Notes under the pieces: model-generated
Seen by the model: the letters and a program-made list of their open reading frames with translations, nothing else
What the model was told of the DNA's origin: nothing
The model's database searches: none
Position numbers and translations under genes: made by a program
Shown: in pieces, positions 1 through 64,000 of the stretch
How positions within the stretch are numbered: position 1 is the first letter of the stretch
Layout of the letters: each line of letters begins with the position of its first letter
Assembly (NCBI RefSeq): GCF_900115825.1
Contig: NZ_FOXW01000001.1
Coordinates: 124,001 to 188,000, forward strand
From: Desemzia incerta
Lineage (GTDB): Bacteria; Bacillota; Bacilli; Lactobacillales; Carnobacteriaceae
Length of the DNA stretch: 64,000 bases
Reading direction: 5' to 3'

Positions 1-1202
1 AGTTGGCTATGCAAGTAAAAGAAGATTTGACCAATATTGGGCGTTTCAAGCGTGTGAAAGCAGCAGCCATATTTGGGAAAGCTTCTTTCAAAAAGCAACA
101 GCTTGAATTAAAGCAAAAAAACCATATTGTAGTGGGTACCCCAGGACGATTATTGGATCATTTGCAAAAAGGAACAATAAATGTAGACAAAGTCCGTTAC
201 TTAGTCTTGGATGAAGCAGATGAAATGTTGAATATGGGCTTTATTGAACAAGTAGAAGCTATCATTGAATACATTCCTAAAGATCGTCAAACGTTATTGT
301 TCTCCGCTACGATGCCAAAAGAAGTCGCTAGATTAGCTGCTTTTTATATGAAAGAGGAAACGACCTCGATCAAGATCGAAGCGAGCGAAATCAATAAATC
401 AACGATCCATCAATCATTTGTTAAAGTGCAAGAAGAAGACAAAGAGCGACAATTGTTGAATTTACTGACTGTTGAAAATCCGGATAACTGTATGATTTTC
501 TGCAACACACAAGCAGCTGTCAACGAGGTCTATGCTTATTTGAACAAAGCTGGGTTGCCAATCGATAAATTGCATGGTGGAATGTACCAAGACGATCGAT
601 TTGAAGTCATGAAAGAATTCAAAGAAGGCCGTTTTCGTTATTTAGTGGCTACAGATGTAGCAGCCAGAGGAATCGATGTTGATAACGTGACACATGTCAT
701 CAACTATGACGTGCCCGTTGAAAAAGAAAGTTTCATCCATCGTACTGGTCGTACAGGCCGTGCAGGTAAGGCTGGATTGGCGCTGACAATGGTAACGCCA
801 AAAGAAATGAGCTGGTGGAGAGAAATACGAGAGTATGCACAGCAAGATTTCGAAGAAGTTCCATTGCCAAATGCTCGTTTAGTTCAACGTCACCAAAATG
901 CATTTGACGAAAAAATTGCTAAACGTCCGCCATTGAAGCGTCCACGTGAAAAAGACTTGAATAAAAATATCACTAAAGTCTATTTCAACGGTGGGAAAAA
1001 GAAAAAATTGCGTGCAGTTGACTTCGTAGGGACGATCGCTAAAATTCCTGGAATCAATGCAGAAGACATCGGAATCATCACTATTCAAGAAAGCTCGACT
1101 TACGTAGAGATTTTGAATGGAAAAGGACAGTATGTCATCGATGCAATGAAAGACCGCACGATTAAAGGAAAACAACTAAAAGTTTATAAAGCTAAGAAAT
1201 AA
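1..1202 (+). CDS. dbpA: DEAD-box RNA helicase, DbpA/YxiN type (5' end missing)
   Basis: The window opens inside this gene. The first in-frame codons read LAMQV, the end of the PTRELA motif (Ia), so motif I with the P-loop lies upstream. The remaining helicase motifs are present in order: TPGR (Ib), DEAD (II), SAT (III), the [10 protein letters not shown] stretch (V) and [10 protein letters not shown] (VI). The last ~75 residues form a DbpA-type RNA-binding domain (from [12 protein letters not shown] to the end). In that family the domain targets the helicase to 23S rRNA hairpin 92 during large-subunit assembly. Transcription probably ends at the long hairpin at 1355-1405. The apparent TTG at position 3 is an internal Leu codon, not a start. 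The family call is firm; the rRNA target is inferred from the family. Confidence 0.9.
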
Positions 1203-1612
1203 AGAGAGCAGAACAAAGCGCTCAGAATACTGGATATAAGAAGGAATAGCCTCGTTGATGTTTTTTATCAATCGGGCTATTTCGGCTTATAGACATGTAG
1301 TCTGCTTTGTGCAGCTCGTTTAAGAGCAGAACAAAGCTTTTTGCTGATCGATTTAAAAAGAGTCTTGATTATTGGGTAGATGACCCAATAATCAAGACAC
1401 TTTTTGTGTTGTAGATTTGGAAAACGGACTTGTGGAGAGAAAATTATCTCGTTTAAGTCGGGAAAGTTAAACAAACCTAACTTATGAGAGTTAGAAAGCT
1501 GCAGTCAAGTCAAGTAAACCTAGTTTAGCTGACTTAAGAGCTTTAAGTTACACTCGACAAGGCACCTTTCTAAGTTATTCATCCAAAACTGAAAAGTCGT
1601 AAAAATGAACAT
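1203..1612. other. Intergenic region with a direct repeat and a terminator
   Basis: No convincing gene. A 15-bp direct repeat (AGAGCAGAACAAAGC) occurs at 1205-1219 and 1323-1337, and the perfect-stem terminator at 1355-1405 follows. A 65-codon minus-strand frame (1277-1474) runs through the hairpin and lacks a ribosome site, so I do not call it. A longer-distance inverted pair (TTAGAAAG near 1490, CTTTCTAA near 1567) is weak. Confidence 0.5.
1355..1405. terminator. Bidirectional intrinsic terminator after the helicase
   Basis: The arms GTCTTGATTATTGGGT (1362-1377) and its exact complement (1383-1398) form a 16-bp stem with a 5-nt loop. Beyond one A:A mismatch, AAAAAG pairs with CTTTTT, giving a T-run in both directions. 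Confidence 0.85.
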
Positions 1613-1640
1613 AAAAAAGACCGCACAATGGCGGCCTTTC
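1613..1640 (-). terminator. Terminator of the ABC-F gene
   Basis: On the minus strand GGCCGC-CATTGT-GCGGTC is followed by six T residues, directly after the stop codon at 1648. Confidence 0.8.
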
Positions 1641-1647
1641 TTTACTG

Positions 1648-3276
1648 TTATTTTGCGTAAAGTTCTGCAATTTGTTTTTGAACTGTTTCATTTTCCAAGA
1701 AATCTTCGTAAGTTGTTTCCGCACGGTCTACAACTCCGTTTGGTGTAACTTCAATAATGCGGTTAGCGATTGTTTGGATGAATTGGTGGTCATGAGAACT
1801 GAACAATAATGAACCTTTGAAAGCAATCAAACCATTATTCAAAGCAGTGATCGATTCTAAGTCCAAGTGATTTGTAGGGTCGTCCATTACCAAAACGTTT
1901 GCTTTACTTAACATCATTTTAGATAACATACAACGTACTTTTTCTCCCCCTGAAAGGACAGAAACTTCTTTCATTACTTCTTCTCCAGAGAACAGCATAC
2001 GACCTAAGAAACTACGTAAGAAAGTATTGTCGCTTTCTTCTTTAGAAGCGTATTGACGCAACCAATCCACAATAGTTAATTTACCATCTGAAAATTCAGC
2101 TGTAGTATCTTTTGGCAGATAAGCTTGAGAAGTAGTTACTCCCCACTTAATAGTACCAGAATCTGGTTCCATTTCTCCCATAATGATTTTGAAAAGAGTC
2201 GTAAGAGCAATATCGCTTTCTCCAGTGAAAGCAACTTTGTCGTCTTTGTTCAAACTAAAGCTGATATTGTCTAAGATCTTTTTGCCGTCAATAGTTTTAG
2301 AAATGTTTTCCACACGCAACAAGTCGTTTCCAATTTCACGTTCAGGTTCGAAACCAACAAATGGGTAACGACGAGTAGAAGGTTGGATATCATCCAAAGT
2401 GATTTTTTCCAGTGTTTTCTTACGAGAAGTCGCTTGTTTTGATTTGGAAGCATTAGCACTAAATCGAGCGATAAATTCTTGTAATTCTTTCACTTTTTCT
2501 TCTTTTTTCGCATTTTGGTCAGCTTGTAATTTGGCAGCTAATTGGCTAGACTCTAACCAGAAATCATAGTTTCCAACGTACAATTTGATTTTACCAAAGT
2601 CCACGTCACACATGTGCGTACAAACTTTATTTAAGAAGTGGCGGTCATGTGAAACTACGATGACTGTATTTTGGAAATTGATCAAAAATTCTTCTAACCA
2701 TTCAATAGACTTTTTGTCTAAACCGTTGGTAGGCTCATCCAACAATAGAGCGTCCGGTTTACCAAATAAAGCTTGAGCTAAAAGGACTTTTACTTTTTGT
2801 CCACCAGACAATTCGCTCATTTTCAGGTAGTGCAAGTCTTCAGAGATTCCTAAACCTTGAAGCAAAGTTGCTGCTTCTGGTTCAGCTTCCCAACCATCTA
2901 ATTCTGCAAATTCACCTTCAAGTTCAGCAACTTTGATACCGTCCTCGTCAGAAAAATCTGCTTTCATATAAATAGCGTTTTTCTCTTGCATAATGTCATA
3001 TAAGCGTTTGTGTCCCATAATAACAGTGTCTAGAACTGTTTGATCTTCATAGTCATAGTGATTTTGTTTTAAAGTTGCCATACGTTCATCAGTAGCCATT
3101 GAAACATTACCAGTAGATGGGGAAATTTCGCCAGACAAAATCTTCAAAAATGTTGATTTTCCAGCACCATTTGCTCCAATCAATCCATAACAGTTCCCTG
3201 GTTTAAATTGCAAATTCACTTCGTCAAACAATTTACGATCAGGAAATTGCAAACTTACATCAGATACAGTGATCAT
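1648..3276 (-). CDS. ABC-F family ATPase (YkpA/YbiT-like)
   Basis: A 542-residue soluble protein with two ABC domains and no membrane segment, so a ribosome-associated ABC-F factor rather than a transporter. Domain 1 has Walker A GANGAGKS (34-41), signature LSGGQ (~157) and Walker B LLLDEPTNGLD. Domain 2 is unusual. Its P-loop reads GESDIALTT, without the usual Gly-Lys, and its Walker B ends DDP instead of DEP; the signature LSGGEK is intact. The ~80-residue interdomain linker is Lys/Glu-rich (KKEEKVKELQ), as expected for the tRNA-interacting linker. From memory, degenerate second sites also occur in the YkpA/YbiT subfamily. It is transcribed alone and ends at the hairpin at 1613-1640. ABC-F is certain; the subfamily is probable; the cellular role is unknown. 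Confidence 0.88.
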   Translation of the reverse strand: MITVSDVSLQFPDRKLFDEVNLQFKPGNCYGLIGANGAGKSTFLKILSGEISPSTGNVSMATDERMATLKQNHYDYEDQTVLDTVIMGHKRLYDIMQEKNAIYMKADFSDEDGIKVAELEGEFAELDGWEAEPEAATLLQGLGISEDLHYLKMSELSGGQKVKVLLAQALFGKPDALLLDEPTNGLDKKSIEWLEEFLINFQNTVIVVSHDRHFLNKVCTHMCDVDFGKIKLYVGNYDFWLESSQLAAKLQADQNAKKEEKVKELQEFIARFSANASKSKQATSRKKTLEKITLDDIQPSTRRYPFVGFEPEREIGNDLLRVENISKTIDGKKILDNISFSLNKDDKVAFTGESDIALTTLFKIIMGEMEPDSGTIKWGVTTSQAYLPKDTTAEFSDGKLTIVDWLRQYASKEESDNTFLRSFLGRMLFSGEEVMKEVSVLSGGEKVRCMLSKMMLSKANVLVMDDPTNHLDLESITALNNGLIAFKGSLLFSSHDHQFIQTIANRIIEVTPNGVVDRAETTYEDFLENETVQKQIAELYAK

Positions 3277-3402
3277 TAATTAATTACCTCTATTCTTTAT
3301 ATTATCTGCATCATTTTAGCATACTAATAGTTAGAAAGCGATAGAATTGTTGGTTTTCTCATATTAAGAGGTAACAATTTGTTCAAACAAACAAGGTTTT
3401 TC

Positions 3403-3439
3403 TTGACAAGAAAATTATGTTAGATTATACTGATTATAA
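3403..3439 (+). promoter_or_regulatory. dps promoter with overlapping PerR-box-like operator
   Basis: TTGACA (3403-3408), a 17-bp spacer and TATACT (3426-3431) make a near-consensus vegetative promoter. TTATACTGATTATAA (3425-3439) overlaps the -10 and matches the PerR box TTATAATNATTATAA at 13 of 14 defined positions. Binding there would block RNA polymerase and be relieved by peroxide. PerR control of dps is well known in other Firmicutes; here it is inferred from the site. Confidence 0.82.
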
Positions 3440-3478
3440 AGTAATAAACAATACAAAAAGTATGAGGAGGAATTTTTC

Positions 3479-3940
3479 ATGGCAACCCAAGAAGTACAAG
3501 AGTATTTGAATAATACAGTCGCAACTTTAGGTGTTTTTTACACGAAATTGCATCAACATCACTGGTATGTAAAAGGTTCGCATTTTTTCACGCTGCACGA
3601 GAAATTTGAAGAACTGTACGATGATGTAAACGAAACGTTTGATGAAGTAGCTGAGCGCTTGATTACAATTGGTGGAAAACCTTACTCTACATTAAAAGAA
3701 TTTCTAGACCACTCTATTATAGAAGAAACTCCATATACAACAGAAAAATCTGGGGAAGATATGGTCGCAGAAGTAGTAGCTGATTTGAGAATCTTAGCAG
3801 ATAATCTGTCAAAAGGAATTGAATTAACAGGAGATGCCGGCGACGATGTAACCCAAGACTTGCTGATCGGATATAAAACAGACGTAGACAAACACATCTG
3901 GATGTACCAAGCATTCCTTGGAAAAAGCCCAGTAGAATAA
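3479..3940 (+). CDS. dps: Dps-family ferritin-like DNA-protection protein
   Basis: 153 residues, normal for Dps. The intersubunit ferroxidase ligands can be located: His28 (in HHWYVKG), His40 (in TLHEKFE), Asp55 and Glu59 (in FDEVAERL). The protein assembles as a dodecamer that oxidises Fe(II), usually with hydrogen peroxide, and stores the iron, limiting Fenton damage. The start is set by AGGAGGAA eight bases upstream of the ATG. It is monocistronic, between a PerR-box-like promoter and a strong terminator. The N-terminus lacks the Lys-rich tail that gives E. coli Dps its DNA binding, so iron detoxification is more likely than DNA coating. Confidence 0.93.
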   Translation: MATQEVQEYLNNTVATLGVFYTKLHQHHWYVKGSHFFTLHEKFEELYDDVNETFDEVAERLITIGGKPYSTLKEFLDHSIIEETPYTTEKSGEDMVAEVVADLRILADNLSKGIELTGDAGDDVTQDLLIGYKTDVDKHIWMYQAFLGKSPVE

Positions 3941-3958
3941 GCTGAAAAGATATTGAGT

Positions 3959-3991
3959 TAAGAGACGGAAGAAATCTTCCGTCTCTTTTTT
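3959..3991 (+). terminator. dps terminator
   Basis: AGAGACGGAAGA (3961-3972) pairs with TCTTCCGTCTCT (3975-3986), followed by a T-run. Confidence 0.9.
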
Positions 3992-4049
3992 GTATAAAAG
4001 GGCTTGGATGTTTTACCATTTTTTGAATGAAGAGTGTTTTGTTGCGTCC

Positions 4050-4205
4050 TAACTCACAAGGTTCGATACAAAAGAGCTCAAGATGTGACAGAATAGCCTT
4101 CTCGCTCATAAGAACTCAGTCCAAAAGAGTTAGAAATGTGAGAGAACAGCCTTCTCACTCACAAAAACTCACCCATAAAAGCTGAAAATGTGAGTGAGGA
4201 CCAAC
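4050..4205. repeat. Degenerate 52-53-bp palindromic tandem repeat, about 3 units
   Basis: Left arms TGTGA start at 4084, 4137 and 4189. Right arms (ACTCACA or GCTCATA) start at 4052, 4104 and 4157. The spacing is therefore 52-53 bp throughout. The best unit reads TGTGAG-AGAACAGCCT-TCTCACTCACA. Units are separated by ~26 bp of related A-rich sequence. This fills most of the 353-bp gap between dps and the dehydrogenase; the rest is the dps terminator and an AT-rich promoter region. Confidence 0.7.
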
Positions 4206-4293
4206 CAAACACCCTAGTAAGAGTGATTACTTTTCTAATAATCAGGAAAATGACATAATAGATAAGTGAGAAGGAATAAAAGGGGGAACGAAA

Positions 4294-5247
4294 ATGAACA
4301 AAAAAGGTATATGGTTACTAAATGATATTAAACCAGAGCATTTAGAAAGACTGAAAGAGTTAGCGCCAGATCACGAACTCGTAAACAGAGATGATGATTT
4401 TCCGATAGAGAATATAGAAATCGTTTATGGGTGGGATAAGATAAAAGCTGAAGAAGCAGGTTTACTTGAAACAGAAGGTCAGTTGAAATGGATTCAAGTA
4501 GCTTCGGCAGGCGTGGATTATATGGATCTGGATACATTAAACGAACGCTCTATTCTGTTAACGAACGCTAGCGGAATCCACAGTGTTCCAATCGCCGAGT
4601 CGGTTATTGGTATGCTATTGGCGTACTGCAGAAAAATTCAACAAGCAGTTGTGGATCAGTCTCAACACCATTGGAGAGAAGACCAACGGCTTATTGAGCT
4701 GTCTGAAAAAACCATTATGATCGTGGGAACGGGAAATATTGGAAAAGAACTTGGGAGATTGTCAAAAGCCTTTAACATGAAAACTATTGGAATCAACCGC
4801 AGTGGTCGAGAAGTAGAATATATGGATCATATTTTCCGACAACCGGATATGATTGACCATTTAAAAAAAGCAGATGTGGTAGTGAATATTTTACCTTTGA
4901 CTTCAGAGACCAAAGCATTTTTCGACCATAAAATGTTTGCTGAAATGAAAGAGGGTACGTTGTTTATCAATGTGGGAAGAGGTCCGACTGTAAACACCGA
5001 AGACTTGATCCAAGCTTTAGACGATGGAAAAGTCTCCTTTGCCGGGTTGGATGTTTTTGAAACAGAACCTCTGCCAGAAAATAGTCCATTGTGGGATAGA
5101 AAAGACGTTTTGGTCACTCCCCATATTTCAGGAAATGCAGAGCATTACAACACAAGATTATTCAACATTTTTGAAGAAAATATCCAAGCTTTTGTTGAAG
5201 GAGAAGAACTGCCGCGTAACTTAGTGGACTACGATAAAAGTTATTAA
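4294..5247 (+). CDS. D-2-hydroxyacid dehydrogenase family protein
   Basis: 317 residues. The Rossmann NAD(P)-binding motif GTGNIG is at 145-150. The family's catalytic triad is visible: Arg229 (INVGRGP), a Glu in FETEPLP (256-258) and His277 (VTPHISG). The enzyme would interconvert a 2-keto acid and a D-2-hydroxy acid. The sequence lies in the phosphoglycerate-dehydrogenase-like/CtBP group, without the ACT domain of SerA, so serine biosynthesis is unlikely. A GGGGG ribosome site precedes the ATG. It is monocistronic with a strong shared terminator. The substrate cannot be told from sequence. Confidence 0.85.
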   Translation: MNKKGIWLLNDIKPEHLERLKELAPDHELVNRDDDFPIENIEIVYGWDKIKAEEAGLLETEGQLKWIQVASAGVDYMDLDTLNERSILLTNASGIHSVPIAESVIGMLLAYCRKIQQAVVDQSQHHWREDQRLIELSEKTIMIVGTGNIGKELGRLSKAFNMKTIGINRSGREVEYMDHIFRQPDMIDHLKKADVVVNILPLTSETKAFFDHKMFAEMKEGTLFINVGRGPTVNTEDLIQALDDGKVSFAGLDVFETEPLPENSPLWDRKDVLVTPHISGNAEHYNTRLFNIFEENIQAFVEGEELPRNLVDYDKSY

Positions 5248-5248
5248 A

Positions 5249-5297
5249 AAAATAAACCATCAGGCATACTCTTCATGCCTGATGGTTTATTTTTTTA
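5249..5297. terminator. Bidirectional terminator between convergent genes
   Basis: A 17-bp perfect stem (5251-5267 with 5275-5291) around a 7-nt loop, with A and T runs on either side. It serves the dehydrogenase and the LacI-type gene, whose stop codon lies in the T-run. Confidence 0.92.
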
Positions 5298-6278
5298 GTA
5301 AATCGTTCTTTTCGTAGACCCTCTTTGGATCAATTTGAAATCTAAGGACTGGACTTGTTGTTCCTTGTTGACCAATCGTTGATAAATCAGGCGGAAAGCA
5401 TTCTCGGCTTGCAAATCAACGGGATAATGGATAGTGGTGATGTCCAGCATTTCAGATAAGAAAATATTGTCAAAGCCGATAATTGAATAATCTTCTCCAG
5501 CTATGTACCCTAAGTGCATGGCTTCAGCTACGAAACCAGCAGCTACTGAATCAGAGGCGCACATAAAAGCGTCAGGTTTTTCAGTTTGCTGATGAAACCA
5601 ACGTGCGGCTTGGGCTCCGTCTTTGGTGCCGGCAAGGTTGATAAATAAAGAAGGATCATGAGAAGGTAAATGGTACTTTTGAGCAAACTCTTCAAAAGTC
5701 TTGATTCTGATTTGAGTGTTCAATCCAGATTCATTGCTATATAAATTGATGATTTTTCGGCACCCAGTATTGTACAGATGTTCCAATCCTAATAAGTAGC
5801 CGCTGTACTGATCCATGTAAACAGAAGGGATAATATCTGAATCCACTCGGTTTAGGGTAACGATGGGACCATACTTTTCATACTTCTCGATAATCTCCCA
5901 TTCGTTTGTTCGATAAAGCAAAAAAATACCATCTAGTTGTTTGCTTTTCAACATTTCTAATGCATCTAATTCTTTTTGTTTGTTTTGATTGGTAATGAAA
6001 ATAGTGACATTATAACCTTCTTTTTGTGCTTCCATCGTGAAACTTCTTAATAAAACAGAAGCTGTATCAAAAAAGTCGGTCGAGATGATGCCTAAGGTTT
6101 TAGTAGAGCCTTTTTTCAATGAAACGGCTTGGCTGTTGGGGACATAATCGAGTTCTTGAATAGCTTGTTTCACTTTCTCTTTAGTGGACTTGCTGACGTA
6201 ACCATTTTTATTGATCACTCTTGATACAGTAGCGGAAGATACGTTTGCCAAATGAGCAATATCTTGAATTGTCGTCAT
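5295..6278 (-). CDS. LacI/GalR-family transcriptional regulator
   Basis: I place the start at the ATG at 6278 because AGGAAG lies ~10 bases upstream; a GTG seven codons earlier (6299) lacks a ribosome site. This gives 327 residues. An N-terminal LacI helix-turn-helix (TIQDIAHLANVSSATVSRVI) and hinge helix (YVPNSQAVSL) are followed by a periplasmic-binding-protein-like sensor domain (GIISTDFFD to RGSTKR). Regulators of this type bind a sugar or sugar-phosphate effector. It is divergent from brnQ, which is not a typical target, and it stands alone, so the effector and regulon are unknown. Confidence 0.88.
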   Translation of the reverse strand: MTTIQDIAHLANVSSATVSRVINKNGYVSKSTKEKVKQAIQELDYVPNSQAVSLKKGSTKTLGIISTDFFDTASVLLRSFTMEAQKEGYNVTIFITNQNKQKELDALEMLKSKQLDGIFLLYRTNEWEIIEKYEKYGPIVTLNRVDSDIIPSVYMDQYSGYLLGLEHLYNTGCRKIINLYSNESGLNTQIRIKTFEEFAQKYHLPSHDPSLFINLAGTKDGAQAARWFHQQTEKPDAFMCASDSVAAGFVAEAMHLGYIAGEDYSIIGFDNIFLSEMLDITTIHYPVDLQAENAFRLIYQRLVNKEQQVQSLDFKLIQRGSTKRTIY

Positions 6279-6446
6279 GTCTTTTCTGCTTCCTTTCACT
6301 TAACTCATGGTCTGTAAGGTAATACCTCTTCAAAGACAGTATAACAAAGAGAGCAGAAGTTTTGGGAAAATATTCTTGTTGTCGCCGAAGGGAAAAGACG
6401 TTATTATAAGACTATTCGAATCTAGATGAAATGAAGGGAGAAAATA

Positions 6447-7799
6447 ATGAAAAATGAAACAAAATTAACAGCAGCATCCTATCTGACAATAGGGTCTATG
6501 TTGTTTGGGCTTTTCTTTGGAGCTGGGAATTTGATTTTTCCAGTCCATATGGGACAACTCGCCGGAGCCGAAGTGCATTCAGCTATTATAGGATTTTTAG
6601 TTACAGGGATCGGCTTGCCTTTTTTAGGGATCGTCGCTATGGGGATCACCAACAGCAATAGTCTGTTTGATTTAGCTAGCCGTGTTCACCCTATTTATGC
6701 TTATTTTATGACGATCGCTCTTTATTTGACGATCGGCCCGTTTTTTGCGACACCGCGTTTAGCAACAACTTCTTTTGAGGTTGGATTTTCATCTTATGTA
6801 CCAGAAAACTACCAAACAATCGCTCTTGCGGTATTTACGCTCTTATTTTTTGGAACAGCATTATTGCTATCGTTAAAACCGACCAAAATTTTAATGTATG
6901 TCGGTAAAGTACTGAACCCGTTGTTTTTGGTGTTCTTAGGTATCTTGATCATCACAGCATTTATTCGTCCGTTAGGCTCAATCAACGATGTAATGGTCAG
7001 CGAACCTTATACCGCAGCACCATTTGTTAATGGCTTTTTGGAAGGGTATAACACAATGGATGCTTTAGCTTCCTTAGCCTTTGGAGTGATCGTCATTCAA
7101 ACAATCAAAGACTTAGGGGTAACAAAACCTTCTCAGATCGCTTTAGACACTATTAAATCTGGATTTTTAAGTGTTGTTTTGATGGGAATCATTTATGCCA
7201 GTTTGGCGTATTTAGGAACCATGAGTATTGGACAATTTCCGATTTCAGAGAATGGCGGAATCGCACTTGCTCAAATATCAAATTATTACTTTGGGACATT
7301 TGGCAGTATTTTACTAGCTGTTATTGTTACGGTAGCGTGTTTAAAAACGGCTATCGGACTGATCACTGCCGGATCGGAAACGTTCCACGAGATGTTTCCT
7401 AGATTACTCAGCTACAAAGGTTATGTGGTCGTATTGAGTATTGTTTCAGGAGTGGTAGCAAACGTTGGATTGACCAGCATTATTGCTTATTCGTTGCCTG
7501 TATTGATGCTGCTTTACCCATTTGCGATTACATTGATCTTACTGGCTATTCTGTCACCGTTATTTAAGAATCGTCAGATCGTGTATGTATGTACGACGTT
7601 ATTTACGTTGCCAGTTAGTTTGGCAGATTTTTTCAAAGCAGCTCCAGCTTTCCTCAGTGATTACAATTGGATACAAAACAGCTTAGCTTTTCTTACTGAA
7701 CATTTGCCTTTATTTGAAGTCGGACTAGGATGGATTATTCCTTCTTTAATAGGATTCCTTATCGGATGGGGTATTAGTTTAGTGAAAAAAACCGCTTAA
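6447..7799 (+). CDS. brnQ: Branched-chain amino acid:cation symporter BrnQ
   Basis: 450 residues, about twelve hydrophobic segments and no signal peptide. The N-terminus has the LIVCS-family signature region GLFFGAGNLIFPVHMG. The family imports leucine, isoleucine and valine with Na+ or H+. Start: GAAGGGAG ribosome site seven bases before the ATG. It is monocistronic with its own terminator. The 147-bp upstream gap shared with the LacI gene is too short for, and shows no sign of, a T-box. Confidence 0.93.
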   Translation: MKNETKLTAASYLTIGSMLFGLFFGAGNLIFPVHMGQLAGAEVHSAIIGFLVTGIGLPFLGIVAMGITNSNSLFDLASRVHPIYAYFMTIALYLTIGPFFATPRLATTSFEVGFSSYVPENYQTIALAVFTLLFFGTALLLSLKPTKILMYVGKVLNPLFLVFLGILIITAFIRPLGSINDVMVSEPYTAAPFVNGFLEGYNTMDALASLAFGVIVIQTIKDLGVTKPSQIALDTIKSGFLSVVLMGIIYASLAYLGTMSIGQFPISENGGIALAQISNYYFGTFGSILLAVIVTVACLKTAIGLITAGSETFHEMFPRLLSYKGYVVVLSIVSGVVANVGLTSIIAYSLPVLMLLYPFAITLILLAILSPLFKNRQIVYVCTTLFTLPVSLADFFKAAPAFLSDYNWIQNSLAFLTEHLPLFEVGLGWIIPSLIGFLIGWGISLVKKTA

Positions 7800-7800
7800 C

Positions 7801-7838
7801 AAAAAAGATTCTGCCATATCACAGGCAGAATCTTTTTT
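7801..7838. terminator. brnQ terminator
   Basis: AAAAAAGATTCTGCC pairs with GGCAGAATCTTTTTT across an 8-nt loop (7816-7823). Confidence 0.92.
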
Positions 7839-7843
7839 TGTTC

Positions 7844-7874
7844 TTGACCTTCACGTTACGTAAAGGTTTAAAAT
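7844..7874 (+). promoter_or_regulatory. MerR-type promoter with a dyad in a 19-bp spacer
   Basis: TTGACC (7844-7849) and TAAAAT (7869-7874) are separated by 19 bp, the stretched spacing used by MerR activators. The spacer carries a dyad with arms ACCTTCACGT and ACGTAAAGGT (7847-7867, centre 7857; one mismatch). The adjacent gene is a MerR protein, so autoregulation is likely. Confidence 0.82.
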
Positions 7875-7899
7875 GGATATCAAGGAAGGGGGAGCGTGA

Positions 7900-8658
7900 A
7901 TGGAGTACACGGTAAACGCATTGAGCCGGTTGGCTGGGGTCAGCAAACGAACACTTCGGTATTATGATGAAATCGGCTTATTGCATCCCAAACGAAAAAG
8001 TTCAAATGGATACCGAATCTATGGCGAGGAAGAAGTGGAAAAGCTTCAGCAAATCTTATTTTACCGTCATTTAGAAATGCCGCTCGAAGAGATTCTGCGT
8101 ATCATGGACGATCCGGAATTTGATACTCAAAAGGCTTTGGAAAATCATCGCCAACAACTAGCAGCAAAAAAAGCTCAACTGGATCTGTTACTCGAAACAA
8201 TCGATAAAACCTTAGCCAGCAAAAGAGGAGAGATGGAAATGACAGATAAAGAAAAATTCGAAGGCTTTAAACAAGAAGCCATTGAAAAGAACGAGAAGCA
8301 GTATGGTAAAGAAATCAGGGAGAAATACGGCAGGGATACTATAGAAAAATCGAATCAAAAATTAGCCGGTTTAAACCAGGAAGACTATCAAATGATGCAG
8401 GATTTGGCTGAACAGATTCTCACAGCATTGAAGAAAGCGATGCAGACAAATGACCCAACCAATGAAGAAAGTCTTCAGTTAGCCCATTTGCATAAGGAAT
8501 GGTTGTCTTATAGTTGGCCGACTTATTCTAAAGAAGCCCACAGAGGCTTAGCGCAAATGTATGTGGATGATCCAAGATTCACAGCTTATTACGATGAGCA
8601 AGCAGGGATCGGAGCGGCAGAATTCTTAAGAAAAGCCATTTTTCACTATACCCGATAA
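7900..8658 (+). CDS. MerR-family regulator with TipAS-type ligand domain
   Basis: 252 residues. The N-terminal MerR winged helix (VNALSRLAGVSKRTLRYYDEIGLL) is followed by a long dimerisation helix to about residue 120. A C-terminal antibiotic-recognition TipAS domain follows (~135-250; KFEGFKQEAIEKNEKQYGKEI to AAEFLRKAI). TipAS-type proteins such as TipAL and SkgA bind diverse small molecules, and the ligand here is unknown. GGAAGGGGG precedes the ATG. The promoter at 7844-7874 has the typical MerR operator geometry. No efflux or resistance gene follows, so the gene may act in trans or control only itself. Confidence 0.9.
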   Translation: MEYTVNALSRLAGVSKRTLRYYDEIGLLHPKRKSSNGYRIYGEEEVEKLQQILFYRHLEMPLEEILRIMDDPEFDTQKALENHRQQLAAKKAQLDLLLETIDKTLASKRGEMEMTDKEKFEGFKQEAIEKNEKQYGKEIREKYGRDTIEKSNQKLAGLNQEDYQMMQDLAEQILTALKKAMQTNDPTNEESLQLAHLHKEWLSYSWPTYSKEAHRGLAQMYVDDPRFTAYYDEQAGIGAAEFLRKAIFHYTR

Positions 8659-8677
8659 TAAAAACCACCTGAACGAA

Positions 8678-8711
8678 AATCACGCAACTTCGACGAAGAA
8701 GATGCGTGATT
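8678..8711. terminator. Hairpin between the MerR gene and ppk
   Basis: AATCACGCA (8678-8686) pairs with TGCGTGATT (8703-8711), with an inner CTTCG/CGAAG stem. The flanking T-run is short, so it is a moderate terminator for two convergent genes. Confidence 0.65.
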
Positions 8712-8719
8712 GTTTAGTT

Positions 8720-10804
8720 TTATTCAAAAAATCCTCTTTTATCCCGTTCATTGACGACTTGTTCCATAAAGTATTGTTGACTGTTTACTAAAGGCGCATC
8801 ATTTTGGATCAATTGATAAGAGCCATCCGCCAGTTGCTGGCGCGCTTTTACATTGTCTTTTAAATAAACCTCTAAGATAGATAAGATAGTCTGATTGATT
8901 TCGTCATCTAAAATGGGAAACTCAATCTCAACGCGCTTGACCATATTTCGTGTCATCATATCTGCAGAGGATAAATACAACTTATGCGCTCCGTTATGAC
9001 GGAAGTAGTAAATCCGACTGTGTTCCAAAAAGCGGCCGACAATACTGATTACACGAATATTTTCGCTCACACCAGGGATTTGTGACCGCAAGCAACAGAT
9101 TCCTCGAATGATCAAGTCGATTTTAACACCAGCTTGACTGGCCTCATACAATTTTTCTATCACGACTTTGTCCGTTAAAGAATTCATTTTAGCAATCATA
9201 TGCCCATTCCCGAATTGTTGATGAAAAGCTATTTCTGCATCAATATCTTCTATATAAGAATCACGGATATCAAATGGAGATACAGTCAAATGATGGTAAA
9301 CAGGCTGCTGGGAATAACCGCTCAAATAGTTGAAGAAATTGGTGGCATCTTCTCCCATTTCCTTATTAGTAGTGATCAGCCCCATATCTGTATACAATTT
9401 GGCTGTAGAATCATTGTAATTCCCAGTTCCTAAATGAACATAGCGGGTAAGAGTGTTGCCATTCTTTTTGACCACTAAAGAGATTTTGCTGTGTGTTTTA
9501 AGATTGTTCATGCCATAAATCACGTGACAACCGGCTTCTTCCAATTCTTTTGCCCATTGAACATTTCGTTCCTCATCGAAACGAGCTTTCAATTCCACGA
9601 GCACAGTTACTTGCTTCCCATTATCAGCCGCTTGTTTCAAAGCTTGAACGATCGGTGAATCGCTGCTGACCCGGTACAGCGTTTGTTTAATTGCCAATAC
9701 ATGAGGGTCTTCAGCTGCTTGCTGGATAAACTCGACGATCGGATAAAATGAATCATACGGATGATGAAAAAAGAGGTCTTTTTCATCCGCTAGCTCATAA
9801 ATGGTTTTTTCGGTCAACTCTTTAGGATACACCGGAGAAAAAGGCGGATAACTTAAAGTCGACAACCCCTGGGAAAGATAGGTTGCGATGTCTCCTAAAA
9901 CAGTCAAATCTAAAGGACCATCCATCAGATAGACATCTCGGGCTTCCAATTCCAATGCAGTTGTTAAATAATCGATATCTTCTTGGATAGTTTCATAAGG
10001 ATCCCTGAAGTCGACTTCTAAACGAACAGCCATCCCTTTTTTTCGCTCTTTCAAATAATCTTCAATCACAATGAGCAGATCTTCAGCACCTTGTTCGTGG
10101 ATCTCCAAGTCTGCATTGCGAGTTACCCGAAAATTGAAGGTACTGGTGACCGCGTAGCCGTTGAACAAAGAACCGATGTAATGCGTCACTAAATCTTCTG
10201 TGTAGAGGAGAGTGACTTCATCACCGATTTCAATCGGAACGAATTGGTCCGCTAAAGCAGGTAAAGGAACGACCGCTACTTCTGATGCCCCATCTTTTTC
10301 TAAATGGACAAAGACGTTGATCAATTTATTTTGCAAATTAGGAAAAGGGCGATAAGCATCAATACCTAAAGGAGTCAGCGTTGGGAAAATCAACTCGAAA
10401 AAAACATTTTCTGCCAACTGTTTTTCTTCAGGAGATAAGTCGTTGATGGATTTGAAAAAAACACCATACTGGGTCAATTCTTGGGTCACTTCTTTATATA
10501 GTGAATACTGATATTCTACATTTAAGCGATTTTTTACCGAAATAGCTTCTAATTGTTCCTCAGGAGATAATTGAGTCTTGTTATCAGTTTGAGTGTAATT
10601 GGACTTTACTTGATCTTGTAATCCCGCTACACGAACCATAAAAAATTCGTCTAGATTCGAACTCCCGATTCCAAGGAACCGCAGCTGTTCTAATAAAGGG
10701 TTTTGTTGAGAGTCGGCCTCCGATAAAACCCGGTAATTAAAATCCAGCCAACTCAATTCTCTGTTTTCATATAATTCTGGATTCGCATAGTCTATTTTTG
10801 ACAT
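8720..10804 (-). CDS. ppk: Polyphosphate kinase 1
   Basis: 694 residues, full length for PPK1. It reversibly transfers the ATP gamma-phosphate onto inorganic polyphosphate. The N-terminal domain begins YENRELSWLDFNYRVL. The phosphorylated histidine is His457 in YVHLGTGNYND. A second catalytic His lies in GRFLEHSRIYYF, and the conserved LSSADMMTRN motif follows. The gene lies 26 bp behind ppx on the same strand with its own GGGGG/GAGG ribosome site, so the two form an operon coupling polyphosphate synthesis and breakdown. The family assignment is not in doubt. Confidence 0.96.
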   Translation of the reverse strand: MSKIDYANPELYENRELSWLDFNYRVLSEADSQQNPLLEQLRFLGIGSSNLDEFFMVRVAGLQDQVKSNYTQTDNKTQLSPEEQLEAISVKNRLNVEYQYSLYKEVTQELTQYGVFFKSINDLSPEEKQLAENVFFELIFPTLTPLGIDAYRPFPNLQNKLINVFVHLEKDGASEVAVVPLPALADQFVPIEIGDEVTLLYTEDLVTHYIGSLFNGYAVTSTFNFRVTRNADLEIHEQGAEDLLIVIEDYLKERKKGMAVRLEVDFRDPYETIQEDIDYLTTALELEARDVYLMDGPLDLTVLGDIATYLSQGLSTLSYPPFSPVYPKELTEKTIYELADEKDLFFHHPYDSFYPIVEFIQQAAEDPHVLAIKQTLYRVSSDSPIVQALKQAADNGKQVTVLVELKARFDEERNVQWAKELEEAGCHVIYGMNNLKTHSKISLVVKKNGNTLTRYVHLGTGNYNDSTAKLYTDMGLITTNKEMGEDATNFFNYLSGYSQQPVYHHLTVSPFDIRDSYIEDIDAEIAFHQQFGNGHMIAKMNSLTDKVVIEKLYEASQAGVKIDLIIRGICCLRSQIPGVSENIRVISIVGRFLEHSRIYYFRHNGAHKLYLSSADMMTRNMVKRVEIEFPILDDEINQTILSILEVYLKDNVKARQQLADGSYQLIQNDAPLVNSQQYFMEQVVNERDKRGFFE

Positions 10805-10830
10805 TCCTCTACCCCCCTTTGAAGAAGCTG

Positions 10831-12390
10831 TTAAGACGTATAAACCGGGTCATCAGCCTCTATAAATTGAATATCCACTTTTGCATCTAATATGCGTTCT
10901 AAATGTTTTTTCTGTCTATTGGCCCTGTACTCCTCAGCTAAAACATCGCCTTTATGAACAATACGAAGGGTATAAGTGTCATCATCTGTTTTTTCAATAG
11001 CCAGATCTTTGACGACATTGATATGGGAATCATTTAAAGCTTCACTGAATTTGATAATGCCGCCAAGATGATGCAGCAGGGTAAGTTCATCCTCTGTGAA
11101 CCAGTCTTTTATTTCTTTGATGTACTGCTTCAATAAAGATTTGTTTTTATAACTTGCTAAGAGAGCCAATATAACGCGGTCTTTATGGTTCAAACCAGCT
11201 AAGTTGCTGTTGGCAATAATGTAAAAAGTATTTTGAGATTGAGCATCGTTGTCGATGTAACTGCCCAAGTAATACAAGTAAGATCCAGAACGCAAACACG
11301 TTTTCCAATACGCATCAGCTTCTAAAATATTTTCATTGGCTAGGACAGAGAATAATTTATCTGCGATAGAGACCCGCTGTCTAGCGACCATAGGATGAAT
11401 ATTATATAAGCGAGCAGTGCGTTCTACGGTTTGTTTACGAATTTCATGCAAATCGAATGGGTGATTGTGGTGAATGTTCAAGTACTCCATTATGACCCCT
11501 TCGCGCAATCCTTTATTGCTGAAAATAAAAGCAGAGGCTTTTACAGTATCGAATAAAGCATTGAACACTAGATTTGCCGGCAAAATAATATCTGTCCGGT
11601 CACGGCTCAAACCATCTAAATCATTCAACTCGTCGGTATCAAGGTTTTCCAATGTATCTAATGTTTTACTTAAATGTTCTCTTTCCATTTGGTAACCATG
11701 AATCCCGGCCAGCGGATAATCGATCATCCGCTGGTGGATATTGGCAATATTCCTTGCGCTCCCGCCGATAGCAATAACAGGGACTTTTTTCTCTTGGATC
11801 CAAGGGAGAGAAGAAAATTGTTCCTGAATAAAGCTTTTTGCTTTCTTGATCGCTTTACGGTCATTATGAGCTTTTCCGTCAAAAAACATCTCTTTCAGTG
11901 TGACGACTCCAAAAGGGAAACTAATAGAATGCACTAATTTCTTGTCTTCAAAATAAGTGATCTCTGTACTTCCTCCACCAATGTCTATTGTAACTCCATT
12001 TGGCTCGTCGATAGAGTGCAGTACGGCGTAATTCCCGTAATAGGCTTCTTGTTCTTCAGCCAATAAAGTAATTTTGATGCCAGTTTCTTCTTTAATATGG
12101 TCTAAAATTTCTTGCTGATTTTTTGATTGCCTTATAGCTGCAGTAGCTACCGGCATCAAAGTGTCTACTTCGTATTGAATCGCTACTTGTTTAAAGCTGT
12201 GCATGATTTTGGTTAATTTGTCGATACCTTCTTGGTTTAAGATTTTCTCTTCTGAAAGGTATAAATACAAACGAGCAGGGGTTTTAATGTTTTGCAATTC
12301 ATGAAGATTGTAATAAGCGTCTGTTTCAAAAATAACCAACCGAACGGTGTTGGAACCGATATCGATTAAACCAATTCTTTCTGTTGACAT
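10831..12390 (-). CDS. ppx: Exopolyphosphatase / Ppx-GppA phosphatase
   Basis: 519 residues. An ASKHA-type ATPase fold is visible at the N-terminus (GLIDIGSNTVRLVIFE) with the second phosphate loop VTIDIGGGSTEITYFE (~residue 140). The C-terminal half is HD-like, as in long Ppx proteins. It releases phosphate from polyphosphate ends and may also act on pppGpp. The ribosome site GAGG (+ strand 12398-12401), seven bases before the ATG, lies inside the 3' arm of a large hairpin (12397-12446). Translation and read-through from upstream therefore depend on that structure. First gene of the ppx-ppk pair. Confidence 0.93.
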   Translation of the reverse strand: MSTERIGLIDIGSNTVRLVIFETDAYYNLHELQNIKTPARLYLYLSEEKILNQEGIDKLTKIMHSFKQVAIQYEVDTLMPVATAAIRQSKNQQEILDHIKEETGIKITLLAEEQEAYYGNYAVLHSIDEPNGVTIDIGGGSTEITYFEDKKLVHSISFPFGVVTLKEMFFDGKAHNDRKAIKKAKSFIQEQFSSLPWIQEKKVPVIAIGGSARNIANIHQRMIDYPLAGIHGYQMEREHLSKTLDTLENLDTDELNDLDGLSRDRTDIILPANLVFNALFDTVKASAFIFSNKGLREGVIMEYLNIHHNHPFDLHEIRKQTVERTARLYNIHPMVARQRVSIADKLFSVLANENILEADAYWKTCLRSGSYLYYLGSYIDNDAQSQNTFYIIANSNLAGLNHKDRVILALLASYKNKSLLKQYIKEIKDWFTEDELTLLHHLGGIIKFSEALNDSHINVVKDLAIEKTDDDTYTLRIVHKGDVLAEEYRANRQKKHLERILDAKVDIQFIEADDPVYTS

Positions 12391-12396
12391 AAAAAG

Positions 12397-12446
12397 ACCT
12401 CATTCCTGTAAGAAACTTTTATAAGTTTATCTTACTGGAATGAGGT
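12397..12446 (-). promoter_or_regulatory. Hairpin containing the ppx ribosome site; terminator or attenuator
   Basis: ACCTCATTCC and GGAATGAGGT (10 bp) plus an inner GTAAGA/TCTTAC stem form a hairpin in the 5' leader of ppx. Read on the minus strand its 3' arm ends GGAATGAGGTC followed by five T and the ATG. The same bases therefore serve as terminator arm, U-tract and ribosome site. It also lies downstream of the deoxyribosyltransferase gene on the same strand. On the plus strand the T-run is longer (7 T). Confidence 0.72.
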
Positions 12447-12518
12447 TTTTTTGTCTAAAATTTGAGATGTAGCAAGGTTTTTAAGCAAATTGGAATGTTC
12501 AGAAAGATGTCAGACGTG

Positions 12519-12998
12519 TTACAAATATGACTGAATGCCTTTCAATAAGTCAGCAGAGTTAGTGTAGATTGCTCCATTCATTTTTATCAAGCCGACTGTA
12601 TAAAGATTAATGTACGCAAATTGCGACTCTGCCGGCTGTTGCAAGGCGTCTAATTTTTGTTTATTGGTTGCTCCTTGTTGACGAGAATCACTGAATAAGC
12701 CGACAATCGGTATTCCAGCTTGGTAAGCTACACCGATCTCTGAAGCTACTCCGACATCGATTGCAGGACCGTCTAATACAGCTACCATTAAAGAACTGCT
12801 TAGTAAAGCATCGGTATCATATTTGGCGATAGCAATAGAATCTGCATAAGCGTTTTTATCATTGATGTCACCTTGTTCTTGAGGAGCATAAACCTCAACT
12901 TCAGGATAGTGCTCGCGAATTTTATTTATTAAAAATTCATTATAAGTATATTCCATTTCTGAAAAAAGCGGACTGGCATAATAGATTTTATTCGACAT
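12519..12998 (-). CDS. Nucleoside 2-deoxyribosyltransferase
   Basis: 159 residues, normal for the family. The N-terminal KIYYASPLFS matches the substrate-loop region of nucleoside deoxyribosyltransferases. The conserved D-G-P motif (VAVLDGPAIDVGVASEIGVA) supplies the catalytic region, with the Glu in SEIG the likely nucleophile. It exchanges bases between 2'-deoxyribonucleosides for salvage and is common in Lactobacillales. GGGGGAAGAA precedes the ATG. The terminator-like hairpin at 12397-12446 separates it from ppx. Confidence 0.9.
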   Translation of the reverse strand: MSNKIYYASPLFSEMEYTYNEFLINKIREHYPEVEVYAPQEQGDINDKNAYADSIAIAKYDTDALLSSSLMVAVLDGPAIDVGVASEIGVAYQAGIPIVGLFSDSRQQGATNKQKLDALQQPAESQFAYINLYTVGLIKMNGAIYTNSADLLKGIQSYL

Positions 12999-13163
12999 TT
13001 TTCTTCCCCCTTATGTAATGTTACAGAACCATTATACTACAAATAGATATTGTAATAAAAAGTAAAAGGAAAGAAATGTAGTAAACTAGATTATTGGGTA
13101 TAATGTAGAAGGCTTAAGGAAACGGATAAAAAATATAAAAAACATTTAGAAAGGCGTTGTCTT

Positions 13164-14330
13164 ATGAAGAAGAGAACCATGAGTTTTTGTTTAGTGCTTG
13201 GAATGATGATGACAGTTTTTGTTCCAACAGTAGGAGAAGCAGCAACTTTAGAAGAAATCAAAATACAACAACAATCTAAACAGAGTGAAATGATTTTGCT
13301 AGACAACCAAATCAACGACAAATTGAGTGAAGTAAATGCAAAAAATGCTGAACTGGAATTGGTCGAACAAGAAATGGTCACTCTAGAAAATACAGTAGAA
13401 GAAACAGGGAAAGAAATTGCAGCACAAGAAGAAATCGTTGAAGAACGTTTAGAACAAGCAAAAGATCGACTAAAAACGATCCAAACAACAGAAGTCAATC
13501 AAAACACTGTACTTAGTCTGATTGAATCAGAAAGTGTTACTGACTTTTTGAATAGAGCTTATGTACTTATGACGCTTCAATCTGCTGGAAATGACCAAGT
13601 AGACATGGCGCAAGAAGAAGCTGAAGAATTGGAAGCTTTAAAAGAAGAACAAGCAGCAGAAATTGCTGAATTGAAAGAGCAATCACAATTAGCTCAAGAA
13701 CAAAAAGAAGCGTTAAATAAAGAAGTTGCGAGCTTGCAACAAACAATGGATGAAAACAAAGCTTTATTAGATCAATTAGATAAAGAAAGAGCTACTGAAG
13801 AAACGCGCTTAGCAGAAGAAGAACGTTTAGCTAAAGAAAAAGCAGAAGCTGAGAAAGCTGCAGCTGAAGCTGAAAAAGTAAACAATGAAAAAGTAAACAA
13901 TGAAAAAGTTGTTGCAACACAAACTGTTTCAACAGAAAAAACAGCACCTTCCACAACTAAAGTAGCTGTTAAAGAAGAAAATCCAGTCAGCAACAAGAAA
14001 ACAGAAGAGAAACCAGAACCTGCAAAAACAGAAACTAGTTCATCAAGCAAAACGATTGTCGTTTCAGCAACTGGTTACTCAACACAACAAGCTGGGTTGA
14101 GCACTCATACGGCAACTGGTATTGATTTGAGAGTCAACTCGCGCGTCATCGCAGTTGATCCAAGCGTCATTCCTTTAGGTTCTAAAGTAGAGATTCCAGG
14201 ATATGGTGTATTTATTGCTGGAGATACTGGTGGAGCCATCAAAGGAAATAAAATCGATATTCACTTCTCAACTGTTCAACAAGCATTGAGCTGGGGAAGA
14301 AGAACGATCACAATCAAAATTTTAGACTAA
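13164..14330 (+). CDS. Secreted coiled-coil protein with C-terminal 3D domain
   Basis: 388 residues. Signal peptide 1-28 (MKKRTMSFCLVLGMMM, cleavage near GEA-A). A PcsB/Spr-like coiled coil spans ~30-220 and is very rich in Glu, Gln and Ala; a Lys/Glu/Thr-rich linker spans ~220-300. The C-terminal 3D domain keeps its three aspartates in AVDPSVIPLG, AGDTGGAIKG and KIDIHF. The domain is shared with lytic transglycosylases of the MltA/YocH kind, so a peptidoglycan-remodelling role is likely. The linker contains a short duplicated EKVNN unit. The ribosome site AAAGG lies upstream of the ATG. The small gene at 14354 follows closely. Confidence 0.88.
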   Translation: MKKRTMSFCLVLGMMMTVFVPTVGEAATLEEIKIQQQSKQSEMILLDNQINDKLSEVNAKNAELELVEQEMVTLENTVEETGKEIAAQEEIVEERLEQAKDRLKTIQTTEVNQNTVLSLIESESVTDFLNRAYVLMTLQSAGNDQVDMAQEEAEELEALKEEQAAEIAELKEQSQLAQEQKEALNKEVASLQQTMDENKALLDQLDKERATEETRLAEEERLAKEKAEAEKAAAEAEKVNNEKVNNEKVVATQTVSTEKTAPSTTKVAVKEENPVSNKKTEEKPEPAKTETSSSSKTIVVSATGYSTQQAGLSTHTATGIDLRVNSRVIAVDPSVIPLGSKVEIPGYGVFIAGDTGGAIKGNKIDIHFSTVQQALSWGRRTITIKILD

Positions 14331-14353
14331 AATGAGCTAAACAGGTGATGAAA

Positions 14354-14614
14354 ATGGAAAATACAATAGATATTGATTTTTATCAAGATAAAGACGAAGA
14401 TGCTTTTTTAGATGCATGGGAAGAAAAGTATGGCGAACTTGAAGAAAGTGAGATAGATGCACTCTATCAAGCCATTGCTGAAGATATTCACCAGCAAGTA
14501 GAAGCGCAAGAACACAAATTAGGCAAGAAATACGTCTATAAAGAAGTGTTCGTTGGATACTCTGATTTCAACAATTTCAATCAGCTGTATTTATTCAGTC
14601 AAAAAAAGAACTAA
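14354..14614 (+). CDS. Small acidic protein of unknown function
   Basis: I start it at the ATG at 14354 because AGGTGA (14342-14347) sits at the right distance; the GTG and ATG at 14345 and 14348 overlap that site. This gives 86 residues. It is strongly acidic in the first two thirds (many Asp/Glu, e.g. YQDKDEDAFLDAWEEKYGELEESE) and has no signal peptide or membrane segment. It lies 23 bp behind the 3D-domain gene and ends at a clear terminator, so the two are probably co-transcribed. I do not recognise the family. Confidence 0.72.
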   Translation: MENTIDIDFYQDKDEDAFLDAWEEKYGELEESEIDALYQAIAEDIHQQVEAQEHKLGKKYVYKEVFVGYSDFNNFNQLYLFSQKKN

Positions 14615-14626
14615 ATATTGTTACAA

Positions 14627-14663
14627 AAAAACAACGACAGAGCTCACATCTGTCGTTGTTTTT
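14627..14663. terminator. Terminator after the 3D-domain operon
   Basis: AAAAACAACGACAGA pairs exactly with TCTGTCGTTGTTTTT across a 7-nt loop. Confidence 0.93.
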
Positions 14664-14763
14664 CAATTACTGATATAATAGAAGTCATACGATAGTAACT
14701 AAAATTCCGATTTTTTTAAAAAATAAATGACACATAATACAAGTAGACAGGAGAATTTAGTAA

Positions 14764-16536
14764 ATGGCAAGCGACCTTATTAACAATAAACTCATGTTAC
14801 TACCTGATTTACCAGGTTGTTATGTGATGAAAAATAAAGACAATGAAATTATTTATATTGGAAAAGCTAAAAACTTAAAAAATCGTGTTCGTTCTTATTT
14901 CAAAGGAAGCCACGAAGGAAAGACTCAATTATTGGTAGAAGAGATCCGAGATTTTGAAACGATCATCACGCAGACAGAAAAAGAGTCACTGTTATTGGAA
15001 ATCACACTGATCAAAAAACATCAGCCGAAGTACAATATTAAACTAAAACAAGGTACGCATTATCCATATATTAAAATTACCAATGAGCGTAATCCACAAT
15101 TAATCATTACTTCTGATGTCAAAAAAGATGGAGGCTATTACTTTGGGCCATACCCAAACGTTTATGCTGCTTCTGAGACACAGCAATTGATCCAAAAAAT
15201 CTATCCGCTCAGAAAATGTAACGGACGGCAAACCAGAGCTTGTCTTTACTACCATATCGGACAATGTATTGGTCCGTGCGATCATGAAATTCCAGAAGAA
15301 GAATACAAAGCTCAAATTGATCGTATCAGACGCTTTTTGAATGGCGATGTAAAAGAAATCAAAACAGAGTTGCGCAGCCGGATGAAAGAAGCTGCAGAAA
15401 AACTTGAGTTTGAAAGAGCGGCAGAGTACCGGAATCAAATTCAACACATCGAAACCACTGTGGAAAGACAAAATATCATTACTAATGATCCTACGCCTAG
15501 AGATGTGTTTAGTTTCTATATGAATAAAGGATGGATATCCATTCAGACATTCTTTATCCGTCAAGCAACATTGATCAAAAGAGAAGCGACTATTTTTCCT
15601 TGTTACGATACACCTCAAGAAGAATTAGCTTCTTACATCGTTCAGTTCTATCAAGAGAAAAATCATATCTTGCCAAAAGAGATTCTGGTGCCTGAAGGAA
15701 TGGACACTGATGTTTTAGAAGAGGTATTGCAGATTTCGGTTCGGACTCCGCAAAAAGGGCGTAAGAAAGATATGCTGGATCTAGCGACCAAAAATAGTGA
15801 AGTCGCATTGAATGAGAAATTCAAATTGATTGAAATGGATGATAAGAAGACTGTTGGGGCGATAGAAGAATTGTCAGAAGCTTTAGGTATTCCTTATATT
15901 CATCGAATCGAAGCCTTTGACCATTCCAACATCCAAGGTACAAGTCCGGTTTCAGCAATGGTTTCGTTTAAAGACGGATCCCCGGATAAAAGCCAATACC
16001 GAAAATACAACATTAAAACCGTTGAGGGAAGTAATGAGTTGGCAACAACTAAAGAAGTCGTCCGCAGAAGATACTCGCGTTTGCTGAAAGAAGGCAGCCC
16101 ATTGCCAGACCTGATTTTAATGGATGGGGGCAAGATTCAAGTCAATGGAGCGATCGATGTGTTGGAAAATGAGTTGGGCTTAGACATTCCAGTAGCTGGG
16201 ATGGTAAAAGACAACAAACATAGAACATCATCGTTAATTTTTGGAGAATACCATCAAATCGTTCCGTTAGAACCGACCAGCCATGCGTTTCATCTTGTTC
16301 AACGAATACAAGATGAAGTTCATAGATTTGCGATCACTTTCCACCGTAAAGTGCGCAGCAAAAACAGTGTCGCTTCTAGATTAGACAGAATAGCCGGTAT
16401 CGGACCAAAACGAAGAAAGAAAATCATGACACATTTTAAATCCGTGAAAAATATCCGTGAAGCCGATGTGGAAGAGATCACTCAATTAGGTATTCCGTTA
16501 GAGATAGCTAAAAAAATAAAAGAAGAGATCAACTAA
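14764..16536 (+). CDS. uvrC: Excinuclease ABC subunit C
   Basis: 590 residues, full length. The GIY-YIG nuclease domain (~13-92; GCYVMKNKDNEIIYIGKA) makes the 3' incision. A Cys cluster in the YPLRKCNGRQTRACLYYHIG region is typical of UvrC. The UVR helical hairpin that contacts UvrB spans ~200-235. The RNase-H-like 5' nuclease domain (HRIEAFDHSNIQG, LILMDGGK) and C-terminal helix-hairpin-helix pair (IAGIGPKRRKKIM) complete the protein. AGGAG precedes the ATG. It is monocistronic with a strong terminator. It acts with UvrAB in nucleotide excision repair. Confidence 0.97.
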   Translation: MASDLINNKLMLLPDLPGCYVMKNKDNEIIYIGKAKNLKNRVRSYFKGSHEGKTQLLVEEIRDFETIITQTEKESLLLEITLIKKHQPKYNIKLKQGTHYPYIKITNERNPQLIITSDVKKDGGYYFGPYPNVYAASETQQLIQKIYPLRKCNGRQTRACLYYHIGQCIGPCDHEIPEEEYKAQIDRIRRFLNGDVKEIKTELRSRMKEAAEKLEFERAAEYRNQIQHIETTVERQNIITNDPTPRDVFSFYMNKGWISIQTFFIRQATLIKREATIFPCYDTPQEELASYIVQFYQEKNHILPKEILVPEGMDTDVLEEVLQISVRTPQKGRKKDMLDLATKNSEVALNEKFKLIEMDDKKTVGAIEELSEALGIPYIHRIEAFDHSNIQGTSPVSAMVSFKDGSPDKSQYRKYNIKTVEGSNELATTKEVVRRRYSRLLKEGSPLPDLILMDGGKIQVNGAIDVLENELGLDIPVAGMVKDNKHRTSSLIFGEYHQIVPLEPTSHAFHLVQRIQDEVHRFAITFHRKVRSKNSVASRLDRIAGIGPKRRKKIMTHFKSVKNIREADVEEITQLGIPLEIAKKIKEEIN

Positions 16537-16538
16537 AC

Positions 16539-16576
16539 AAAAACTCCGAGAATCAGATACGATTCTCGGAGTTTTT
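16539..16576. terminator. Bidirectional terminator between uvrC and the HesB-like gene
   Basis: A 16-bp stem AAAAACTCCGAGAATC / GATTCTCGGAGTTTTT with a 6-nt loop and T-runs on both strands. Confidence 0.94.
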
Positions 16577-16924
16577 TTAGTATAATTTGTTGTCATTGTC
16601 ATCCACAACAGCAATGTCTGGATTGATCATACCAGCGTCGCCAGTCAGGTATAAAGTGTTTTTGTCTTTTTTGTAATCTAATTTTATATTTTCATTCAAG
16701 TCGTCTAAGTGGGTACTTTGAGTGTAAATATCACCGATAGTAGACTCGATAGGTGTGTCTAGTTCTGGATGATCAGTAGTTACTAATTTTAAAGAAAATT
16801 CTCCTCTGATCCCACATGCAAAACCACCTGGAACATCGTTGTAAGAAAGAGCCAATTGCCCTTTATGCTGCTCTTGAATGTGAGCTAAGCGTTCTTGAGC
16901 TGATTCAGTTACCGTTAAAAACAT
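16577..16924 (-). CDS. HesB/YqkB-like iron-sulfur biosynthesis family protein (copy 1)
   Basis: 115 residues of the HesB-like fold, starting MFLTVTESAQERL. True A-type scaffolds carry three conserved cysteines; this one has only Cys37 (in FACGIRG). It more likely belongs to the YqkB-like branch of unknown function. It lies beside a paralogue at 17012-17356 with the same opening and the same C-terminal pattern (GMINPDIAVVDD against GMLNPNVIITDQ). The 87-bp gap and separate ribosome sites allow co-transcription. Confidence 0.75.
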   Translation of the reverse strand: MFLTVTESAQERLAHIQEQHKGQLALSYNDVPGGFACGIRGEFSLKLVTTDHPELDTPIESTIGDIYTQSTHLDDLNENIKLDYKKDKNTLYLTGDAGMINPDIAVVDDNDNKLY

Positions 16925-17011
16925 GGAATGCCTTCTTTCGTTTGAGTTATTCTTATTATTTGTAAGTGATTATACTATAACGCATTTTTTACAAAAAGTC
17001 CATGCCATTGC

Positions 17012-17356
17012 TTAAAGCAGCTGTTGTCCTTCTTGATCTGTGATGATGACGTTCGGGTTCAACATCCCAGATTCACCTTTTAATTCGAGCGTATTTTTTG
17101 CCGGTTTATAATCTAAGGTCATCTGTTGATCTAAATAGGAAAGACTCCATTTTTGTATCGGCAATTTACCAAGAGATGTTTCGATTTCGCCGTCCATGTC
17201 AGGGTTTGGAGTGTTTTGTAACTGAAGAGTAAAAATACCTGTATTTCCACACTCGCATCCAACTTTTGATTCATAATAGATAGCCAAGTTACCTTGATTG
17301 GAAGATTCAGCTTTCTTGATCCGCTCGTGTGCAGCATCTGTAATAGTCAAAAACAT
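17012..17356 (-). CDS. HesB/YqkB-like iron-sulfur biosynthesis family protein (copy 2)
   Basis: 114 residues, same fold as its downstream neighbour (MFLTITDAAHERI). Cysteines differ: Cys34 and Cys36 in KVGCECGNTG, which could bind metal or be redox active, whereas copy 1 keeps one. The pair appears to be an old tandem duplication followed by divergence at the metal-binding loop. AAAGGAGG sits just before the ATG. It is the promoter-proximal gene of the pair, and the long tandem array at 17490-17990 lies upstream. Confidence 0.75.
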   Translation of the reverse strand: MFLTITDAAHERIKKAESSNQGNLAIYYESKVGCECGNTGIFTLQLQNTPNPDMDGEIETSLGKLPIQKWSLSYLDQQMTLDYKPAKNTLELKGESGMLNPNVIITDQEGQQLL

Positions 17357-18147
17357 TAGAAAAACCTCCTTTGTACATCAAATGGTAGACCTATTCTCTA
17401 GTAGAATAGGGATGTTTCATCTATAGTATACTATTTTTTCAATTATTAACCAACCACTGCTAAAGCGTTTTGAGTAGGAGTAGTAAGGAAAAGTGGGGGT
17501 CTACTTAACAAGTTAGAGTGAAAAAGATGCAGGGATGTCAAGTAGAAGGGGTCTACTTGAGAAGTTGAAGTAAAAAAGGTGTTGGGATGTCAAGTAGAAG
17601 GGGTCTACTTAACAAGTTAGAGTGAAAAAGATGCAGAGATATCAAGTAGAAGGGGCCTACTTAACAAGTTAGAGTGAAAAAGGTGCTGTGATATCAAGTA
17701 GAAGGGGTCTACTTAACAAGTTAGAGTGAAAAAGATGCTGTGATATCAAGTAGACGGTGTCTACTTGATAAGTTGAAGTAAAAAAGGTGTTGGAATGTCA
17801 AGTAGACGGTGTCTATTTGATAAATTGAAGTAAAAAAGGTGCTGTGATATCAAGTAGAAGGTGTCTATTTGATAAGTTGAAGTAAAAAGATGCTGTGATA
17901 TCAAGTAGAAGGGGTCTACTTAACAAGTTAAAGTAAAAAAGATACAGGGATATCAAGTAGAAGGAGTCTACTTGATAAGCAGCAGCTAAAACAGTGTGGA
18001 GTTGGTGTTTAGCAGCAGAATACTCCACCAATAAGAATGTTACACCAGCTAAGGAATGATTTAGCTGTATCTCCAGTTCGGTTTGTTTAACAATTATTTT
18101 TCATGTAGTATAGGTTGAAAGAAATCTAATAATAAGAGGTGCGAAAA
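17357..18147. other. 791-bp divergent intergenic region
   Basis: Most of it (17490-17990) is the ten-unit palindromic tandem array. The flanks hold the leader of the HesB-like pair and, at 17985-18130, unremarkable AT-rich sequence before the GNAT gene. A 72-codon minus-strand frame over the array (17813-18031) is repeat translation, not a gene. Confidence 0.6.
17490..17990. repeat. Ten-unit 52-bp palindromic tandem array
   Basis: The core CTACTT/CTATTT starts at 17501, 17553, 17605, 17657, 17709, 17761, 17813, 17865, 17916 and 17968. The period is 52 bp with one 51-bp step. Each unit contains a palindrome with arms ATCAAGTAGA and TCTACTTGAT around a ~5-nt loop (AGGGG or CGGTG). Then comes ~26 bp of conserved spacer (AAGTTGAAGTAAAAAAGGTG type). 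Two spacer subtypes interleave (TTAGAGTG and TTGAAGTA). Confidence 0.95.
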
Positions 18148-18714
18148 GTGATTCGACAAGCTGAGTTGAAAGATACAGAAAAACTGATAGAAGGAATTCT
18201 AGCCATTTGGAGAGATATGGAGGCGCCATTTGTGACAGAGATTCCTCTAGCAGAGTTGAAAGAAATAATAAGTGAAAGTATGAATCAGGAAGATTTTCGA
18301 TTCCATTATGCCAACGGGATTGTTTATGAAATTGATGGTAAGATTGCTGGGTTTGCTTACGGGTATAAAGGTGAAATGGAAGAAGGGATCGACCAAGGTT
18401 TCAAACAACTACTAATTGATCGAGGTTATCACCATAAAATCAATCTGACATTTGATTTGGAAACAGAGCCTGGAGAATGGTATTTAGATATGTTATATAC
18501 CTATCCTGACTTTCGAAAACAAGGGGTAGCGACTAAACTATTGGCTGAATTACCCGCTGCGGCTAAAAAAGCTGGAGAAACGGCGATAGGATTAAACTGT
18601 GATGTAGCAAACCCAACAGCAAAAAACTTGTATGAAAACCAAGGGTACAAAAAAATAAAAACCATCACAATTGTTGGTCATGAGTATGATCACATGGTAA
18701 AAAATATTGATTAA
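18148..18714 (+). CDS. GNAT-family N-acetyltransferase
   Basis: The GTG at 18148 is preferred because AGAGGTG lies six bases upstream; the GTG at 18139 overlaps it. This gives 188 residues. The GNAT core is visible: beta-strand plus acetyl-CoA loop (YLDMLYTYPDFRKQGVATKLL, with the Q/R-x-x-G-x-A type loop) and the C-terminal NPTAKNLYENQGYKK motif. The substrate is unknown. It is transcribed alone and ends at a near-perfect terminator. Confidence 0.85.
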   Translation: MIRQAELKDTEKLIEGILAIWRDMEAPFVTEIPLAELKEIISESMNQEDFRFHYANGIVYEIDGKIAGFAYGYKGEMEEGIDQGFKQLLIDRGYHHKINLTFDLETEPGEWYLDMLYTYPDFRKQGVATKLLAELPAAAKKAGETAIGLNCDVANPTAKNLYENQGYKKIKTITIVGHEYDHMVKNID

Positions 18715-18721
18715 AAAACTA

Positions 18722-18761
18722 CAAAACGGCATCAGAGCCTACTCGCTCTGATGCCGTTTTG
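18722..18761. terminator. Bidirectional terminator
   Basis: A 17-bp stem CAAAACGGCATCAGAGC / GCTCTGATGCCGTTTTG with a 6-nt loop, between convergent genes. Confidence 0.9.
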
Positions 18762-18768
18762 ACAATTT

Positions 18769-19293
18769 TTAAATCGGATGTATCGCAACCGTTTTTTTCT
18801 TTTTGACTGTTAAGAAGTCTTGCTGACGTCTTCGTGCATAATGGTCCACGATCAAAGCAATGACCACACAAAGAGGAGCTTGATGCGGTTCATGGACTGT
18901 TAAGGCATAGAAATCGCCTCGTGCAAAGCAACTTTTTTCCATTTCCATAATGGTAGTGGTACCGCGGCGAATCACGTAATGGCCGCGTTCAAAGTCACCG
19001 GAGACTATCCAATTCAATTTATGAACCTTGAAATAGGTTTTAGAAAAAGCAACATGCTTGGTAATGGTGCCGATTTTTTCTCCTCGTACATATAAATCAA
19101 ATTTAGGCAATAAGGAGAGCGTTACTTGTTTTACCTTCACAAGCAGCGAACCGTTCATAGCATATAGCGAAATTGAGTCTCCTACTCGTCCCCAAGTTCC
19201 TACAGCTAAAAATACATCTTCTCCAGCATGGTTTTTCACGATCACTTTATCTTGTTTTGAGACAAATTCTTCTCTCATATAAAGTCGAACCAT
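18769..19293 (-). CDS. LURP-one-related (LOR/YxjI-like) protein of unknown function
   Basis: 174 residues from the ATG at 19293, chosen because AGAGGTG lies nine bases upstream; the GTG at 19305 does not have that spacing. Sequence features fit the tubby-like LOR fold: MREEFVSKQDKVIVKNHAGEDVF near the start, YVRGEKIGTITKH in the middle, and a hydrophobic C-terminal helix (APLCVVIALIVDHY). These proteins may bind phospholipid, but no function is established in bacteria. It is transcribed alone. Confidence 0.7.
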   Translation of the reverse strand: MVRLYMREEFVSKQDKVIVKNHAGEDVFLAVGTWGRVGDSISLYAMNGSLLVKVKQVTLSLLPKFDLYVRGEKIGTITKHVAFSKTYFKVHKLNWIVSGDFERGHYVIRRGTTTIMEMEKSCFARGDFYALTVHEPHQAPLCVVIALIVDHYARRRQQDFLTVKKKKTVAIHPI

Positions 19294-19543
19294 TTTTATC
19301 CACACCTCTAATGATTATGACTTAGTTTATTGTGTTAGAAAATAAGCAACACTTATACCTTTATCGTTTAAGAAATAACGACTATTCTATACCATACTTA
19401 TTATACCAAAAAAAGAAGAAAAATCGAATACCTGACTATTACTATTGTTTGATTTGCGAAATGATAAAGTAACAGAACTTTAACGTATAAAATGGTAAAC
19501 TGGACTAAGATACAAAAAACGGATTATTCAGGAGGAATCAGTT

Positions 19544-19813
19544 ATGAAAGCTATCGTCACAGTTATCGGAAAAGACAGAGTAGGGATCGTCGCAGGAGTC
19601 AGTAAAAAATTGAGTGACTTGAACATTAACATCAACGATATTTCACAAACGATTATGGAAGGCTACTTTACCATGATGGTATTGTGTGATTTGTCCTATA
19701 GTGAATTAGAGTTCAGTCAAGTAAAAGAAGAGCTTGCTGCTGTAGGAGAAGAGTTGGAAATAAAGGTGCGCATCCAACGTCAAGAAATCTTTGATGCTAT
19801 GCACACGTTATAA
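19544..19813 (+). CDS. ACT-domain protein, UPF0237 family
   Basis: 89 residues forming a single ACT domain ([25 protein letters not shown] opening). The GKDRVGIVA loop is the usual amino-acid-binding site. AGGAGGAA precedes the ATG. It lies 14 bp upstream of the UPF0210 gene. The pairing recurs across Firmicutes and Archaea from memory, suggesting the ACT protein senses a ligand for, or forms a complex with, the larger partner. The ligand is unknown. Confidence 0.88.
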
Positions 19814-19827
19814 AAGGAGTACACAAA

Positions 19828-21183
19828 ATGGAAATCACAAACATAGTCGAAACGGTTCGCATGATTGAAGAAGAAAATTTGGATATTCGTACAATAACGA
19901 TGGGGATTTCATTATTGGATTGCATTGATGCAGACGGAGAAAAAGCTCGTCAAAAAATCTACGATAAAATCACCACCAAAGCAAAAAATTTGGTGAAAGT
20001 AGGAGAAGAAATCGAAATGGAATATGGAGTTCCGATCATCAACAAACGGATCTCAGTCACTCCTATTTCACTCATCGCGGGGGCTTCATCTGACAGCGAT
20101 TATGTTGCGTATGCTAAAACCCTTGATGCAGCAGCAAAAGAAGTAGGCGTCAACTTTATCGGCGGATTTTCAGCGTTGGTTGAAAAAGGCTATCATAAAG
20201 GAGATGAAATTTTACTTCGCTCTATCCCAAGAGCCTTAGCAGAAACAGAAAGAGTTTGTTCTTCTGTTAATATTGGTTCTACGAAAGCCGGAATCAATAT
20301 GGATGCAGTGCGAGATATGGGAGAGATCATTAAAGAAACGGCTGAATTGACTGAGGATACTCAAGGATTAGGTTGTGCAAAACTAGTCGTTTTTGCTAAT
20401 TCAGTAGATGATAATCCATTTATGGCCGGCGCTTATCATGGAGTTGGAGAAGCTGATTGTGTAGTAAGTGTCGGAATCAGCGGACCGGGCGTTGTAAAGA
20501 AAGCTTTGGAGAAAGTAAAAGGGGAACCATTCGATATTTTGGCTGAAACAGTGAAGAAAACAGCTTTTAAAATTACAAGAATGGGGCAATTGGTAGGGCA
20601 AGTAGTTTCTGAACGATTGAATGTTCCATTTGGTATCGTGGACTTGTCTTTAGCGCCTACACCTGCAATAGGAGATTCTGTTGGTCGTATTTTAGAAGAA
20701 ATGGGACTGGAGAGAGTAGGAACTCATGGGACAACAGCTGCTTTAGCGTTGTTGAACGATGCGGTGAAAAAAGGCGGCGTGATGGCTTGTGGTCATGTAG
20801 GCGGTCTGTCGGGAGCTTTCATTCCTGTCTCAGAAGATGAAGGGATGATTGAAGCGGTAGAGATCGGTGCTTTGAACATCGAAAAATTAGAAGCTATGAC
20901 CGCTATTTGTTCCGTTGGATTAGACATGGTAGCTGTACCAGGAGAAACTTCAGCCACTACGATATCTGCTATCATTGCAGACGAGGCAGCTATTGGAGTT
21001 TCTAATCATAAAACGACAGCTGTGCGTATTATCCCAGCACCAGGAACAAAAGTAGGAGACCGAGTTGAACTAGGCGGACTATTAGGAACAGCCCCAGTAA
21101 TGGCCGTAAACCCATTCGGATCAGAAGACTTCATCCAAAGAGGCGGAAGAATCCCAGCACCACTACACTCATTCAAAAATTAG
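19828..21183 (+). CDS. UPF0210 (PFL-family, DUF711) protein
   Basis: 451 residues, full length for UPF0210. It is structurally related to the pyruvate-formate-lyase barrel but is not a functional PFL; I see no glycyl-radical RVSGY-type motif at the C-terminus. Conserved Gly-rich blocks ([48 protein letters not shown]) point to a nucleotide- or phosphate-binding enzyme of unknown reaction. Second gene of a two-gene operon with the ACT protein; AAAGGAG ribosome site. An elaborate terminator follows at 21185-21298. Confidence 0.9.
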
Positions 21184-21184
21184 A

Positions 21185-21298
21185 GCGCTAAAAAAAGCGT
21201 TTAGCTCACCGAACAAAATCACTTTAAGGATTGTTAGGTTCTTTCTACCTAACATCCTTAAAGTGATTTTGGCAGTGTGAGTTGCTTTTTTTTAGCGC
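21185..21298 (+). terminator. Large two-tier terminator hairpin after UPF0210
   Basis: An inner ~25-bp stem (21214-21239 with 21247-21271) is nested within outer arms GCGCTAAAAAAAGC (21185-21198) and GCTTTTTTTTAGCGC (21284-21298). The whole is far larger than a typical intrinsic terminator. Confidence 0.85.
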
Positions 21299-21352
21299 GT
21301 TTAAGACCAAGAGCGTGGAGAAAAACGTTTTGGCTTTAAACGACAAACCCAT

Positions 21353-21391
21353 AAAAAGACAGCTTACCCGATAAGGATAAGCTGCCTTTTT
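21353..21391 (-). terminator. Terminator of the YvrJ gene
   Basis: CAGCTTA (21360-21366) pairs with TAAGCTG (21378-21384); the minus strand ends in TTTTT. It lies 17 bp after the yvrJ stop codon. Confidence 0.82.
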
Positions 21392-21407
21392 GCTTAGAAA
21401 CAAGTGA

Positions 21408-21572
21408 CTATGCAGCTGATTTGATGACGGTACTCAAATCGTGCAGTGCTTTTACCACGTCATCCAGTTTGGTTTCCATGCGTTGCAATAAAATCAATGA
21501 AATAAAAATTGGAAAACCAACATTACTGATCAATTCTATTACAGAAGTCCACCACTGTATTTCTGTTCCCAT
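21408..21572 (-). CDS. YvrJ-family small membrane protein
   Basis: 54 residues starting MGTEIQWW. One hydrophobic segment (about residues 11-30, VIELISNVGFPIFISLILLQ) is followed by an amphipathic helix beginning RMETKLDDVVKAL. The NVGFPI and R-x-E-x-K-L-D pattern identifies the YvrJ family, found widely in Firmicutes and of unknown function. A strong AAAGGAGTG ribosome site lies upstream and a clean terminator downstream, so this is a real short gene. Single-pass topology and size resemble holin-like BhlA proteins, but that is only analogy. Confidence 0.82.
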   Translation of the reverse strand: MGTEIQWWTSVIELISNVGFPIFISLILLQRMETKLDDVVKALHDLSTVIKSAA

Positions 21573-21935
21573 GCACTCACTCCTTTCAAAATAGACTTAT
21601 CTCTAATGGAATAACGTTTGAAATAAAAAACTGTCACCTTAGATTATACGCGTTTTTAAACCAGAAAGCGGTTTCGGTCAATTTTAAGTGGTTAACTGCA
21701 CATGGAGAGACAATGAAATAACTTGGTGGAAGCGTTATACTAAAAGAGCGTTAATAGAAACCGATTGCGTAACAAAATCTACCTGTCTTATTTCTATGAA
21801 CCTTTAAAGAAATAAAGACTTTTAATCTTCCAGCAATGAAAGCGGTTATAAAATCATTATTTGAATAGGCAAGATTTAAGCAATAAGGTGGCTAAGTACT
21901 TAAACAATAAAAATTTAAGGACAGGTGAAGTTAAC
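21573..21935 (+). promoter_or_regulatory. Leader of the oxidoreductase operon with candidate promoter and cre-like sites
   Basis: ATGAAA (21713-21718), a 17-bp spacer and TATACT (21736-21741) form a possible promoter. TGGAAGCGTTATAC (21727-21740) overlaps its -10 and resembles the CcpA site TGWAARCGYTWNCW at 11 of 14. A second, better one, TGAAAGCGGTTATA (21837-21850), matches 12 of 14. The leader to the ATG is ~190 nt. No riboswitch recognised. Confidence 0.55.
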
Positions 21936-23129
21936 ATGACAAAAAAAGTTAGACTTGGCATTATTGGACTTGGAGCTCAAGGAAGTATGTATGCTAAATT
22001 TATCAAAGACGGCATGGTACCAAGTATGGAAATTGGGGCTATTTGCGACATCGACACAAGTAAAGAAGCTATTGCAAATACAGATTATCCAGGAGTTCCT
22101 TTCTATGAAGATTATATTGAAATGATGGAAAGTGGAAAAGTGGATGCTATTATCACTACTGTTCCGCATTACCTTCACCCTGAAATGGGAATTGAAGCTT
22201 TGAAACGCGATATTCATGCATTGGTTGAAAAACCTGCAGGGGTATATACAAAACAAGTGAAAGAATTAAATGAATATGCAGCATCTAAACCAGAATTGAC
22301 ATTTGGAATTATGTTCAACCAACGAAACAATCCTTTATACAAAAAAATCAAAGAGATTGTAGACAATGGCGAGATCGGAAAAATTCGTCGTACGAACTGG
22401 ATCATTACAAACTGGTGGAGACCTCAACCTTACTACGATCAAAGTGAATGGAGAGCAACATGGGGCGGAGAAGGTGGAGGAGTTTTAGTCAATCAAGCAC
22501 CTCACCAATTAGACTTATGGCAATGGATTTGCGGTGTTCCAGAATCTGTTTACTCTAAAGTAGCCTATGGATTCAGACGTGACATCGTAGTTGAAGATGA
22601 AGTTACTGCAGTAGTCGATTATGGTGATGGAGCGACTGGAACTTTTGTAACAGCAACTCATGACATTATTGGTACTGACCGTTTTGAAATCTTGGGAGAC
22701 CAAGGGAAAATCGTAGTAGACGGAAGTAAAACAGCAACTGTCAGCCGTTTGAAAAAGCCAGAACGTGAATTAAGCGACAGCATGGATATGGAAGACGTGA
22801 AAAAATTATTCATGGGTCAAATGAACGTAGAAGAACTATACAGCCAAGAAGTCATTGAATTTGATAGTCCATGGGGCGAACAACATTCAGGCGTATTGGA
22901 AAACTTTGCAGCAAACATTTTGGATGGTACTCCTTTATTGGCACCTGGTTCTGATGGAATCAAAGGAGTTCGCTTAGCAAATGCAATCCATCTTTCAAGC
23001 TGGACAGGCCAAGAAGTTAGTTTAGAAAATCTAGACGAAGAATTGTATTTAGAAGAATTAAACAAACGTATTCGTGAAGAAGGGAGATTTTCTGAAAGAA
23101 AGTCTTCTGTAAGGAATTCTGTTGACTAA
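21936..23129 (+). CDS. Gfo/Idh/MocA-family oxidoreductase (first of operon)
   Basis: The ATG at 21936 is preferred (AGGTGAAG nine bases upstream) over the TTG 75 bases earlier, giving 397 residues. The N-terminal Rossmann fold has GIIGLGAQGSMYAKF as dinucleotide loop. The family catalytic signature EKPAGVYTKQ carries the Lys-Pro pair near residue 100, and VNQAPHQLDLWQW gives the conserved His region. Such enzymes oxidise or reduce a sugar or cyclitol hydroxyl with NAD(P). The clear bidomain layout and neighbours (two more of the family, one isomerase) suggest stepwise oxidation and isomerisation of one carbohydrate. The substrate is unknown. Confidence 0.88.
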   Translation: MTKKVRLGIIGLGAQGSMYAKFIKDGMVPSMEIGAICDIDTSKEAIANTDYPGVPFYEDYIEMMESGKVDAIITTVPHYLHPEMGIEALKRDIHALVEKPAGVYTKQVKELNEYAASKPELTFGIMFNQRNNPLYKKIKEIVDNGEIGKIRRTNWIITNWWRPQPYYDQSEWRATWGGEGGGVLVNQAPHQLDLWQWICGVPESVYSKVAYGFRRDIVVEDEVTAVVDYGDGATGTFVTATHDIIGTDRFEILGDQGKIVVDGSKTATVSRLKKPERELSDSMDMEDVKKLFMGQMNVEELYSQEVIEFDSPWGEQHSGVLENFAANILDGTPLLAPGSDGIKGVRLANAIHLSSWTGQEVSLENLDEELYLEELNKRIREEGRFSERKSSVRNSVD

Positions 23130-23159
23130 AGAAGCCGCAATGACAAGGAGCGAATAACT

Positions 23160-24230
23160 ATGTTAAGGGTTGGTTTAATCGGATTAGGAGAAGTTTCGGG
23201 TGTACATGTAAATGCAATCAATGCTAGTGAATGTGGAGAGCTGGTTGCCGTATGTGATAGTGATCCGGATAGAAAAAGCGAATGGACGGAGTTTCCTTTT
23301 TTCAGCGATATGGAATCGATGCTGCAAAAGATGAAACTGGATGTCGTACACATCTGTCTGCCGCATTATTTGCATCAGTCGGCAACGGAATTGTGTGTGA
23401 AATACGGAGCTCATGTTTATTTAGAGAAACCTATTGCTATCAACTACGAGGAGTCTTTAAAACAGCTCGAATTAGCTGAAAGTACAGATCGTAAAATATG
23501 TGTGAGCTTCCAAAACCGCTACAATAAAAGCTTTATGAAGCTAGTTGAAATCCTTCAAAACGAAGATGTTGGTGAAATCACTTCTATTAAAGGATTAGTC
23601 ACTTGGTTCAGACCAGAAAGCTACTACACTTCTAAGCCATGGCGCGGACGAAAAGCAGAAGCTGGATATGGATCTATCATCAATCAGTCGATTCATACAC
23701 TGGACTTGATTCAACTCATTGGCGGCAAATTAGAGAGCTGCAAGGCTACTTTATCTAACTTGACGGACTACGATATTGAAGTAGAGGACACAGCTAGTGC
23801 GACATTCACGTTCCAATCAGGCGTGAAAGCTTTCTTTCATGCAACCAATGCCTATACAGAAAATTCGTCCGTCGAATTGCAAGTCATTACAGAAAAAGAA
23901 AAATTTACGATCAAAGACAGCCGTTTATACTTTACGAATGAAAATGGAAGAAAAGAAGTCATCGAAGAAGACGACCGGATTCCAGGATCGAAATTCTATT
24001 ATGGAATGGGACACCGAATCTTGATAGAGCGATTCTATAGAAGTATTTTAAATCATACAGAAGACTATGTTCATATCAGAGAAGTTGTTCCTTCAATGGA
24101 AATGATTGAAATGATGGACCGTTCTTCTAAAGATATGGGAAACGCACAACGCGTGAAAAGAGAGGAGCTTTTACATGGCACAACAAGTAAAAATCGGAGC
24201 ACAAGGGTATACGCTGAAGAAACAATTTAG
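23160..24230 (+). CDS. Gfo/Idh/MocA-family oxidoreductase (second of operon)
   Basis: 356 residues. Rossmann loop GLIGLGEVSGVHVNAI, catalytic motif LEKPIAINYEE and INQSIHTLDLIQLIGG place it in the same family as its neighbours; similarity is in the motifs rather than close identity. AAGGAGCG precedes the ATG. Its last 56 bases overlap the start of the isomerase gene in another frame, and the C-terminal ~18 residues (TSKNRSTRVYAEETI) are encoded inside that overlap. It is translationally coupled to the isomerase. Confidence 0.86.
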   Translation: MLRVGLIGLGEVSGVHVNAINASECGELVAVCDSDPDRKSEWTEFPFFSDMESMLQKMKLDVVHICLPHYLHQSATELCVKYGAHVYLEKPIAINYEESLKQLELAESTDRKICVSFQNRYNKSFMKLVEILQNEDVGEITSIKGLVTWFRPESYYTSKPWRGRKAEAGYGSIINQSIHTLDLIQLIGGKLESCKATLSNLTDYDIEVEDTASATFTFQSGVKAFFHATNAYTENSSVELQVITEKEKFTIKDSRLYFTNENGRKEVIEEDDRIPGSKFYYGMGHRILIERFYRSILNHTEDYVHIREVVPSMEMIEMMDRSSKDMGNAQRVKREELLHGTTSKNRSTRVYAEETI

Positions 24231-25041
24231 CGAACTAGGCCCTTATGAAACGTTAAAAAGAGTAAGTGAGTTAGGCTATAATGCAGTGGAAATTTCTCAA
24301 GTAGAAATGACTCCGGAAAATGTAGCAGAAATCAAACGAGCTTCAAAAGAATTCGATATGGAGATCGCTTCTTTATCAGCAGGATTAAAACCTATGATGG
24401 AAGGACAAGAATCATTGTCTACTCATTTAGACAAGATCATTGAAGACTGCAAGACATTGAATACAGATATTGTCCGTATCGGTATGCTGCCGTTTGAAGC
24501 GATGGCTTCATTGGATAAAGTAGTAGAATTTTGTCATGAAGCAAATGCAGTAGCAGAAAAGATGAAAGAACACGGCATCAAATTATACTACCACAACCAC
24601 CACATAGAATTTGTTAAATACGATGGACGCTATTTATTGGATATCATTCGCGATGAAGCTCCATTGTTGGGCTTTGAATTAGATGTTCACTGGGTGCAGC
24701 GTGGAGGACGCAATCCTGTAGAAGTATTGAAAGAATATGCTGGGAAAGTGGACTTGGTTCATTTGAAAGATTACCGAATCGTTCCAGTTCCTCAAGAAGC
24801 AGTAGATGAGTTATTGAAAGGCAATGGAGGAGACTTCATGAATGCATTCACTAACAATATCCAATTTGCTGAATTAGGACAAGGAACATTGGACTTGCCA
24901 GCGATCATCGAACAAAGTATCGCCAGTGGAGCTCGTTATTTGCTGGTAGAACAAGACGAGCAGTATGGACGCGATCCGTTTGATTGTTTAGCAGATTCTT
25001 GCGACTATTTAAAAGAAGCAGGATATGCAGACTTATTTTAA
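24175..25041 (+). CDS. Sugar phosphate isomerase/epimerase (AP-endonuclease-2-like TIM barrel)
   Basis: 288 residues, xylose-isomerase-like TIM barrel. Metal-ligand motifs are visible: YYHNHHIEFVKYDG (His/Glu), GFELDVHWVQRGG (Asp/His), VHLKDY (His/Asp) and LLVEQDEQYG (final Glu). Enzymes of this family isomerise or epimerise keto-sugars or cyclitol ketones, often next to Gfo/Idh/MocA dehydrogenases as here. GAGAGGAG precedes the ATG, which lies inside the previous gene. Downstream is the 165-bp hairpin element before the next dehydrogenase. Confidence 0.87.
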   Translation: MAQQVKIGAQGYTLKKQFSELGPYETLKRVSELGYNAVEISQVEMTPENVAEIKRASKEFDMEIASLSAGLKPMMEGQESLSTHLDKIIEDCKTLNTDIVRIGMLPFEAMASLDKVVEFCHEANAVAEKMKEHGIKLYYHNHHIEFVKYDGRYLLDIIRDEAPLLGFELDVHWVQRGGRNPVEVLKEYAGKVDLVHLKDYRIVPVPQEAVDELLKGNGGDFMNAFTNNIQFAELGQGTLDLPAIIEQSIASGARYLLVEQDEQYGRDPFDCLADSCDYLKEAGYADLF

Positions 25042-25068
25042 TCATTCAAAAACACATAGAGGAGAAGC

Positions 25069-25233
25069 TGGAAAATAATTTTCATATGTTGCATATTTAC
25101 GAGTAGTGGATTCGTAAACGTGCTCAAAAAGGCAGCCCCGACGACCATCCACGAATCATGCTCGGGTGGTCGATGACCATCCGAGCATGATTCGTGGATG
25201 GTCATGGGGCTAAGCGCCTTTTTTCCCACTCTC
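25069..25233 (+). repeat. Dispersed intercistronic hairpin element, copy 1
   Basis: A ~165-bp element with two structured parts. A small dyad TTTACGA / TCGTAAA (25096-25102, 25112-25118) comes first. A very long hairpin from AAAAAGGC (25126) to GCCTTTTTT (25224) follows, closed at a GAT loop (25172-25174), nearly fully paired apart from small bulges and ending in a T-run. A second copy lies at 36222-36384. It sits inside an operon, between the isomerase and the third dehydrogenase. Confidence 0.9.
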
Positions 25234-25276
25234 CTCTTTTATATTGATGAAGAACGAAAGAAGGGAAGACGAAATT

Positions 25277-26359
25277 ATGGCTAATAATGATGGAATGAAT
25301 CATGCTCCAAAAGGAAAAGTAAATAGAGTTGTAAAAGAAGGCGAATTCAATTTTGCGGTAGCGGCTTTAGATCATGGGCACATTAATGGGATGACTAACG
25401 GACTACTTGAAGCAGGTGCTACTTTAAAATGGGTATACGATCCAGATGCAGAGAAAGTGGCTGCTTATAGAGAACAATTTCCGCAAGCACAAGTAGCGCA
25501 ATCATTGGAACAAATTTTAGAAGATTCAGATATTCATTTGGTAGCAGCAGCGGCTATTCCAAATAAACGTAGTGAACTTGGAAACCAAGTGATGAAAGCC
25601 GGAAAAGACTATTTTACCGATAAAACAGCGTTTACGACTTTGGATCAATTAGAAGAAACCAAACGTGTCGTTGCTGAAACGGGACAAAAATTCTGGATCT
25701 ATTTCAGTGAAAGATTGCACGTAGAAGGTGCTGTATTTGCTGGTCAATTGATCAAAGATGGTGCTATTGGAGAGGTGATCCAAGTAACTGGATTTGGTCC
25801 GCACCGCTTAGTCAAAGAAAAACGTCCAGATTAGTTCTTCAATAAAGAACAATACGGCGGTATTCTATGCGATATCGGCAGTCACCAAATCGAACAATTC
25901 TTATACTTTAGCGGAAATGAAGATGCAGAAATACTGCACAGTAAAGTTGGTAATTACGCAAACCCTGACACTCCAGAATTAGAAGATTATGGGGACGCTA
26001 CGCTGATCGGAGCGAATGGAGCTACATTTACCTTTAAAGTAGATTGGTTCACTCCAGACGGCTTGAATACCTGGGGAGATGGACGTGTGTTCATTACCGG
26101 GACAAAAGGGACAATTGAGGTCCGCAAATATATTGATGTGGCGCGTGAAGAAACAGGAGATCATTTATACTTGGTAACAGCTGAAGGAGAAAAGCATTAC
26201 TCTTTAGCTGGAGAAGTAGGATTCCCATTCTTTGGTGAAATGATTAAAGACTGCATCAATCGTACGGAACATGCAATGACTCAAGAACACATCTTTAAAG
26301 CACAAGAACTTTGCTTAAAAGCTCAAGAACAAGCTATGGTTATCCAATCTAGCATATAA
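25277..26359 (+). pseudogene. Gfo/Idh/MocA-family oxidoreductase interrupted by an in-frame TAG
   Basis: From the ATG at 25277 (AAGGGAAG upstream) the frame runs 185 codons to TAG at 25832-25834. It then continues in the same frame, without frameshift, for 174 more residues to 26359. The joined product is a 360-position Gfo/Idh/MocA protein. The N-terminal part has the Rossmann domain and DKTAFTTLDQ (the Lys motif); the C-terminal part has GGILCDIGSHQIEQFLYF. Flanking residues read KEKRPD-stop-FFNKEQYGG, where homologues usually have Trp, so a single TGG to TAG change is the simplest explanation. Nothing else is degraded, so the change is recent, suppressed, or a sequencing error. Confidence 0.88.
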
Positions 26360-26362
26360 CAA

Positions 26363-26401
26363 AAAAAGAGTTGGACGAGAATGCCTCGTCTAACTCTTTT
26401 T
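26363..26401. terminator. Terminator of the oxidoreductase operon
   Basis: AAAAAGAGTTGGACGAG (26363-26379) pairs with CTCGTCTAACTCTTTTT (26385-26401), with one G:T wobble. Confidence 0.92.
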
Positions 26402-26467
26402 GTATTTTAAATGATAGATTTTTATTGACGTAGAACTAATAAGATGTGTAGTAAATAAGTTTTTTAC

Positions 26468-27358
26468 TTAATTCACGTTCAACTTCTCTTCTAAACGGTC
26501 ATTGAAAATCAATGATATACCTTCTGCAACTCCATTTTCGCTGTTAGAAGATGTCAAGTACCTTGCTACTCGTTTTGCTTCTTCTGCGCCATTTTCCATA
26601 GCGAAACTGTATCCAGTGATTTCCAACATAGATAAGTCATTGATGTTATCCCCAAACGTCATCACATCTTCCAAATCGATATCCATTCTATCAGCCAGCT
26701 CGCGAACCGCAATGCCTTTTTGAGCTTCAATATGGTTGATCTCGATATTATTCTCAAAAGAAGAAGTGATGGCCAGATCACCAATCATATTTAATTCAGC
26801 TGAAATAGGATTTAGTGTTTTTGCACCATCTTGACTGAATGCAATAATTTTCAAGACATCTATCGTCTCATCTTCAATCAATTTATCATAATTATCGATG
26901 TAATGGATATTCATGATCTCCAAACGAGCTGCAGCTAATACGACAGCCATTTTATAGGTAGTATCAGGGTTCGTTTCAAAAAGCAAAGAAGCAACAGACT
27001 CGATACGTTTTGCTCTATTGTCTGAAAAGATTCCTTTACCGGTAGTGATCTCACAATACAAATTGTTCTCTCTGATAATTGTCAGGATTTTACGAGCTGT
27101 AGCTTTGTCGATGCCAGCCGTTTTTAAAATCGTTCCATGTTCATCATAAACTTGAGCACCATTTAAGGTTATGATCGGACAGTTCAATTCAACTTCTTCC
27201 AATAAAGGTTTAGCTTCCGTGTATCCACGTCCAGTAGCTACTACAAAAGGAATCCCTCTTTTTTCTGCTTCGCGAATTGCTGAAGCATTTGCTATCGAAA
27301 TCTGCATCTTTTCATTCAGCAATGTTCCATCCATATCCGATACGATCAATTTTACCAT
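26468..27358 (-). CDS. HAD-superfamily Cof-type phosphatase
   Basis: 296 residues. Motif I VSDMDGTLLN carries the nucleophile Asp and acid Asp. A Ser/Thr-type motif II region, a Cof-type (C2B) cap in the middle and motif IV MTFGDNINDLSMLE (GDxxND) complete the family. These enzymes dephosphorylate sugar phosphates, flavin or pyridoxal precursors; the substrate is not predictable. It is transcribed alone. Confidence 0.9.
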   Translation of the reverse strand: MVKLIVSDMDGTLLNEKMQISIANASAIREAEKRGIPFVVATGRGYTEAKPLLEEVELNCPIITLNGAQVYDEHGTILKTAGIDKATARKILTIIRENNLYCEITTGKGIFSDNRAKRIESVASLLFETNPDTTYKMAVVLAAARLEIMNIHYIDNYDKLIEDETIDVLKIIAFSQDGAKTLNPISAELNMIGDLAITSSFENNIEINHIEAQKGIAVRELADRMDIDLEDVMTFGDNINDLSMLEITGYSFAMENGAEEAKRVARYLTSSNSENGVAEGISLIFNDRLEEKLNVN

Positions 27359-27509
27359 TTTCCAGCCTCCAGAATTGTTTGATTACTTCCAGTTTAGCAT
27401 GACAAAGTCAAAATAGCACATTAAAATAAGGAGGGGTTATTTCTTGTGAAAGAAAAACAACTCTTGTAGGATAAAGACAGGATAATAGAGATAGAAAAGA
27501 GGAATAAAT

Positions 27510-28205
27510 GTGACGATTCCAGTTGAAAACGATTGGGCACCTATTTTAAAAGAAGCTAGTGAGACTACTAGTTACCAACAATTGAGAGAATTTTTAAAAA
27601 AAGAATACGAAACAGAGACTATTTACCCAGAAAAAGAAAATATCTGGCAAGCATTCGAATGGACGCCTTACAGCAAAGTCAAAGCTGTCATTTTGGGACA
27701 AGACCCTTACATTCGAGAAAACCAAGCACACGGACTGAGCTTTTCTGTAAAACCGGGGGTAAAAGTACCGCCTTCGTTAAAAAACATCTATAAAGAATTG
27801 GAATCCGACTTGGGGTATCCACCTGTAGATCATGGGTATTTAAAATCTTGGGCAGAGGAAGGAGTATTGTTGCTGAATACTGTACTGACTGTTAGAGAAG
27901 GTCTGTCTCATTCTCACAAAGGAAAAGGTTGGGAAGCGTTGACTGATTTTGTGATTCAAAAGCTGAATGAACGAGAAGAGCCGATTGTGTTTATTTTATG
28001 GGGAAATCCTTCTATCAAAAAAAGAACGTTGATTGATGAGACGAAACACATTGTTTTAACATCGCCGCATCCAAGTCCTTTATCCGCCAGAAGAGGTTTT
28101 TTTGGAACTAAACCGTTTTCTAAAACGAACGAAGCTTTGATACAAAGCGGACAGGAACCGATCAATTGGAAATTGCCTGTTGCAGCAAAAGAAACGACAC
28201 CGTGA
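27510..28205 (+). CDS. ung: Uracil-DNA glycosylase, with a variant water-activating loop
   Basis: 231 residues from a GTG at 27510; AGAGGAAT precedes it and the nearby ATG (27508) runs into TGA. Family 1 UDG: the catalytic loop reads GQDPYIRENQAHG (63-75) with Asp65 and Tyr67, the intercalation motif is HPSPLSARRGF (His187), and LLNTVLTVREG is the uracil-specificity strand. The position normally His in GQDPYHGP is Ile68 here, and Gly-Pro is Arg-Glu. The enzyme removes uracil from DNA to start base-excision repair. It precedes pta but has a separate promoter region. Confidence 0.93.
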   Translation: MTIPVENDWAPILKEASETTSYQQLREFLKKEYETETIYPEKENIWQAFEWTPYSKVKAVILGQDPYIRENQAHGLSFSVKPGVKVPPSLKNIYKELESDLGYPPVDHGYLKSWAEEGVLLLNTVLTVREGLSHSHKGKGWEALTDFVIQKLNEREEPIVFILWGNPSIKKRTLIDETKHIVLTSPHPSPLSARRGFFGTKPFSKTNEALIQSGQEPINWKLPVAAKETTP

Positions 28206-28341
28206 AACTGTAATAGTTTTATCCTATAAATAAAAGTTATTTGTGTAATAAGTATAAAAGATAGTTGAAACAACTGTATTTTTTCGTGATATAGTAGTAT
28301 CATAGAAACTGTAGTATAAAACGATGTTGGAGGGAATTAGA

Positions 28342-29316
28342 TTGGAACTATTTGAAAGTTTAAAATCCAAAGTTTTAGGAAAAAATGTGCGCGTGGTTTT
28401 TCCAGAAGGAACTGAACCTCGTATTTTAGGAGCAGTTGTACGTTTACAAGCTGAAAACCTAGTACACCCAGTACTTTTAGGAAACGTTGAGGAAATCAAA
28501 CAATCGGCTAAAGATCATGGATTTGATGTTGAAAATATCGAGATCATCGATCCAAGCAGCTATGGCGAAATGGAAGAAATGGTAGCAGCCTTTGTAGAAC
28601 GTCGTAAAGGAAAAGCAACTGAGGAACAAGCTCGCGAAATCTTGAAAGACGAAAACTACTTCGGAACAATGTTGACTCATATGGACAAAGTAGACGCTCT
28701 TGTAAGTGGAGCTGTTCACTCAACTGGAGACACTGTTCGTCCAGCATTGCAAATCATCAAAACTAAACCAGGCGTTAGCCGTACAAGTGGTGCGTTTATC
28801 ATGATGCGTGGCCGTGGACAAGAAAAATACTTGTTCTCTGACTGTGCAATCAACGTGAACCCTTCTGCACAAGAGTTAGCTGAGATCGCTGTTGAAAGCG
28901 CTAAAACGGCGGAAATGTTCGATATCGATCCTAAAGTAGCTTTGTTGAGCTTCTCAACTAAAGGTTCTGCTAAAGCTGAAGAAGTTACAAAAGTAGCTGA
29001 AGCAACAAGAATCGCTAAAGAACTGGCTCCACAATACGAAATCGATGGAGAGATGCAATTTGATGCAGCTTTCGTTAAATCTGTAGCAGATCAAAAAGCA
29101 CCAGGTTCAAACGTTGCTGGAGAAGCTTCAGTATTCGTATTCCCAGAATTGCAATCAGGAAACATCGGTTACAAGATCGCTCAACGTTTTGGAAACTTTG
29201 AAGCTATTGGACCAATCTTGCAAGGACTAAATAAACCAATCTCTGATCTTTCTCGTGGATGTAACGAAGAAGATGTTTACAAAACAGCGATCATCACAGC
29301 TAACCAAGCTCTATAA
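28342..29316 (+). CDS. pta: Phosphate acetyltransferase
   Basis: I start at the TTG at 28342, because GGAGGG (28328-28333) is correctly spaced and the product begins MELFESLKSKVLG like known Pta proteins; the ATG at 28324 lies before the ribosome site. This gives 324 residues. Conserved blocks include VVFPEGTEPRILGAVVRLQ, GAVHSTGDTVRPALQ and the CoA/Pi region PSAQELAEIAVESAKTAEMF. It converts acetyl-CoA and phosphate to acetyl phosphate, feeding ATP formation by acetate kinase (not in the window). Codon use looks highly expressed. Confidence 0.96.
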   Translation: MELFESLKSKVLGKNVRVVFPEGTEPRILGAVVRLQAENLVHPVLLGNVEEIKQSAKDHGFDVENIEIIDPSSYGEMEEMVAAFVERRKGKATEEQAREILKDENYFGTMLTHMDKVDALVSGAVHSTGDTVRPALQIIKTKPGVSRTSGAFIMMRGRGQEKYLFSDCAINVNPSAQELAEIAVESAKTAEMFDIDPKVALLSFSTKGSAKAEEVTKVAEATRIAKELAPQYEIDGEMQFDAAFVKSVADQKAPGSNVAGEASVFVFPELQSGNIGYKIAQRFGNFEAIGPILQGLNKPISDLSRGCNEEDVYKTAIITANQAL

Positions 29317-29348
29317 TCTGCTGTTGTTCACTTTAAAATGGACAGACT

Positions 29349-29377
29349 AAAAAGGCGCTCTTAGGAGCGTCTTTTTT
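29349..29377 (+). terminator. pta terminator
   Basis: AAAAAGGCGCTC-TTAG-GAGCGTCTTTTTTT, with one G:U pair. Confidence 0.92.
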
Positions 29378-29487
29378 TATGGGCTGATTTTGAATTCAAT
29401 CGGGTTCGTTTTTCGAAAGTAAAAGACTTCTTTTGGAATCAATGTTAAAATAATCCATAAATACTTGTCTAAAGAAAGGTGAGTTTG

Positions 29488-29961
29488 ATGCTGACATTTT
29501 ACGCAAAAGACGAACAAGAAACGAAAAACATCGCAGCAAGCTTAGCAAAACTGTTGAATGCTGGGGATGTTGTATTGCTGGAAGGAAATCTAGGTGCTGG
29601 AAAAACAACCTTCACTAAAGGATTAGCTGAAGGATTGGGCATTAAAAGAGTCATCAAAAGCCCTACCTATACATTGATTCGCGAATATGATGAGGGACGA
29701 GTGCCTCTTTACCACATGGATGTTTATCGTTTAGAAGAAACTGGTGGTACAGATCTAGGTTTAGAAGAATATTTTGAAGGAGAAGGCGTCTCTGTGATTG
29801 AATGGGCCACGTTTATCCCTGAAGATATTCCAGAACAGCATTTAGAAGTCCAACTAAAACCAGTAGGGGAAGAGCTGATGGAACGTAAAATCACTTTTAT
29901 CCCAAAAGGTGAACGCTATGAAGCTTTGATTGAAGAGTGGAAACAACTAGAAGGAGAATAG
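29488..29961 (+). CDS. tsaE: tRNA threonylcarbamoyladenosine ATPase TsaE
   Basis: 157 residues from the ATG at 29488 (AAAGGTGAG just upstream; the GTG at 29479 lies in that site). Walker A GNLGAGKTTFTKG, switch region SPTYTLIREYDEG and Walker B-like HMDVYRLEE are intact. TsaE works with TsaB and TsaD to make the universal t6A37 modification of ANN-decoding tRNAs; those partners are not in the window. It is followed 3 bp later by a GNAT gene in the same operon. Confidence 0.94.
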   Translation: MLTFYAKDEQETKNIAASLAKLLNAGDVVLLEGNLGAGKTTFTKGLAEGLGIKRVIKSPTYTLIREYDEGRVPLYHMDVYRLEETGGTDLGLEEYFEGEGVSVIEWATFIPEDIPEQHLEVQLKPVGEELMERKITFIPKGERYEALIEEWKQLEGE

Positions 29962-29964
29962 TGT

Positions 29965-30510
29965 ATGGGAGAAAAAGTAGATGTGGTCATCAGAGAAGCT
30001 GTTCCAAAAGACGCGGAAGGCATCTTAGCCCATTTAAGCAGCACAGCTCTTGAAACCGGGTATATGACGATGGGAGAAGAAGGCCCAGGCATTACAGTAG
30101 AAGAAGAACAAGAACAATTGGCCAAACTGTATGAGTCGGATAATAACGTTTTGCTGGTAGCCTTGATCGACGGGAAAATCGTGGGTACGGCTTCTATCCA
30201 TGGTTCTTCAAGTCCAAAACTGAAGCATATCGGGGAAGTAGGAATTGTGATTGCAAAAGAGTATTGGGGCTTTGGATTAGGAACGACGATGATGGAAGAA
30301 TTGATTTACTGGGCAAATGAGCAGTCAAAACTCAAACGTCTGGAACTGACTGTACAAGCCAGAAATAAAAAGGCTCGTCATTTGTATGAAAAATTAGGAT
30401 TTCAATTAGAAGCTATTATGCCGCGCGGAGTAAGAGACAATGGAGAGTATTTAGATGTTTGCTTGATGAGTATGATGATTGGTGAAATAGACGAAACTAG
30501 TCGTACATAA
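29965..30510 (+). CDS. GNAT-family N-acetyltransferase, downstream of tsaE
   Basis: 181 residues. Acetyl-CoA loop VIAKEYWGFGLGTTMMEEL and C-terminal motif NKKARHLYEKLGFQLEAIMPRGVRDNGEYLDVCLMS are typical of the RimJ/RimL-like GNATs. It starts three bases after tsaE, overlapping its ribosome site AAGGAGAAT, so the pair is translationally linked. Operon position hints at a link to translation, but RimI identity is not supported: the sequence is closer to YhhY/SpeG-like acetyltransferases. Substrate unknown. Confidence 0.85.
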   Translation: MGEKVDVVIREAVPKDAEGILAHLSSTALETGYMTMGEEGPGITVEEEQEQLAKLYESDNNVLLVALIDGKIVGTASIHGSSSPKLKHIGEVGIVIAKEYWGFGLGTTMMEELIYWANEQSKLKRLELTVQARNKKARHLYEKLGFQLEAIMPRGVRDNGEYLDVCLMSMMIGEIDETSRT

Positions 30511-30616
30511 GACTTGGTTTTAGCAAAAGAAAAAAGCAAAGATTTACTGCAAGCTACTGTGCATCACTGAGGTATAAACATTAGGCAATGCAGATACAGA
30601 TGATAAGAGGGATAAC

Positions 30617-31360
30617 ATGAAAAATATTAAAATGAAGATCGAGTACGATGGCGGCAGATACTTAGGCTGGCAAAGACTGAGTAATTCAGATAAAACGATT
30701 CAAGGGAAAATAGAAAACATCTTAACAAACATGACAGGAACGAAAGTGGAGATCATCGGATCAGGACGTACGGATTCGGGGACACATGCTAAGGGACAGA
30801 TAGCTAATTTTAAGACAGATTCGACTATGGCTTTTACAGACATGCTGGACTATCTTAATCGTTATCTACCACAGGATATTGTCGTAAAGAAACTAGAAGA
30901 AGTACCTGAAAGATTTCACGCACGATATAATGCGGTTGGAAAGACTTACAGTTATCGCATATGGAATAATACGATCCCATCGGCATTTGAGCGTAATTAC
31001 AGCTATCAGTATCCAGATAAACTAGATATCGATAAGATGAATGAAGCGTGCGAAAAACTGATAGGTACACATGACTTTATCGGTTTTTCTTCTCTTAAGA
31101 AGTCTAAAAAATCAACTGTCAGAACGATTGACGAAATCAAGATTCAAAGAGAAGGCAACATCATCCGCTTTACCTTCACGGGAAATGGTTTTTTGCATAA
31201 AATGGTCAGAATTATTATGGGAACTCTTTTGGACATTGGAGCCGGAGTGATGGAATCGGAATATATAGATACCATCTTTAAAAGCGGCGTCAGAAGCCAA
31301 GCTGGCGAGACAGTGCCCGCTCAAGGATTGTTCTTAGAAGAAGTTTATTACACTAAATAA
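30617..31360 (+). CDS. truA: tRNA pseudouridine(38-40) synthase TruA
   Basis: 247 residues. The catalytic Asp53 is in GSGRTDSGTHAKGQ, the family signature. IEYDGGRYLGWQR opens the first RNA-binding domain and GFSSLKKSKKSTVRTI lies in the second half. The enzyme isomerises uridines at 38-40 of the anticodon stem. It stands alone here, not behind the ecfA-ecfT transporter genes where truA usually sits in Lactobacillales, so it may be a second copy. AGAGGGAT precedes the ATG, and a terminator follows. Confidence 0.93.
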   Translation: MKNIKMKIEYDGGRYLGWQRLSNSDKTIQGKIENILTNMTGTKVEIIGSGRTDSGTHAKGQIANFKTDSTMAFTDMLDYLNRYLPQDIVVKKLEEVPERFHARYNAVGKTYSYRIWNNTIPSAFERNYSYQYPDKLDIDKMNEACEKLIGTHDFIGFSSLKKSKKSTVRTIDEIKIQREGNIIRFTFTGNGFLHKMVRIIMGTLLDIGAGVMESEYIDTIFKSGVRSQAGETVPAQGLFLEEVYYTK

Positions 31361-31410
31361 TACTAGTTTTACTGCTCTTTCTGTAACCAACATGCTATAA
31401 AGATTTCCGT

Positions 31411-31438
31411 ACTCTCTCTTTAATAGAGAGAGTTTTTT
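31411..31438 (+). terminator. truA terminator
   Basis: ACTCTCTCT-TTAAT-AGAGAGAGT followed by seven T. Confidence 0.9.
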
Positions 31439-31639
31439 TGTACAAAAAAATGACAAAAATTTTATGAAAAAAAGGATTGTTTCTTAGTCTTTTACCGTAT
31501 ATAATTTGATTTGCCGCAAAGATGAAGGGAACTACATAACCAAAAACTTGATCCTATAGAGTAGACAGACTAGATGGTTCGAATTGGACTTGCGAGTAGA
31601 AGATAGGTTGACGAAAGTCACAAAAAAGGAGAATTAAAA

Positions 31640-32167
31640 TTGTTAAACGTAACCTATATTATGCCAAAAACTGGTATTCGCAAAGCTGCTCTTTCAGATT
31701 TACCAGACATAGTAAGAATTTATAATGACGCTGTTTCGTTAGGCGGAATTACTTGCGACATTGATCTATTCACGACAGAAGAAAGAGTTCCTTGGTTTGA
31801 ATCGCATCAATCCAGTGAATATCCATTGTTTGTCTATGAAGTGGATGGAGATATTGCAGGATACAGCCATTTAAGTGCTTATCGAGCTGGAAGAAGAGCG
31901 GTAGAAAAAGTAACTGAGATCAGTTACTACGTAAATAAACAGTACCGCAAACAAGGAATCGGATCTCTTCTGGTCAGTCATACAATCAATCAAGCTATAG
32001 AGATAGGATACGAACAGATCATTGCAATGATCGTAGAAGGAAATCAAGGAAGCGAAAATATGCTTTTGAAACATGGATTCTGTCAATGGGGACGTATGCC
32101 TAAAGTAGCCGTATTCAATGGAAACAGACATGATCATATCTATTATGGGTTAGATTTGATGAATTAG
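31640..32167 (+). CDS. GNAT-family N-acetyltransferase (phosphinothricin-acetyltransferase-like)
   Basis: 175 residues from a TTG with AAGGAG eight bases upstream; an internal ATG at 31661 is the alternative. Sequence GIRKAALSDLPDIVRIYNDAV, GYSHLSAYRAGRRAVEKVTEISYYV and QYRKQGIGSLLVSH is characteristic of the Pat/YncA group, which acetylates amino-group-containing small molecules such as methionine sulfoximine. It is monocistronic. The upstream 279 bp holds the truA terminator and nothing else I recognise. Confidence 0.85.
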   Translation: MLNVTYIMPKTGIRKAALSDLPDIVRIYNDAVSLGGITCDIDLFTTEERVPWFESHQSSEYPLFVYEVDGDIAGYSHLSAYRAGRRAVEKVTEISYYVNKQYRKQGIGSLLVSHTINQAIEIGYEQIIAMIVEGNQGSENMLLKHGFCQWGRMPKVAVFNGNRHDHIYYGLDLMN

Positions 32168-32175
32168 ATGTAGAG

Positions 32176-32212
32176 AACTCTTACGCTGAAAATTAAAGCG
32201 TAAGAGTTTTTT
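32176..32212 (+). terminator. Terminator after the GNAT gene
   Basis: AACTCTTACGCT pairs with AGCGTAAGAGTT, then a T-run. Confidence 0.9.
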
Positions 32213-32279
32213 GTTTTTTATTGACTATTTCTTAATCTTTGTTATACTTATTATATAACAAGTGGAAGGGTGATGAAAA

Positions 32280-32666
32280 ATGATTATCGAAATCAATCCT
32301 CATGATGAAACACCTATCTACACGCAATTGATGTATCAGATCAAAAAAAATATTATTCTGGATCGACAATCAGTAGAGGATGGATTGCCGAGTGTTCGAA
32401 GTCTGGCAAGCGACTTGGGAATCAATATGCATACTGTAAACAAAGCATACAACCTGTTAGTAGATGAAGGCATGCTGATCAAAAGCAAAAGAGGGTATTT
32501 TATTCAAGATAGAGCTACTATGAAGCCGCATGATAATGTGAAACAAGCGATGTTGGAAAAGTTGTCACAAGTCCAAATCGATGCGGAAATTTATGGTGTG
32601 TCTGAACAACTGATTGAAGAATGGTTGACGGATATCAAAAAGCAATTGAAAGGTGAGGTGAAATAA
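32280..32666 (+). CDS. GntR-family regulator, YtrA/YhcF type
   Basis: 128 residues. An N-terminal GntR winged helix (DETPIYTQLMYQIKKNIIL to GYFIQDRAT) is followed by only ~40 residues, the short C-terminal dimerisation helix of the YtrA subfamily. Such regulators usually repress their own operon, which encodes membrane or ABC-transport functions. Here the next gene, 1 bp away, is a DUF1648 membrane protein. A candidate promoter lies in the ~70 bp upstream (TTGACT near 32220, TATACT near 32242). GGAAGGGTG is the ribosome site. Confidence 0.88.
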   Translation: MIIEINPHDETPIYTQLMYQIKKNIILDRQSVEDGLPSVRSLASDLGINMHTVNKAYNLLVDEGMLIKSKRGYFIQDRATMKPHDNVKQAMLEKLSQVQIDAEIYGVSEQLIEEWLTDIKKQLKGEVK

Positions 32667-32667
32667 C

Positions 32668-33807
32668 ATGTGGCTATTTTATAGTATAATGATAGGTATT
32701 TTTCTGATTTTAGGTTTTGTCAACGGATTGACTCCTTACTATAGCAGGAGAGGGACACCCTTTGGGATAACCGTTCCAAGTTCTCACCAACAAGATTCGT
32801 TTATTCAAATGCGAAAGAAAAGATTTTTCATCCAAAATGTTCTGCTGAGTATTCTTTTATCTATACCTATTGTGTTCTTTTCCAATTTTGAAGATCAAAC
32901 TGCACAAGACATGTGGAGTGGTGTCTATGTAATAGGTGCTATGTTGGTGTTTTTTGTACTAACTTTTGTATTGTATCTGAAAAACAGAAAAGCTATCCAA
33001 CTGTGGAAAAAAGAAGAGCAGATTATTGTAGAAATTAAAAAAGAACGTATTGTGGTGGATACCAACTATCATAGAGACCTTAACGCCGTTTCTACTCGAA
33101 CCATAGTCATTGTCCAATTAGTAATCGTCTTGATATCGGTTGCTGTAATAGGGTTCTTTTATGATCGGATTCCAAATCAATTCCCAATTCATTGGAATAG
33201 TCAAAATATTCCGGATCGGTCAGTAGAAAAGTCGCCATTATCAGTTATGATGATGCCTACAATGCAATTGTTGATGATACCAGTTTTAGCTTTCAGCCAT
33301 TATGCTTTTATCAAATCAAAACAAAAATTACTAGCAAATTATCCTCAAATCACGAGCTATCAAAGCAAAAAGTTTCGTCGAGCTTGGTCCATCAACTTTT
33401 TAGTAACCTCAATAGCTACACAATTGTTATTGACATCGACGAATTTCTTTTCTCTGTTTTTCGCGGAAGATATGGCTTTTGGATGGATGGGACTATTGAT
33501 TGGCCTATTCATCTTCGGTATTGTGGGTTATAGCTCATTCTTAACATGGAAATATGGGCAAGGCGGAGAAAAGCTGGTCTTTTCGGAAATAGACGAGCCG
33601 GTAGAAGAAGTGACAGAAGTAGATGAAGAAAAGTATTGGAAATTAGGCGTCTTTTATTATAATCCAGATGATCCGTCTATTTTTGTAGAAAAAAGATTCG
33701 GTATCGGCAGTACAATCAACTTGGCGAGATGGCAATCTTGGGCTTGTATTACTGGATTAGTACTTTTTTGTATTTTTCTTGGAGTTATTCCATTGCTTAT
33801 GGAATAA
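32668..33807 (+). CDS. DUF1648/DUF5808 multi-pass membrane protein
   Basis: 379 residues with about eight hydrophobic segments. The DUF1648 signature FYDRIPNQFPIHWNSQNIPDR lies between membrane segments (~173-193). A DUF5808 segment KYWKLGVFYYNPDDPSIFVEK (~325-345) lies near the C-terminus. It overlaps the control region of the YtrA-type regulator gene, so the two are one operon. Related B. subtilis proteins (YcnJ/YhdI-like neighbours, SdpI-type) respond to envelope or peptide stress, but no such role is shown for this group. Function unknown. Confidence 0.82.
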   Translation: MWLFYSIMIGIFLILGFVNGLTPYYSRRGTPFGITVPSSHQQDSFIQMRKKRFFIQNVLLSILLSIPIVFFSNFEDQTAQDMWSGVYVIGAMLVFFVLTFVLYLKNRKAIQLWKKEEQIIVEIKKERIVVDTNYHRDLNAVSTRTIVIVQLVIVLISVAVIGFFYDRIPNQFPIHWNSQNIPDRSVEKSPLSVMMMPTMQLLMIPVLAFSHYAFIKSKQKLLANYPQITSYQSKKFRRAWSINFLVTSIATQLLLTSTNFFSLFFAEDMAFGWMGLLIGLFIFGIVGYSSFLTWKYGQGGEKLVFSEIDEPVEEVTEVDEEKYWKLGVFYYNPDDPSIFVEKRFGIGSTINLARWQSWACITGLVLFCIFLGVIPLLME

Positions 33808-33831
33808 GATTTATACGAGGTTTTACCTTAG

Positions 33832-33866
33832 AGCATTCATTGCGACCGCGCGGTGAATGCTTTTTT
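33832..33866 (+). terminator. Terminator of the GntR/DUF1648 operon
   Basis: AGCATTCA (33832-33839) pairs with TGAATGCT (33854-33861) around a GC-rich inner region, then six T. Confidence 0.88.
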
Positions 33867-33965
33867 GGTTATATGGATTCAATTGGTTTAGTAAATCTTT
33901 TACTTTTTATAAGTGTTGTTTTTTGTATTTAAGAATTAAAAAAAGTTATAATAAATGTGCAATAA

Positions 33966-33979
33966 TGAAACCGATTTCT
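33966..33979 (+). promoter_or_regulatory. Weak cre-like site upstream of the aldo/keto reductase
   Basis: TGAAACCGATTTCT matches TGWAARCGYTWNCW at 12 of 14. It lies 21 bp before the ATG. Confidence 0.4.
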
Positions 33980-33999
33980 AACAACTGGAGGATGATACT

Positions 34000-34824
34000 A
34001 TGACTTTAAAAAGTACTATAGAATTAGCTAACGGAGTGGCCATGCCGACATTTGGTTTAGGTGTTTGGCAAATGAAAGACGGAGAAGAAGTTTCTAATGC
34101 GGTTAAATGGGCAATAGAAGCAGGTTATATCAGTATTGATACAGCTGCAGAATATGGCAATGAATCAGGCGTTGGAAAAGGCATCAAAGAATCTGGCATC
34201 AATAGAGAGGATCTTTTTGTAACTACTAAGGTCAGAAGTGAGATGCAAGGATATGAAAGTACTTTGCAAGCTTATGAAGATAGTTTAGAACGATTGGGAT
34301 TAGATTATGTTGATTTATATTTAGTCCATTGGCCAGTCGAAGGAAAAACAAAAGATACATGGCGTGCATTAGAAAAATTATACAAAGATAAAAAAGTAAG
34401 AGCTATTGGGGTATGTAATTTTCACGTCCATCATTTTGAAGAATTGTTGAAGGATGCTGAGATTGTTCCGATGGTTAACCAAATTGAGCTTCATCCCCTA
34501 TTATCTCAAGAACCGATACGCGAATACTGCAATGAACACAATATTGTAGTCGAAGCTTATTCCCCATTAGGAAGCGGAAAGATCCTCAATCACCCAGTGA
34601 TTCAAGAAATTGCTGAAAAATACAATAAAACTGTAGCTCAAGTGCTGCTGCGTTGGGACATCCAAATTGGTGTTGTGACGATACCTAAATCAACCCACAA
34701 AGAAAGAATTTATGAAAATGCTGATATTTATGATTTTGAATTGACACAAGAAGATATGGATAACATCAATGCGCTGAATAAAAATGAACGTGTTGGAGGA
34801 AATCCAGAAAACTTGCCAATCTAA
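34000..34824 (+). CDS. Aldo/keto reductase
   Basis: 274 residues, single-domain AKR5-like. The catalytic Asp and Tyr lie in SIDTAAEYGNESGVGKG, Lys in VTTKV and His in LVHWP. The NADPH-binding C-terminal motif is IPKSTHKERIYENADIYDF. It reduces aldehydes or diketo compounds (2,5-diketo-D-gluconate reductase-like). CTGGAGG ribosome site. It is monocistronic. Substrate uncertain; probably aldehyde detoxification. Confidence 0.92.
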   Translation: MTLKSTIELANGVAMPTFGLGVWQMKDGEEVSNAVKWAIEAGYISIDTAAEYGNESGVGKGIKESGINREDLFVTTKVRSEMQGYESTLQAYEDSLERLGLDYVDLYLVHWPVEGKTKDTWRALEKLYKDKKVRAIGVCNFHVHHFEELLKDAEIVPMVNQIELHPLLSQEPIREYCNEHNIVVEAYSPLGSGKILNHPVIQEIAEKYNKTVAQVLLRWDIQIGVVTIPKSTHKERIYENADIYDFELTQEDMDNINALNKNERVGGNPENLPI

Positions 34825-34840
34825 AAGATTGGTTTTCTTT
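34815..34840 (+). terminator. Possible weak terminator after the aldo/keto reductase
   Basis: CCAATCT / AGATTGG hairpin overlapping the stop codon, followed by TTTTCTTT. Confidence 0.5.
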
Positions 34841-34908
34841 GGGCAAATTTTATTTTTTGAAGGATCGAGTTGGACAGGTGAATAATCATTTTATAGGAGG
34901 ATAAGAAT

Positions 34909-36186
34909 ATGAAAAAAGTATTGTTGTCTACTTTATTAGTAGGTTCGCTATTTTTAGCAGCTTGTGGAAACGGTTCTGGCGGAGGAAATGCCAATGAAAC
35001 TGAAGATGGTAAAGTGCAAATCACTTTCTTGAACGGCTTCACGGGCGGTGATGGTGGTTACATGAAGAAAATCACGGATGGGTTCAACGAGTCTCAAGAT
35101 GAATACCTGGTAGAAGAAGTACAAGATAAAGACCATTACACAAAATTTAAAACAGGAGATTATGATTTAGTGGTGATCCATGCCAACAACCTTGAAACAT
35201 ATAAGCAAGATGGCATGATCCAAGATATCAATCCATTGATGGAACAAGCCGGATTAAGTATTGGTGACTTTCATGAAGCTGCAGAAAATCTAGTGACTTT
35301 TGATGATGGTACCTATGGTATTCCATTAGACATTCATCCGTTAACCGCATTTTATAACAAACAATTGTCTCCAGAAGCTCCTGAAAACTATGAAGACTTG
35401 GTAGCTTTGACGGAAGAATTGCAAAGTCAAGATCCTAACTTGTATGCAGCAGGAGTCCCTAACGCCGGACTAGTAGAATATTACATTATGACAGCTGCTA
35501 TTCAAAACAACATTGAGCTGCTTGATGGGAATCATTTGAACTTTGCTCAAGAAGAATTAGCTGATGCTTTAATGGTTTACCACGACATGGTTTGGAAAGA
35601 TAATATCTCGCCAGCTGGATTAGGATTAGATGGTGAATTCCAAGCCTTCATGAAACAAGTAGAAGAAGGAAATACCGGTGTTCAAACAGCGGTAGCTCTT
35701 ACAGGACCATGGTACTATCAAGCTGTTTCAGAAACATATGGTGAAGATCTTGGTATCACTTCTATGCCTCAAATTGGAGATGAACCTGGAGTATATGGAG
35801 GATCTCACACGATTGCTTTGCCATCCTCTGTAACGGATGAAAAAGAGATGGAGGCTATTTCAGCATTCGTTGAATACATGTATCAGCCAGAAAACTTAGC
35901 AAATTGGGCAGAGTCTGGACAAGCTCCGCTGCACACAGCAACGTTGGACTTGATTGCAGAAGACCCAGAAAAATATCCTTTAGCGAATGAAAATGCTAAA
36001 CAATTCGATACAGTGACTGGTGCTCCTCAAGTTTATCAATTTGGAGAACAAATGAGATACATGATTGAAAATGTGTTTAGTATGTTGGTGACGGAAGAAA
36101 ACTTGACGAAGGAAGATTTGATGGCTGAACTGCAAATCGCCACAGATAACGCGCAGCAAATTGCCGATACCGCTCCTGAACAGTAA
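34909..36186 (+). CDS. Carbohydrate ABC transporter solute-binding lipoprotein
   Basis: 425 residues. Lipoprotein signal peptide with lipobox LAAC (Cys19), then a Gly-rich linker and an extracellular solute-binding protein family 1 domain (GYMKKITDGFNESQDEYLVE, GPWYYQAVSE). It delivers an oligosaccharide to the permeases at 36406 and 37298. ATAGGAGGATAAG precedes the ATG. The hairpin element at 36222-36384 separates it from the permease genes, a typical place to set a binding-protein excess over permease. Confidence 0.9.
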   Translation: MKKVLLSTLLVGSLFLAACGNGSGGGNANETEDGKVQITFLNGFTGGDGGYMKKITDGFNESQDEYLVEEVQDKDHYTKFKTGDYDLVVIHANNLETYKQDGMIQDINPLMEQAGLSIGDFHEAAENLVTFDDGTYGIPLDIHPLTAFYNKQLSPEAPENYEDLVALTEELQSQDPNLYAAGVPNAGLVEYYIMTAAIQNNIELLDGNHLNFAQEELADALMVYHDMVWKDNISPAGLGLDGEFQAFMKQVEEGNTGVQTAVALTGPWYYQAVSETYGEDLGITSMPQIGDEPGVYGGSHTIALPSSVTDEKEMEAISAFVEYMYQPENLANWAESGQAPLHTATLDLIAEDPEKYPLANENAKQFDTVTGAPQVYQFGEQMRYMIENVFSMLVTEENLTKEDLMAELQIATDNAQQIADTAPEQ

Positions 36187-36221
36187 TTTAAACTAAATCT
36201 ATGCATTACATTATTTGGGAT

Positions 36222-36384
36222 TGGAAACTCTCTTTCAGAGTTGCAGATTTACGAATATTGGATGCGTAAACGTGCGCAAAAAGGCAGCCTCGACGTCCAT
36301 TCACGAGTCACGCTCGGGTGGTTGATGACCATCCGAGCATGATTCATGGATGAATAGGAGGCTAATCGCCTTTTTCCCACTCTC
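36222..36384 (+). repeat. Dispersed intercistronic hairpin element, copy 2
   Basis: Homologous to 25069-25233, roughly 85-90% identical by eye over the last ~137 bp. It has the same small dyad (TTTACGAATATTGGATGCGTAAA region, 36248-36270). The long hairpin runs from AAAAAGGC (36278) to GCCTTTTT (36375) with the GGTTGATGACC loop region. Several substitutions keep pairing as G:U. It lies between the binding-protein and permease genes, 22 bp before the permease ATG. Confidence 0.9.
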
Positions 36385-36405
36385 AAATGTAAAAGGAGGA
36401 TTCAA

Positions 36406-37284
36406 ATGAAGATTTCTAAAATATGGTCAACAGTGATGTATTTGCCTTTTTTTATTTGTTTTGTCCTGTTCTGGGCTATACCGGTTTTCTACGGTATTTA
36501 TATTAGTCTTCATGAGTGGTCTCTCTTTGGAGGAAACGGCGGTTTTGTCGGTTTAGAAAACTATATAACTGTGCTGTCTGGAGATAATATGTTCAGTGTT
36601 TCTTTTTATAGAGGCTTAGAAAATACATTAGTGTTTGTAGGGTTCAGTGTGATCCCATTAGTATTGGTCAGTTTAGGGCTGGCTTTATTAGTAAATAATA
36701 TTCCAAAGAAACTAAAAGTTTTTTTCAGAACAACCTTTTTTATTTCCTATGCTGTTTCTGTAACAGCCGTATCAGCTATTTTTAAATGGTTGTTCACTGG
36801 AAACGGAGGATACATCAATAATGTTTTGAATACGCTCAATATTGCTCCTTTGAACTGGCTGAATGAACAACCGTATGCTTGGATAACGATTTTGATCGCT
36901 ACAGTTTGGTGGACGATCGGATACAATATGATCTTATTTATCAATGCTTTAGACGAAGTGGATTACAATTTATATGAAGCAGCAGGGCTGGATGGGGCCA
37001 ATTGGTGGAAAAAATTTCGCTATGTTACCTTCCCCTCTATAAAAGGTGTTTTTATCTTTGTGCTGATGACGACAATCATTGCTTCATTCAACCTCTACGG
37101 ACAAACATTGCTGATTACTGCAGGCGGACCGCAGCAAAGTACACAATCACTTATCATGGTCATCCAACAAGTGGTCTTTTCTCAAAATAATCTAGGCATC
37201 GGTACGACTATGGCAGTTATTATGGGAGTTATCATGATGGTGATAACAGGTGCACAATACTGGTATGCCTACAGAAAAGACTAG
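36406..37284 (+). CDS. Sugar ABC transporter permease 1
   Basis: 292 residues, six predicted membrane segments. The cytoplasmic loop motif EAAGLDGANWWKKFRYVTFPSIKG (EAA motif) docks the ATPase. MalF/UgpA-like. AGGAGGATTC precedes the ATG. It lies 13 bp upstream of the second permease. No ATP-binding subunit is encoded in the operon, so a shared MsmX/MsmK-type ATPase is presumably used. Confidence 0.93.
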   Translation: MKISKIWSTVMYLPFFICFVLFWAIPVFYGIYISLHEWSLFGGNGGFVGLENYITVLSGDNMFSVSFYRGLENTLVFVGFSVIPLVLVSLGLALLVNNIPKKLKVFFRTTFFISYAVSVTAVSAIFKWLFTGNGGYINNVLNTLNIAPLNWLNEQPYAWITILIATVWWTIGYNMILFINALDEVDYNLYEAAGLDGANWWKKFRYVTFPSIKGVFIFVLMTTIIASFNLYGQTLLITAGGPQQSTQSLIMVIQQVVFSQNNLGIGTTMAVIMGVIMMVITGAQYWYAYRKD

Positions 37285-37297
37285 GAGGGGATAGAAA

Positions 37298-38125
37298 ATG
37301 AAATCAAAGAAAAAAGACATTACTGTAACGCTGATCTCTACAGGCGTGGCTCTGATTTTTCTATTGCCGATCGTCTGGATGATCTTCACTTCTTTTAAAG
37401 AATTAGGTGAATCATTGTCTACTTCATCACTAATACCGAAAAGTTGGACAATAGAAAACTACACGAGTATTTTTGGAGCTGATGCGGATGCTCCTATCTT
37501 AACTTGGTTAATGAACACAGCTATTGTTACTACAGCGGGGACGGCCTTGGTGGTTTTCGTGGATGTATTAGCAGCTTATACATTAGCTAGATTGAATTTG
37601 CCGGGGAAAAAAATATTTTTGAGTATTGTTGTGGGGGCTTTGACCATCCCTGGAATTGTCACACTATTTCCTGCTTTCTTTTTATTTAGAGAAGTTGGAT
37701 ATCTGGATACCTATGCACCATTGATATTGCCTTACTCAGCGGGAACGATGGGCGTTTTCCTGATTTATAACTTTTTGCGGGATTTTCCTCGAGATTTGGA
37801 AGAAGCGGCAATCATTGACGGAGCAAACTTATGGCATATCTTGAGACATGTAATCATGCCTACGATCAAACCAGTTGTAGCCACTTTGACGGTCATTACA
37901 TTTTTAGCGATTTACAACGACTTCCTATGGCCTTCTCTGGTAACGAGTTCGGATGATATGAAGACAGCTACAGTAGGACTTGCTAACTTGATTCAAGGGT
38001 CAAACTTTGTCAATCCGGGTAAAATGATGGCTTCTACAGTGGTTGCCACGGTACCTGCCTTGATTATCTTTATTTTTGCCAATAAATACTTTGTTCGAAG
38101 CGTGACGAATACAGGAATCAAATAA
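37298..38125 (+). CDS. Sugar ABC transporter permease 2
   Basis: 275 residues, six membrane segments, MalG/UgpE-like. EAA motif EAAIIDGANLWHILRHVIMPTIKP. AGGAGGGGATAG precedes the ATG. Partner of the gene just upstream. A terminator-like hairpin (38136-38179) follows before the GH43 gene. Confidence 0.93.
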   Translation: MKSKKKDITVTLISTGVALIFLLPIVWMIFTSFKELGESLSTSSLIPKSWTIENYTSIFGADADAPILTWLMNTAIVTTAGTALVVFVDVLAAYTLARLNLPGKKIFLSIVVGALTIPGIVTLFPAFFLFREVGYLDTYAPLILPYSAGTMGVFLIYNFLRDFPRDLEEAAIIDGANLWHILRHVIMPTIKPVVATLTVITFLAIYNDFLWPSLVTSSDDMKTATVGLANLIQGSNFVNPGKMMASTVVATVPALIIFIFANKYFVRSVTNTGIK

Positions 38126-38135
38126 TTTACGTAAG

Positions 38136-38179
38136 AAACGCAATGCCTTTAGTGTAGAAAGAAGGGTATTGCGTTTTTT
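38136..38179 (+). terminator. Terminator-like hairpin between permease 2 and the GH43 gene
   Basis: ACGCAATGCC pairs with GGGTATTGCGT across a ~19-nt loop, with T6 after it. It would reduce read-through into the glycosidase gene 44 bp later. Confidence 0.75.
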
Positions 38180-38222
38180 ATGGAATAATACCTTCGTTTT
38201 TCATGCGAGAAAGGAGCAGACT

Positions 38223-39254
38223 ATGAAATGGAATAAACGGAATAAGATCATTGTTTTCATTGTCCTGAGTATCATTCTGATTGCAGGAATGGTTCTGATT
38301 TATACTCAAAGTCGTCCAACTTATCAAAATCCTATCGGAGAAATGACAGATATCGGTGACCCTTATGTGTTAAAAGTAGAGGATCAATATTACATGTATG
38401 CCACTTCAGAACCGCATGTGGGTTTCAAAGTGTGGCAATCGGATGATTTAGTCAATTGGGAAGAACAGGTAGAGTTAGCCTACGACCATGAGCTGCAAGA
38501 AGACAAATGGGCAATAGGAGACTTTTGGGCTCCTGAAGTGATTGAATATGAAAACCAGTTTTACATGGTCTATAGTGCTAGAGAATATATCGGCAGTTTA
38601 AAAATCGCCATAGCGGTCAGTGATAGTCCGTTGGGTCCATTTGAAGATGTGGCAGTAGACATTATCCCTGAGGAAGGTTCTTATATCGATGGGCATATTT
38701 TTATAGATGAGGGCTCAGGGCAACCTTACTTATATTATGTAAAAGACAATTTTGAAAATATTATTGATGGAGATCATGTCAGTCAAGTTTATGTTAGAGA
38801 AATGAGTGACGATTTGCTGACAGTAGAAGGGGAAGAGACGTTATTATTGACCCCCGATCAATCTTGGGAGACGCCATATGGGGAATACCAGTGGAATGAA
38901 GGACCATATGTATTGGAAGAAGAAGGCACTTATTATTTGATGTATTCAGCCAATTACTTTGCCAGTCCGTTGTACGCTGTAGGATATGCTACAGCAGATA
39001 ATCCGCTGGGACCATTTGAGAAAGCGGAAGAGAATCCTATTCTGTCGGAAGATGTGGAGAACGGCATCTCGGGACCTGGGCACAATAGTGTAACAGTAGG
39101 GTTGGATAACGAAACGCTCTACACGATTTATCATATGCATACGGATCCCACGGAACCTAGTGGCGACCGGAAAGTAGGGATGGATCTGATCTATATTGAA
39201 AATGGCAAACTGATTATTGAGGGACCCACTTATACAGAGCAGGAATTGAAGTAA
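38223..39254 (+). CDS. Membrane-anchored GH43 glycoside hydrolase
   Basis: 343 residues from the ATG at 38223 (AAAGGAG upstream; the earlier ATG at 38169 lacks a site). An uncleaved N-terminal anchor (residues ~8-26) precedes a five-bladed GH43 catalytic domain. Catalytic base Asp46 is in IGDPYVLK, the pKa-modulating Asp in SYIDGHIF and the acid Glu in NEGPYVLEE. GH43 enzymes cleave arabinose or xylose linkages. With the importer upstream it likely trims plant-cell-wall or related oligosaccharides at the cell surface. No cysteines or binding module. The exact substrate is uncertain. Confidence 0.87.
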   Translation: MKWNKRNKIIVFIVLSIILIAGMVLIYTQSRPTYQNPIGEMTDIGDPYVLKVEDQYYMYATSEPHVGFKVWQSDDLVNWEEQVELAYDHELQEDKWAIGDFWAPEVIEYENQFYMVYSAREYIGSLKIAIAVSDSPLGPFEDVAVDIIPEEGSYIDGHIFIDEGSGQPYLYYVKDNFENIIDGDHVSQVYVREMSDDLLTVEGEETLLLTPDQSWETPYGEYQWNEGPYVLEEEGTYYLMYSANYFASPLYAVGYATADNPLGPFEKAEENPILSEDVENGISGPGHNSVTVGLDNETLYTIYHMHTDPTEPSGDRKVGMDLIYIENGKLIIEGPTYTEQELK

Positions 39255-39317
39255 AGTGGTGGAATGAGGATATACAGTTTCCTTAGCTTGAACTGGTTTA
39301 AAGATGCTGTGTAAAAG

Positions 39318-39660
39318 GGTTAGGGGTTCTACTTGATAAGTAGGCTCAAAAAATGAGTCAGGATGATAAGTAGACAGGTTCTACTTGATAAGTGGGCACA
39401 AAAAACGGGTCAGGATCTCAAGTAGACAGGTTCTACTTGATAAGCAGGCACAAAAAACGAGTCAAGATCTCAAGTAGACGGGTTCTACTTGATAAGTAAG
39501 TACAAAAAATGGGTCAGGATGATAAGTAGACAGGTTCTACTTGATAAGTGGTCACAAAAAATGGGTCAGGATGATAAGTAGACAGGCTCTATTTGATAAG
39601 CCGACACAAAAAACGAGGTAGGATATCAAGTAGACAGGTTTTTACTCGATAATTAACGAA
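39318..39660. repeat. Seven-unit 52-bp palindromic tandem array (same family as 17490-17990)
   Basis: The core CTACTT starts at 39329, 39381, 39433, 39485, 39537 and 39589 (CTATTT), and a degraded TTACTC follows at ~39641. Every step is 52 bp. The palindrome AAGTAGACAGG-TTCTACTT matches the other array. The ~25-bp spacer (GTGGGCACAAAAAATGGGTC type) is different, so the arrays diverged in the spacers while keeping palindrome and period. Confidence 0.94.
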
Positions 39661-39670
39661 AAACAACAAA

Positions 39671-39708
39671 AAGAACGCTCATTGGATCATTGTCCAATGA
39701 GCGTTCTT
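39671..39708. terminator. Terminator of the glnQ operon
   Basis: AAGAACGCTCATTGGA pairs with TCCAATGAGCGTTCTT with a 6-nt loop. Confidence 0.9.
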
Positions 39709-39744
39709 TATTTATAGAAAAAATTTTCTTTCTTAGAGTAGTAA

Positions 39745-40476
39745 TTAAATCAATACTTTATCTAAAAAGTCTTTTGTACGTTCATGTTGTGGATGGTTGA
39801 ATAGTTGTTCTGGTGGTCCTTCCTCGACAATGTAACCACCGTCCATAAAGATAACACGATCCGCAACCTCTTTAGCAAATCCCATTTCATGGGTAACGAC
39901 TAACATCGTCATTCCTTCACGAGCTAATTTTTGCATAACTTCCAGAACGTCCCCAACCATCTCAGGGTCAAGTGCACTGGTTGGCTCATCAAACAACATA
40001 ATATCAGGCTGCATCGCTAAAGCACGAGCGATAGCCACACGTTGTTTTTGTCCACCAGAAAGAGATTTCGGATAGTCGTCCGCTTTCTCAGCTAACCCAA
40101 CAGTTTCCAACAAGCTTAAAGCCCGGTTACGAATCTCTTCGTCTGATTCATCTTTTAATTCTTTAGGTGCCAACATGATATTTTCGATAACTGTTAGATG
40201 TGGGAACAAGTTAAAGTGTTGGAACACCATTCCGATATTTTCGCGAATCTTATTGATGTTTTGAGATGGATCAGTCAAATCACGATCATCGATAATAACT
40301 TTTCCACCTGTGATTTCTTCTAGATTGTTCAAGCAGCGAAGGAATGTACTTTTACCTGATCCAGAAGGACCGATGATACAAATAACTTCTCCTTCTTGCA
40401 CTTCCGCGTTTAAATCCTTTAAGACTTCTAAATCGCCAAAACTCTTTTTAAGGTGTTCTACTTTTAATTTAGTCAT
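39745..40476 (-). CDS. glnQ: Polar amino acid ABC transporter ATP-binding protein
   Basis: 243 residues. Walker [11 protein letters not shown]-loop [11 protein letters not shown], signature LSGGQKQR and Walker [15 protein letters not shown] are all canonical for the GlnQ/PAAT class. It overlaps the fused receptor-permease gene by 8 bp and is its energy-coupling partner. Likely substrate glutamine, glutamate or another polar amino acid. Confidence 0.94.
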
Positions 40477-41932
40477 TTGACAATCTCCTTTCCAATACAG
40501 ATGAAACCCATGTCAGAAGCGTGATAATCACAATATAGATGATTCCGACAATCAACCACATACTACCTGATGAGTACGTACGAGCAATAATAATTCGTCC
40601 TGTTTGTGTTAATTCTACTATACCGATTACCGAAAGAATAGACGTATCTTTCAGAGTAATAACAAATTGGTTGATCAATGATGGAATCATGATCTTAATA
40701 GCTTGCGGTAAAATGATTTTTCTCATTGAAGTATTGTAAGAAAGCCCCAAACTTCTACCGGCTTCTAATTGTCCTTTGGCTACGGCTAAAATACCTCCAC
40801 GTACTTGTTCAGAGATATAAGCGGCTGTATTCAGTGTCAATGTTGAAACACCAGCTACAAAGGCCGTCATTTTAATATCAAACAATTGTGGTACTGAGAA
40901 GTAAATAAAGAAAGCTAATACGATCAATGGAATACCACGCATGATTGTAATGTAAATAGATGAAATAGCGTTTAATACTTTATTTGGACTAGCATTGAAT
41001 AAACCAAGGATAGTTCCTAACACTAAAGCAATAGCAAATGAAATCAGTGTTAAGACTAGAGTTTGACCTAAACCACGAGCTAAATCCGACCAGTTGCTCG
41101 CGATTAAGCTGAACAAACCAGTTCCAGTTGCTTCTTCAGCATCTTCGCTGATGTAAGTATCAATAATTTCGTCGTAGGTTCCGTTTTCTTGGATATTTGC
41201 TAAACCTTCATTGAACATTTCCAATAACTCTGGGTTTTGATCTTTGTTTACTGCAAAACCGTAAACATCTCCTGCTTCAGGCTCAAGAGGGAATTTTAAT
41301 TTCAACCCTTGTTGAACAGCGTATGCCATAACAGGGTAGTCATCAAACACAGCATCTGAGTGACCAGCGATAACATCTTCGTACATTGTGGCTGAATCAT
41401 CAAATTGGTTGACTTCAATGTTGTATTCTTCTTTTAATTTATTCACGAAGTTTGCACCAGTCGTTCCAACTTTTACAGCGACTGTTTTGCCTTCCAGGTC
41501 TTCATAAGTAGTGATTTCTTCATTATCTTCAGCAACGGCCATTACGGTTCCAGCTTCAAAATAAGGTTCAGAAAAGTCAAATGATTCTTCACGTTCTGGT
41601 GTGATACTCATAGCAGCGATCATACCGTCAACTTGATTAGTTTCTAAGGCTTGCAATCCAGCACTAAAGTTTAAAGGCTTTAACTCAATCTCGAAGCCTT
41701 GATCTTCTGCAATTGCTTTTATGATGTCAACATCGATTCCGACGTATTCGCCGTCTGCGTTTTGAAATTCAAATGGAGTGTAAGTAACATCCGTTGTAAT
41801 GAGGTATGGATTTTCGGGGCTTCCTTTGTCGCTTTCTGTTTCTGTTGCTTCCGCTTCTAAGGGAATGAAAATGGCAGCCATACTGGCTAAGGCCATAATA
41901 AAGGTAAATAATTTCCTTTTATATTTGTACAT
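40469..41932 (-). CDS. glnP: Amino acid ABC transporter: fused substrate-binding and permease protein
   Basis: 487 residues from the ATG at 41932 with GGAGGAG just upstream; the TTG at 41947 lies in that site. Order: signal peptide (1-~30), one SBP family 3 domain (~40-265, [20 protein letters not shown] onward), then a HisM/GlnP permease domain (~275-487) with the EAA loop [20 protein letters not shown]. Fusion of receptor to permease is typical of GlnPQ systems of Lactobacillales, where two receptor domains are common; this one has a single domain. It forms a complex with GlnQ. Confidence 0.93.
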
Positions 41933-42095
41933 GGTTCTCTCCTCCAATTTTTCTATACCCTTAACATTACTTTATGAATGGCACCTTTTCAAATATAATG
42001 CCTTAAAGTACGCAGATTTTCGACAAAAAAGAATATGAATTAAATTAAGAAAGGGTTTTTAAATGTTGCAATAAAGGGATCCCCAACAAAAAAAA

Positions 42096-42132
42096 CACTA
42101 TATCAGTTTCCAGCTAGGATTCTGATATAGTG
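42096..42132 (-). terminator. Terminator of the exonuclease gene
   Basis: CACTATATCAG pairs with CTGATATAGTG (11 bp), followed on the minus strand by a T8 run. Confidence 0.9.
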
Positions 42133-42141
42133 GTCTGTTGA

Positions 42142-42675
42142 TTAAACGTATTTGACGAGTTTTTTCAATGGATCAGTCCCGAAATGTTCTTCTAAATACA
42201 ATAAGATATTGGCGCAAGCCACACTATCGGCTAAAGCATTATGGTGATTATCTAACCTGATGTCTAAAGCATCGCAGACAGTATTTAATTTGTGATTTGG
42301 CAATTCATACAACAATTTCCGGCTGGACTGAACAGTACACAAGGTTTGGTAACTTGGACGTTCGATTCCGTAATAATCCAAACATCCGTGAAGGACGCCA
42401 CGATCAAATGGAAGATTGTGAGCCACGATCAACTGGTTTTGAGTGAATAAAGGTTGGATCTCAGGCCATATTTGCGCAAAAGTTGGAGCATCAACGACAT
42501 CACGTTCATGTATTCCGTGGATTTGAATGTTTTTTTGATTAAAAAAGGTATCTGGTTTCAAGAGTGTATAATAATTGTCGACGATTCTACTGTCGCGAAC
42601 GATCGTAAGAGCTACAGAGCAGGCACTATGTTTCTGGAAGTTGGCTGTTTCAAAGTCAATAGCTGTAAAATTCAT
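42142..42675 (-). CDS. DnaQ-like 3'-5' exonuclease
   Basis: 177 residues. DEDDh motifs: FTAIDFETAN (Exo I, Asp/Glu), VAHNLPFDRGVL (Exo II, Asp) and HHNALADSVACA (Exo III, His then Asp). It resembles the epsilon subunit without polymerase-binding tail. Probably involved in DNA repair or nucleic-acid turnover. Monocistronic. Confidence 0.92.
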   Translation of the reverse strand: MNFTAIDFETANFQKHSACSVALTIVRDSRIVDNYYTLLKPDTFFNQKNIQIHGIHERDVVDAPTFAQIWPEIQPLFTQNQLIVAHNLPFDRGVLHGCLDYYGIERPSYQTLCTVQSSRKLLYELPNHKLNTVCDALDIRLDNHHNALADSVACANILLYLEEHFGTDPLKKLVKYV

Positions 42676-42770
42676 TTCTTTCCTCCGCTTTCTGATACAT
42701 TAAAGATAAAGATATTGTAGCACAACTTTTTTAAAGAAAAATCATTATTAAAATAAAATGATATTCCTGC

Positions 42771-42800
42771 TTGAATGTAATCCATTACACAAGATATAGT
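42771..42800 (+). promoter_or_regulatory. Promoter of the first GH1 gene with palindromic operator
   Basis: TTGAAT (42771-42776), an 18-bp spacer and TATAGT (42795-42800). The perfect palindrome TGTAATCCATTACA (42776-42789) occupies the spacer and overlaps the last base of the -35. The same palindrome in the same position lies upstream of the GH4 gene (47908-47921). Confidence 0.8.
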
Positions 42801-42807
42801 CTATTTG

Positions 42808-42821
42808 TGAAAGCGGTATAA
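42808..42821 (+). promoter_or_regulatory. cre-like site upstream of the first GH1 gene
   Basis: TGAAAGCGGTATAA matches TGWAARCGYTWNCW at 12 of 14 and lies just downstream of the -10, a position used for CcpA repression. Confidence 0.6.
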
Positions 42822-42838
42822 TTTAAGGAGGCTGAATT

Positions 42839-44242
42839 ATGAAACATCAAACATTGCGCCCATTTCCAAATGACTTTCTTTGGGGAGGCTCGACCAGTGC
42901 TTATCAAATAGAAGGGGCATGGAATGAAGGCGGAAAAGGACCTTCAGTTCAAGACACGAAGACCATCCCTAGTGACACATCTGATTTCAAAGTAGCTGCT
43001 GACCATTACCATCATTATAAAGAAGATGTAGCGATGTTAGCAGAAATGGGATTCAAAACGTATCGGTTCTCTATAGCTTGGACACGTATTGTTCCAGATG
43101 GCGACGGAGAGGTAAACGAAGAAGGAATCCAATTTTACGATAACTTGATTAATGAACTGTTAAAACATCGTATTGAACCTTTAGTAACGGTTTACCACTT
43201 TGATCTGCCTGCAGCATTAGAAGAAAAAGGTGGATGGAGCAACAGAGCAACGATTGAGGCTTTTGTACGTTACTGCGGGATTTTATTTGACCGCTTCGGG
43301 GATCGTGTCAAATTCTGGCAAACGATCAACGAACAAAACATGATGATTTTATCTGCTGGGGCAGTGATTGGCGGCGGAGCAACCACGATGAAAGAAACTT
43401 ATCAGCAAAACCACCATATGCTATTGGCTCAAGCTCGCGTGATGAAAGAGTGTCATGACAAATTGCCGGATGCTAAAATCGGACCTGCACCAAACATTTC
43501 AACGATTTATCCAAAAACAAATGATCCATTGGACATCCAAGCTGCGCAAACGTTTAATGCGGTACGCAACTGGCTGTATTTGGATATGGCTGTTTATGGA
43601 AGATACAATAATGTAGCCTGGGCTTTCTTAGAAGCCAATAATGCCACTCCAGATATGGAACCAGGTGATGAAGAGACGTTGAAATCTGGATTGGCTGATT
43701 TCATTGCATTTAATTACTACAGCTCCGGCACCGTAGAATATTACCCGTTGGAAGAAGAAACAGATTCCGTGGAGGCTGATCAGCAAAAAGGTCAAGGAGT
43801 ACCAGGATTTTTCCGACAAGTAGAACATGGCGCTCTTGATAAGACAGAATTTGGGTGGGAAATTGACCCAGAAGGATTGCGGATCACTGCAAATGATATT
43901 TACTCGCGCTATGCTTTACCGTTAGTGATCACTGAAAATGGTTTAGGCGGAAGAGACACATTGACAGAAGACGGTAAAATCCATGACACTTATCGAATCA
44001 ATTACTTGCGCGATCATATCAAGCAAGTTCAATTGGCGATCACAGACGGTGTAGAACTATTTGGTTACTGCCCATGGAGTGCAATTGATTTGATCAGTAC
44101 TCATGAAGGTTTCCGCAAGCGTTATGGCTTTGTTTACGTAAATCGTTCTGACTTTGATTTGAAAGACCTTTCAAGGTTACGCAAAGACAGCTTCTATTGG
44201 TATAAAGATGTTATTGCATCAAATGGTGAAAATCTAGCATAA
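42839..44242 (+). CDS. Glycoside hydrolase family 1, 6-phospho-beta-glucosidase
   Basis: 467 residues, full-length GH1 barrel. Acid/base Glu in QTINEQN (Glu-Gln instead of Glu-Pro) and nucleophile Glu in VITENGLGG. At the aglycone end IDLISTHEGFRKRYGFVYV has Ser where free-sugar beta-glucosidases have Glu-Trp, as in 6-phospho-specific enzymes such as BglA and AscB. It would hydrolyse PTS-imported 6-phospho-beta-glucosides. AAGGAGG ribosome site. It stands alone between operator and terminator. Confidence 0.92.
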   Translation: MKHQTLRPFPNDFLWGGSTSAYQIEGAWNEGGKGPSVQDTKTIPSDTSDFKVAADHYHHYKEDVAMLAEMGFKTYRFSIAWTRIVPDGDGEVNEEGIQFYDNLINELLKHRIEPLVTVYHFDLPAALEEKGGWSNRATIEAFVRYCGILFDRFGDRVKFWQTINEQNMMILSAGAVIGGGATTMKETYQQNHHMLLAQARVMKECHDKLPDAKIGPAPNISTIYPKTNDPLDIQAAQTFNAVRNWLYLDMAVYGRYNNVAWAFLEANNATPDMEPGDEETLKSGLADFIAFNYYSSGTVEYYPLEEETDSVEADQQKGQGVPGFFRQVEHGALDKTEFGWEIDPEGLRITANDIYSRYALPLVITENGLGGRDTLTEDGKIHDTYRINYLRDHIKQVQLAITDGVELFGYCPWSAIDLISTHEGFRKRYGFVYVNRSDFDLKDLSRLRKDSFYWYKDVIASNGENLA

Positions 44243-44245
44243 ACC

Positions 44246-44285
44246 AAAAGCAGTTTAGAGATGAATGTGTCTCTAAACTGCTTTT
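44246..44285. terminator. Bidirectional terminator between the GH1 and DUF368 genes
   Basis: AAAAGCAGTTTAGAGA pairs with TCTCTAAACTGCTTTT with an 8-nt loop. Confidence 0.92.
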
Positions 44286-44303
44286 ATTGATTATAAAAAG
44301 GGT

Positions 44304-45176
44304 TTATTTAGAATATTTTTCTTCAATTCCGCTGAACCAGTAAGAGAAAACAATACCGATGATGAGCATTACGATAGAGAATACCAGTGTCATAGCAAAT
44401 GAAAGTCCTGATGAAGCCAAACCTTCTGTTGAAAATGCTGGGAAAATGACGGTCGGAAAAATCGCCAATGATGAACCAATGACCATACCTAAGATAAAGT
44501 GGTACATTTTAGCGTAAAAGCGATCGAACAACCAACTAGCTAATTTAGCTAACAATAGTACACACAGTATACCACCAAGAACTAACGGAATAATAACACT
44601 AAAATCAAATGCGCTGATACCAGCAGACATTTTTTCATATAAACCAAAATAAATTAGGAAGTTGCTGGGGCTCATCCCTGGAACGATCACACCAAGACCA
44701 ATCAAAGCACCAGAGAACATCCATGTTAAAAATCCAGGAGCTAACTGCGTCAATGATTGTCCACCAATGACCATCAATAAGAACAGCCCAACAGCACTCA
44801 CGACAAGAATACTCATATCTGCTGCACTGCGACCTTGTTTTCCGGCACTTTTCCATAAAGAAGGGAAGGTTCCTACAACAAAGCCAATAAACAAACAGGT
44901 AAACATAGCTTCATATTGCCCAAAAGCTTTCTCCACAAAGGCAGAGAAAATCACTACCCCTATGACTCCACCTATACCGACTGGCAAAAAGTAACGCACA
45001 TTTCTTGCAAAATTTTTGGTAATATTGGCTAAGAAATCAATAATTTCGTCATACAAACCAAAAATAACGGCTAATACGCCACCTGATAAACCTGGTAAGA
45101 TTCCGCCGATTCCTACAGCAGCCCCTTTAAGTAATCTAATAAACCAATCTCTCGATGAGTTTTTCTCGTTTATCAC
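44304..45176 (-). CDS. DUF368 membrane protein, PopT-like undecaprenyl-phosphate translocase
   Basis: 290 residues with about nine membrane segments and the duplicated signature GGILPGLSGGVLAV (near 22) and GLGVIVPGMSPSNFL (near 162), which defines DUF368. Members were recently shown to recycle the lipid carrier undecaprenyl phosphate across the membrane (PopT). It starts at a GTG at 45176 with AAGGAGAG ten bases upstream; an ATG nearer the site is out of frame. It is monocistronic among sugar genes, with no obvious link to them. The PopT role is inferred from the family. Confidence 0.86.
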   Translation of the reverse strand: MINEKNSSRDWFIRLLKGAAVGIGGILPGLSGGVLAVIFGLYDEIIDFLANITKNFARNVRYFLPVGIGGVIGVVIFSAFVEKAFGQYEAMFTCLFIGFVVGTFPSLWKSAGKQGRSAADMSILVVSAVGLFLLMVIGGQSLTQLAPGFLTWMFSGALIGLGVIVPGMSPSNFLIYFGLYEKMSAGISAFDFSVIIPLVLGGILCVLLLAKLASWLFDRFYAKMYHFILGMVIGSSLAIFPTVIFPAFSTEGLASSGLSFAMTLVFSIVMLIIGIVFSYWFSGIEEKYSK

Positions 45177-45315
45177 TCATTTTCTCTCCTTTAAGAACTA
45201 CTTTTTTCAATAAGTTTCATTATAAACAGAATTTGTGACGATACACAAGCATTTATACAAAACGTAATAAAACATTAAAAGTATATGGATAGACAAATTA
45301 TCTTAAAAAAATTCT

Positions 45316-45380
45316 AGAAAACGCTTGCCTATATCATTTAGTTATATTAAAATTAAGTCATAAATAAGTAAGCGCTTACA
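45316..45380 (+). promoter_or_regulatory. Two cre-like sites upstream of the first EIIC gene
   Basis: AGAAAACGCTTGCC (45316-45329) matches the consensus at 12 of 14. AGTAAGCGCTTACA (45367-45380) matches at 13 of 14 and contains the perfect palindrome GTAAGCGCTTAC. Both lie >110 bp upstream of the gene, so a long leader is likely. Confidence 0.75.
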
Positions 45381-45383
45381 AAA

Positions 45384-45501
45384 AAGGAAGGAGGATAGCA
45401 TTAAGCGCAAAGAAGTCTCTATTTTTTTGTCACCTTTTTCAATTACTCGTTTATTATATGGCATGATTAATGCATTTATTAGGAGGAAAAAGAATGGATA
45501 A
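45384..45501 (+). other. Leader with a strong ribosome site but no normal start codon
   Basis: AAGGAAGGAGG (45385-45395) is a near-ideal Shine-Dalgarno sequence with no ATG, GTG or TTG at usable distance. ATT (45400) sits five bases after it and opens a 33-codon frame ending at TAA 45499-45501, overlapping the EIIC start codon by four codon positions in another frame. It could be a leader peptide with AUU start or a relic gene. The region 45402-45470 otherwise shows nothing. Low certainty. Confidence 0.35.
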
Positions 45502-46837
45502 GGTTATGAATTTTCTTGAAGAAAAAATGGCGCCAATTGCTTATAAATTAGATTCCAATCGGTATTTAACAGCTATCAAAAGTGGTTTTTTTGCAGCAAT
45601 GTCTATCTTGATTATTGGTTCGGTTTTTTTACTATTAGCTAACTTGCCAATTAACGGATATGCAGATTTTATGGCCAATATTTTTGGCGACAACTGGTCA
45701 GAATTCTTTATGGTTCCTTATAACATGACGATGAATATCATGACACCGTTCGTAATTGTAGGGATAGCTAAATCATTGTCAAGCCATTATAAAGTAGATG
45801 ATGTAGCAGGTATTGTATTATCTTTAGTAGCTTTCCTTATTCTTACACCTAGTTTAGTAACACCTGAAGGCGCAACTGGTATCCCTGCTTCTAACTTAAG
45901 TGCCAGCGGTTTATTTGTTGGTATGATCACAGCCATCTTAGCTACTGAAATTATGAGAGCTGTCATACAACGTGGTTGGGTCATCAGAATGCCTGAATCT
46001 GTTCCAAGTAACGTAGCACGTTCTTTCTCTTCATTGATTCCTGGACTTTTTGTTATTCTATCTTTTAACATTATCAGAATGTTGTTTACTTTGACTCCAT
46101 TTGAAACAGCACACAACTTTATTTTTGAAGTGTTGCAAACACCTTTATTAGCTTTAGGCGGATCACTTCCAGCTATGATTATTGTCTTATTATTTGAAGC
46201 TATTTTATGGTCTTTTGGTATCCACGGATCTCAAATCGTATCTGGTGTAATGTCACCGATCTGGTTGTCTTTGACTGCTGGAAACGCTGAGGCTTTTGCA
46301 GCAGGACAAGCTTTGCCGAACATCATCAACTCTCAATTTTACGACAATTTTATCAAACTTGGAGGAGCAGGAAGTACATTAGGGTTAGCGTTATGTGCAT
46401 TATTCTTTGCAAAATCCAAACAATTTAAGACTTTAGGTAAACTAGCTATCGGACCTGGGCTGTTCAATATTAATGAGCCATTAGTATTTGGTATTCCTAT
46501 TGTATTGAATCCTATCATGTTGATTCCGTTTATTATAAATCCAATCATTATGGCTGTTGTTGCTTATGTAGCGATGTCTACAGGTCTGGTGAATGTCGCT
46601 AATGGCGTCAATATCCCATGGACAACTCCTCCAATCTTCTCCGGATTCTTGGTCAGTGGTTGGACAGGAGCGCTATTACAAGTCTTCCAAATTGGATTAG
46701 GCGGATTAGTATACTATCCATTCTTCAAAATGGTTGACCAAAAAGCTTATATGGTAGAACAAGGAAAATCTGAAGAAGAGATTCTTGCAGAACAAACTTC
46801 TGATACAAATGCACCGACCGGAACACCAACAGCTTAA
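45494..46837 (+). CDS. celB: PTS EIIC permease, lactose/cellobiose family (copy 1)
   Basis: 447 residues from the ATG at 45494, set by AGGAGGAA seven bases before; the ATG at 45470 is unsupported. About ten membrane segments. EIIC hallmarks: FGIHGSQIVSGVMSPI and the sugar-binding-region motif IGPGLFNINEPLVFGIPIVLNP. The Thr-rich C-terminal tail (SEEEILAEQTSDTN) lacks an EIIA or EIIB domain. No EIIA or EIIB gene lies in the window, so it relies on components encoded elsewhere. cre-like sites upstream. Likely cellobiose or aryl-beta-glucoside uptake. Confidence 0.9.
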   Translation: MDKVMNFLEEKMAPIAYKLDSNRYLTAIKSGFFAAMSILIIGSVFLLLANLPINGYADFMANIFGDNWSEFFMVPYNMTMNIMTPFVIVGIAKSLSSHYKVDDVAGIVLSLVAFLILTPSLVTPEGATGIPASNLSASGLFVGMITAILATEIMRAVIQRGWVIRMPESVPSNVARSFSSLIPGLFVILSFNIIRMLFTLTPFETAHNFIFEVLQTPLLALGGSLPAMIIVLLFEAILWSFGIHGSQIVSGVMSPIWLSLTAGNAEAFAAGQALPNIINSQFYDNFIKLGGAGSTLGLALCALFFAKSKQFKTLGKLAIGPGLFNINEPLVFGIPIVLNPIMLIPFIINPIIMAVVAYVAMSTGLVNVANGVNIPWTTPPIFSGFLVSGWTGALLQVFQIGLGGLVYYPFFKMVDQKAYMVEQGKSEEEILAEQTSDTNAPTGTPTA

Positions 46838-46850
46838 TTCTAAGTTGAGA

Positions 46851-46902
46851 GCACAAAAAACGATTCATTCTATTTTACTAGAATGAATCGTTTTTTTTGT
46901 GC
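46851..46902. terminator. Bidirectional terminator
   Basis: CGATTCATTCT (46861-46871) pairs with AGAATGAATCG (46880-46890), extended by GCACAAAAAA (46851-46860) with TTTTTTTTGTGC (46891-46902), around an 8-nt loop. Confidence 0.92.
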
Positions 46903-46905
46903 TTA

Positions 46906-47766
46906 CTATACTTCAGAAGAGTCATCGACAAACTTCCCATGACTTGGAACAGCCAATTCATCAAATTGATTTGCAAGATGCTTTAATTTCTCTGTTAGTT
47001 CAGCGCCTTGCATCAAAGGACCGTGTCCGGTCACCGCAATAATAGGTTCTAATGAAGCTAACTTTTGTACGGATTCTTTAGCCGCTGGCCAATCCGTTGT
47101 TAAATATCTTGGAGGTCCGCTCAATTCTTTCTTTTGAGTCAGTACATGATAAAGAGATTCTTGTTTAGTCGTTACGAAAGCATCTGCTGCTATTAAGAGA
47201 CGATCTTTTTCTCTAAACAAAGCTACTTGACCTGGAGTATGTCCAGGAACGTGAATCCATTTGAAATCAGGCAGGTGAGGAACTGTTCCGTCAGCCGGTA
47301 ATGAATGGATGTGTGAGGCTAAATTAATGGGTTCGACAGGGAAAGCTGCTGACATTTTAGCAATTAATCCGCCTTCTACAGTAGAATCCCCAGTAGGATA
47401 GCTTTCTTTTCCTGTAAGGTACGGAAGTTCCAATTCATGAGCATATACAGGAACGTCCCAGTGATTTACCAATTCAATGACTGAGCCTACATGATCAAAA
47501 TGTCCATGGGTCAAGATGATGGCTTTTGGACGACTGTCCTTTCCAAAACGTTCTTCCACGGCCGCAATGATGTCTTCAGATCGATTAGGTGTACCAGCAT
47601 CAACGAGTACAAAATCCCCACTCACAATGTCTCCAATCATATACAAATTAACAAATTGAACAGTGTACAAATAAACATCCGGTGTTACTTCTCTTCCTTC
47701 ATTTCGTTTGCGAGAGGTCATAGGAATAGTTTTATAGTCATTTCCATAATACATAGATGAATCCAT
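46906..47766 (-). CDS. MBL-fold metallo-hydrolase
   Basis: 286 residues. Zinc motif HGHFDHVGS (H-x-H-x-D-H) at ~101-109, HVPGHTPGQ as the second His site, and TGHGPL for the third. The fold covers lactonases, glyoxalase II and sulfur transferases; nothing here narrows it. AAGGAGGCT precedes the ATG. It is transcribed alone, divergent from the GH4 gene across a 208-bp gap. Confidence 0.88.
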   Translation of the reverse strand: MDSSMYYGNDYKTIPMTSRKRNEGREVTPDVYLYTVQFVNLYMIGDIVSGDFVLVDAGTPNRSEDIIAAVEERFGKDSRPKAIILTHGHFDHVGSVIELVNHWDVPVYAHELELPYLTGKESYPTGDSTVEGGLIAKMSAAFPVEPINLASHIHSLPADGTVPHLPDFKWIHVPGHTPGQVALFREKDRLLIAADAFVTTKQESLYHVLTQKKELSGPPRYLTTDWPAAKESVQKLASLEPIIAVTGHGPLMQGAELTEKLKHLANQFDELAVPSHGKFVDDSSEV

Positions 47767-47902
47767 AATTAGCCTCCTTATAATAAAGTTTTAGACACCA
47801 TCATTCTAACAAGTAAATAAAAAAAGTTCAGTTGATACCTCTTGGTTAACGATGATTTTCTTGTCGAATGATTTATTGTTGAAGATTCTTTTGGAATAAA
47901 GC

Positions 47903-47932
47903 TTGACTGTAATGGATTACACAAATTATAGT
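47903..47932 (+). promoter_or_regulatory. Promoter of the GH4 gene with palindromic operator
   Basis: TTGACT (47903-47908), 18-bp spacer, TATAGT (47927-47932). TGTAATGGATTACA (47908-47921) is the palindrome also found at 42776-42789, at the identical place relative to the -35 and -10. Confidence 0.85.
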
Positions 47933-47947
47933 GAAGACGTAATCAAA

Positions 47948-47961
47948 AGAAAACGTTTTCC
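47948..47961 (+). promoter_or_regulatory. cre-like site upstream of GH4
   Basis: AGAAAACGTTTTCC has a perfect GAAAACGTTTTC core (12 of 14 overall). It lies between promoter and ribosome site, suiting CcpA roadblock repression. Confidence 0.75.
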
Positions 47962-47974
47962 AAGGAGGATAACA

Positions 47975-49405
47975 ATGACTAAAGAAGCTTTGAAAATTGT
48001 TACAATTGGTGGAGGTTCAAGTTATACACCTGAATTGATCGAAGGATACATCAAGCGTAAAGATCAATTGCCTATCAAAGATATCGTGCTGGTGGATATT
48101 GAAGAGGGAAAAGAAAAGTTAGAAATTGTTGGAGAAATGGCAAAACGAATGGTAAAAGCTGCGGGACTAGATTGGAACGTAGAACTGACATTAGACCGTA
48201 AAACAGCTTTAAAAGGCGCTGACTTCGTGACCACTCAATTTAGAGTCGGTTTACTGGATGCACGTGTGAAAGATGAACGAATTCCTTTGTCACACGGCGT
48301 TTTAGGACAAGAAACAAATGGAGCAGGCGGAATGTTGAAAGCTTTCCGTACGATTCCGGTTATTTTAGATATTATTGAAGATATGAAAGAACAATGTCCA
48401 GATGCTTGGTTGGTCAACTTTACAAATCCAGCTGGAATGGTTACTGAAGCAGCAATCAAAGTAGGTGGATGGGAAAGAACAGTTGGTTTATGTAATGTGC
48501 CGATCGGTCACTGCTCATCAGCTTCAGAAAAATTAGGAATTCCTGAAAATGAATTGTTCTTTAAATTTGCGGGAATCAATCATTTCCATTGGCATCGTGT
48601 ATGGGACAAAACTGGAAAAGAAAGAACAGCCGAATTGATCGATATTCTTTACGGACCTGATCAAAATGAAGACAACAATCATTTGAAAAATATCCATAGT
48701 GCTTCATTCCACTATGAACAAATCAAAGACTTAGGCATGCTGCCATGCGGATACCACCGTTACTACTATATTGAAGATGAAATGCTGCAACATTCGATTG
48801 AAGAGTTTGAAAAAGGAGAAACAAGAGCTCAAGTCGTAAAAGAAACAGAAAGACGCTTATTCGAACTTTACAAAGATCCAGCATTGGATTACAAACCAGA
48901 AGAATTATCTCAACGCGGCGGAACACACTATAGTGATGCAGCGTGTGAGATCATCGCTTCTATCCAAAACGACAAACGCACAGAAATGGTCGTGTCGACT
49001 CAAAACAACGGCACAATCACTGATTTGCCATACGACAGTATCGTTGAGGTTTCTGGTGTGGTTACGGCTCATGGAGTAGAACCGTATAACTGGGGTGCAT
49101 TCCCGTCAGGAGCTGCAAGAGGAATCATCCAAAATATGAAAGGGATGGAAGAAACAGTTATTCGTGCAGCAGTAGAAGGGAACTATGGGGCTGCATTACA
49201 GGCCTTCACAGTAAATCCCTTAGTGCCAGGCGGAACGATGGCTAAAACGATTTTAGATGAATTACTTTATGCCCACAAAGATCATTTGCCGCAATTTGCC
49301 GATAAAATCAAAGAAATAGAAGAGACTCAACCTGAAACAGTTGCGTATGTCGATGAATTGATGAAAAGCAATAATCCTGCTTTAGTAGGAAACGTAGAAA
49401 ACTAA
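47975..49405 (+). CDS. 6-phospho-beta-glucosidase, GH4 family
   Basis: 476 residues from the ATG at 47975 (AAGGAGGAT eight bases upstream; the frame open further upstream crosses the promoter). GH4 uses NAD and a metal. The dinucleotide loop TIGGGSSYTPELIEGYIKR is at the N-terminus. Metal ligands are the Cys in GLCNVPIGH and the His in NHFHWH. It hydrolyses 6-phospho-beta-glucosides by redox-elimination. It complements the two GH1 enzymes with a different mechanism. It shares its operator with the first GH1 promoter. Confidence 0.93.
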   Translation: MTKEALKIVTIGGGSSYTPELIEGYIKRKDQLPIKDIVLVDIEEGKEKLEIVGEMAKRMVKAAGLDWNVELTLDRKTALKGADFVTTQFRVGLLDARVKDERIPLSHGVLGQETNGAGGMLKAFRTIPVILDIIEDMKEQCPDAWLVNFTNPAGMVTEAAIKVGGWERTVGLCNVPIGHCSSASEKLGIPENELFFKFAGINHFHWHRVWDKTGKERTAELIDILYGPDQNEDNNHLKNIHSASFHYEQIKDLGMLPCGYHRYYYIEDEMLQHSIEEFEKGETRAQVVKETERRLFELYKDPALDYKPEELSQRGGTHYSDAACEIIASIQNDKRTEMVVSTQNNGTITDLPYDSIVEVSGVVTAHGVEPYNWGAFPSGAARGIIQNMKGMEETVIRAAVEGNYGAALQAFTVNPLVPGGTMAKTILDELLYAHKDHLPQFADKIKEIEETQPETVAYVDELMKSNNPALVGNVEN

Positions 49406-49416
49406 TCAAAAAGAGG

Positions 49417-49456
49417 AACAAGCAGTCAATGTTAGAAACTTGACTGCTTGTTTTAT
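49417..49456 (+). terminator. GH4 terminator
   Basis: AACAAGCAGTCAA (49417-49429) pairs with TTGACTGCTTGTT (49440-49452), then TTATTTT. Confidence 0.88.
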
Positions 49457-49499
49457 TTTGGTAGTGGAAGGAGAGTCTGGATTTAGGTGAAACGGGTGC

Positions 49500-49650
49500 T
49501 GTTTTCGGCCATGGTGATCAAAGATGATGTGCTCATGGCCGATAAAAAATGAGTTTGGGCCATAAGCGCGGTTTTATAGTAGCTGATGGCAGAAATACAG
49601 ACAATAGTCGGCCATGAGGGTGAACACCCAGCTGCTCATGGCCGGACTTT
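49500..49650. repeat. Three-unit ~52-bp palindromic array, different palindrome
   Basis: GGCCAT starts at 49507, 49558 and 49610 and the mate ATGGC at 49535, 49586 and 49638, so the period is 51-52 bp. Best copies: CGGCCATG...CATGGCCG (49506-49541) and CGGCCATGAG...CTCATGGCCG (49609-49644). The middle copy is degraded. GC content is higher than the surroundings. Confidence 0.85.
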
Positions 49651-49684
49651 TGTTGAAAAGAAGCAGCACAAATTTAGGCAAACA

Positions 49685-49726
49685 AAAAAACCTCCAACAA
49701 GAAATTAATTTCTTGTCGGAGGTTTT
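49685..49726 (-). terminator. Terminator of the P-type ATPase gene
   Basis: CCTCC / GGAGG with inner ACAAGAAA / TTTCTTGT and a TTAA loop; the minus strand ends in a T-run. Confidence 0.9.
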
Positions 49727-49740
49727 ACATCATGAATCGA

Positions 49741-52377
49741 TTATTTATCTTTTGGTGGGAAAACGACTTTTCTTAATTCCATAAGGACAACTGCAGCTAA
49801 AGCTAAACCAGCAGCAATTCCCCATTGTTCTAGACCGAAGTCAGCAGGAATATCAAAGATTGAACGTACACCAGGCAACATTGTGATACCATATAATGCC
49901 ATACAGAAGATAAAGGCATAAATAGCATACATGTTAGAGAAGAAACCTGCACCAATAGATGTTTGTGTGTTTGAACGAGCTGGGAAAACTTGCAACGTAC
50001 GAGACAAGATCAATGTCGTAAAGGCCATTGCAACACTCATTTCGTCAGAGTAACCTAAACCAATGTATTGAGAAATGATAACAGCAGTACCAATCAAGAC
50101 ACCACGGAAGACTACTGAAGAGAACGTACCGCCTGCGAAAATACCTTCATTTGGATCACGAGGTTTACGTTGCATTACATTTGGTTCACCAGGCTCCATA
50201 CCTAAAGAAATAGCTGGGATAGAGTCGTTTACTAAGTTAATGAACAATAATTGTAGAGCAGTGAAAGGGCTGACCCAGTTCATCAATAAAGCAGCAATGA
50301 TCGCGATGATCGCGCCTAAGTTACCTGAGAATAGGTAAGCAATAGCTTTTTTGATGTTGTCATAAACATTACGTCCAACTTCAACAGCGTTGATGATAGA
50401 AACAAAGTTGTCGTCCGTCAATACCATAGCTGCAGAGTCTTTTGCAACGTCAGTACCACTACCCATAGCAACCCCGATATCAGCTTGTTTCAAGGCAGGA
50501 GCGTCATTAACACCGTCACCCGTCATAGCAGATACTTTATCTTGATCTTGCCATGCACGAACGATACGAATTTTATTTTCTGGAGAAACACGAGCGTATA
50601 CAGAAATGTGTTCCAATTTGCTGTGTAATTCTTCTTCACTAAGAGCATCTAATTCTTGACCAGTCAAGGCAATATCGCCTTCTTCGAAAATACCGATGTC
50701 ACGAGCAATAGCACGAGCTGTTGTTTTGTGGTCACCAGTGATCATAACAGTTTTGATTCCAGCACTTTTCGCTTCAGCAACCGCGCCGTATACTGCTTCA
50801 CGAGGAGGGTCGATCATAGCCATCAAACCAGCTAAAATCAAGTCATTTTCATCATCAAAACTTAATTTATTACCTTCAGGAAGCGGTTTGTAAGCAAAGG
50901 CCAACACACGCAACGCACGGTCTGAGAAAGATTCATTTTGATCTTGTAAAGCTTTCAGACGTTCTTCAGTCAATTCAACGACTTCGCCATTCAACAGCAT
51001 TTTAGTACTGCGGCCAAATACAACATCTGGACCACCTTTAGTTAATAGAAGACGTTCGCCATCAATTGTGTGGACTGTTGACATCAATTTACGATCAGAG
51101 TCGAATGGCAATTCAGCTTCACGAGGATACGTTTTACGTACATCTTCATAAGGTTGGTTTAATTTATTGCTGAAAGCAATCATGGCAACTTCAGTAGGGT
51201 CGCCTAGTTCTTGTCCAGCTTCGTTGATGTTAGAGTCATTAGCTAAAACGGCAATTTCCATCAAACGTTTTTCATCAGTTGACCATGATTCAGGAGAAGC
51301 ATTAAACTCACCAGATTGACCGTTTGGTAAGAAGTAATCTACAATTGTCATTTTGTTTTGAGTCAATGTACCAGTTTTATCTGTACAAATAATACTTGTT
51401 GATCCTAAAGTTTCTACAGCAGGCAGTTTACGGATGATTGCATGTTTCTTCGCCATCTTGTTTGTACCCACAGATAATACAATCGTTACGATCGATTGCA
51501 AAGCTTCTGGGATAGCAGCAACTGCAACAGCTACAGCAAACATGAAGGCGTTCAATAATTCAGTTTGAACATCTGCAACATCACCGAAGAAAATACGAGC
51601 AGCTTGGATACCGAAAATCAAGATACTTAATAGTAAGATTCCGACACCCAATTTTTTACTGAATGAATCTAGTTTCTTTTGTAATGGAGTTTGTTTAGTT
51701 GAAGCGTCGTCGATCAAGCTGGCAACTTTACCCATTTCCGTGTTGTTTCCAGTTCCGGTAACAACAAATAGACCACGTCCATAAGTTGTTAGTGTTCCAC
51801 TAAAGACCATGTTAGAACGGTCACCTAAAGGAACATCTCCGCTCAATTCTTTAGTGTCTTTCTCAGAAGCGACTGACTCACCAGTCAACATACCTTCTTC
51901 GATTTGCAATGAACCGGCTTCGATCAAGCGTCCATCTGCAGGAACATAATCCCCAGCATCTAAACTTACGATATCTCCAACAACCAGTTCTTTTGCAGGG
52001 ATCGTTTCTTTTTTGCCGTTACGTTGTACTTTAGCAGAAGGAGCAGACATGTTTTTCAAAGCGTCCAATGAACCTTCAGCTTTTCTTGTTTGAACAACAC
52101 TCAAAATCGAGTTGATCATCAATACAGCAAAAATGATAAGAGATTCTGTTACTTCACCTAGTAATACTTGAATGACTGCGACAATTAAAAGAACGATAAC
52201 CATTGCATCTTTAAATGTTTCTAAAAACAACTTCAAAACGGAGTCACGTTTCTTTTGCTTTAACTCATTAAGACCATCACGTTCTTGTCTGCGTTTGACT
52301 TCTGCATCTGATAACCCCTCTCTTGAAGCTTCGAATTCCTGAAAAATTTCTTCAGTACTTTTTTGATAATTTTCCAA
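49741..52377 (-). CDS. Cation-transporting P-type ATPase, likely Mn2+ efflux (MgtA/YoaB-like)
   Basis: 878 residues, P2-type. Phosphorylation motif ICTDKTGTLTQNKM, dehydration motif TGES (MLTGESVASEKD), hinge MTGDGVNDAPALKQADIGVAMG, and ten membrane segments. TM4 reads AAIPEALQSIVT: the PEAL(Q/S)S variant of the MgtA/YoaB group rather than PEGL of classic Ca2+ pumps. A yybP-ykoY manganese riboswitch-like leader lies upstream (52673-52770), as for YoaB of Lactococcus and MgtA of Streptococcus from memory. Manganese export is therefore more likely than calcium transport. The final metal call is an inference. Confidence 0.9.
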   Translation of the reverse strand: MENYQKSTEEIFQEFEASREGLSDAEVKRRQERDGLNELKQKKRDSVLKLFLETFKDAMVIVLLIVAVIQVLLGEVTESLIIFAVLMINSILSVVQTRKAEGSLDALKNMSAPSAKVQRNGKKETIPAKELVVGDIVSLDAGDYVPADGRLIEAGSLQIEEGMLTGESVASEKDTKELSGDVPLGDRSNMVFSGTLTTYGRGLFVVTGTGNNTEMGKVASLIDDASTKQTPLQKKLDSFSKKLGVGILLLSILIFGIQAARIFFGDVADVQTELLNAFMFAVAVAVAAIPEALQSIVTIVLSVGTNKMAKKHAIIRKLPAVETLGSTSIICTDKTGTLTQNKMTIVDYFLPNGQSGEFNASPESWSTDEKRLMEIAVLANDSNINEAGQELGDPTEVAMIAFSNKLNQPYEDVRKTYPREAELPFDSDRKLMSTVHTIDGERLLLTKGGPDVVFGRSTKMLLNGEVVELTEERLKALQDQNESFSDRALRVLAFAYKPLPEGNKLSFDDENDLILAGLMAMIDPPREAVYGAVAEAKSAGIKTVMITGDHKTTARAIARDIGIFEEGDIALTGQELDALSEEELHSKLEHISVYARVSPENKIRIVRAWQDQDKVSAMTGDGVNDAPALKQADIGVAMGSGTDVAKDSAAMVLTDDNFVSIINAVEVGRNVYDNIKKAIAYLFSGNLGAIIAIIAALLMNWVSPFTALQLLFINLVNDSIPAISLGMEPGEPNVMQRKPRDPNEGIFAGGTFSSVVFRGVLIGTAVIISQYIGLGYSDEMSVAMAFTTLILSRTLQVFPARSNTQTSIGAGFFSNMYAIYAFIFCMALYGITMLPGVRSIFDIPADFGLEQWGIAAGLALAAVVLMELRKVVFPPKDK

Positions 52378-52672
52378 ATTTTACACCCTTTCTTAATTTC
52401 GTAGCAGTATGTTGATAAGTGCTAAGGAGAACTATTACTACTATATGAGATAGTTGTATTTTATTGATACATCTAACATACTATTCTAGCTGTTTTTTCA
52501 CAAGAAACAGAACTTGTAGTTGAACTGTCAAAATGCCTAACTGAACTTATTTTGGCAGCTGATCAGCTGGATTAAAATGTGCTATCTCTTCTATCGACTC
52601 CTCCTGAATAAATTTGACAATAAAATCGAAAAAAAAAGAGACTTATGCGGAATTGTTTATGGTTCAACAACT
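52378..52672 (-). other. 5' leader of the P-type ATPase downstream of the riboswitch
   Basis: About 250 nt of leader between the riboswitch terminator and the ATG (52377). A short AAGAAAGGGTGTAAA ribosome site lies just before the start. A dyad GCTGATCAGC (52558-52567) is the only structure I see. Confidence 0.5.
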
Positions 52673-52683
52673 GCATAAGTCTC
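52629..52683 (-). terminator. Expression-platform terminator of the riboswitch
   Basis: GAGACTTATGC pairs with GCATAAGTCTC (11 bp; 52638-52648 with 52673-52683) followed by nine T on the minus strand. Its 5' arm is the 3' strand of riboswitch helix P1, so the two are mutually exclusive. Confidence 0.9.
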
Positions 52684-52770
52684 ACTATTTAAGACAACAC
52701 CAGTAGAACGTTACCCCTACTTGCTGGTGATGTTGCCACAGCATCTGCTGCCAGTTACTCCCTTATTGGT
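52673..52770 (-). ncRNA. yybP-ykoY-type manganese riboswitch aptamer
   Basis: On the minus strand the RNA reads AAUAAGGGAGUAAC at its 5' side (+ strand 52754-52767) and GUGAGACUUAU at its 3' side. P1 AUAAG/CUUAU closes a GGGAGUA loop, the hallmark of this class. The interior carries GGCAACAUCACCAG and a CUACUGGUGUUG hairpin. Metal-bound P1 would sequester the 5' arm of the terminator (52629-52683) and turn expression on. The downstream gene type, P-type ATPase, is a known partner. Confidence 0.85.
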
Positions 52771-52793
52771 TCTTATCGATTTCATCGTTATTT

Positions 52794-52822
52794 AGTATAT
52801 CGTATTCTGAAACCTGACGCAA
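52794..52822 (-). promoter_or_regulatory. Promoter of the riboswitch-ATPase transcript
   Basis: On the minus strand TTGCGT (52817-52822), 17-bp spacer, TATACT (52794-52799), ~25 bp before the aptamer. Confidence 0.82.
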
Positions 52823-52876
52823 CAAAAAAAGCTAAACTCATCATGCAAAAATATTTCCATAAAAGAAAAGAAAAAT

Positions 52877-52890
52877 GAAAACGATTTAAT
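52877..52890 (+). promoter_or_regulatory. cre-like site upstream of the second GH1 gene
   Basis: TGAAAACGATTTAA matches the CcpA consensus at 12 of 14. The AT-rich stretch 52890-52990 holds the probable promoter. Confidence 0.55.
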
Positions 52891-52993
52891 TTTTTTTGAA
52901 ATATGCGAGACAAATCAAATTTTTTTTGTTATGCTTTAAAAGTATAAAGGTTAAAAAATAAAAGTATAGTCATTTAAAAAGGAGCTAATAAAC

Positions 52994-54388
52994 ATGCAAT
53001 ATACATTTCCCGAGAATTTCTGGTGGGGTACAGCAGCAAGCGGCCCACAGACTGAAGGTGTTTTTGAAGGCGATAACAAAGGAGACAGCATCTGGGATTA
53101 CTGGTATAAAGAAAGCCCAGAATTATTCTTCAATCAAGTAGGACCAGAAAAAACTTCTGTCTTCTATGAAAAATTCCAAGAAGATATTCAATTGATGAAA
53201 GAAACAGGTCATACGACATTCCGTACATCAATTCAATGGAGCCGATTGATCCCAAATGGTACAGGAGAAGTGAATCAAACGGCAGTCAACTTCTATAATG
53301 AAGTTATCGACGAATTGATTGCCAATGATATTGAGCCGTTTATAAATCTGTATCATTTCGACATGCCAATGAAAATGCAAGAAAAGGGTGGCTGGGAAAG
53401 TCGCGAGACAGTAGAGGCTTATGTTGCTTTTGCTAAAGTATGTTTCGAGTTGTTTGGAGACCGTGTTAAAAAATGGTTTACGCATAATGAACCGATTGTT
53501 CCTGTAGAGGGCGGTTACTTATATCAATTCCACTATCCAGCAATCGTAGACATGAAAAAAGCTGTTCAAGTAGCTTTCCATGAAATTTTAGCTAGTGCTA
53601 AAGCGATCAATGTTTATCATGAAATGAATTTAGGTGGAGAAATTGGGATCATCTTAAACTTAACTCCAAGCTATCCACGTGATGAAAATAACCCTGAAGA
53701 TGTAAAAGCCGCTAAAGCAGCTGACGCATTCTTTAACCGTTCATTCTTAGATACAGCCGTAAAAGGTGAATTCCCAAGCGACCTAGTTGAGATTTTAAGT
53801 GAGATCGATGTTTTACCTATTATTGAAGAAGGCGACTTAGAAACAATCAAGGAAAATACCGTTGATTTACTAGGGGTAAACTATTACCAACCACGTCGAA
53901 TCAAAGCTAAAGAATCAACAACAAAATTAGCTGAAGGTCCGATGCCGGATGATTTTTTTGACAACTACGAAATGCCAGGACGTAAAATGAATCCTTACCG
54001 TGGATGGGAAATCTACGAAAAAGGGGTTTACGATATCTTGAAAAACTTGCGTGAAAATTACGGCAACATCAAATGTTACATTTCAGAAAATGGAATGGGT
54101 GTTGAAGGGGAAGAACGTTACGTTAACGATCAAGGAATCATTGAAGATGATTACCGTATTGAATTCGTACAAGATCATTTGAAATATGTGCACCAAGCTA
54201 TTCAAGAGGGAAGCAACGTACGTGGATACCATATGTGGACATGCATGGACAACTGGTCATGGACAAATGCTTATAAAAACCGCTATGGATTGATTGCAGT
54301 AGACTTAGACAATAATCACAAACGTACCATCAAGAAAAGTGGGCGTTGGTTTAATGAATTGGCAAAAAACAATGGTTTTGAAGCCTAA
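52994..54388 (+). CDS. Glycoside hydrolase family 1, 6-phospho-beta-glucosidase (second copy)
   Basis: 464 residues. Acid/base Glu in WFTHNEPIVP and nucleophile Glu in YISENGMGVE. The phosphate-site region NWSWTNAYKNRYGLIAV has Ser in place of the Glu-Trp of free-sugar enzymes, with Lys and Tyr following, so a 6-phospho substrate is likely. Sequence is clearly distinct from the GH1 at 42839 (NEP against NEQ), so this is not a recent duplicate. AAGGAGCT ribosome site. A separate EIIC gene follows at 54633, so the pair forms a cellobiose-type uptake unit. Confidence 0.92.
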   Translation: MQYTFPENFWWGTAASGPQTEGVFEGDNKGDSIWDYWYKESPELFFNQVGPEKTSVFYEKFQEDIQLMKETGHTTFRTSIQWSRLIPNGTGEVNQTAVNFYNEVIDELIANDIEPFINLYHFDMPMKMQEKGGWESRETVEAYVAFAKVCFELFGDRVKKWFTHNEPIVPVEGGYLYQFHYPAIVDMKKAVQVAFHEILASAKAINVYHEMNLGGEIGIILNLTPSYPRDENNPEDVKAAKAADAFFNRSFLDTAVKGEFPSDLVEILSEIDVLPIIEEGDLETIKENTVDLLGVNYYQPRRIKAKESTTKLAEGPMPDDFFDNYEMPGRKMNPYRGWEIYEKGVYDILKNLRENYGNIKCYISENGMGVEGEERYVNDQGIIEDDYRIEFVQDHLKYVHQAIQEGSNVRGYHMWTCMDNWSWTNAYKNRYGLIAVDLDNNHKRTIKKSGRWFNELAKNNGFEA

Positions 54389-54415
54389 TAGATAGTTAGC
54401 AATAGGCAAATACGG

Positions 54416-54445
54416 ATGCACTCTACCATATTGGTATGAGTGCAT
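54416..54445 (+). terminator. Hairpin after the second GH1 gene
   Basis: ATGCACTC / GAGTGCAT with inner TACCA / TGGTA. No strong T-run, so termination is uncertain. Confidence 0.45.
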
Positions 54446-54532
54446 TTCCGCTTCATTTAAGTAATAAAAAACTTTAGTAATTAATTAAAATGTGAACGAT
54501 ATGTGAAAAATACAAACTTCTTTTATAAAAGA

Positions 54533-54581
54533 CTAGACATTTTATGAATAAGTGTTATACTTTATTTTGTAAACGTTTGCT
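54533..54581 (+). promoter_or_regulatory. Promoter of the second EIIC gene with perfect cre
   Basis: TAGACA (54533-54538), 17-bp spacer, TATACT (54556-54561). TGTAAACGTTTGCT (54568-54581) matches TGWAARCGYTWNCW at all 14 positions and overlaps the expected +1, the classical CcpA repression position. Confidence 0.88.
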
Positions 54582-54632
54582 ATAATAATCAAATTATTCA
54601 AAAAATCAAAAAAGGAAAAGAGGATTTTACTT

Positions 54633-55919
54633 ATGAATGGCTTTATTGATAAGTTAAGTGAAAAATTGTTACCGATTGCAGGAAAGCTGGGTCAAAACAA
54701 ATATTTACTAGTATTACGTGACGCTTTTATGTTGGCTTTCCCGATCACGATGTTTGGTTCATTGGTTGTAGTAATTAACAACTTGCCTTTCTTCAGTGAT
54801 GAAATGAAAGGTACTTTAGGAACATTGTTTGGTAGTGGACAAAACGCTACAATGTCTATTTTGACTATATTTGTTACATTTGGTATTGGTTATTATTTAT
54901 CTAAAACGCATGATGTGGATCCTGTTTATGGAGGAGCTGTATCTCTTGCTTCATATTTGATCTTAACACCTTTTGTTACAACATTAGAATCTGGTGAAGT
55001 AGTATCAGGAGTATTAACACTCGACCGTTTAGGTGCTAAAGGTATGTTCGTTGGTATGATCGCAGCATTCCTTGCTGGCGAAATTTACAGTCGAATCACT
55101 AAAAAAGGAATCGTTATCAAAATGCCAGATGGCGTACCGACAGCTGTTTCCAAATCATTCGCAGCTATGATTCCTGCTATTCTTACATTAAGTGTATTTA
55201 CTATTGTTAACGCTATCGTAACTGGTGCATTTAACACTAACTTGCATGACTTTGTATACAACGTGATCCAACAACCATTAACTGGTTTAGGTAGCGGATT
55301 GCCTGCAACGTTGATCGCAGTATTCTTTGTTCAATTGCTTTGGTTCTTCGGATTACATGGGCAAATCATCGTTAACTCAGTAATGGACCCAATCTGGAAC
55401 ACATTGATGCTAGACAACTTAGAAGCTTATGAAGCTGGAAAAGAATTGCCGAACATTGTTACTAAATCATTCATGGAAATGTATACTGTTGGTATGGGTG
55501 GATCAGGTAGTACATTGATCGTCGTTATCTTGATGGCATTTGTTATGAAGAGTCGTCAAATGAAAGATGTTGGTCGTTTAGCTTTAGCTCCAGGAATCTT
55601 CAATGTTAACGAACCGGTAATCTTTGGTATGCCGCTAGTATTGAACGCTTCAATCTTTATTCCTTGGCTTTTAGCTCCATTAGTAACTACTACATTGAAC
55701 TATATCGTAATGGACTTAGGAATTTTCCCAATTCCGACAGGGGTATCCGTACCATGGACTGTTCCAGTATTCTTTAACGGTATGTTAGCAACTAACTCTG
55801 TAATGGGTGGGGTTCTACAATTGATTGACATGGCTATCATTGGCTTAATCTGGTTCCCATTCTTGAAAGTAGTAGACAAAGCAAACCTTCGTTCAGTAGA
55901 TTTAAGTACAGCAGAATAA
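54633..55919 (+). CDS. celB: PTS EIIC permease, lactose/cellobiose family (copy 2)
   Basis: 428 residues, about ten membrane segments. FFGLHGQIIVNSVMDPI and LALAPGIFNVNEPVIFGMPLVLN are the EIIC motifs. There is no attached EIIA or EIIB domain and no such gene in the window, as for copy 1; the two copies are diverged. It lies behind the second GH1, with its own promoter and perfect cre. Ribosome site AAGGAAAAGAGG. Confidence 0.91.
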   Translation: MNGFIDKLSEKLLPIAGKLGQNKYLLVLRDAFMLAFPITMFGSLVVVINNLPFFSDEMKGTLGTLFGSGQNATMSILTIFVTFGIGYYLSKTHDVDPVYGGAVSLASYLILTPFVTTLESGEVVSGVLTLDRLGAKGMFVGMIAAFLAGEIYSRITKKGIVIKMPDGVPTAVSKSFAAMIPAILTLSVFTIVNAIVTGAFNTNLHDFVYNVIQQPLTGLGSGLPATLIAVFFVQLLWFFGLHGQIIVNSVMDPIWNTLMLDNLEAYEAGKELPNIVTKSFMEMYTVGMGGSGSTLIVVILMAFVMKSRQMKDVGRLALAPGIFNVNEPVIFGMPLVLNASIFIPWLLAPLVTTTLNYIVMDLGIFPIPTGVSVPWTVPVFFNGMLATNSVMGGVLQLIDMAIIGLIWFPFLKVVDKANLRSVDLSTAE

Positions 55920-55940
55920 TCACTCTTTATTAATTGAATA

Positions 55941-55980
55941 AAAAGCAGTTCTGAAGATTCCATTTAGAACTGCTTTTTTT
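55941..55980 (+). terminator. Terminator after EIIC copy 2
   Basis: AAAAGCAGTTCT pairs with AGAACTGCTTTT, then further T. Confidence 0.92.
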
Positions 55981-56094
55981 ATACAAAAAGTATACACTTT
56001 TTTAACATATGATACATTATATGTTCAAAAAAACTAGTCTTTTAACTTTCGTTAGAGTATGCTAGGTATAGAGAATAATTAATGGAGGTAAACG

Positions 56095-56805
56095 ATGATA
56101 AAGTACGAAATGATAGCCAATAAAATTAGACAACGTATTCAAGATGGAGTCTACCTAGCAGATTCTCTCATACCTGATCAAGTTTCTTTAGCGAAAGAAT
56201 TTAAGGTAAGCAGAATGACTGTAAAAAAAGCTATGGATGTTTTAGCATTTGAAGGCCTGATTTTTAGAAAACGCGGATCTGGAACGTATGTAAAAAAAAC
56301 CGCTCTAAAAAATGGATTAAACGCGAATTTAATGGAGTATGAAGGTCTGACTCAGCAATTATCTGGTCATGAAGTGAAAAGCCAAGTGATTTCTTTTACA
56401 GTAGAATTTCCAGATGATTTTATAAAAGAAACATTGATGCTGGATAAACATGATCCGGTTTATAAAATTATCCGTTTGCGTACTGTTGACGGGGATCCGT
56501 ACATCATTGAACACACCTTTATGAGCGTTAAATGTATACCAGGATTAAGCGAAGAGGCTTTAGATACATCTGTGTACCAATACATTCATAATGAATTAGG
56601 ATTGCAATTTGGAGGAGCTTACCGCAAGATCCACGCGGCTAAGTCATCTGAATACGATCAAGAATACTTAGGGTGTGCTGTAGATGATCCAGTACTGGAA
56701 GTAGAACAAGTCGTTCATTTAGAAGATGGAACACCATTCGAATATTCCAGAAGCAGAAATCGATACGATAAACGCAGCTACACAGTGGTGGATTTGCAAA
56801 AATAA
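56095..56805 (+). CDS. GntR-family regulator with UTRA domain
   Basis: 236 residues. GntR winged helix (YEMIANKIRQRIQDGVYL to SGTYVKK) then a UTRA ligand domain (~90-230; YKIIRLRTVDGDPYIIEHTFM). HutC-type regulators sense sugar phosphates. Its place directly after the EIIC/GH1 set suggests it controls the beta-glucoside genes. It is a reasonable candidate for binding TGTAAT-SS-ATTACA, since HutC-group operators are short palindromes with outer TGT/ACA. This is inference. Confidence 0.9.
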   Translation: MIKYEMIANKIRQRIQDGVYLADSLIPDQVSLAKEFKVSRMTVKKAMDVLAFEGLIFRKRGSGTYVKKTALKNGLNANLMEYEGLTQQLSGHEVKSQVISFTVEFPDDFIKETLMLDKHDPVYKIIRLRTVDGDPYIIEHTFMSVKCIPGLSEEALDTSVYQYIHNELGLQFGGAYRKIHAAKSSEYDQEYLGCAVDDPVLEVEQVVHLEDGTPFEYSRSRNRYDKRSYTVVDLQK

Positions 56806-56814
56806 ATATCAATT

Positions 56815-56849
56815 AAAAAGGATTGTTTCATTAAGAAACAATCCTTTTT
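56815..56849. terminator. Bidirectional terminator between the regulator and exoA
   Basis: AAAAAGGATTGTTTC pairs with GAAACAATCCTTTTT with a 5-nt loop. Confidence 0.93.
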
Positions 56850-56876
56850 AAATCCTGTTAGACAGGTGCTGTTTAA

Positions 56877-57632
56877 TTAAATATTCAGTGTCAATTCAAC
56901 TGGACAGTGATCAGAACCCATGACAGCATCATGAATTTTTGCATCTTCCAATTGAGAAGCCAGCCTTTTGGAAACGCAGAAATAATCAATGCGCCATCCA
57001 GCGTTGTTTTTACGTGCATTGAACCGATAATTCCACCACGTGTAGCTGCCTTCTTTTTCTGGATAGAAGTAGCGATAAGTATCGATAAATCCTGACTCCA
57101 GAAGAGTGGTGAATTGAGCTCTTTCTTCATCTGAGAAGCCCGCATTTCCTCGATTGCGTTGTGGATTTTTTAAATCAATGTCTTTGTGAGCAACGTTCAA
57201 GTCTCCACATAAAATAACGGGTTTTTGATTATCTAATTTCTTAAGGTAATCGAGAAAATCATTTTCCCAATGCATTCGGTAATCCAATCGTTTTAGTTCA
57301 GATTGCGAATTGGGTGTGTAACAGGTCACTACATAATAGTTATCGTATTCTAAGGTAACGACGCGGCCTTCTGTATCGTGTTCTGGGACTCCGATTCCGT
57401 AAGCAGCACTCAACGGTTCATGCTTGGTGAAAATGGCTGTACCAGAATACCCCTTTTTCTCGGCATAATCCCAAAAAGAATAATAGCCAGGAATATCTAA
57501 ATCTATTTGACCTTCTTGCAGTTTAGTTTCTTGCAGACAGAAAAAATCTGCATCAAGTTCTGTAAAAATGTCTAAGAATCCTTTTTTAACGATAGCGCGT
57601 AATCCGTTTACATTCCATGAGATTAGTTTCAT
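56877..57632 (-). CDS. xth: Exodeoxyribonuclease III
   Basis: 251 residues, Xth/ExoA family. LISWNVNGLRA at the N-terminus, LQETKLQEG (catalytic Glu), CGDLNVAHKDIDL (Asp/Asn), WRIDYFCVS and GSDHCPVELTL (catalytic His) are the EEP-fold motifs. It cleaves at abasic sites and has 3'-5' exonuclease activity, complementing ung in the window. Monocistronic. Confidence 0.95.
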   Translation of the reverse strand: MKLISWNVNGLRAIVKKGFLDIFTELDADFFCLQETKLQEGQIDLDIPGYYSFWDYAEKKGYSGTAIFTKHEPLSAAYGIGVPEHDTEGRVVTLEYDNYYVVTCYTPNSQSELKRLDYRMHWENDFLDYLKKLDNQKPVILCGDLNVAHKDIDLKNPQRNRGNAGFSDEERAQFTTLLESGFIDTYRYFYPEKEGSYTWWNYRFNARKNNAGWRIDYFCVSKRLASQLEDAKIHDAVMGSDHCPVELTLNI

Positions 57633-57756
57633 TTTAATGGTTTGCTCCTTTAACGTAAAATGGTACTATTATTGTACAAGAAACAAGAATAAACATGAAG
57701 CAGCTCAACTTGTAAAAATGTTAGTGAAAATAACTGAAAAAGAAAAGAGGAAGAAA

Positions 57757-58659
57757 ATGAAATTAGGTGTAGTTGGTTTAGGAAGCATTGCTCAAAAAGC
57801 TTATTTGCCAGTGATGATGGCAATGAGCGAGGAAGTAGAATGGCATTTTTACACGCGGGACCAAGAAAAATTAGCAAAAATCGGCAAACAATACCGCGTA
57901 ACAAATCTTCATCCCACAGTAGAATCTATGATTGAAAGTGGTGTAAAGGGAGTATTTATCCACACAGCTACACATACACACGCTGCTTTGATTCAACAGT
58001 TTTTAGAAAACGGGATCCATGTTTATGTAGATAAACCAATCAGTGAAAACTTGGATGAAGTAGAAGCTTTGATGGCCTTAGTTGAAGAAAAAGAATTGTT
58101 GTTAGTGACTGGATTTAATCGTCGTTTCGCCCCGATGATCCAAGAATTAAAAAAAGTTTCGAACAAAAATATGATTTTCGTGCAAAAGAATAAACCTAAC
58201 GGATCAGGAACGGTTCAATTTGGGATTTTTGATATGTTCATCCATGTGATCGATACAGCAGTGTACTTATTAGATGAAGAAATTTTAGAAATGTCGCATA
58301 CGGTTACGGAAACGGATGGACAATTAGAAAACTGTGTTGTCCAATTGGAGACTGAAAATACGATTTGTATCGCTACTATGAATTACAAAGCGGGTGCAAA
58401 CCTTGAAGTCGCTGAAGTCCAGTCGCCTGAAGGAACTTATAAAGTAACGAATTTAACAGATTACGCAAGCGACTCTTATGGAGAACAGGAAACAAGGATG
58501 TTTGGCGATTGGGATCATACTTTAGAAAAAAGAGGCTTTGCCCCTTTGATTCGTCAATATATTGAAGCGATTAAAACTGGTGGAAAGAATCCTGTTAGTT
58601 TAGAATCTTCTTTCTTAAGTCACCAGATTTGTGAAGAAATCGTTTCTGAAAACGAATAA
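57757..58659 (+). CDS. Gfo/Idh/MocA-family oxidoreductase (fourth in the window)
   Basis: 300 residues from the ATG at 57757 (AAGAGG upstream; the long open frame before it is unrelated and runs antisense to xth). Compact Rossmann enzyme: GVVGLGSIAQKAYLPV, VDKPISENLDEVEALM (Lys-Pro motif), GFNRRFAPM. It resembles the short YceM/VirI-like subgroup. Not linked to the 21.9-26.4 kb operon. Substrate unknown. Confidence 0.87.
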   Translation: MKLGVVGLGSIAQKAYLPVMMAMSEEVEWHFYTRDQEKLAKIGKQYRVTNLHPTVESMIESGVKGVFIHTATHTHAALIQQFLENGIHVYVDKPISENLDEVEALMALVEEKELLLVTGFNRRFAPMIQELKKVSNKNMIFVQKNKPNGSGTVQFGIFDMFIHVIDTAVYLLDEEILEMSHTVTETDGQLENCVVQLETENTICIATMNYKAGANLEVAEVQSPEGTYKVTNLTDYASDSYGEQETRMFGDWDHTLEKRGFAPLIRQYIEAIKTGGKNPVSLESSFLSHQICEEIVSENE

Positions 58660-58676
58660 CTCAATGACTAAACCAG

Positions 58677-58706
58677 AAATAGACAGGATATCTGTCTATT
58701 TTTTTG
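58677..58706 (+). terminator. Terminator after the Gfo/Idh/MocA gene
   Basis: AAATAGACAG-GATAT-CTGTCTATTT then T6. Confidence 0.9.
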
Positions 58707-58804
58707 TTTATCTATGTTATCCTACATTTACTATTGATGAACTAAACATCAAGCAATAGACGAAAAAATTGTAGAAAGACATCAGTAAGAAAGGAGTGTT
58801 CTGA

Positions 58805-60187
58805 ATGATCAGAGATAAATTTCGGTTATTATCACCGTCTACTAAAATCGCAGTCAGTTTCTTGGTCATTATTTTTATTGGCTCCTTATTACTGTCTATG
58901 CCGATCAGTCATTTACCTGACTCAAACGTCAGCTATTTTCAAAACTTATTTACATCTGTCTCAATGGTTTGTGTAACGGGACTCTTAACAACGCCGATTG
59001 TTACCACATACAGCTTGTTTGGGAAAATCATTTGTATTTTGTTGATGCAAATAGGTGGACTGGGACTGATGACTATATTAGCAGCCTTTATTGTCGGAGT
59101 AGGAAGAAGAATGACATTTAGAGATACTATTGCTGTCAATGAAGCTCTTAACAGACACAAAATAGGGGATTTTAAGGATTATTTAACATCCATTATCAAG
59201 TATACAGCTATTATCGAAGGTAGTGCATTTGTTTTATTAGCATTGCGTTTTGTACCTGATTTCGGAATGAAAAAAGGGTTGTTTCATGCCTTGTTTCTTG
59301 CTGTATCTGGATTCAGCAATGCTGGTTTTGACAGCTTTGAAGGAGACAGCTTACAAAATTATGTTCATGATCCACTAGTAAATGGTGTCATGATGGGATT
59401 GATTATTCTAGGGGGAATCGGATTCTCAGTCTGGTTTGACGTAACGGAAAATGTGTATTCAATTTTTAAAAAACGAGTCAAAATTGGTTTTATGAAAGAT
59501 TACAAAAGACTACAAGTTCATACGCGACTAGCATTGAATATCTCGCTTTTTTTACTGATTTTAGGAACTGTAGTGTTCTTGGTTCTTGAATGGAACAATC
59601 CTGAAAGTATCGGTACGTTTAATGTTGGAGATAAAGTACTGGCGGCATTGTTTCAATCAACGACTTTTCGAACAGCAGGTTTTACAACAATAGATTTTCT
59701 GAATTTTAACCATTTGACTTTGTTCTTCCTCATTATCACTAGTTTTATCGGTGGATCCCCAGGAGGGACAGCTGGTGGACTGAAAACGACCACTGTGGCC
59801 TTAGTGGTATTGTTGATGTACAACGAAGTAAAAGGACAGCGGTATGTGAATTACGCTTATCACACTATCCCAACTGAAACAGTTCGGCGAGCCTTAGTGG
59901 TCGTCATTACGTTCTTTGTATGCTTCATGCTGGGGACTGGTTTGTTATTGTATTTTGAGCAAGACCAACAACCCTTCCATTTGATGTTTGAAATTGCTTC
60001 TGCATTGACGACTATTGGGTTGACGATTGATTTGACGCCTGAATTATCAGCAGCTAGTCAGGTAGTGATCATGGTGCTGATGTTCATCGGACGAATCGGA
60101 CCTATCACCATATTTTTGAGTCTGGGAAGAAGCCACAAGAAACAGAGAAATCATAAGTATGCTAAAACGAACATCTTGATTGGATAA
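58805..60187 (+). CDS. ktrB: Potassium uptake protein KtrB-type (copy 1)
   Basis: 460 residues, four M1-P-M2 repeats. The pore-loop Gly residues of the selectivity filter are visible: VCVTGLL, SNAGFDS, FRTAGFTT and TTIGLTI. AAGGAGTG precedes the ATG. It imports K+ driven by Na+ or membrane potential and needs a KtrA gating ring. No ktrA follows this copy; the only one is after copy 2, so both may share it. Confidence 0.92.
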   Translation: MIRDKFRLLSPSTKIAVSFLVIIFIGSLLLSMPISHLPDSNVSYFQNLFTSVSMVCVTGLLTTPIVTTYSLFGKIICILLMQIGGLGLMTILAAFIVGVGRRMTFRDTIAVNEALNRHKIGDFKDYLTSIIKYTAIIEGSAFVLLALRFVPDFGMKKGLFHALFLAVSGFSNAGFDSFEGDSLQNYVHDPLVNGVMMGLIILGGIGFSVWFDVTENVYSIFKKRVKIGFMKDYKRLQVHTRLALNISLFLLILGTVVFLVLEWNNPESIGTFNVGDKVLAALFQSTTFRTAGFTTIDFLNFNHLTLFFLIITSFIGGSPGGTAGGLKTTTVALVVLLMYNEVKGQRYVNYAYHTIPTETVRRALVVVITFFVCFMLGTGLLLYFEQDQQPFHLMFEIASALTTIGLTIDLTPELSAASQVVIMVLMFIGRIGPITIFLSLGRSHKKQRNHKYAKTNILIG

Positions 60188-60373
60188 GTAAAATTGATGG
60201 TCTGGATTTACTTTCGAATTAGGGGTTTATGCACTAAAAAGAAGCTGGATAGAGAAGGAATTTCGGCAATAAAAATATTTTGTTTTTTTGATATTGAAAC
60301 CTCTTTACTTTTACACTAGAAAGATTATAATACATTAGAACTTGAGAAAGAAATTATCATAAAGGAGGACGAC

Positions 60374-61753
60374 ATGTCTGCAAAAAAAATTAGGGAGATG
60401 TCCCCTGCTGTCAAAATTGCAATTAGCTTTGCTATGGTTATTTTTGTAGGATCCCTACTGTTATCATTGCCAATAAGCAACCTTGACACTTCTGAAACTA
60501 CTTATTTTGACAATTTATTTATGGCTGTTTCAATGGTGTGCGTTACTGGATTATTTACTATACCTGTTGCAACATCTTATACTTTGTTTGGCCAAATAGT
60601 AACTATTTTATTAGTGCAAATCGGTGGTCTTGGATTAATGACCCTGCTAGCTACTTTTGTTTTAAAATTAGGTAGAAAAATTAGTTTTTCTGATACTTTA
60701 GCAGTAAATGAAGCATTAAACAGAAGTGAGCTTAGCGATTTTAATCATTATTTAGCTTCAATTTTGAAATACACACTCATTATTGAAGGTACAGGGATGT
60801 TCTTGTTGAGTTTTAGATTTGTTCCAGAGTTTGGTTGGGGGAAAGGGTTATTTACTTCTTTATTCTTAGCTGTTTCTAGTTTTTGTAATGCAGGTTTTGA
60901 CAATCTAGGAGCGCTCAGCCTTCAGAAATATGTTCATGATCCCCTAGTCAATATCGTCATTATAGCGTTGATTGTTTTAGGCGGAATTGGTTTTTCAGTT
61001 TGGTTCGATGTCACTCATAATATCCAATCTATTGTAAAAAAGAAAGTACGTAGTGGCTGGAAACGTTCTTATCGCTTGCTCAAAACACACACTCGATTGG
61101 CTATTAACATGACGGTTGGTTTGATATTCGTAGGTACGCTTATGTTTTTACTGGTAGAATGGAGTAATCCAACATCTATTGGAACTTACTCAGTAGGAGA
61201 AAAGATATTAGCGGCTATGTTCCAAACAGTAACAATGAGAACTGCTGGATTTGCTACGATTGATTATGAACTTGTTAAACCTTTTACATTGCTATTTTTT
61301 ATTTTTACCATGTTTATCGGCGGATCTCCAGGTGGAGCAGCTGGTGGTATCAAAACGACTACATTTGCGTTAATATTTTTATTGATCATTAATGAAGTCA
61401 AAGGCCAAAAGTATGTTAATTATGCAAACCATTCAATTCCGATTGAGCTCGTTAGACGGGCAATCGTTGTAGTAGCTACATTTTTTGGTTTTCTTATGGC
61501 AGGAGTCAGTATCTTGATGCTTGTTGAAAATCAACCATTCATCTATTTATTGTTTGAAGCTGTTTCTGCATTGGCTACTGTAGGGGTGAGTGTCAACTTG
61601 ACACCTGAGTTGTCTCCGATCAGTCATGTGGTATTGATGTGCTTAATGTTTGTAGGAAGAATCGGACCGATTACGATCTTACTGGGATTAAACCGAAACA
61701 ACAAAAAAACGAAAGACAAACTATTTGCAAAAACGACAATTTTAATTGGATAG
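60374..61753 (+). CDS. ktrB: Potassium uptake protein KtrB-type (copy 2)
   Basis: 459 residues and a clear paralogue of the previous gene (same length, collinear motifs, similar N-terminus SPxxKIAxSF and C-terminus KTxILIG). Filter motifs: VCVTGLF, CNAGFDN, MRTAGFAT and ATVGVSV. The third base of codons is visibly more AT-rich than in copy 1. GGAGGACG precedes the ATG. ktrA starts 13 bp after its stop. Confidence 0.92.
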   Translation: MSAKKIREMSPAVKIAISFAMVIFVGSLLLSLPISNLDTSETTYFDNLFMAVSMVCVTGLFTIPVATSYTLFGQIVTILLVQIGGLGLMTLLATFVLKLGRKISFSDTLAVNEALNRSELSDFNHYLASILKYTLIIEGTGMFLLSFRFVPEFGWGKGLFTSLFLAVSSFCNAGFDNLGALSLQKYVHDPLVNIVIIALIVLGGIGFSVWFDVTHNIQSIVKKKVRSGWKRSYRLLKTHTRLAINMTVGLIFVGTLMFLLVEWSNPTSIGTYSVGEKILAAMFQTVTMRTAGFATIDYELVKPFTLLFFIFTMFIGGSPGGAAGGIKTTTFALIFLLIINEVKGQKYVNYANHSIPIELVRRAIVVVATFFGFLMAGVSILMLVENQPFIYLLFEAVSALATVGVSVNLTPELSPISHVVLMCLMFVGRIGPITILLGLNRNNKKTKDKLFAKTTILIG

Positions 61754-61766
61754 GAGAAAAGTTAAA

Positions 61767-62438
61767 ATGGCAGTTAGAACAATTGGTGTATTGGGACTTG
61801 GAGTATTTGGTTCTTCGATAGCAAAAGAACTAAGTGAATTCGATTGCGAAGTCATAGCAGTTGATATAGATATGGATAACGTTGAACGGGTTGAACCTTA
61901 TGTTACTCAAGCGGTTCAAGGGAATATCACAGATTTAGATTTCTTACAAAGTATTGGGTTAGAGAATTGTGATGTTGTAGTAGTTGCAACAGGAACAAGT
62001 TTAGAGGCTAGTGTGTTAGCTGTTATGAACTGTAAAAAACTGGGCATTACCACTATCGTCGCAAAAGCTAAAAACAAATCATTTATGGAAGTGCTGCTTG
62101 AAATTGGAGCTACTAAAGTGATTCGTCCAGAAAAAGAAGCTGGAACACGTGTAGCAAAAAGTGTTATTAGAAGACATATAACAGATATTGTTGATTTGGA
62201 TGAGGACTATGCCGTTATCGAGTTTATTCCGCCAGAACCATGGATTGGGAAAACATTTGATGAATTAGATTTAAGAAAACGTTACGAGATCAATATTATC
62301 GGAGTTCGTAGAGCGAGTCAAAAACGGATGGATGTCTCGTTTAGTCCTGATTATCGTATTGAAGGCGGTACTATACTGGTAGGAATAGCTGAATCAGAAG
62401 TATTTGAGCGTTATGACTATTTGAACAAATTAAAATAA
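61767..62438 (+). CDS. ktrA: KtrA-type K+ channel regulator (RCK domain)
   Basis: 223 residues from the ATG at 61767 (AGGAG upstream; the TTG at 61746 overlaps the previous gene). RCK_N Rossmann domain GVLGLGVFGSSIAKELSEF with the nucleotide-binding acidic residue in VIAVDIDMDN, then RCK_C (FIPPEPWIGKTFDEL), which in KtrA binds c-di-AMP. It forms the ring that gates KtrB with ATP. A terminator follows, ending a ktrB-ktrA operon. Confidence 0.94.
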   Translation: MAVRTIGVLGLGVFGSSIAKELSEFDCEVIAVDIDMDNVERVEPYVTQAVQGNITDLDFLQSIGLENCDVVVVATGTSLEASVLAVMNCKKLGITTIVAKAKNKSFMEVLLEIGATKVIRPEKEAGTRVAKSVIRRHITDIVDLDEDYAVIEFIPPEPWIGKTFDELDLRKRYEINIIGVRRASQKRMDVSFSPDYRIEGGTILVGIAESEVFERYDYLNKLK

Positions 62439-62443
62439 CCCGT

Positions 62444-62485
62444 AAGAGGTATGGTGGAGCGAAAACTCTGTCATACCTCTTTTTG
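62444..62485 (+). terminator. ktrBA terminator
   Basis: AAGAGGTATG pairs with CATACCTCTT with a long loop, then a T-run. Confidence 0.88.
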
Positions 62486-62670
62486 TTCAAAAGTTATTCT
62501 AAAAGATGGCTAAAAATTTATCTATTTCATAAAGCAAACTACAAAAAGACAACATTGCATGGTAAACTACAAAATAAGAATGAAAAAATTTCTCGTCAGC
62601 AATGGAAATTTGCTCAGATTATTATAAAGTGGAATCTTTTTTTATCCACACGAAAGGGTATTTTAACGCG

Positions 62671-63588
62671 ATGGTAATTGAAGAATTTAAGAAATATTTC
62701 CCTAATTTGATTGTAAAAGAAAATGAACCTTTAGCTTTATATACGTATACTAAAACTGGAGGTCCAGCCGACATTCTAGTTTTTCCTACCACTATCGAAG
62801 AAGTAAAAAACGTAGTGGAATGGGTCAATAAAGAACAACTTCCTTTAACAGTACTAGGCAATGCCAGTAACTTGATCGTTAAAGACGGTGGAATCCGTGG
62901 AGTTGTGTTGATTTTAACCAAAATGAACCAGATTCAAATCGAGAAGAAAAAAGTGATCGCACAAAGTGGGGCACGTCTAATCGATACGTCTTATGCTGCT
63001 TATGAAGCTGAATTGACAGGGTTGGAATTTGCTTGCGGTATCCCTGGAAGTATTGGTGGAGCAGTCTATATGAACGCTGGAGCCTACGAAGGCGAAGTCA
63101 GCGAAACAATTGAATCAGTGACTGTTTTAACACTTGCCGGCGAGTTGAAAGTCTTAAAAAATAAAGACTTGGACTTCAGGTATCGTCACAGTGCTATTCA
63201 AGAGAGTCACGATATCGTTTTGGAAGTCGTTTTTGCGTTAGATCATGGCAAGAAAAAAGAGATCAAAGAACGTATGGATGAATTGACGTTTTTAAGAGAG
63301 TCGAAACAACCTCTAGAGTTTCCTTCATGCGGCAGTGTCTTCAAAAGACCTACTGGATATTTCACCGGAAAATTGATCCAAGAAGCTGGACTGCAAGGGT
63401 TAGTTTGGGGCGGAGCGCAAATCTCTGAGAAACATGCTGGATTTATCGTGAATATCGATTATGCTACAGCGACGGATTACATTGAATTGATCGAACATAT
63501 TAAAGAAGTGATCTTAGAGGTCAATCAAGTACAATTGGAAACAGAAGTCCGTATCATCGGCGAAGACTTAGTGAGAGAGTTTTCCTAA
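62671..63588 (+). CDS. murB: UDP-N-acetylmuramate dehydrogenase
   Basis: 305 residues from the ATG at 62671, the length usual for MurB; the 69-base upstream extension is not needed. GAAAGGG lies ~11 bases before. FAD-binding: TKTGGPADI and GNASNLIVKDGGIRG. Active site: RYRHSAIQE, SCGSVFKRP (proton donor Ser) and TEVRIIGE (terminal Glu). It reduces UDP-GlcNAc-enolpyruvate in peptidoglycan precursor synthesis. Confidence 0.95.
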   Translation: MVIEEFKKYFPNLIVKENEPLALYTYTKTGGPADILVFPTTIEEVKNVVEWVNKEQLPLTVLGNASNLIVKDGGIRGVVLILTKMNQIQIEKKKVIAQSGARLIDTSYAAYEAELTGLEFACGIPGSIGGAVYMNAGAYEGEVSETIESVTVLTLAGELKVLKNKDLDFRYRHSAIQESHDIVLEVVFALDHGKKKEIKERMDELTFLRESKQPLEFPSCGSVFKRPTGYFTGKLIQEAGLQGLVWGGAQISEKHAGFIVNIDYATATDYIELIEHIKEVILEVNQVQLETEVRIIGEDLVREFS

Positions 63589-63903
63589 AATCCGCTTCGC
63601 AAATTGAACAGACAAACAAAAACCATTTCAACTTAATGAAATGGTTTTTTTTGTGTATACAAGGACAATTTTTATGAGGAAGATGGCTTGCGTTCCCTGA
63701 AGTTCAAAAATAGGGAGAAAAAGAGCACGCAAATTTGTATAAAAGCAATGTTATAGTCACAAATTTTTCATCCATAAAGTATTGCAATTTGAATAGAAAT
63801 CCCTATAATAAAAAGAGGTTTTACTAAACAAAATAATTAGTCACAGAAAACTTTTGTGCTTTTTAGTTTAATGAGAGTAAACAAAAAAAGAGGTTGTATA
63901 ACT
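63589..63903 (+). other. Gap between murB and the XRE gene
   Basis: Holds the terminator at 63619-63652 and a promoter, TTGCAA (63782-63787), 16-bp spacer, TATAAT (63804-63809), ~95 nt before the ATG. An imperfect nested dyad (TTGCGT..CCCT / AGGG..ACGCAA, 63687-63744) is present; meaning unknown. Confidence 0.55.
63619..63652 (+). terminator. murB terminator
   Basis: AAAACCATTTCA pairs with TGAAATGGTTTT, T-run continues. Confidence 0.9.
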
Positions 63904-64000
63904 ATGGAAATCGGAAATCGAATCAAGAATTTACGTATTCAGAAAAATTTGACACAAGAAGAGCTTGCAGAGCGTACAGATTTGAGTAAAGGGTATATCT
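63904..64000 (+). CDS. XRE-family regulator, cut by window end
   Basis: Only the first 32 codons are present: MEIGNRIKNLRIQKNLTQEE then the start of the recognition helix (DLSKGYI). This is a Cro/cI-type helix-turn-helix. AAGAGG lies upstream. In many Firmicutes murB is followed by an XRE-cupin regulator and the polyamine transporter genes potABCD, so that is what I would expect beyond the window. This is an inference. Confidence 0.85.
   Translation, partial: MEIGNRIKNLRIQKNLTQEELAERTDLSKGYI

Follow-up and report, generated by a model that had tools for sequence, protein, structure and literature searches.

A palindromic repeat, probably mobile and of the EFAR kind, at gene ends in Desemzia incerta and other Lactobacillales

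Two intercistronic hairpins in the Desemzia incerta window (the whole stretch of 64,000 nt that was analysed) are probably copies of a MITE-like repeat of the EFAR kind, a mobile, palindromic DNA element that is non-autonomous and lands in terminator hairpins. The family to which they belong comprises hairpins about 119 nt long whose ends are conserved; these hairpins carry a 4-nt bulge, their outer stem shows strong covariation, and their arms are largely unrelated in sequence. Since the relative G005 carries 12 copies that are 95–100% identical and have different flanks, the element moves. Its mobility had been suggested by an earlier sequence-only reading and is borne out by these copies, by nine full copies in the D. 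incerta genome and by relatives in which the corresponding sites lack an intact copy.

Window copies and their anatomy

The sequence-only reading had placed the element at 25069–25233 (copy 1) and a homologous copy at 36222–36384 (copy 2). Both were found there, with a common 139-nt core (25088–25226 and 36240–36378) that is 86% identical by a repeat search of the window; however, judged by the flanking inverted repeats, the element begins slightly further left, and the window holds two more, divergent members (Table 1). The inverted repeat around copy 1 may represent the remains of a target hairpin stem. With −105.8 kcal/mol for copy 1 (shuffles averaging −48.9, z −13.5) and −78.9 for copy 2 (shuffles averaging −45.9, z −8.1), both folds lie well beyond chance; none of 200 shuffles was as good in either case, and copy 1 folded as single-stranded DNA is likewise beyond chance (z −11.8). 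The near-perfect hairpin of about 45 bp described for copy 1 was recovered as 44 pairs, namely 29 uninterrupted and 15 outer ones with the 4-nt bulge, and the T-run as T6 in copy 1 and T5 in copy 2.

Table 1. Coordinates of the element copies, their parts and the adjacent genes in the window (R1, R2 and A2 as described in the text)
Feature	Position	Strand	Basis and remarks
Copy 1, whole element	25058..25237	+	flanked by inverted repeat AGAGGAG (25058-25064) / CTCCTCT (25231-25237)
Copy 1, decayed first stem-loop (SLS1)	25064..25090	+	comparison of copies
Copy 1, small hairpin TTTACGA...TCGTAAA	25096..25118	+	sequence and R1 structure; overlaps AAACG box (25116-25120)
Copy 1, conserved long hairpin (SLS2), AAACG box to CACTCT	25116..25232	+	R2 80.1 bits, E 5.7e-18 (sequence belongs to training set A2); fold; bulge AAGC at 25212-25215; A5 and T6 tracts
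Copy 2, whole element	36206..36392	+	flanked by inverted repeat TTACATT (36206-36212) / AATGTAA (36386-36392)
Copy 2, long hairpin (SLS2)	36268..36383	+	R2 56.3 bits, E 4.6e-12 (outside A2); fold
Gene 5' of copy 1, xylose-isomerase-like TIM barrel (PF01261)	24175..25041	+
Gene 3' of copy 1, Gfo/Idh/MocA oxidoreductase (PF01408, first 185 aa)	25277..26343	+	end approximate, from G001 alignment
Gene 5' of copy 2, ABC solute-binding protein (PF13416)	34909..36186	+
Gene 3' of copy 2, ABC permease (PF00528)	36406..37284	+
Third member, divergent arms	21182..21302	-	R2 85.5 bits, E 2.6e-19 (sequence in A2)
Fourth member, divergent arms	1203..1321	-	R2 81.7 bits, E 2.2e-18 (outside A2)

All neighbours of copies 1 and 2 are co-directional, and their domain matches agree with the earlier placement of copy 1 between isomerase and dehydrogenase genes and of copy 2 within an ABC-transporter operon. 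Because an A5 tract and a T6 or T5 tract bracket the strong stems, termination in either direction from these copies is plausible, and within an operon such a hairpin might also block exonucleases that attack from the 3' end. The anatomy of both copies would thus accommodate the earlier proposal of partial termination or 3' protection. A simple consensus terminator scan of the window, which counts at most 20 pairs, listed neither copy, and Rfam gave no match at the gathering score in the window. The oxidoreductase frame that follows copy 1 is interrupted by an in-frame TAG at 25832–25834 but otherwise stays open to about 26343.

Searched by BLAST with copy 1, the D. incerta genome (2.33 Mb in 19 contigs) yielded 15 matches, comprising nine full copies, four reverse self-matches of the palindromes and two short pieces. 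The covariance model built from the nine full copies (R1) returned 32 matches at E ≤1 in this genome, of which the top nine were the same full copies and the rest divergent members, reverse matches and fragments. The order within the element is SLS1, a short hairpin, the AAACG box and the long hairpin SLS2. SLS1, a small terminator-like hairpin at the left with forms of GGAGCTGGGAAATAACTCCCAGCTCC, is intact by eye in six of the nine copies, decayed in window copies 1 and 2 and missing in L005, while SLS2 has AARGC-AG in its left arm and CT-bulge-GCYTT in its right arm. Terminal inverted repeats are 17/17 identical in the G074 element, which has AGAGGTTGTGACAAAAG at both ends, and imperfect by eye in the other copies compared. 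According to a crude ORF caller, the nine copies of the D. incerta genome lie between convergent (four), co-directional (four) and divergent genes (one, L006), and eight of the 12 G005 copies lie between convergent genes, six of them with both neighbours no more than 27 nt away. As a general rule, the regulatory cassette inside operons that the sequence-only reading had envisaged is thus not upheld.

The wider family and its distribution

A DNA pattern for both ends, run on the GTDB species collection, found at least 117 stretches, and 80 loci were taken. Their record titles name Loigolactobacillus, Secundilactobacillus, Agrilactobacillus, Levilactobacillus, Lapidilactobacillus, Paucilactobacillus, Lacticaseibacillus, Trichococcus, Jeotgalibaca, Desemzia, Aerococcus and an uncultured Lactobacillus, all of which we take to belong to Lactobacillales. 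Among the named loci compared, the interior arms closest by eye to those of the window copies are found in Jeotgalibaca caeni and Trichococcus palustris. A first family pattern matched 0 of 55 loci, and relaxed forms were then used. The alignment A2 consists of 56 SLS2 sequences picked for diversity (36 named and 20 from further genomes), four of 40 diverse named rows and two of 22 regex rows having been left out, and served to train the covariance model of the family (R2).

The outermost pairs, GNGY/RCNC, covary: the exact partner is present in 65 of 88 named hits, as against 28.5 on average and 37 at most after shuffling. Across the 16 outer pairs of A2, 94.8% of the cells are paired and covariation reaches 0.546 compared with 0.145 after shuffling (0 of 500 shuffles as high), and outer pairing falls to 34–51% when the partner is shifted by 1–3 columns. 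Several outer-pair columns are fixed by the search patterns; the pairs 13–121, 14–120 and 23–108 to 25–106, free in both patterns, covary strongly, as does the pair 6–128, free in the named rows. Pairwise identity in A2 averages 0.77 at the ends and 0.36 in the interior, against 0.25 in the shuffled interior. The bulge reads AAAC, AACC, GAAC, GACC or AAGC in all 56 rows, most of which was demanded by the patterns. A run of five T follows the stem in 12 rows; since the other 44 of 56 lack it, termination is not a family-wide property.

An RNA-level constraint acting on the + strand alone should favour G-T over A-C mismatches. In the 16 outer pairs, 843 Watson-Crick cells were counted along with only 6 G-T and 25 A-C cells, which points to a constraint at the DNA level or on both strands. 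The tally for all 28 pairs, inner ones included, is 1337, 52 and 65, respectively, leaving by difference 46 G-T and 40 A-C cells for the inner pairs, where the alignment is less sure and the balance is neutral.

After setting apart 13 named hits placed 'inside' an ORF by the crude caller and 10 at locus edges, the neighbours of the remaining 65 of 88 were arranged, in element orientation, as -- in 27, +- in 20, ++ in 10 and -+ in 8. An ORF of at least 120 codons ends near the right end in 41 of the 88 named hits (47 are without one), and in 20 of these 41 the stop codon starts 1–4 nt before the element, that is, overlapping it, touching it or 1 nt away; the stop codon uses the first two bases of the element in eight of the 20. 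Both divergent window members show the same closeness: the right end of the third overlaps the TAG stop (21181–21183) of the gene at 19828–21183, and the fourth starts directly after the TAA at 1200–1202. So, other subfamilies abut stop codons without terminator replacement. A hairpin with a T-run persists just beyond the third member (about 21360–21392, by eye), which replacement of the terminator leaves unexplained.

Of the sampled genomes, R2 matches 96 of 295 in the order, covering 39 of 74 genera, and 29 of 398 in the class, among which 25 fall outside the order; both scans give lower bounds, as strict filters were applied and at most 12 and 9 candidates, respectively, were scored per genome. 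The case of no further copies, named by the sequence-only reading as part of a refutation, is excluded by the nine full copies found here and the 12 in G005. Those class-scan matches that cover only model positions 6–115 or less lack the end boxes and may represent a related but different repeat; others, such as L343–L347, have the AAACG box, a right end that is similar and a stretch resembling the bulge. R1 matches 12 of 18 genomes and four of six genera in the family to which the window's genome belongs. R2 also matches six of 10 genomes in the genus of G026, which we infer to be of the Enterococcaceae from plasmid matches named Enterococcus.

With the G074 element, BLAST in distant mode matched 119 plasmid records, 97 of them named Enterococcus, and 169 phage records, of which 147 bear the name Listeria and 22 the name Enterococcus. 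The 30 phage-database matches listed are all Listeria-named unannotated contigs of 1.7–24 kb and may be host DNA. Unlike the distant mode, megablast of the same element against phages gave no match. R2 matches six of seven Enterococcus, Lactiplantibacillus and 'Listeria phage' records tested (E ≤2.4e-8; L333 was missed), its 36 named training rows containing no Enterococcus, Lactiplantibacillus or Listeria. No match was obtained by BLAST of a window copy or the L. fuyuanensis copy against plasmids, or of the G000 copy against phages, and the L. backii copy matched two L. curvatus records. The plasmid record CP069369.1, labelled Klebsiella pneumoniae, contains an Enterococcus-type copy at 75% identity, possibly through contamination or mislabelling. 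Five R2 matches spaced about 115 nt apart form a tandem array of the element or a relative at G020:C1:1615342-1615916. A further copy in G074 (L301 1-3117) is located between genes that appear, as read from the ORFs, to encode a substrate-binding protein and an ABC ATPase, the same kind of place as that of window copy 2.

Recent movement and target sites

The G005 copies are 172 nt long by the end pattern. Four longer ones were measured at 225 nt (n = 3) and 290 nt (n = 1), with one or two extra hairpin modules, and 53-nt insertions in one arm are tolerated. At site A of this genome, three of the four sister genomes have a plain hairpin with A- and T-tracts and the fourth, G008, a truncated element; at site B, all four have a plain hairpin with A- and T-tracts; and at site C, a longer AT-rich hairpin is present in both genomes compared (G006 and G009, of the four). 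The gap at the site of window copy 1 is 235 nt in the window and 73 nt in G001, where it contains a simple hairpin (−16.9 kcal/mol) with a T-tract, which suggests that this place was probably terminator-like before the insertion. These comparisons are between species, not strains, and gain at the compared sites is more probable than loss from the sister lines. For copy 2, 57 of 59 genomes lacked a match to the adjacent permease at E 1e-60, and the one hit outside its own genome, at 42%, was set aside. A plasmid search for a strain-level empty site returned only the own record for the E. faecium site, and no clean empty partner among 40 of 170 matches listed for the L. plantarum site.

In 16 G005 copies, A makes up 70% of the left flank and T 70% of the right flank. 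Complementarity of the left and right flanks beyond that expected from composition is weakly supported (p 0.0085 for run length and p 0.35 for pair count). Target-site duplications, a check named in the sequence-only reading, were absent in 15 of these 16 copies and one had a 4-nt direct repeat; summed over all 16, direct repeats came to 4 against a permuted mean of 5.2 (p 0.80). An autonomous partner, with such ends on either side of a gene, was not evident among the matches listed for five genomes. A near-identical G005 copy (L258 8880-14162) lies a few hundred bases from an rRNA-operon-like multi-copy region, which has many 95–96% matches in sister genomes.

Mode of insertion, alternatives and related repeats

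A full copy would consist of SLS1 as the left end, the AAACG box, SLS2 with its 4-nt bulge and a right end resembling the inverted left end. It would be moved by an enzyme, probably via a folded DNA strand. The comparison between species suggests that young copies enter the stem-loop of an intrinsic terminator close to the end of a gene, most of the old terminator hairpin being lost upon insertion. Bracketed by A- and T-tracts, the hairpin of the element would then become the new gene-end structure, and insertion would be cheap because that structure is replaced. In both window operons, the hairpin would most likely pass some transcripts and protect the 3' end of the upstream mRNA, and for copy 2 the binding protein would be favoured over the permeases; intercistronic hairpins of ABC operons are the model here. 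The position of L006 between divergent genes, shared by eight of the 65 assessable named hits, speaks against this explanation, and so do the stop-codon contacts of many divergent members.

A vertically kept structured RNA, either a cis-regulatory element or an sRNA whose RNA fold would be under selection at these operons, is a very improbable alternative: the strong folds, the covariation, the intercistronic position of both window copies and the similar G-T and A-C counts of the less surely aligned inner pairs would suit it, but the outer stem has fewer G-T than A-C cells, the copies adjoin various and often convergent genes, Rfam recognised nothing in the window, and the 12 near-identical copies in one genome point to transposition. 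A purely RNA-level element was rejected, being largely refuted by near-identical copies at many unrelated sites, and so was a tRNA-derived repeat, as the window contains no tRNA. Somewhat less improbable, though still not favoured, is that simple terminators were amplified or converted within the genome without any transposition system. Such a process would explain why the sites coincide with terminators in relatives, palindromes can duplicate during replication, and adjacent copies do occur; it accounts poorly for dispersed copies with identical sharp ends at 12 places, for the inverted-repeat ends and for related copies on plasmids.

The possibility that the element is a folded-DNA recombination site, addressed by shape and not by sequence, in the manner of integron attC sites or IS200/IS605 ends, deserves more weight, although we regard it as rather unlikely. 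It is compatible with the mobile-repeat explanation, of which it is a bolder form. The conserved end boxes and bulge, the near-constant length and the little sequence shared by the interior arms argue for it (length and bulge being partly fixed by the search patterns), as does the right end lying at stop codons in 20 of 41 assessable cases; on the other hand, no integrase or HUH transposase was linked to the element in this analysis, and the 53-nt arm insertions in G005 are tolerated. More tentatively than for the mobile repeat as such, a system active across Lactobacillales and other Bacilli might recognise the element by the shape of folded single-strand DNA, settle mainly at gene 3' ends and have reshaped terminators in much of the order. 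End boxes, 4-nt bulge and arm length would then be kept and the arm sequence would be replaceable.

EFAR repeats of enterococci, reportedly described by De Gregorio in 2009, are said to be mostly about 170 bp long and modular in length, with targets that fold as stem-loops and a target stem that is partly lost. To our knowledge, this kind of repeat has been known only from enterococci, and a literature search, with most subscription journals beyond its reach, recognised no description of the family outside them. The window copies are provisionally assigned to the EFAR kind by close likeness in these described features. The modular length has its counterpart in the 172-, 225- and 290-nt forms of G005, and the partly lost stem-loop target in four sites here, compared at the species level. 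Enterococcus copies share ends and shape with the window copies, but not the arm sequence.

The type I Efa-1 element of E. faecalis has 163 nt and two adjacent stem-loops (Petrillo, 2008, PMC2267715). Two adjacent stem-loops within about 160–180 nt are likewise found in G005 (172 nt), G074 and the Enterococcus copies, whereas window copies 1 and 2 have the first stem-loop in decayed form. A 2013 paper names EFAR among enterococcal MITEs and lists RUP, NEMIS, ERIC and Bcr1 as bacterial MITEs (PMC3733652); Correia elements, RUP, ERIC and others are covered in a review of small mobile sequences (PMC2229807). Like these MITEs, the element is short, non-coding, hairpin-forming, situated near genes and provided with terminal inverted repeats; it differs by the general lack of target-site duplication (15 of 16), by its location at terminator hairpins and by the AAACG box and 4-nt bulge. 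REP/RAYT systems are similar as extragenic palindromes near genes (PMC3733652). REP palindromes measure 20–40 nt and carry a GTAG or CGTC tag, with a RAYT gene belonging to the system; the unit here is about 119 nt. An A-tract, a stem and a T-tract make window copies 1 and 2 and the G005 element resemble intrinsic terminators, from which the element differs as a dispersed mobile repeat mostly without a T-run (missing in 44 of 56 aligned rows). With the integron attC site, which is marked by R' and R'' boxes and a neighbouring integron integrase, the likeness noted is one of shape.

If the explanation is right, a kind of repeat that reaches 39 of the 74 sampled genera of the order rewrites gene 3' ends, including those in gaps within transporter and sugar-metabolism operons. 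The natural pairs with and without the element offer a way to measure the effect of a terminator swap. A question thereby raised is which enzyme moves a DNA hairpin with its shape kept and its sequence not.

The window contains other repeats as well. A 37-nt stretch with the ends TCGGCCATG...CATGGCCG occurs twice, at 49505–49541 and 49608–49644, the two being 70% alike. Moreover, two arrays of 52-nt direct repeats with CTACTT...AAGTAG motifs are present at 17444–18095 (about nine copies) and 39324–39664 (about six copies), some 21 kb apart.
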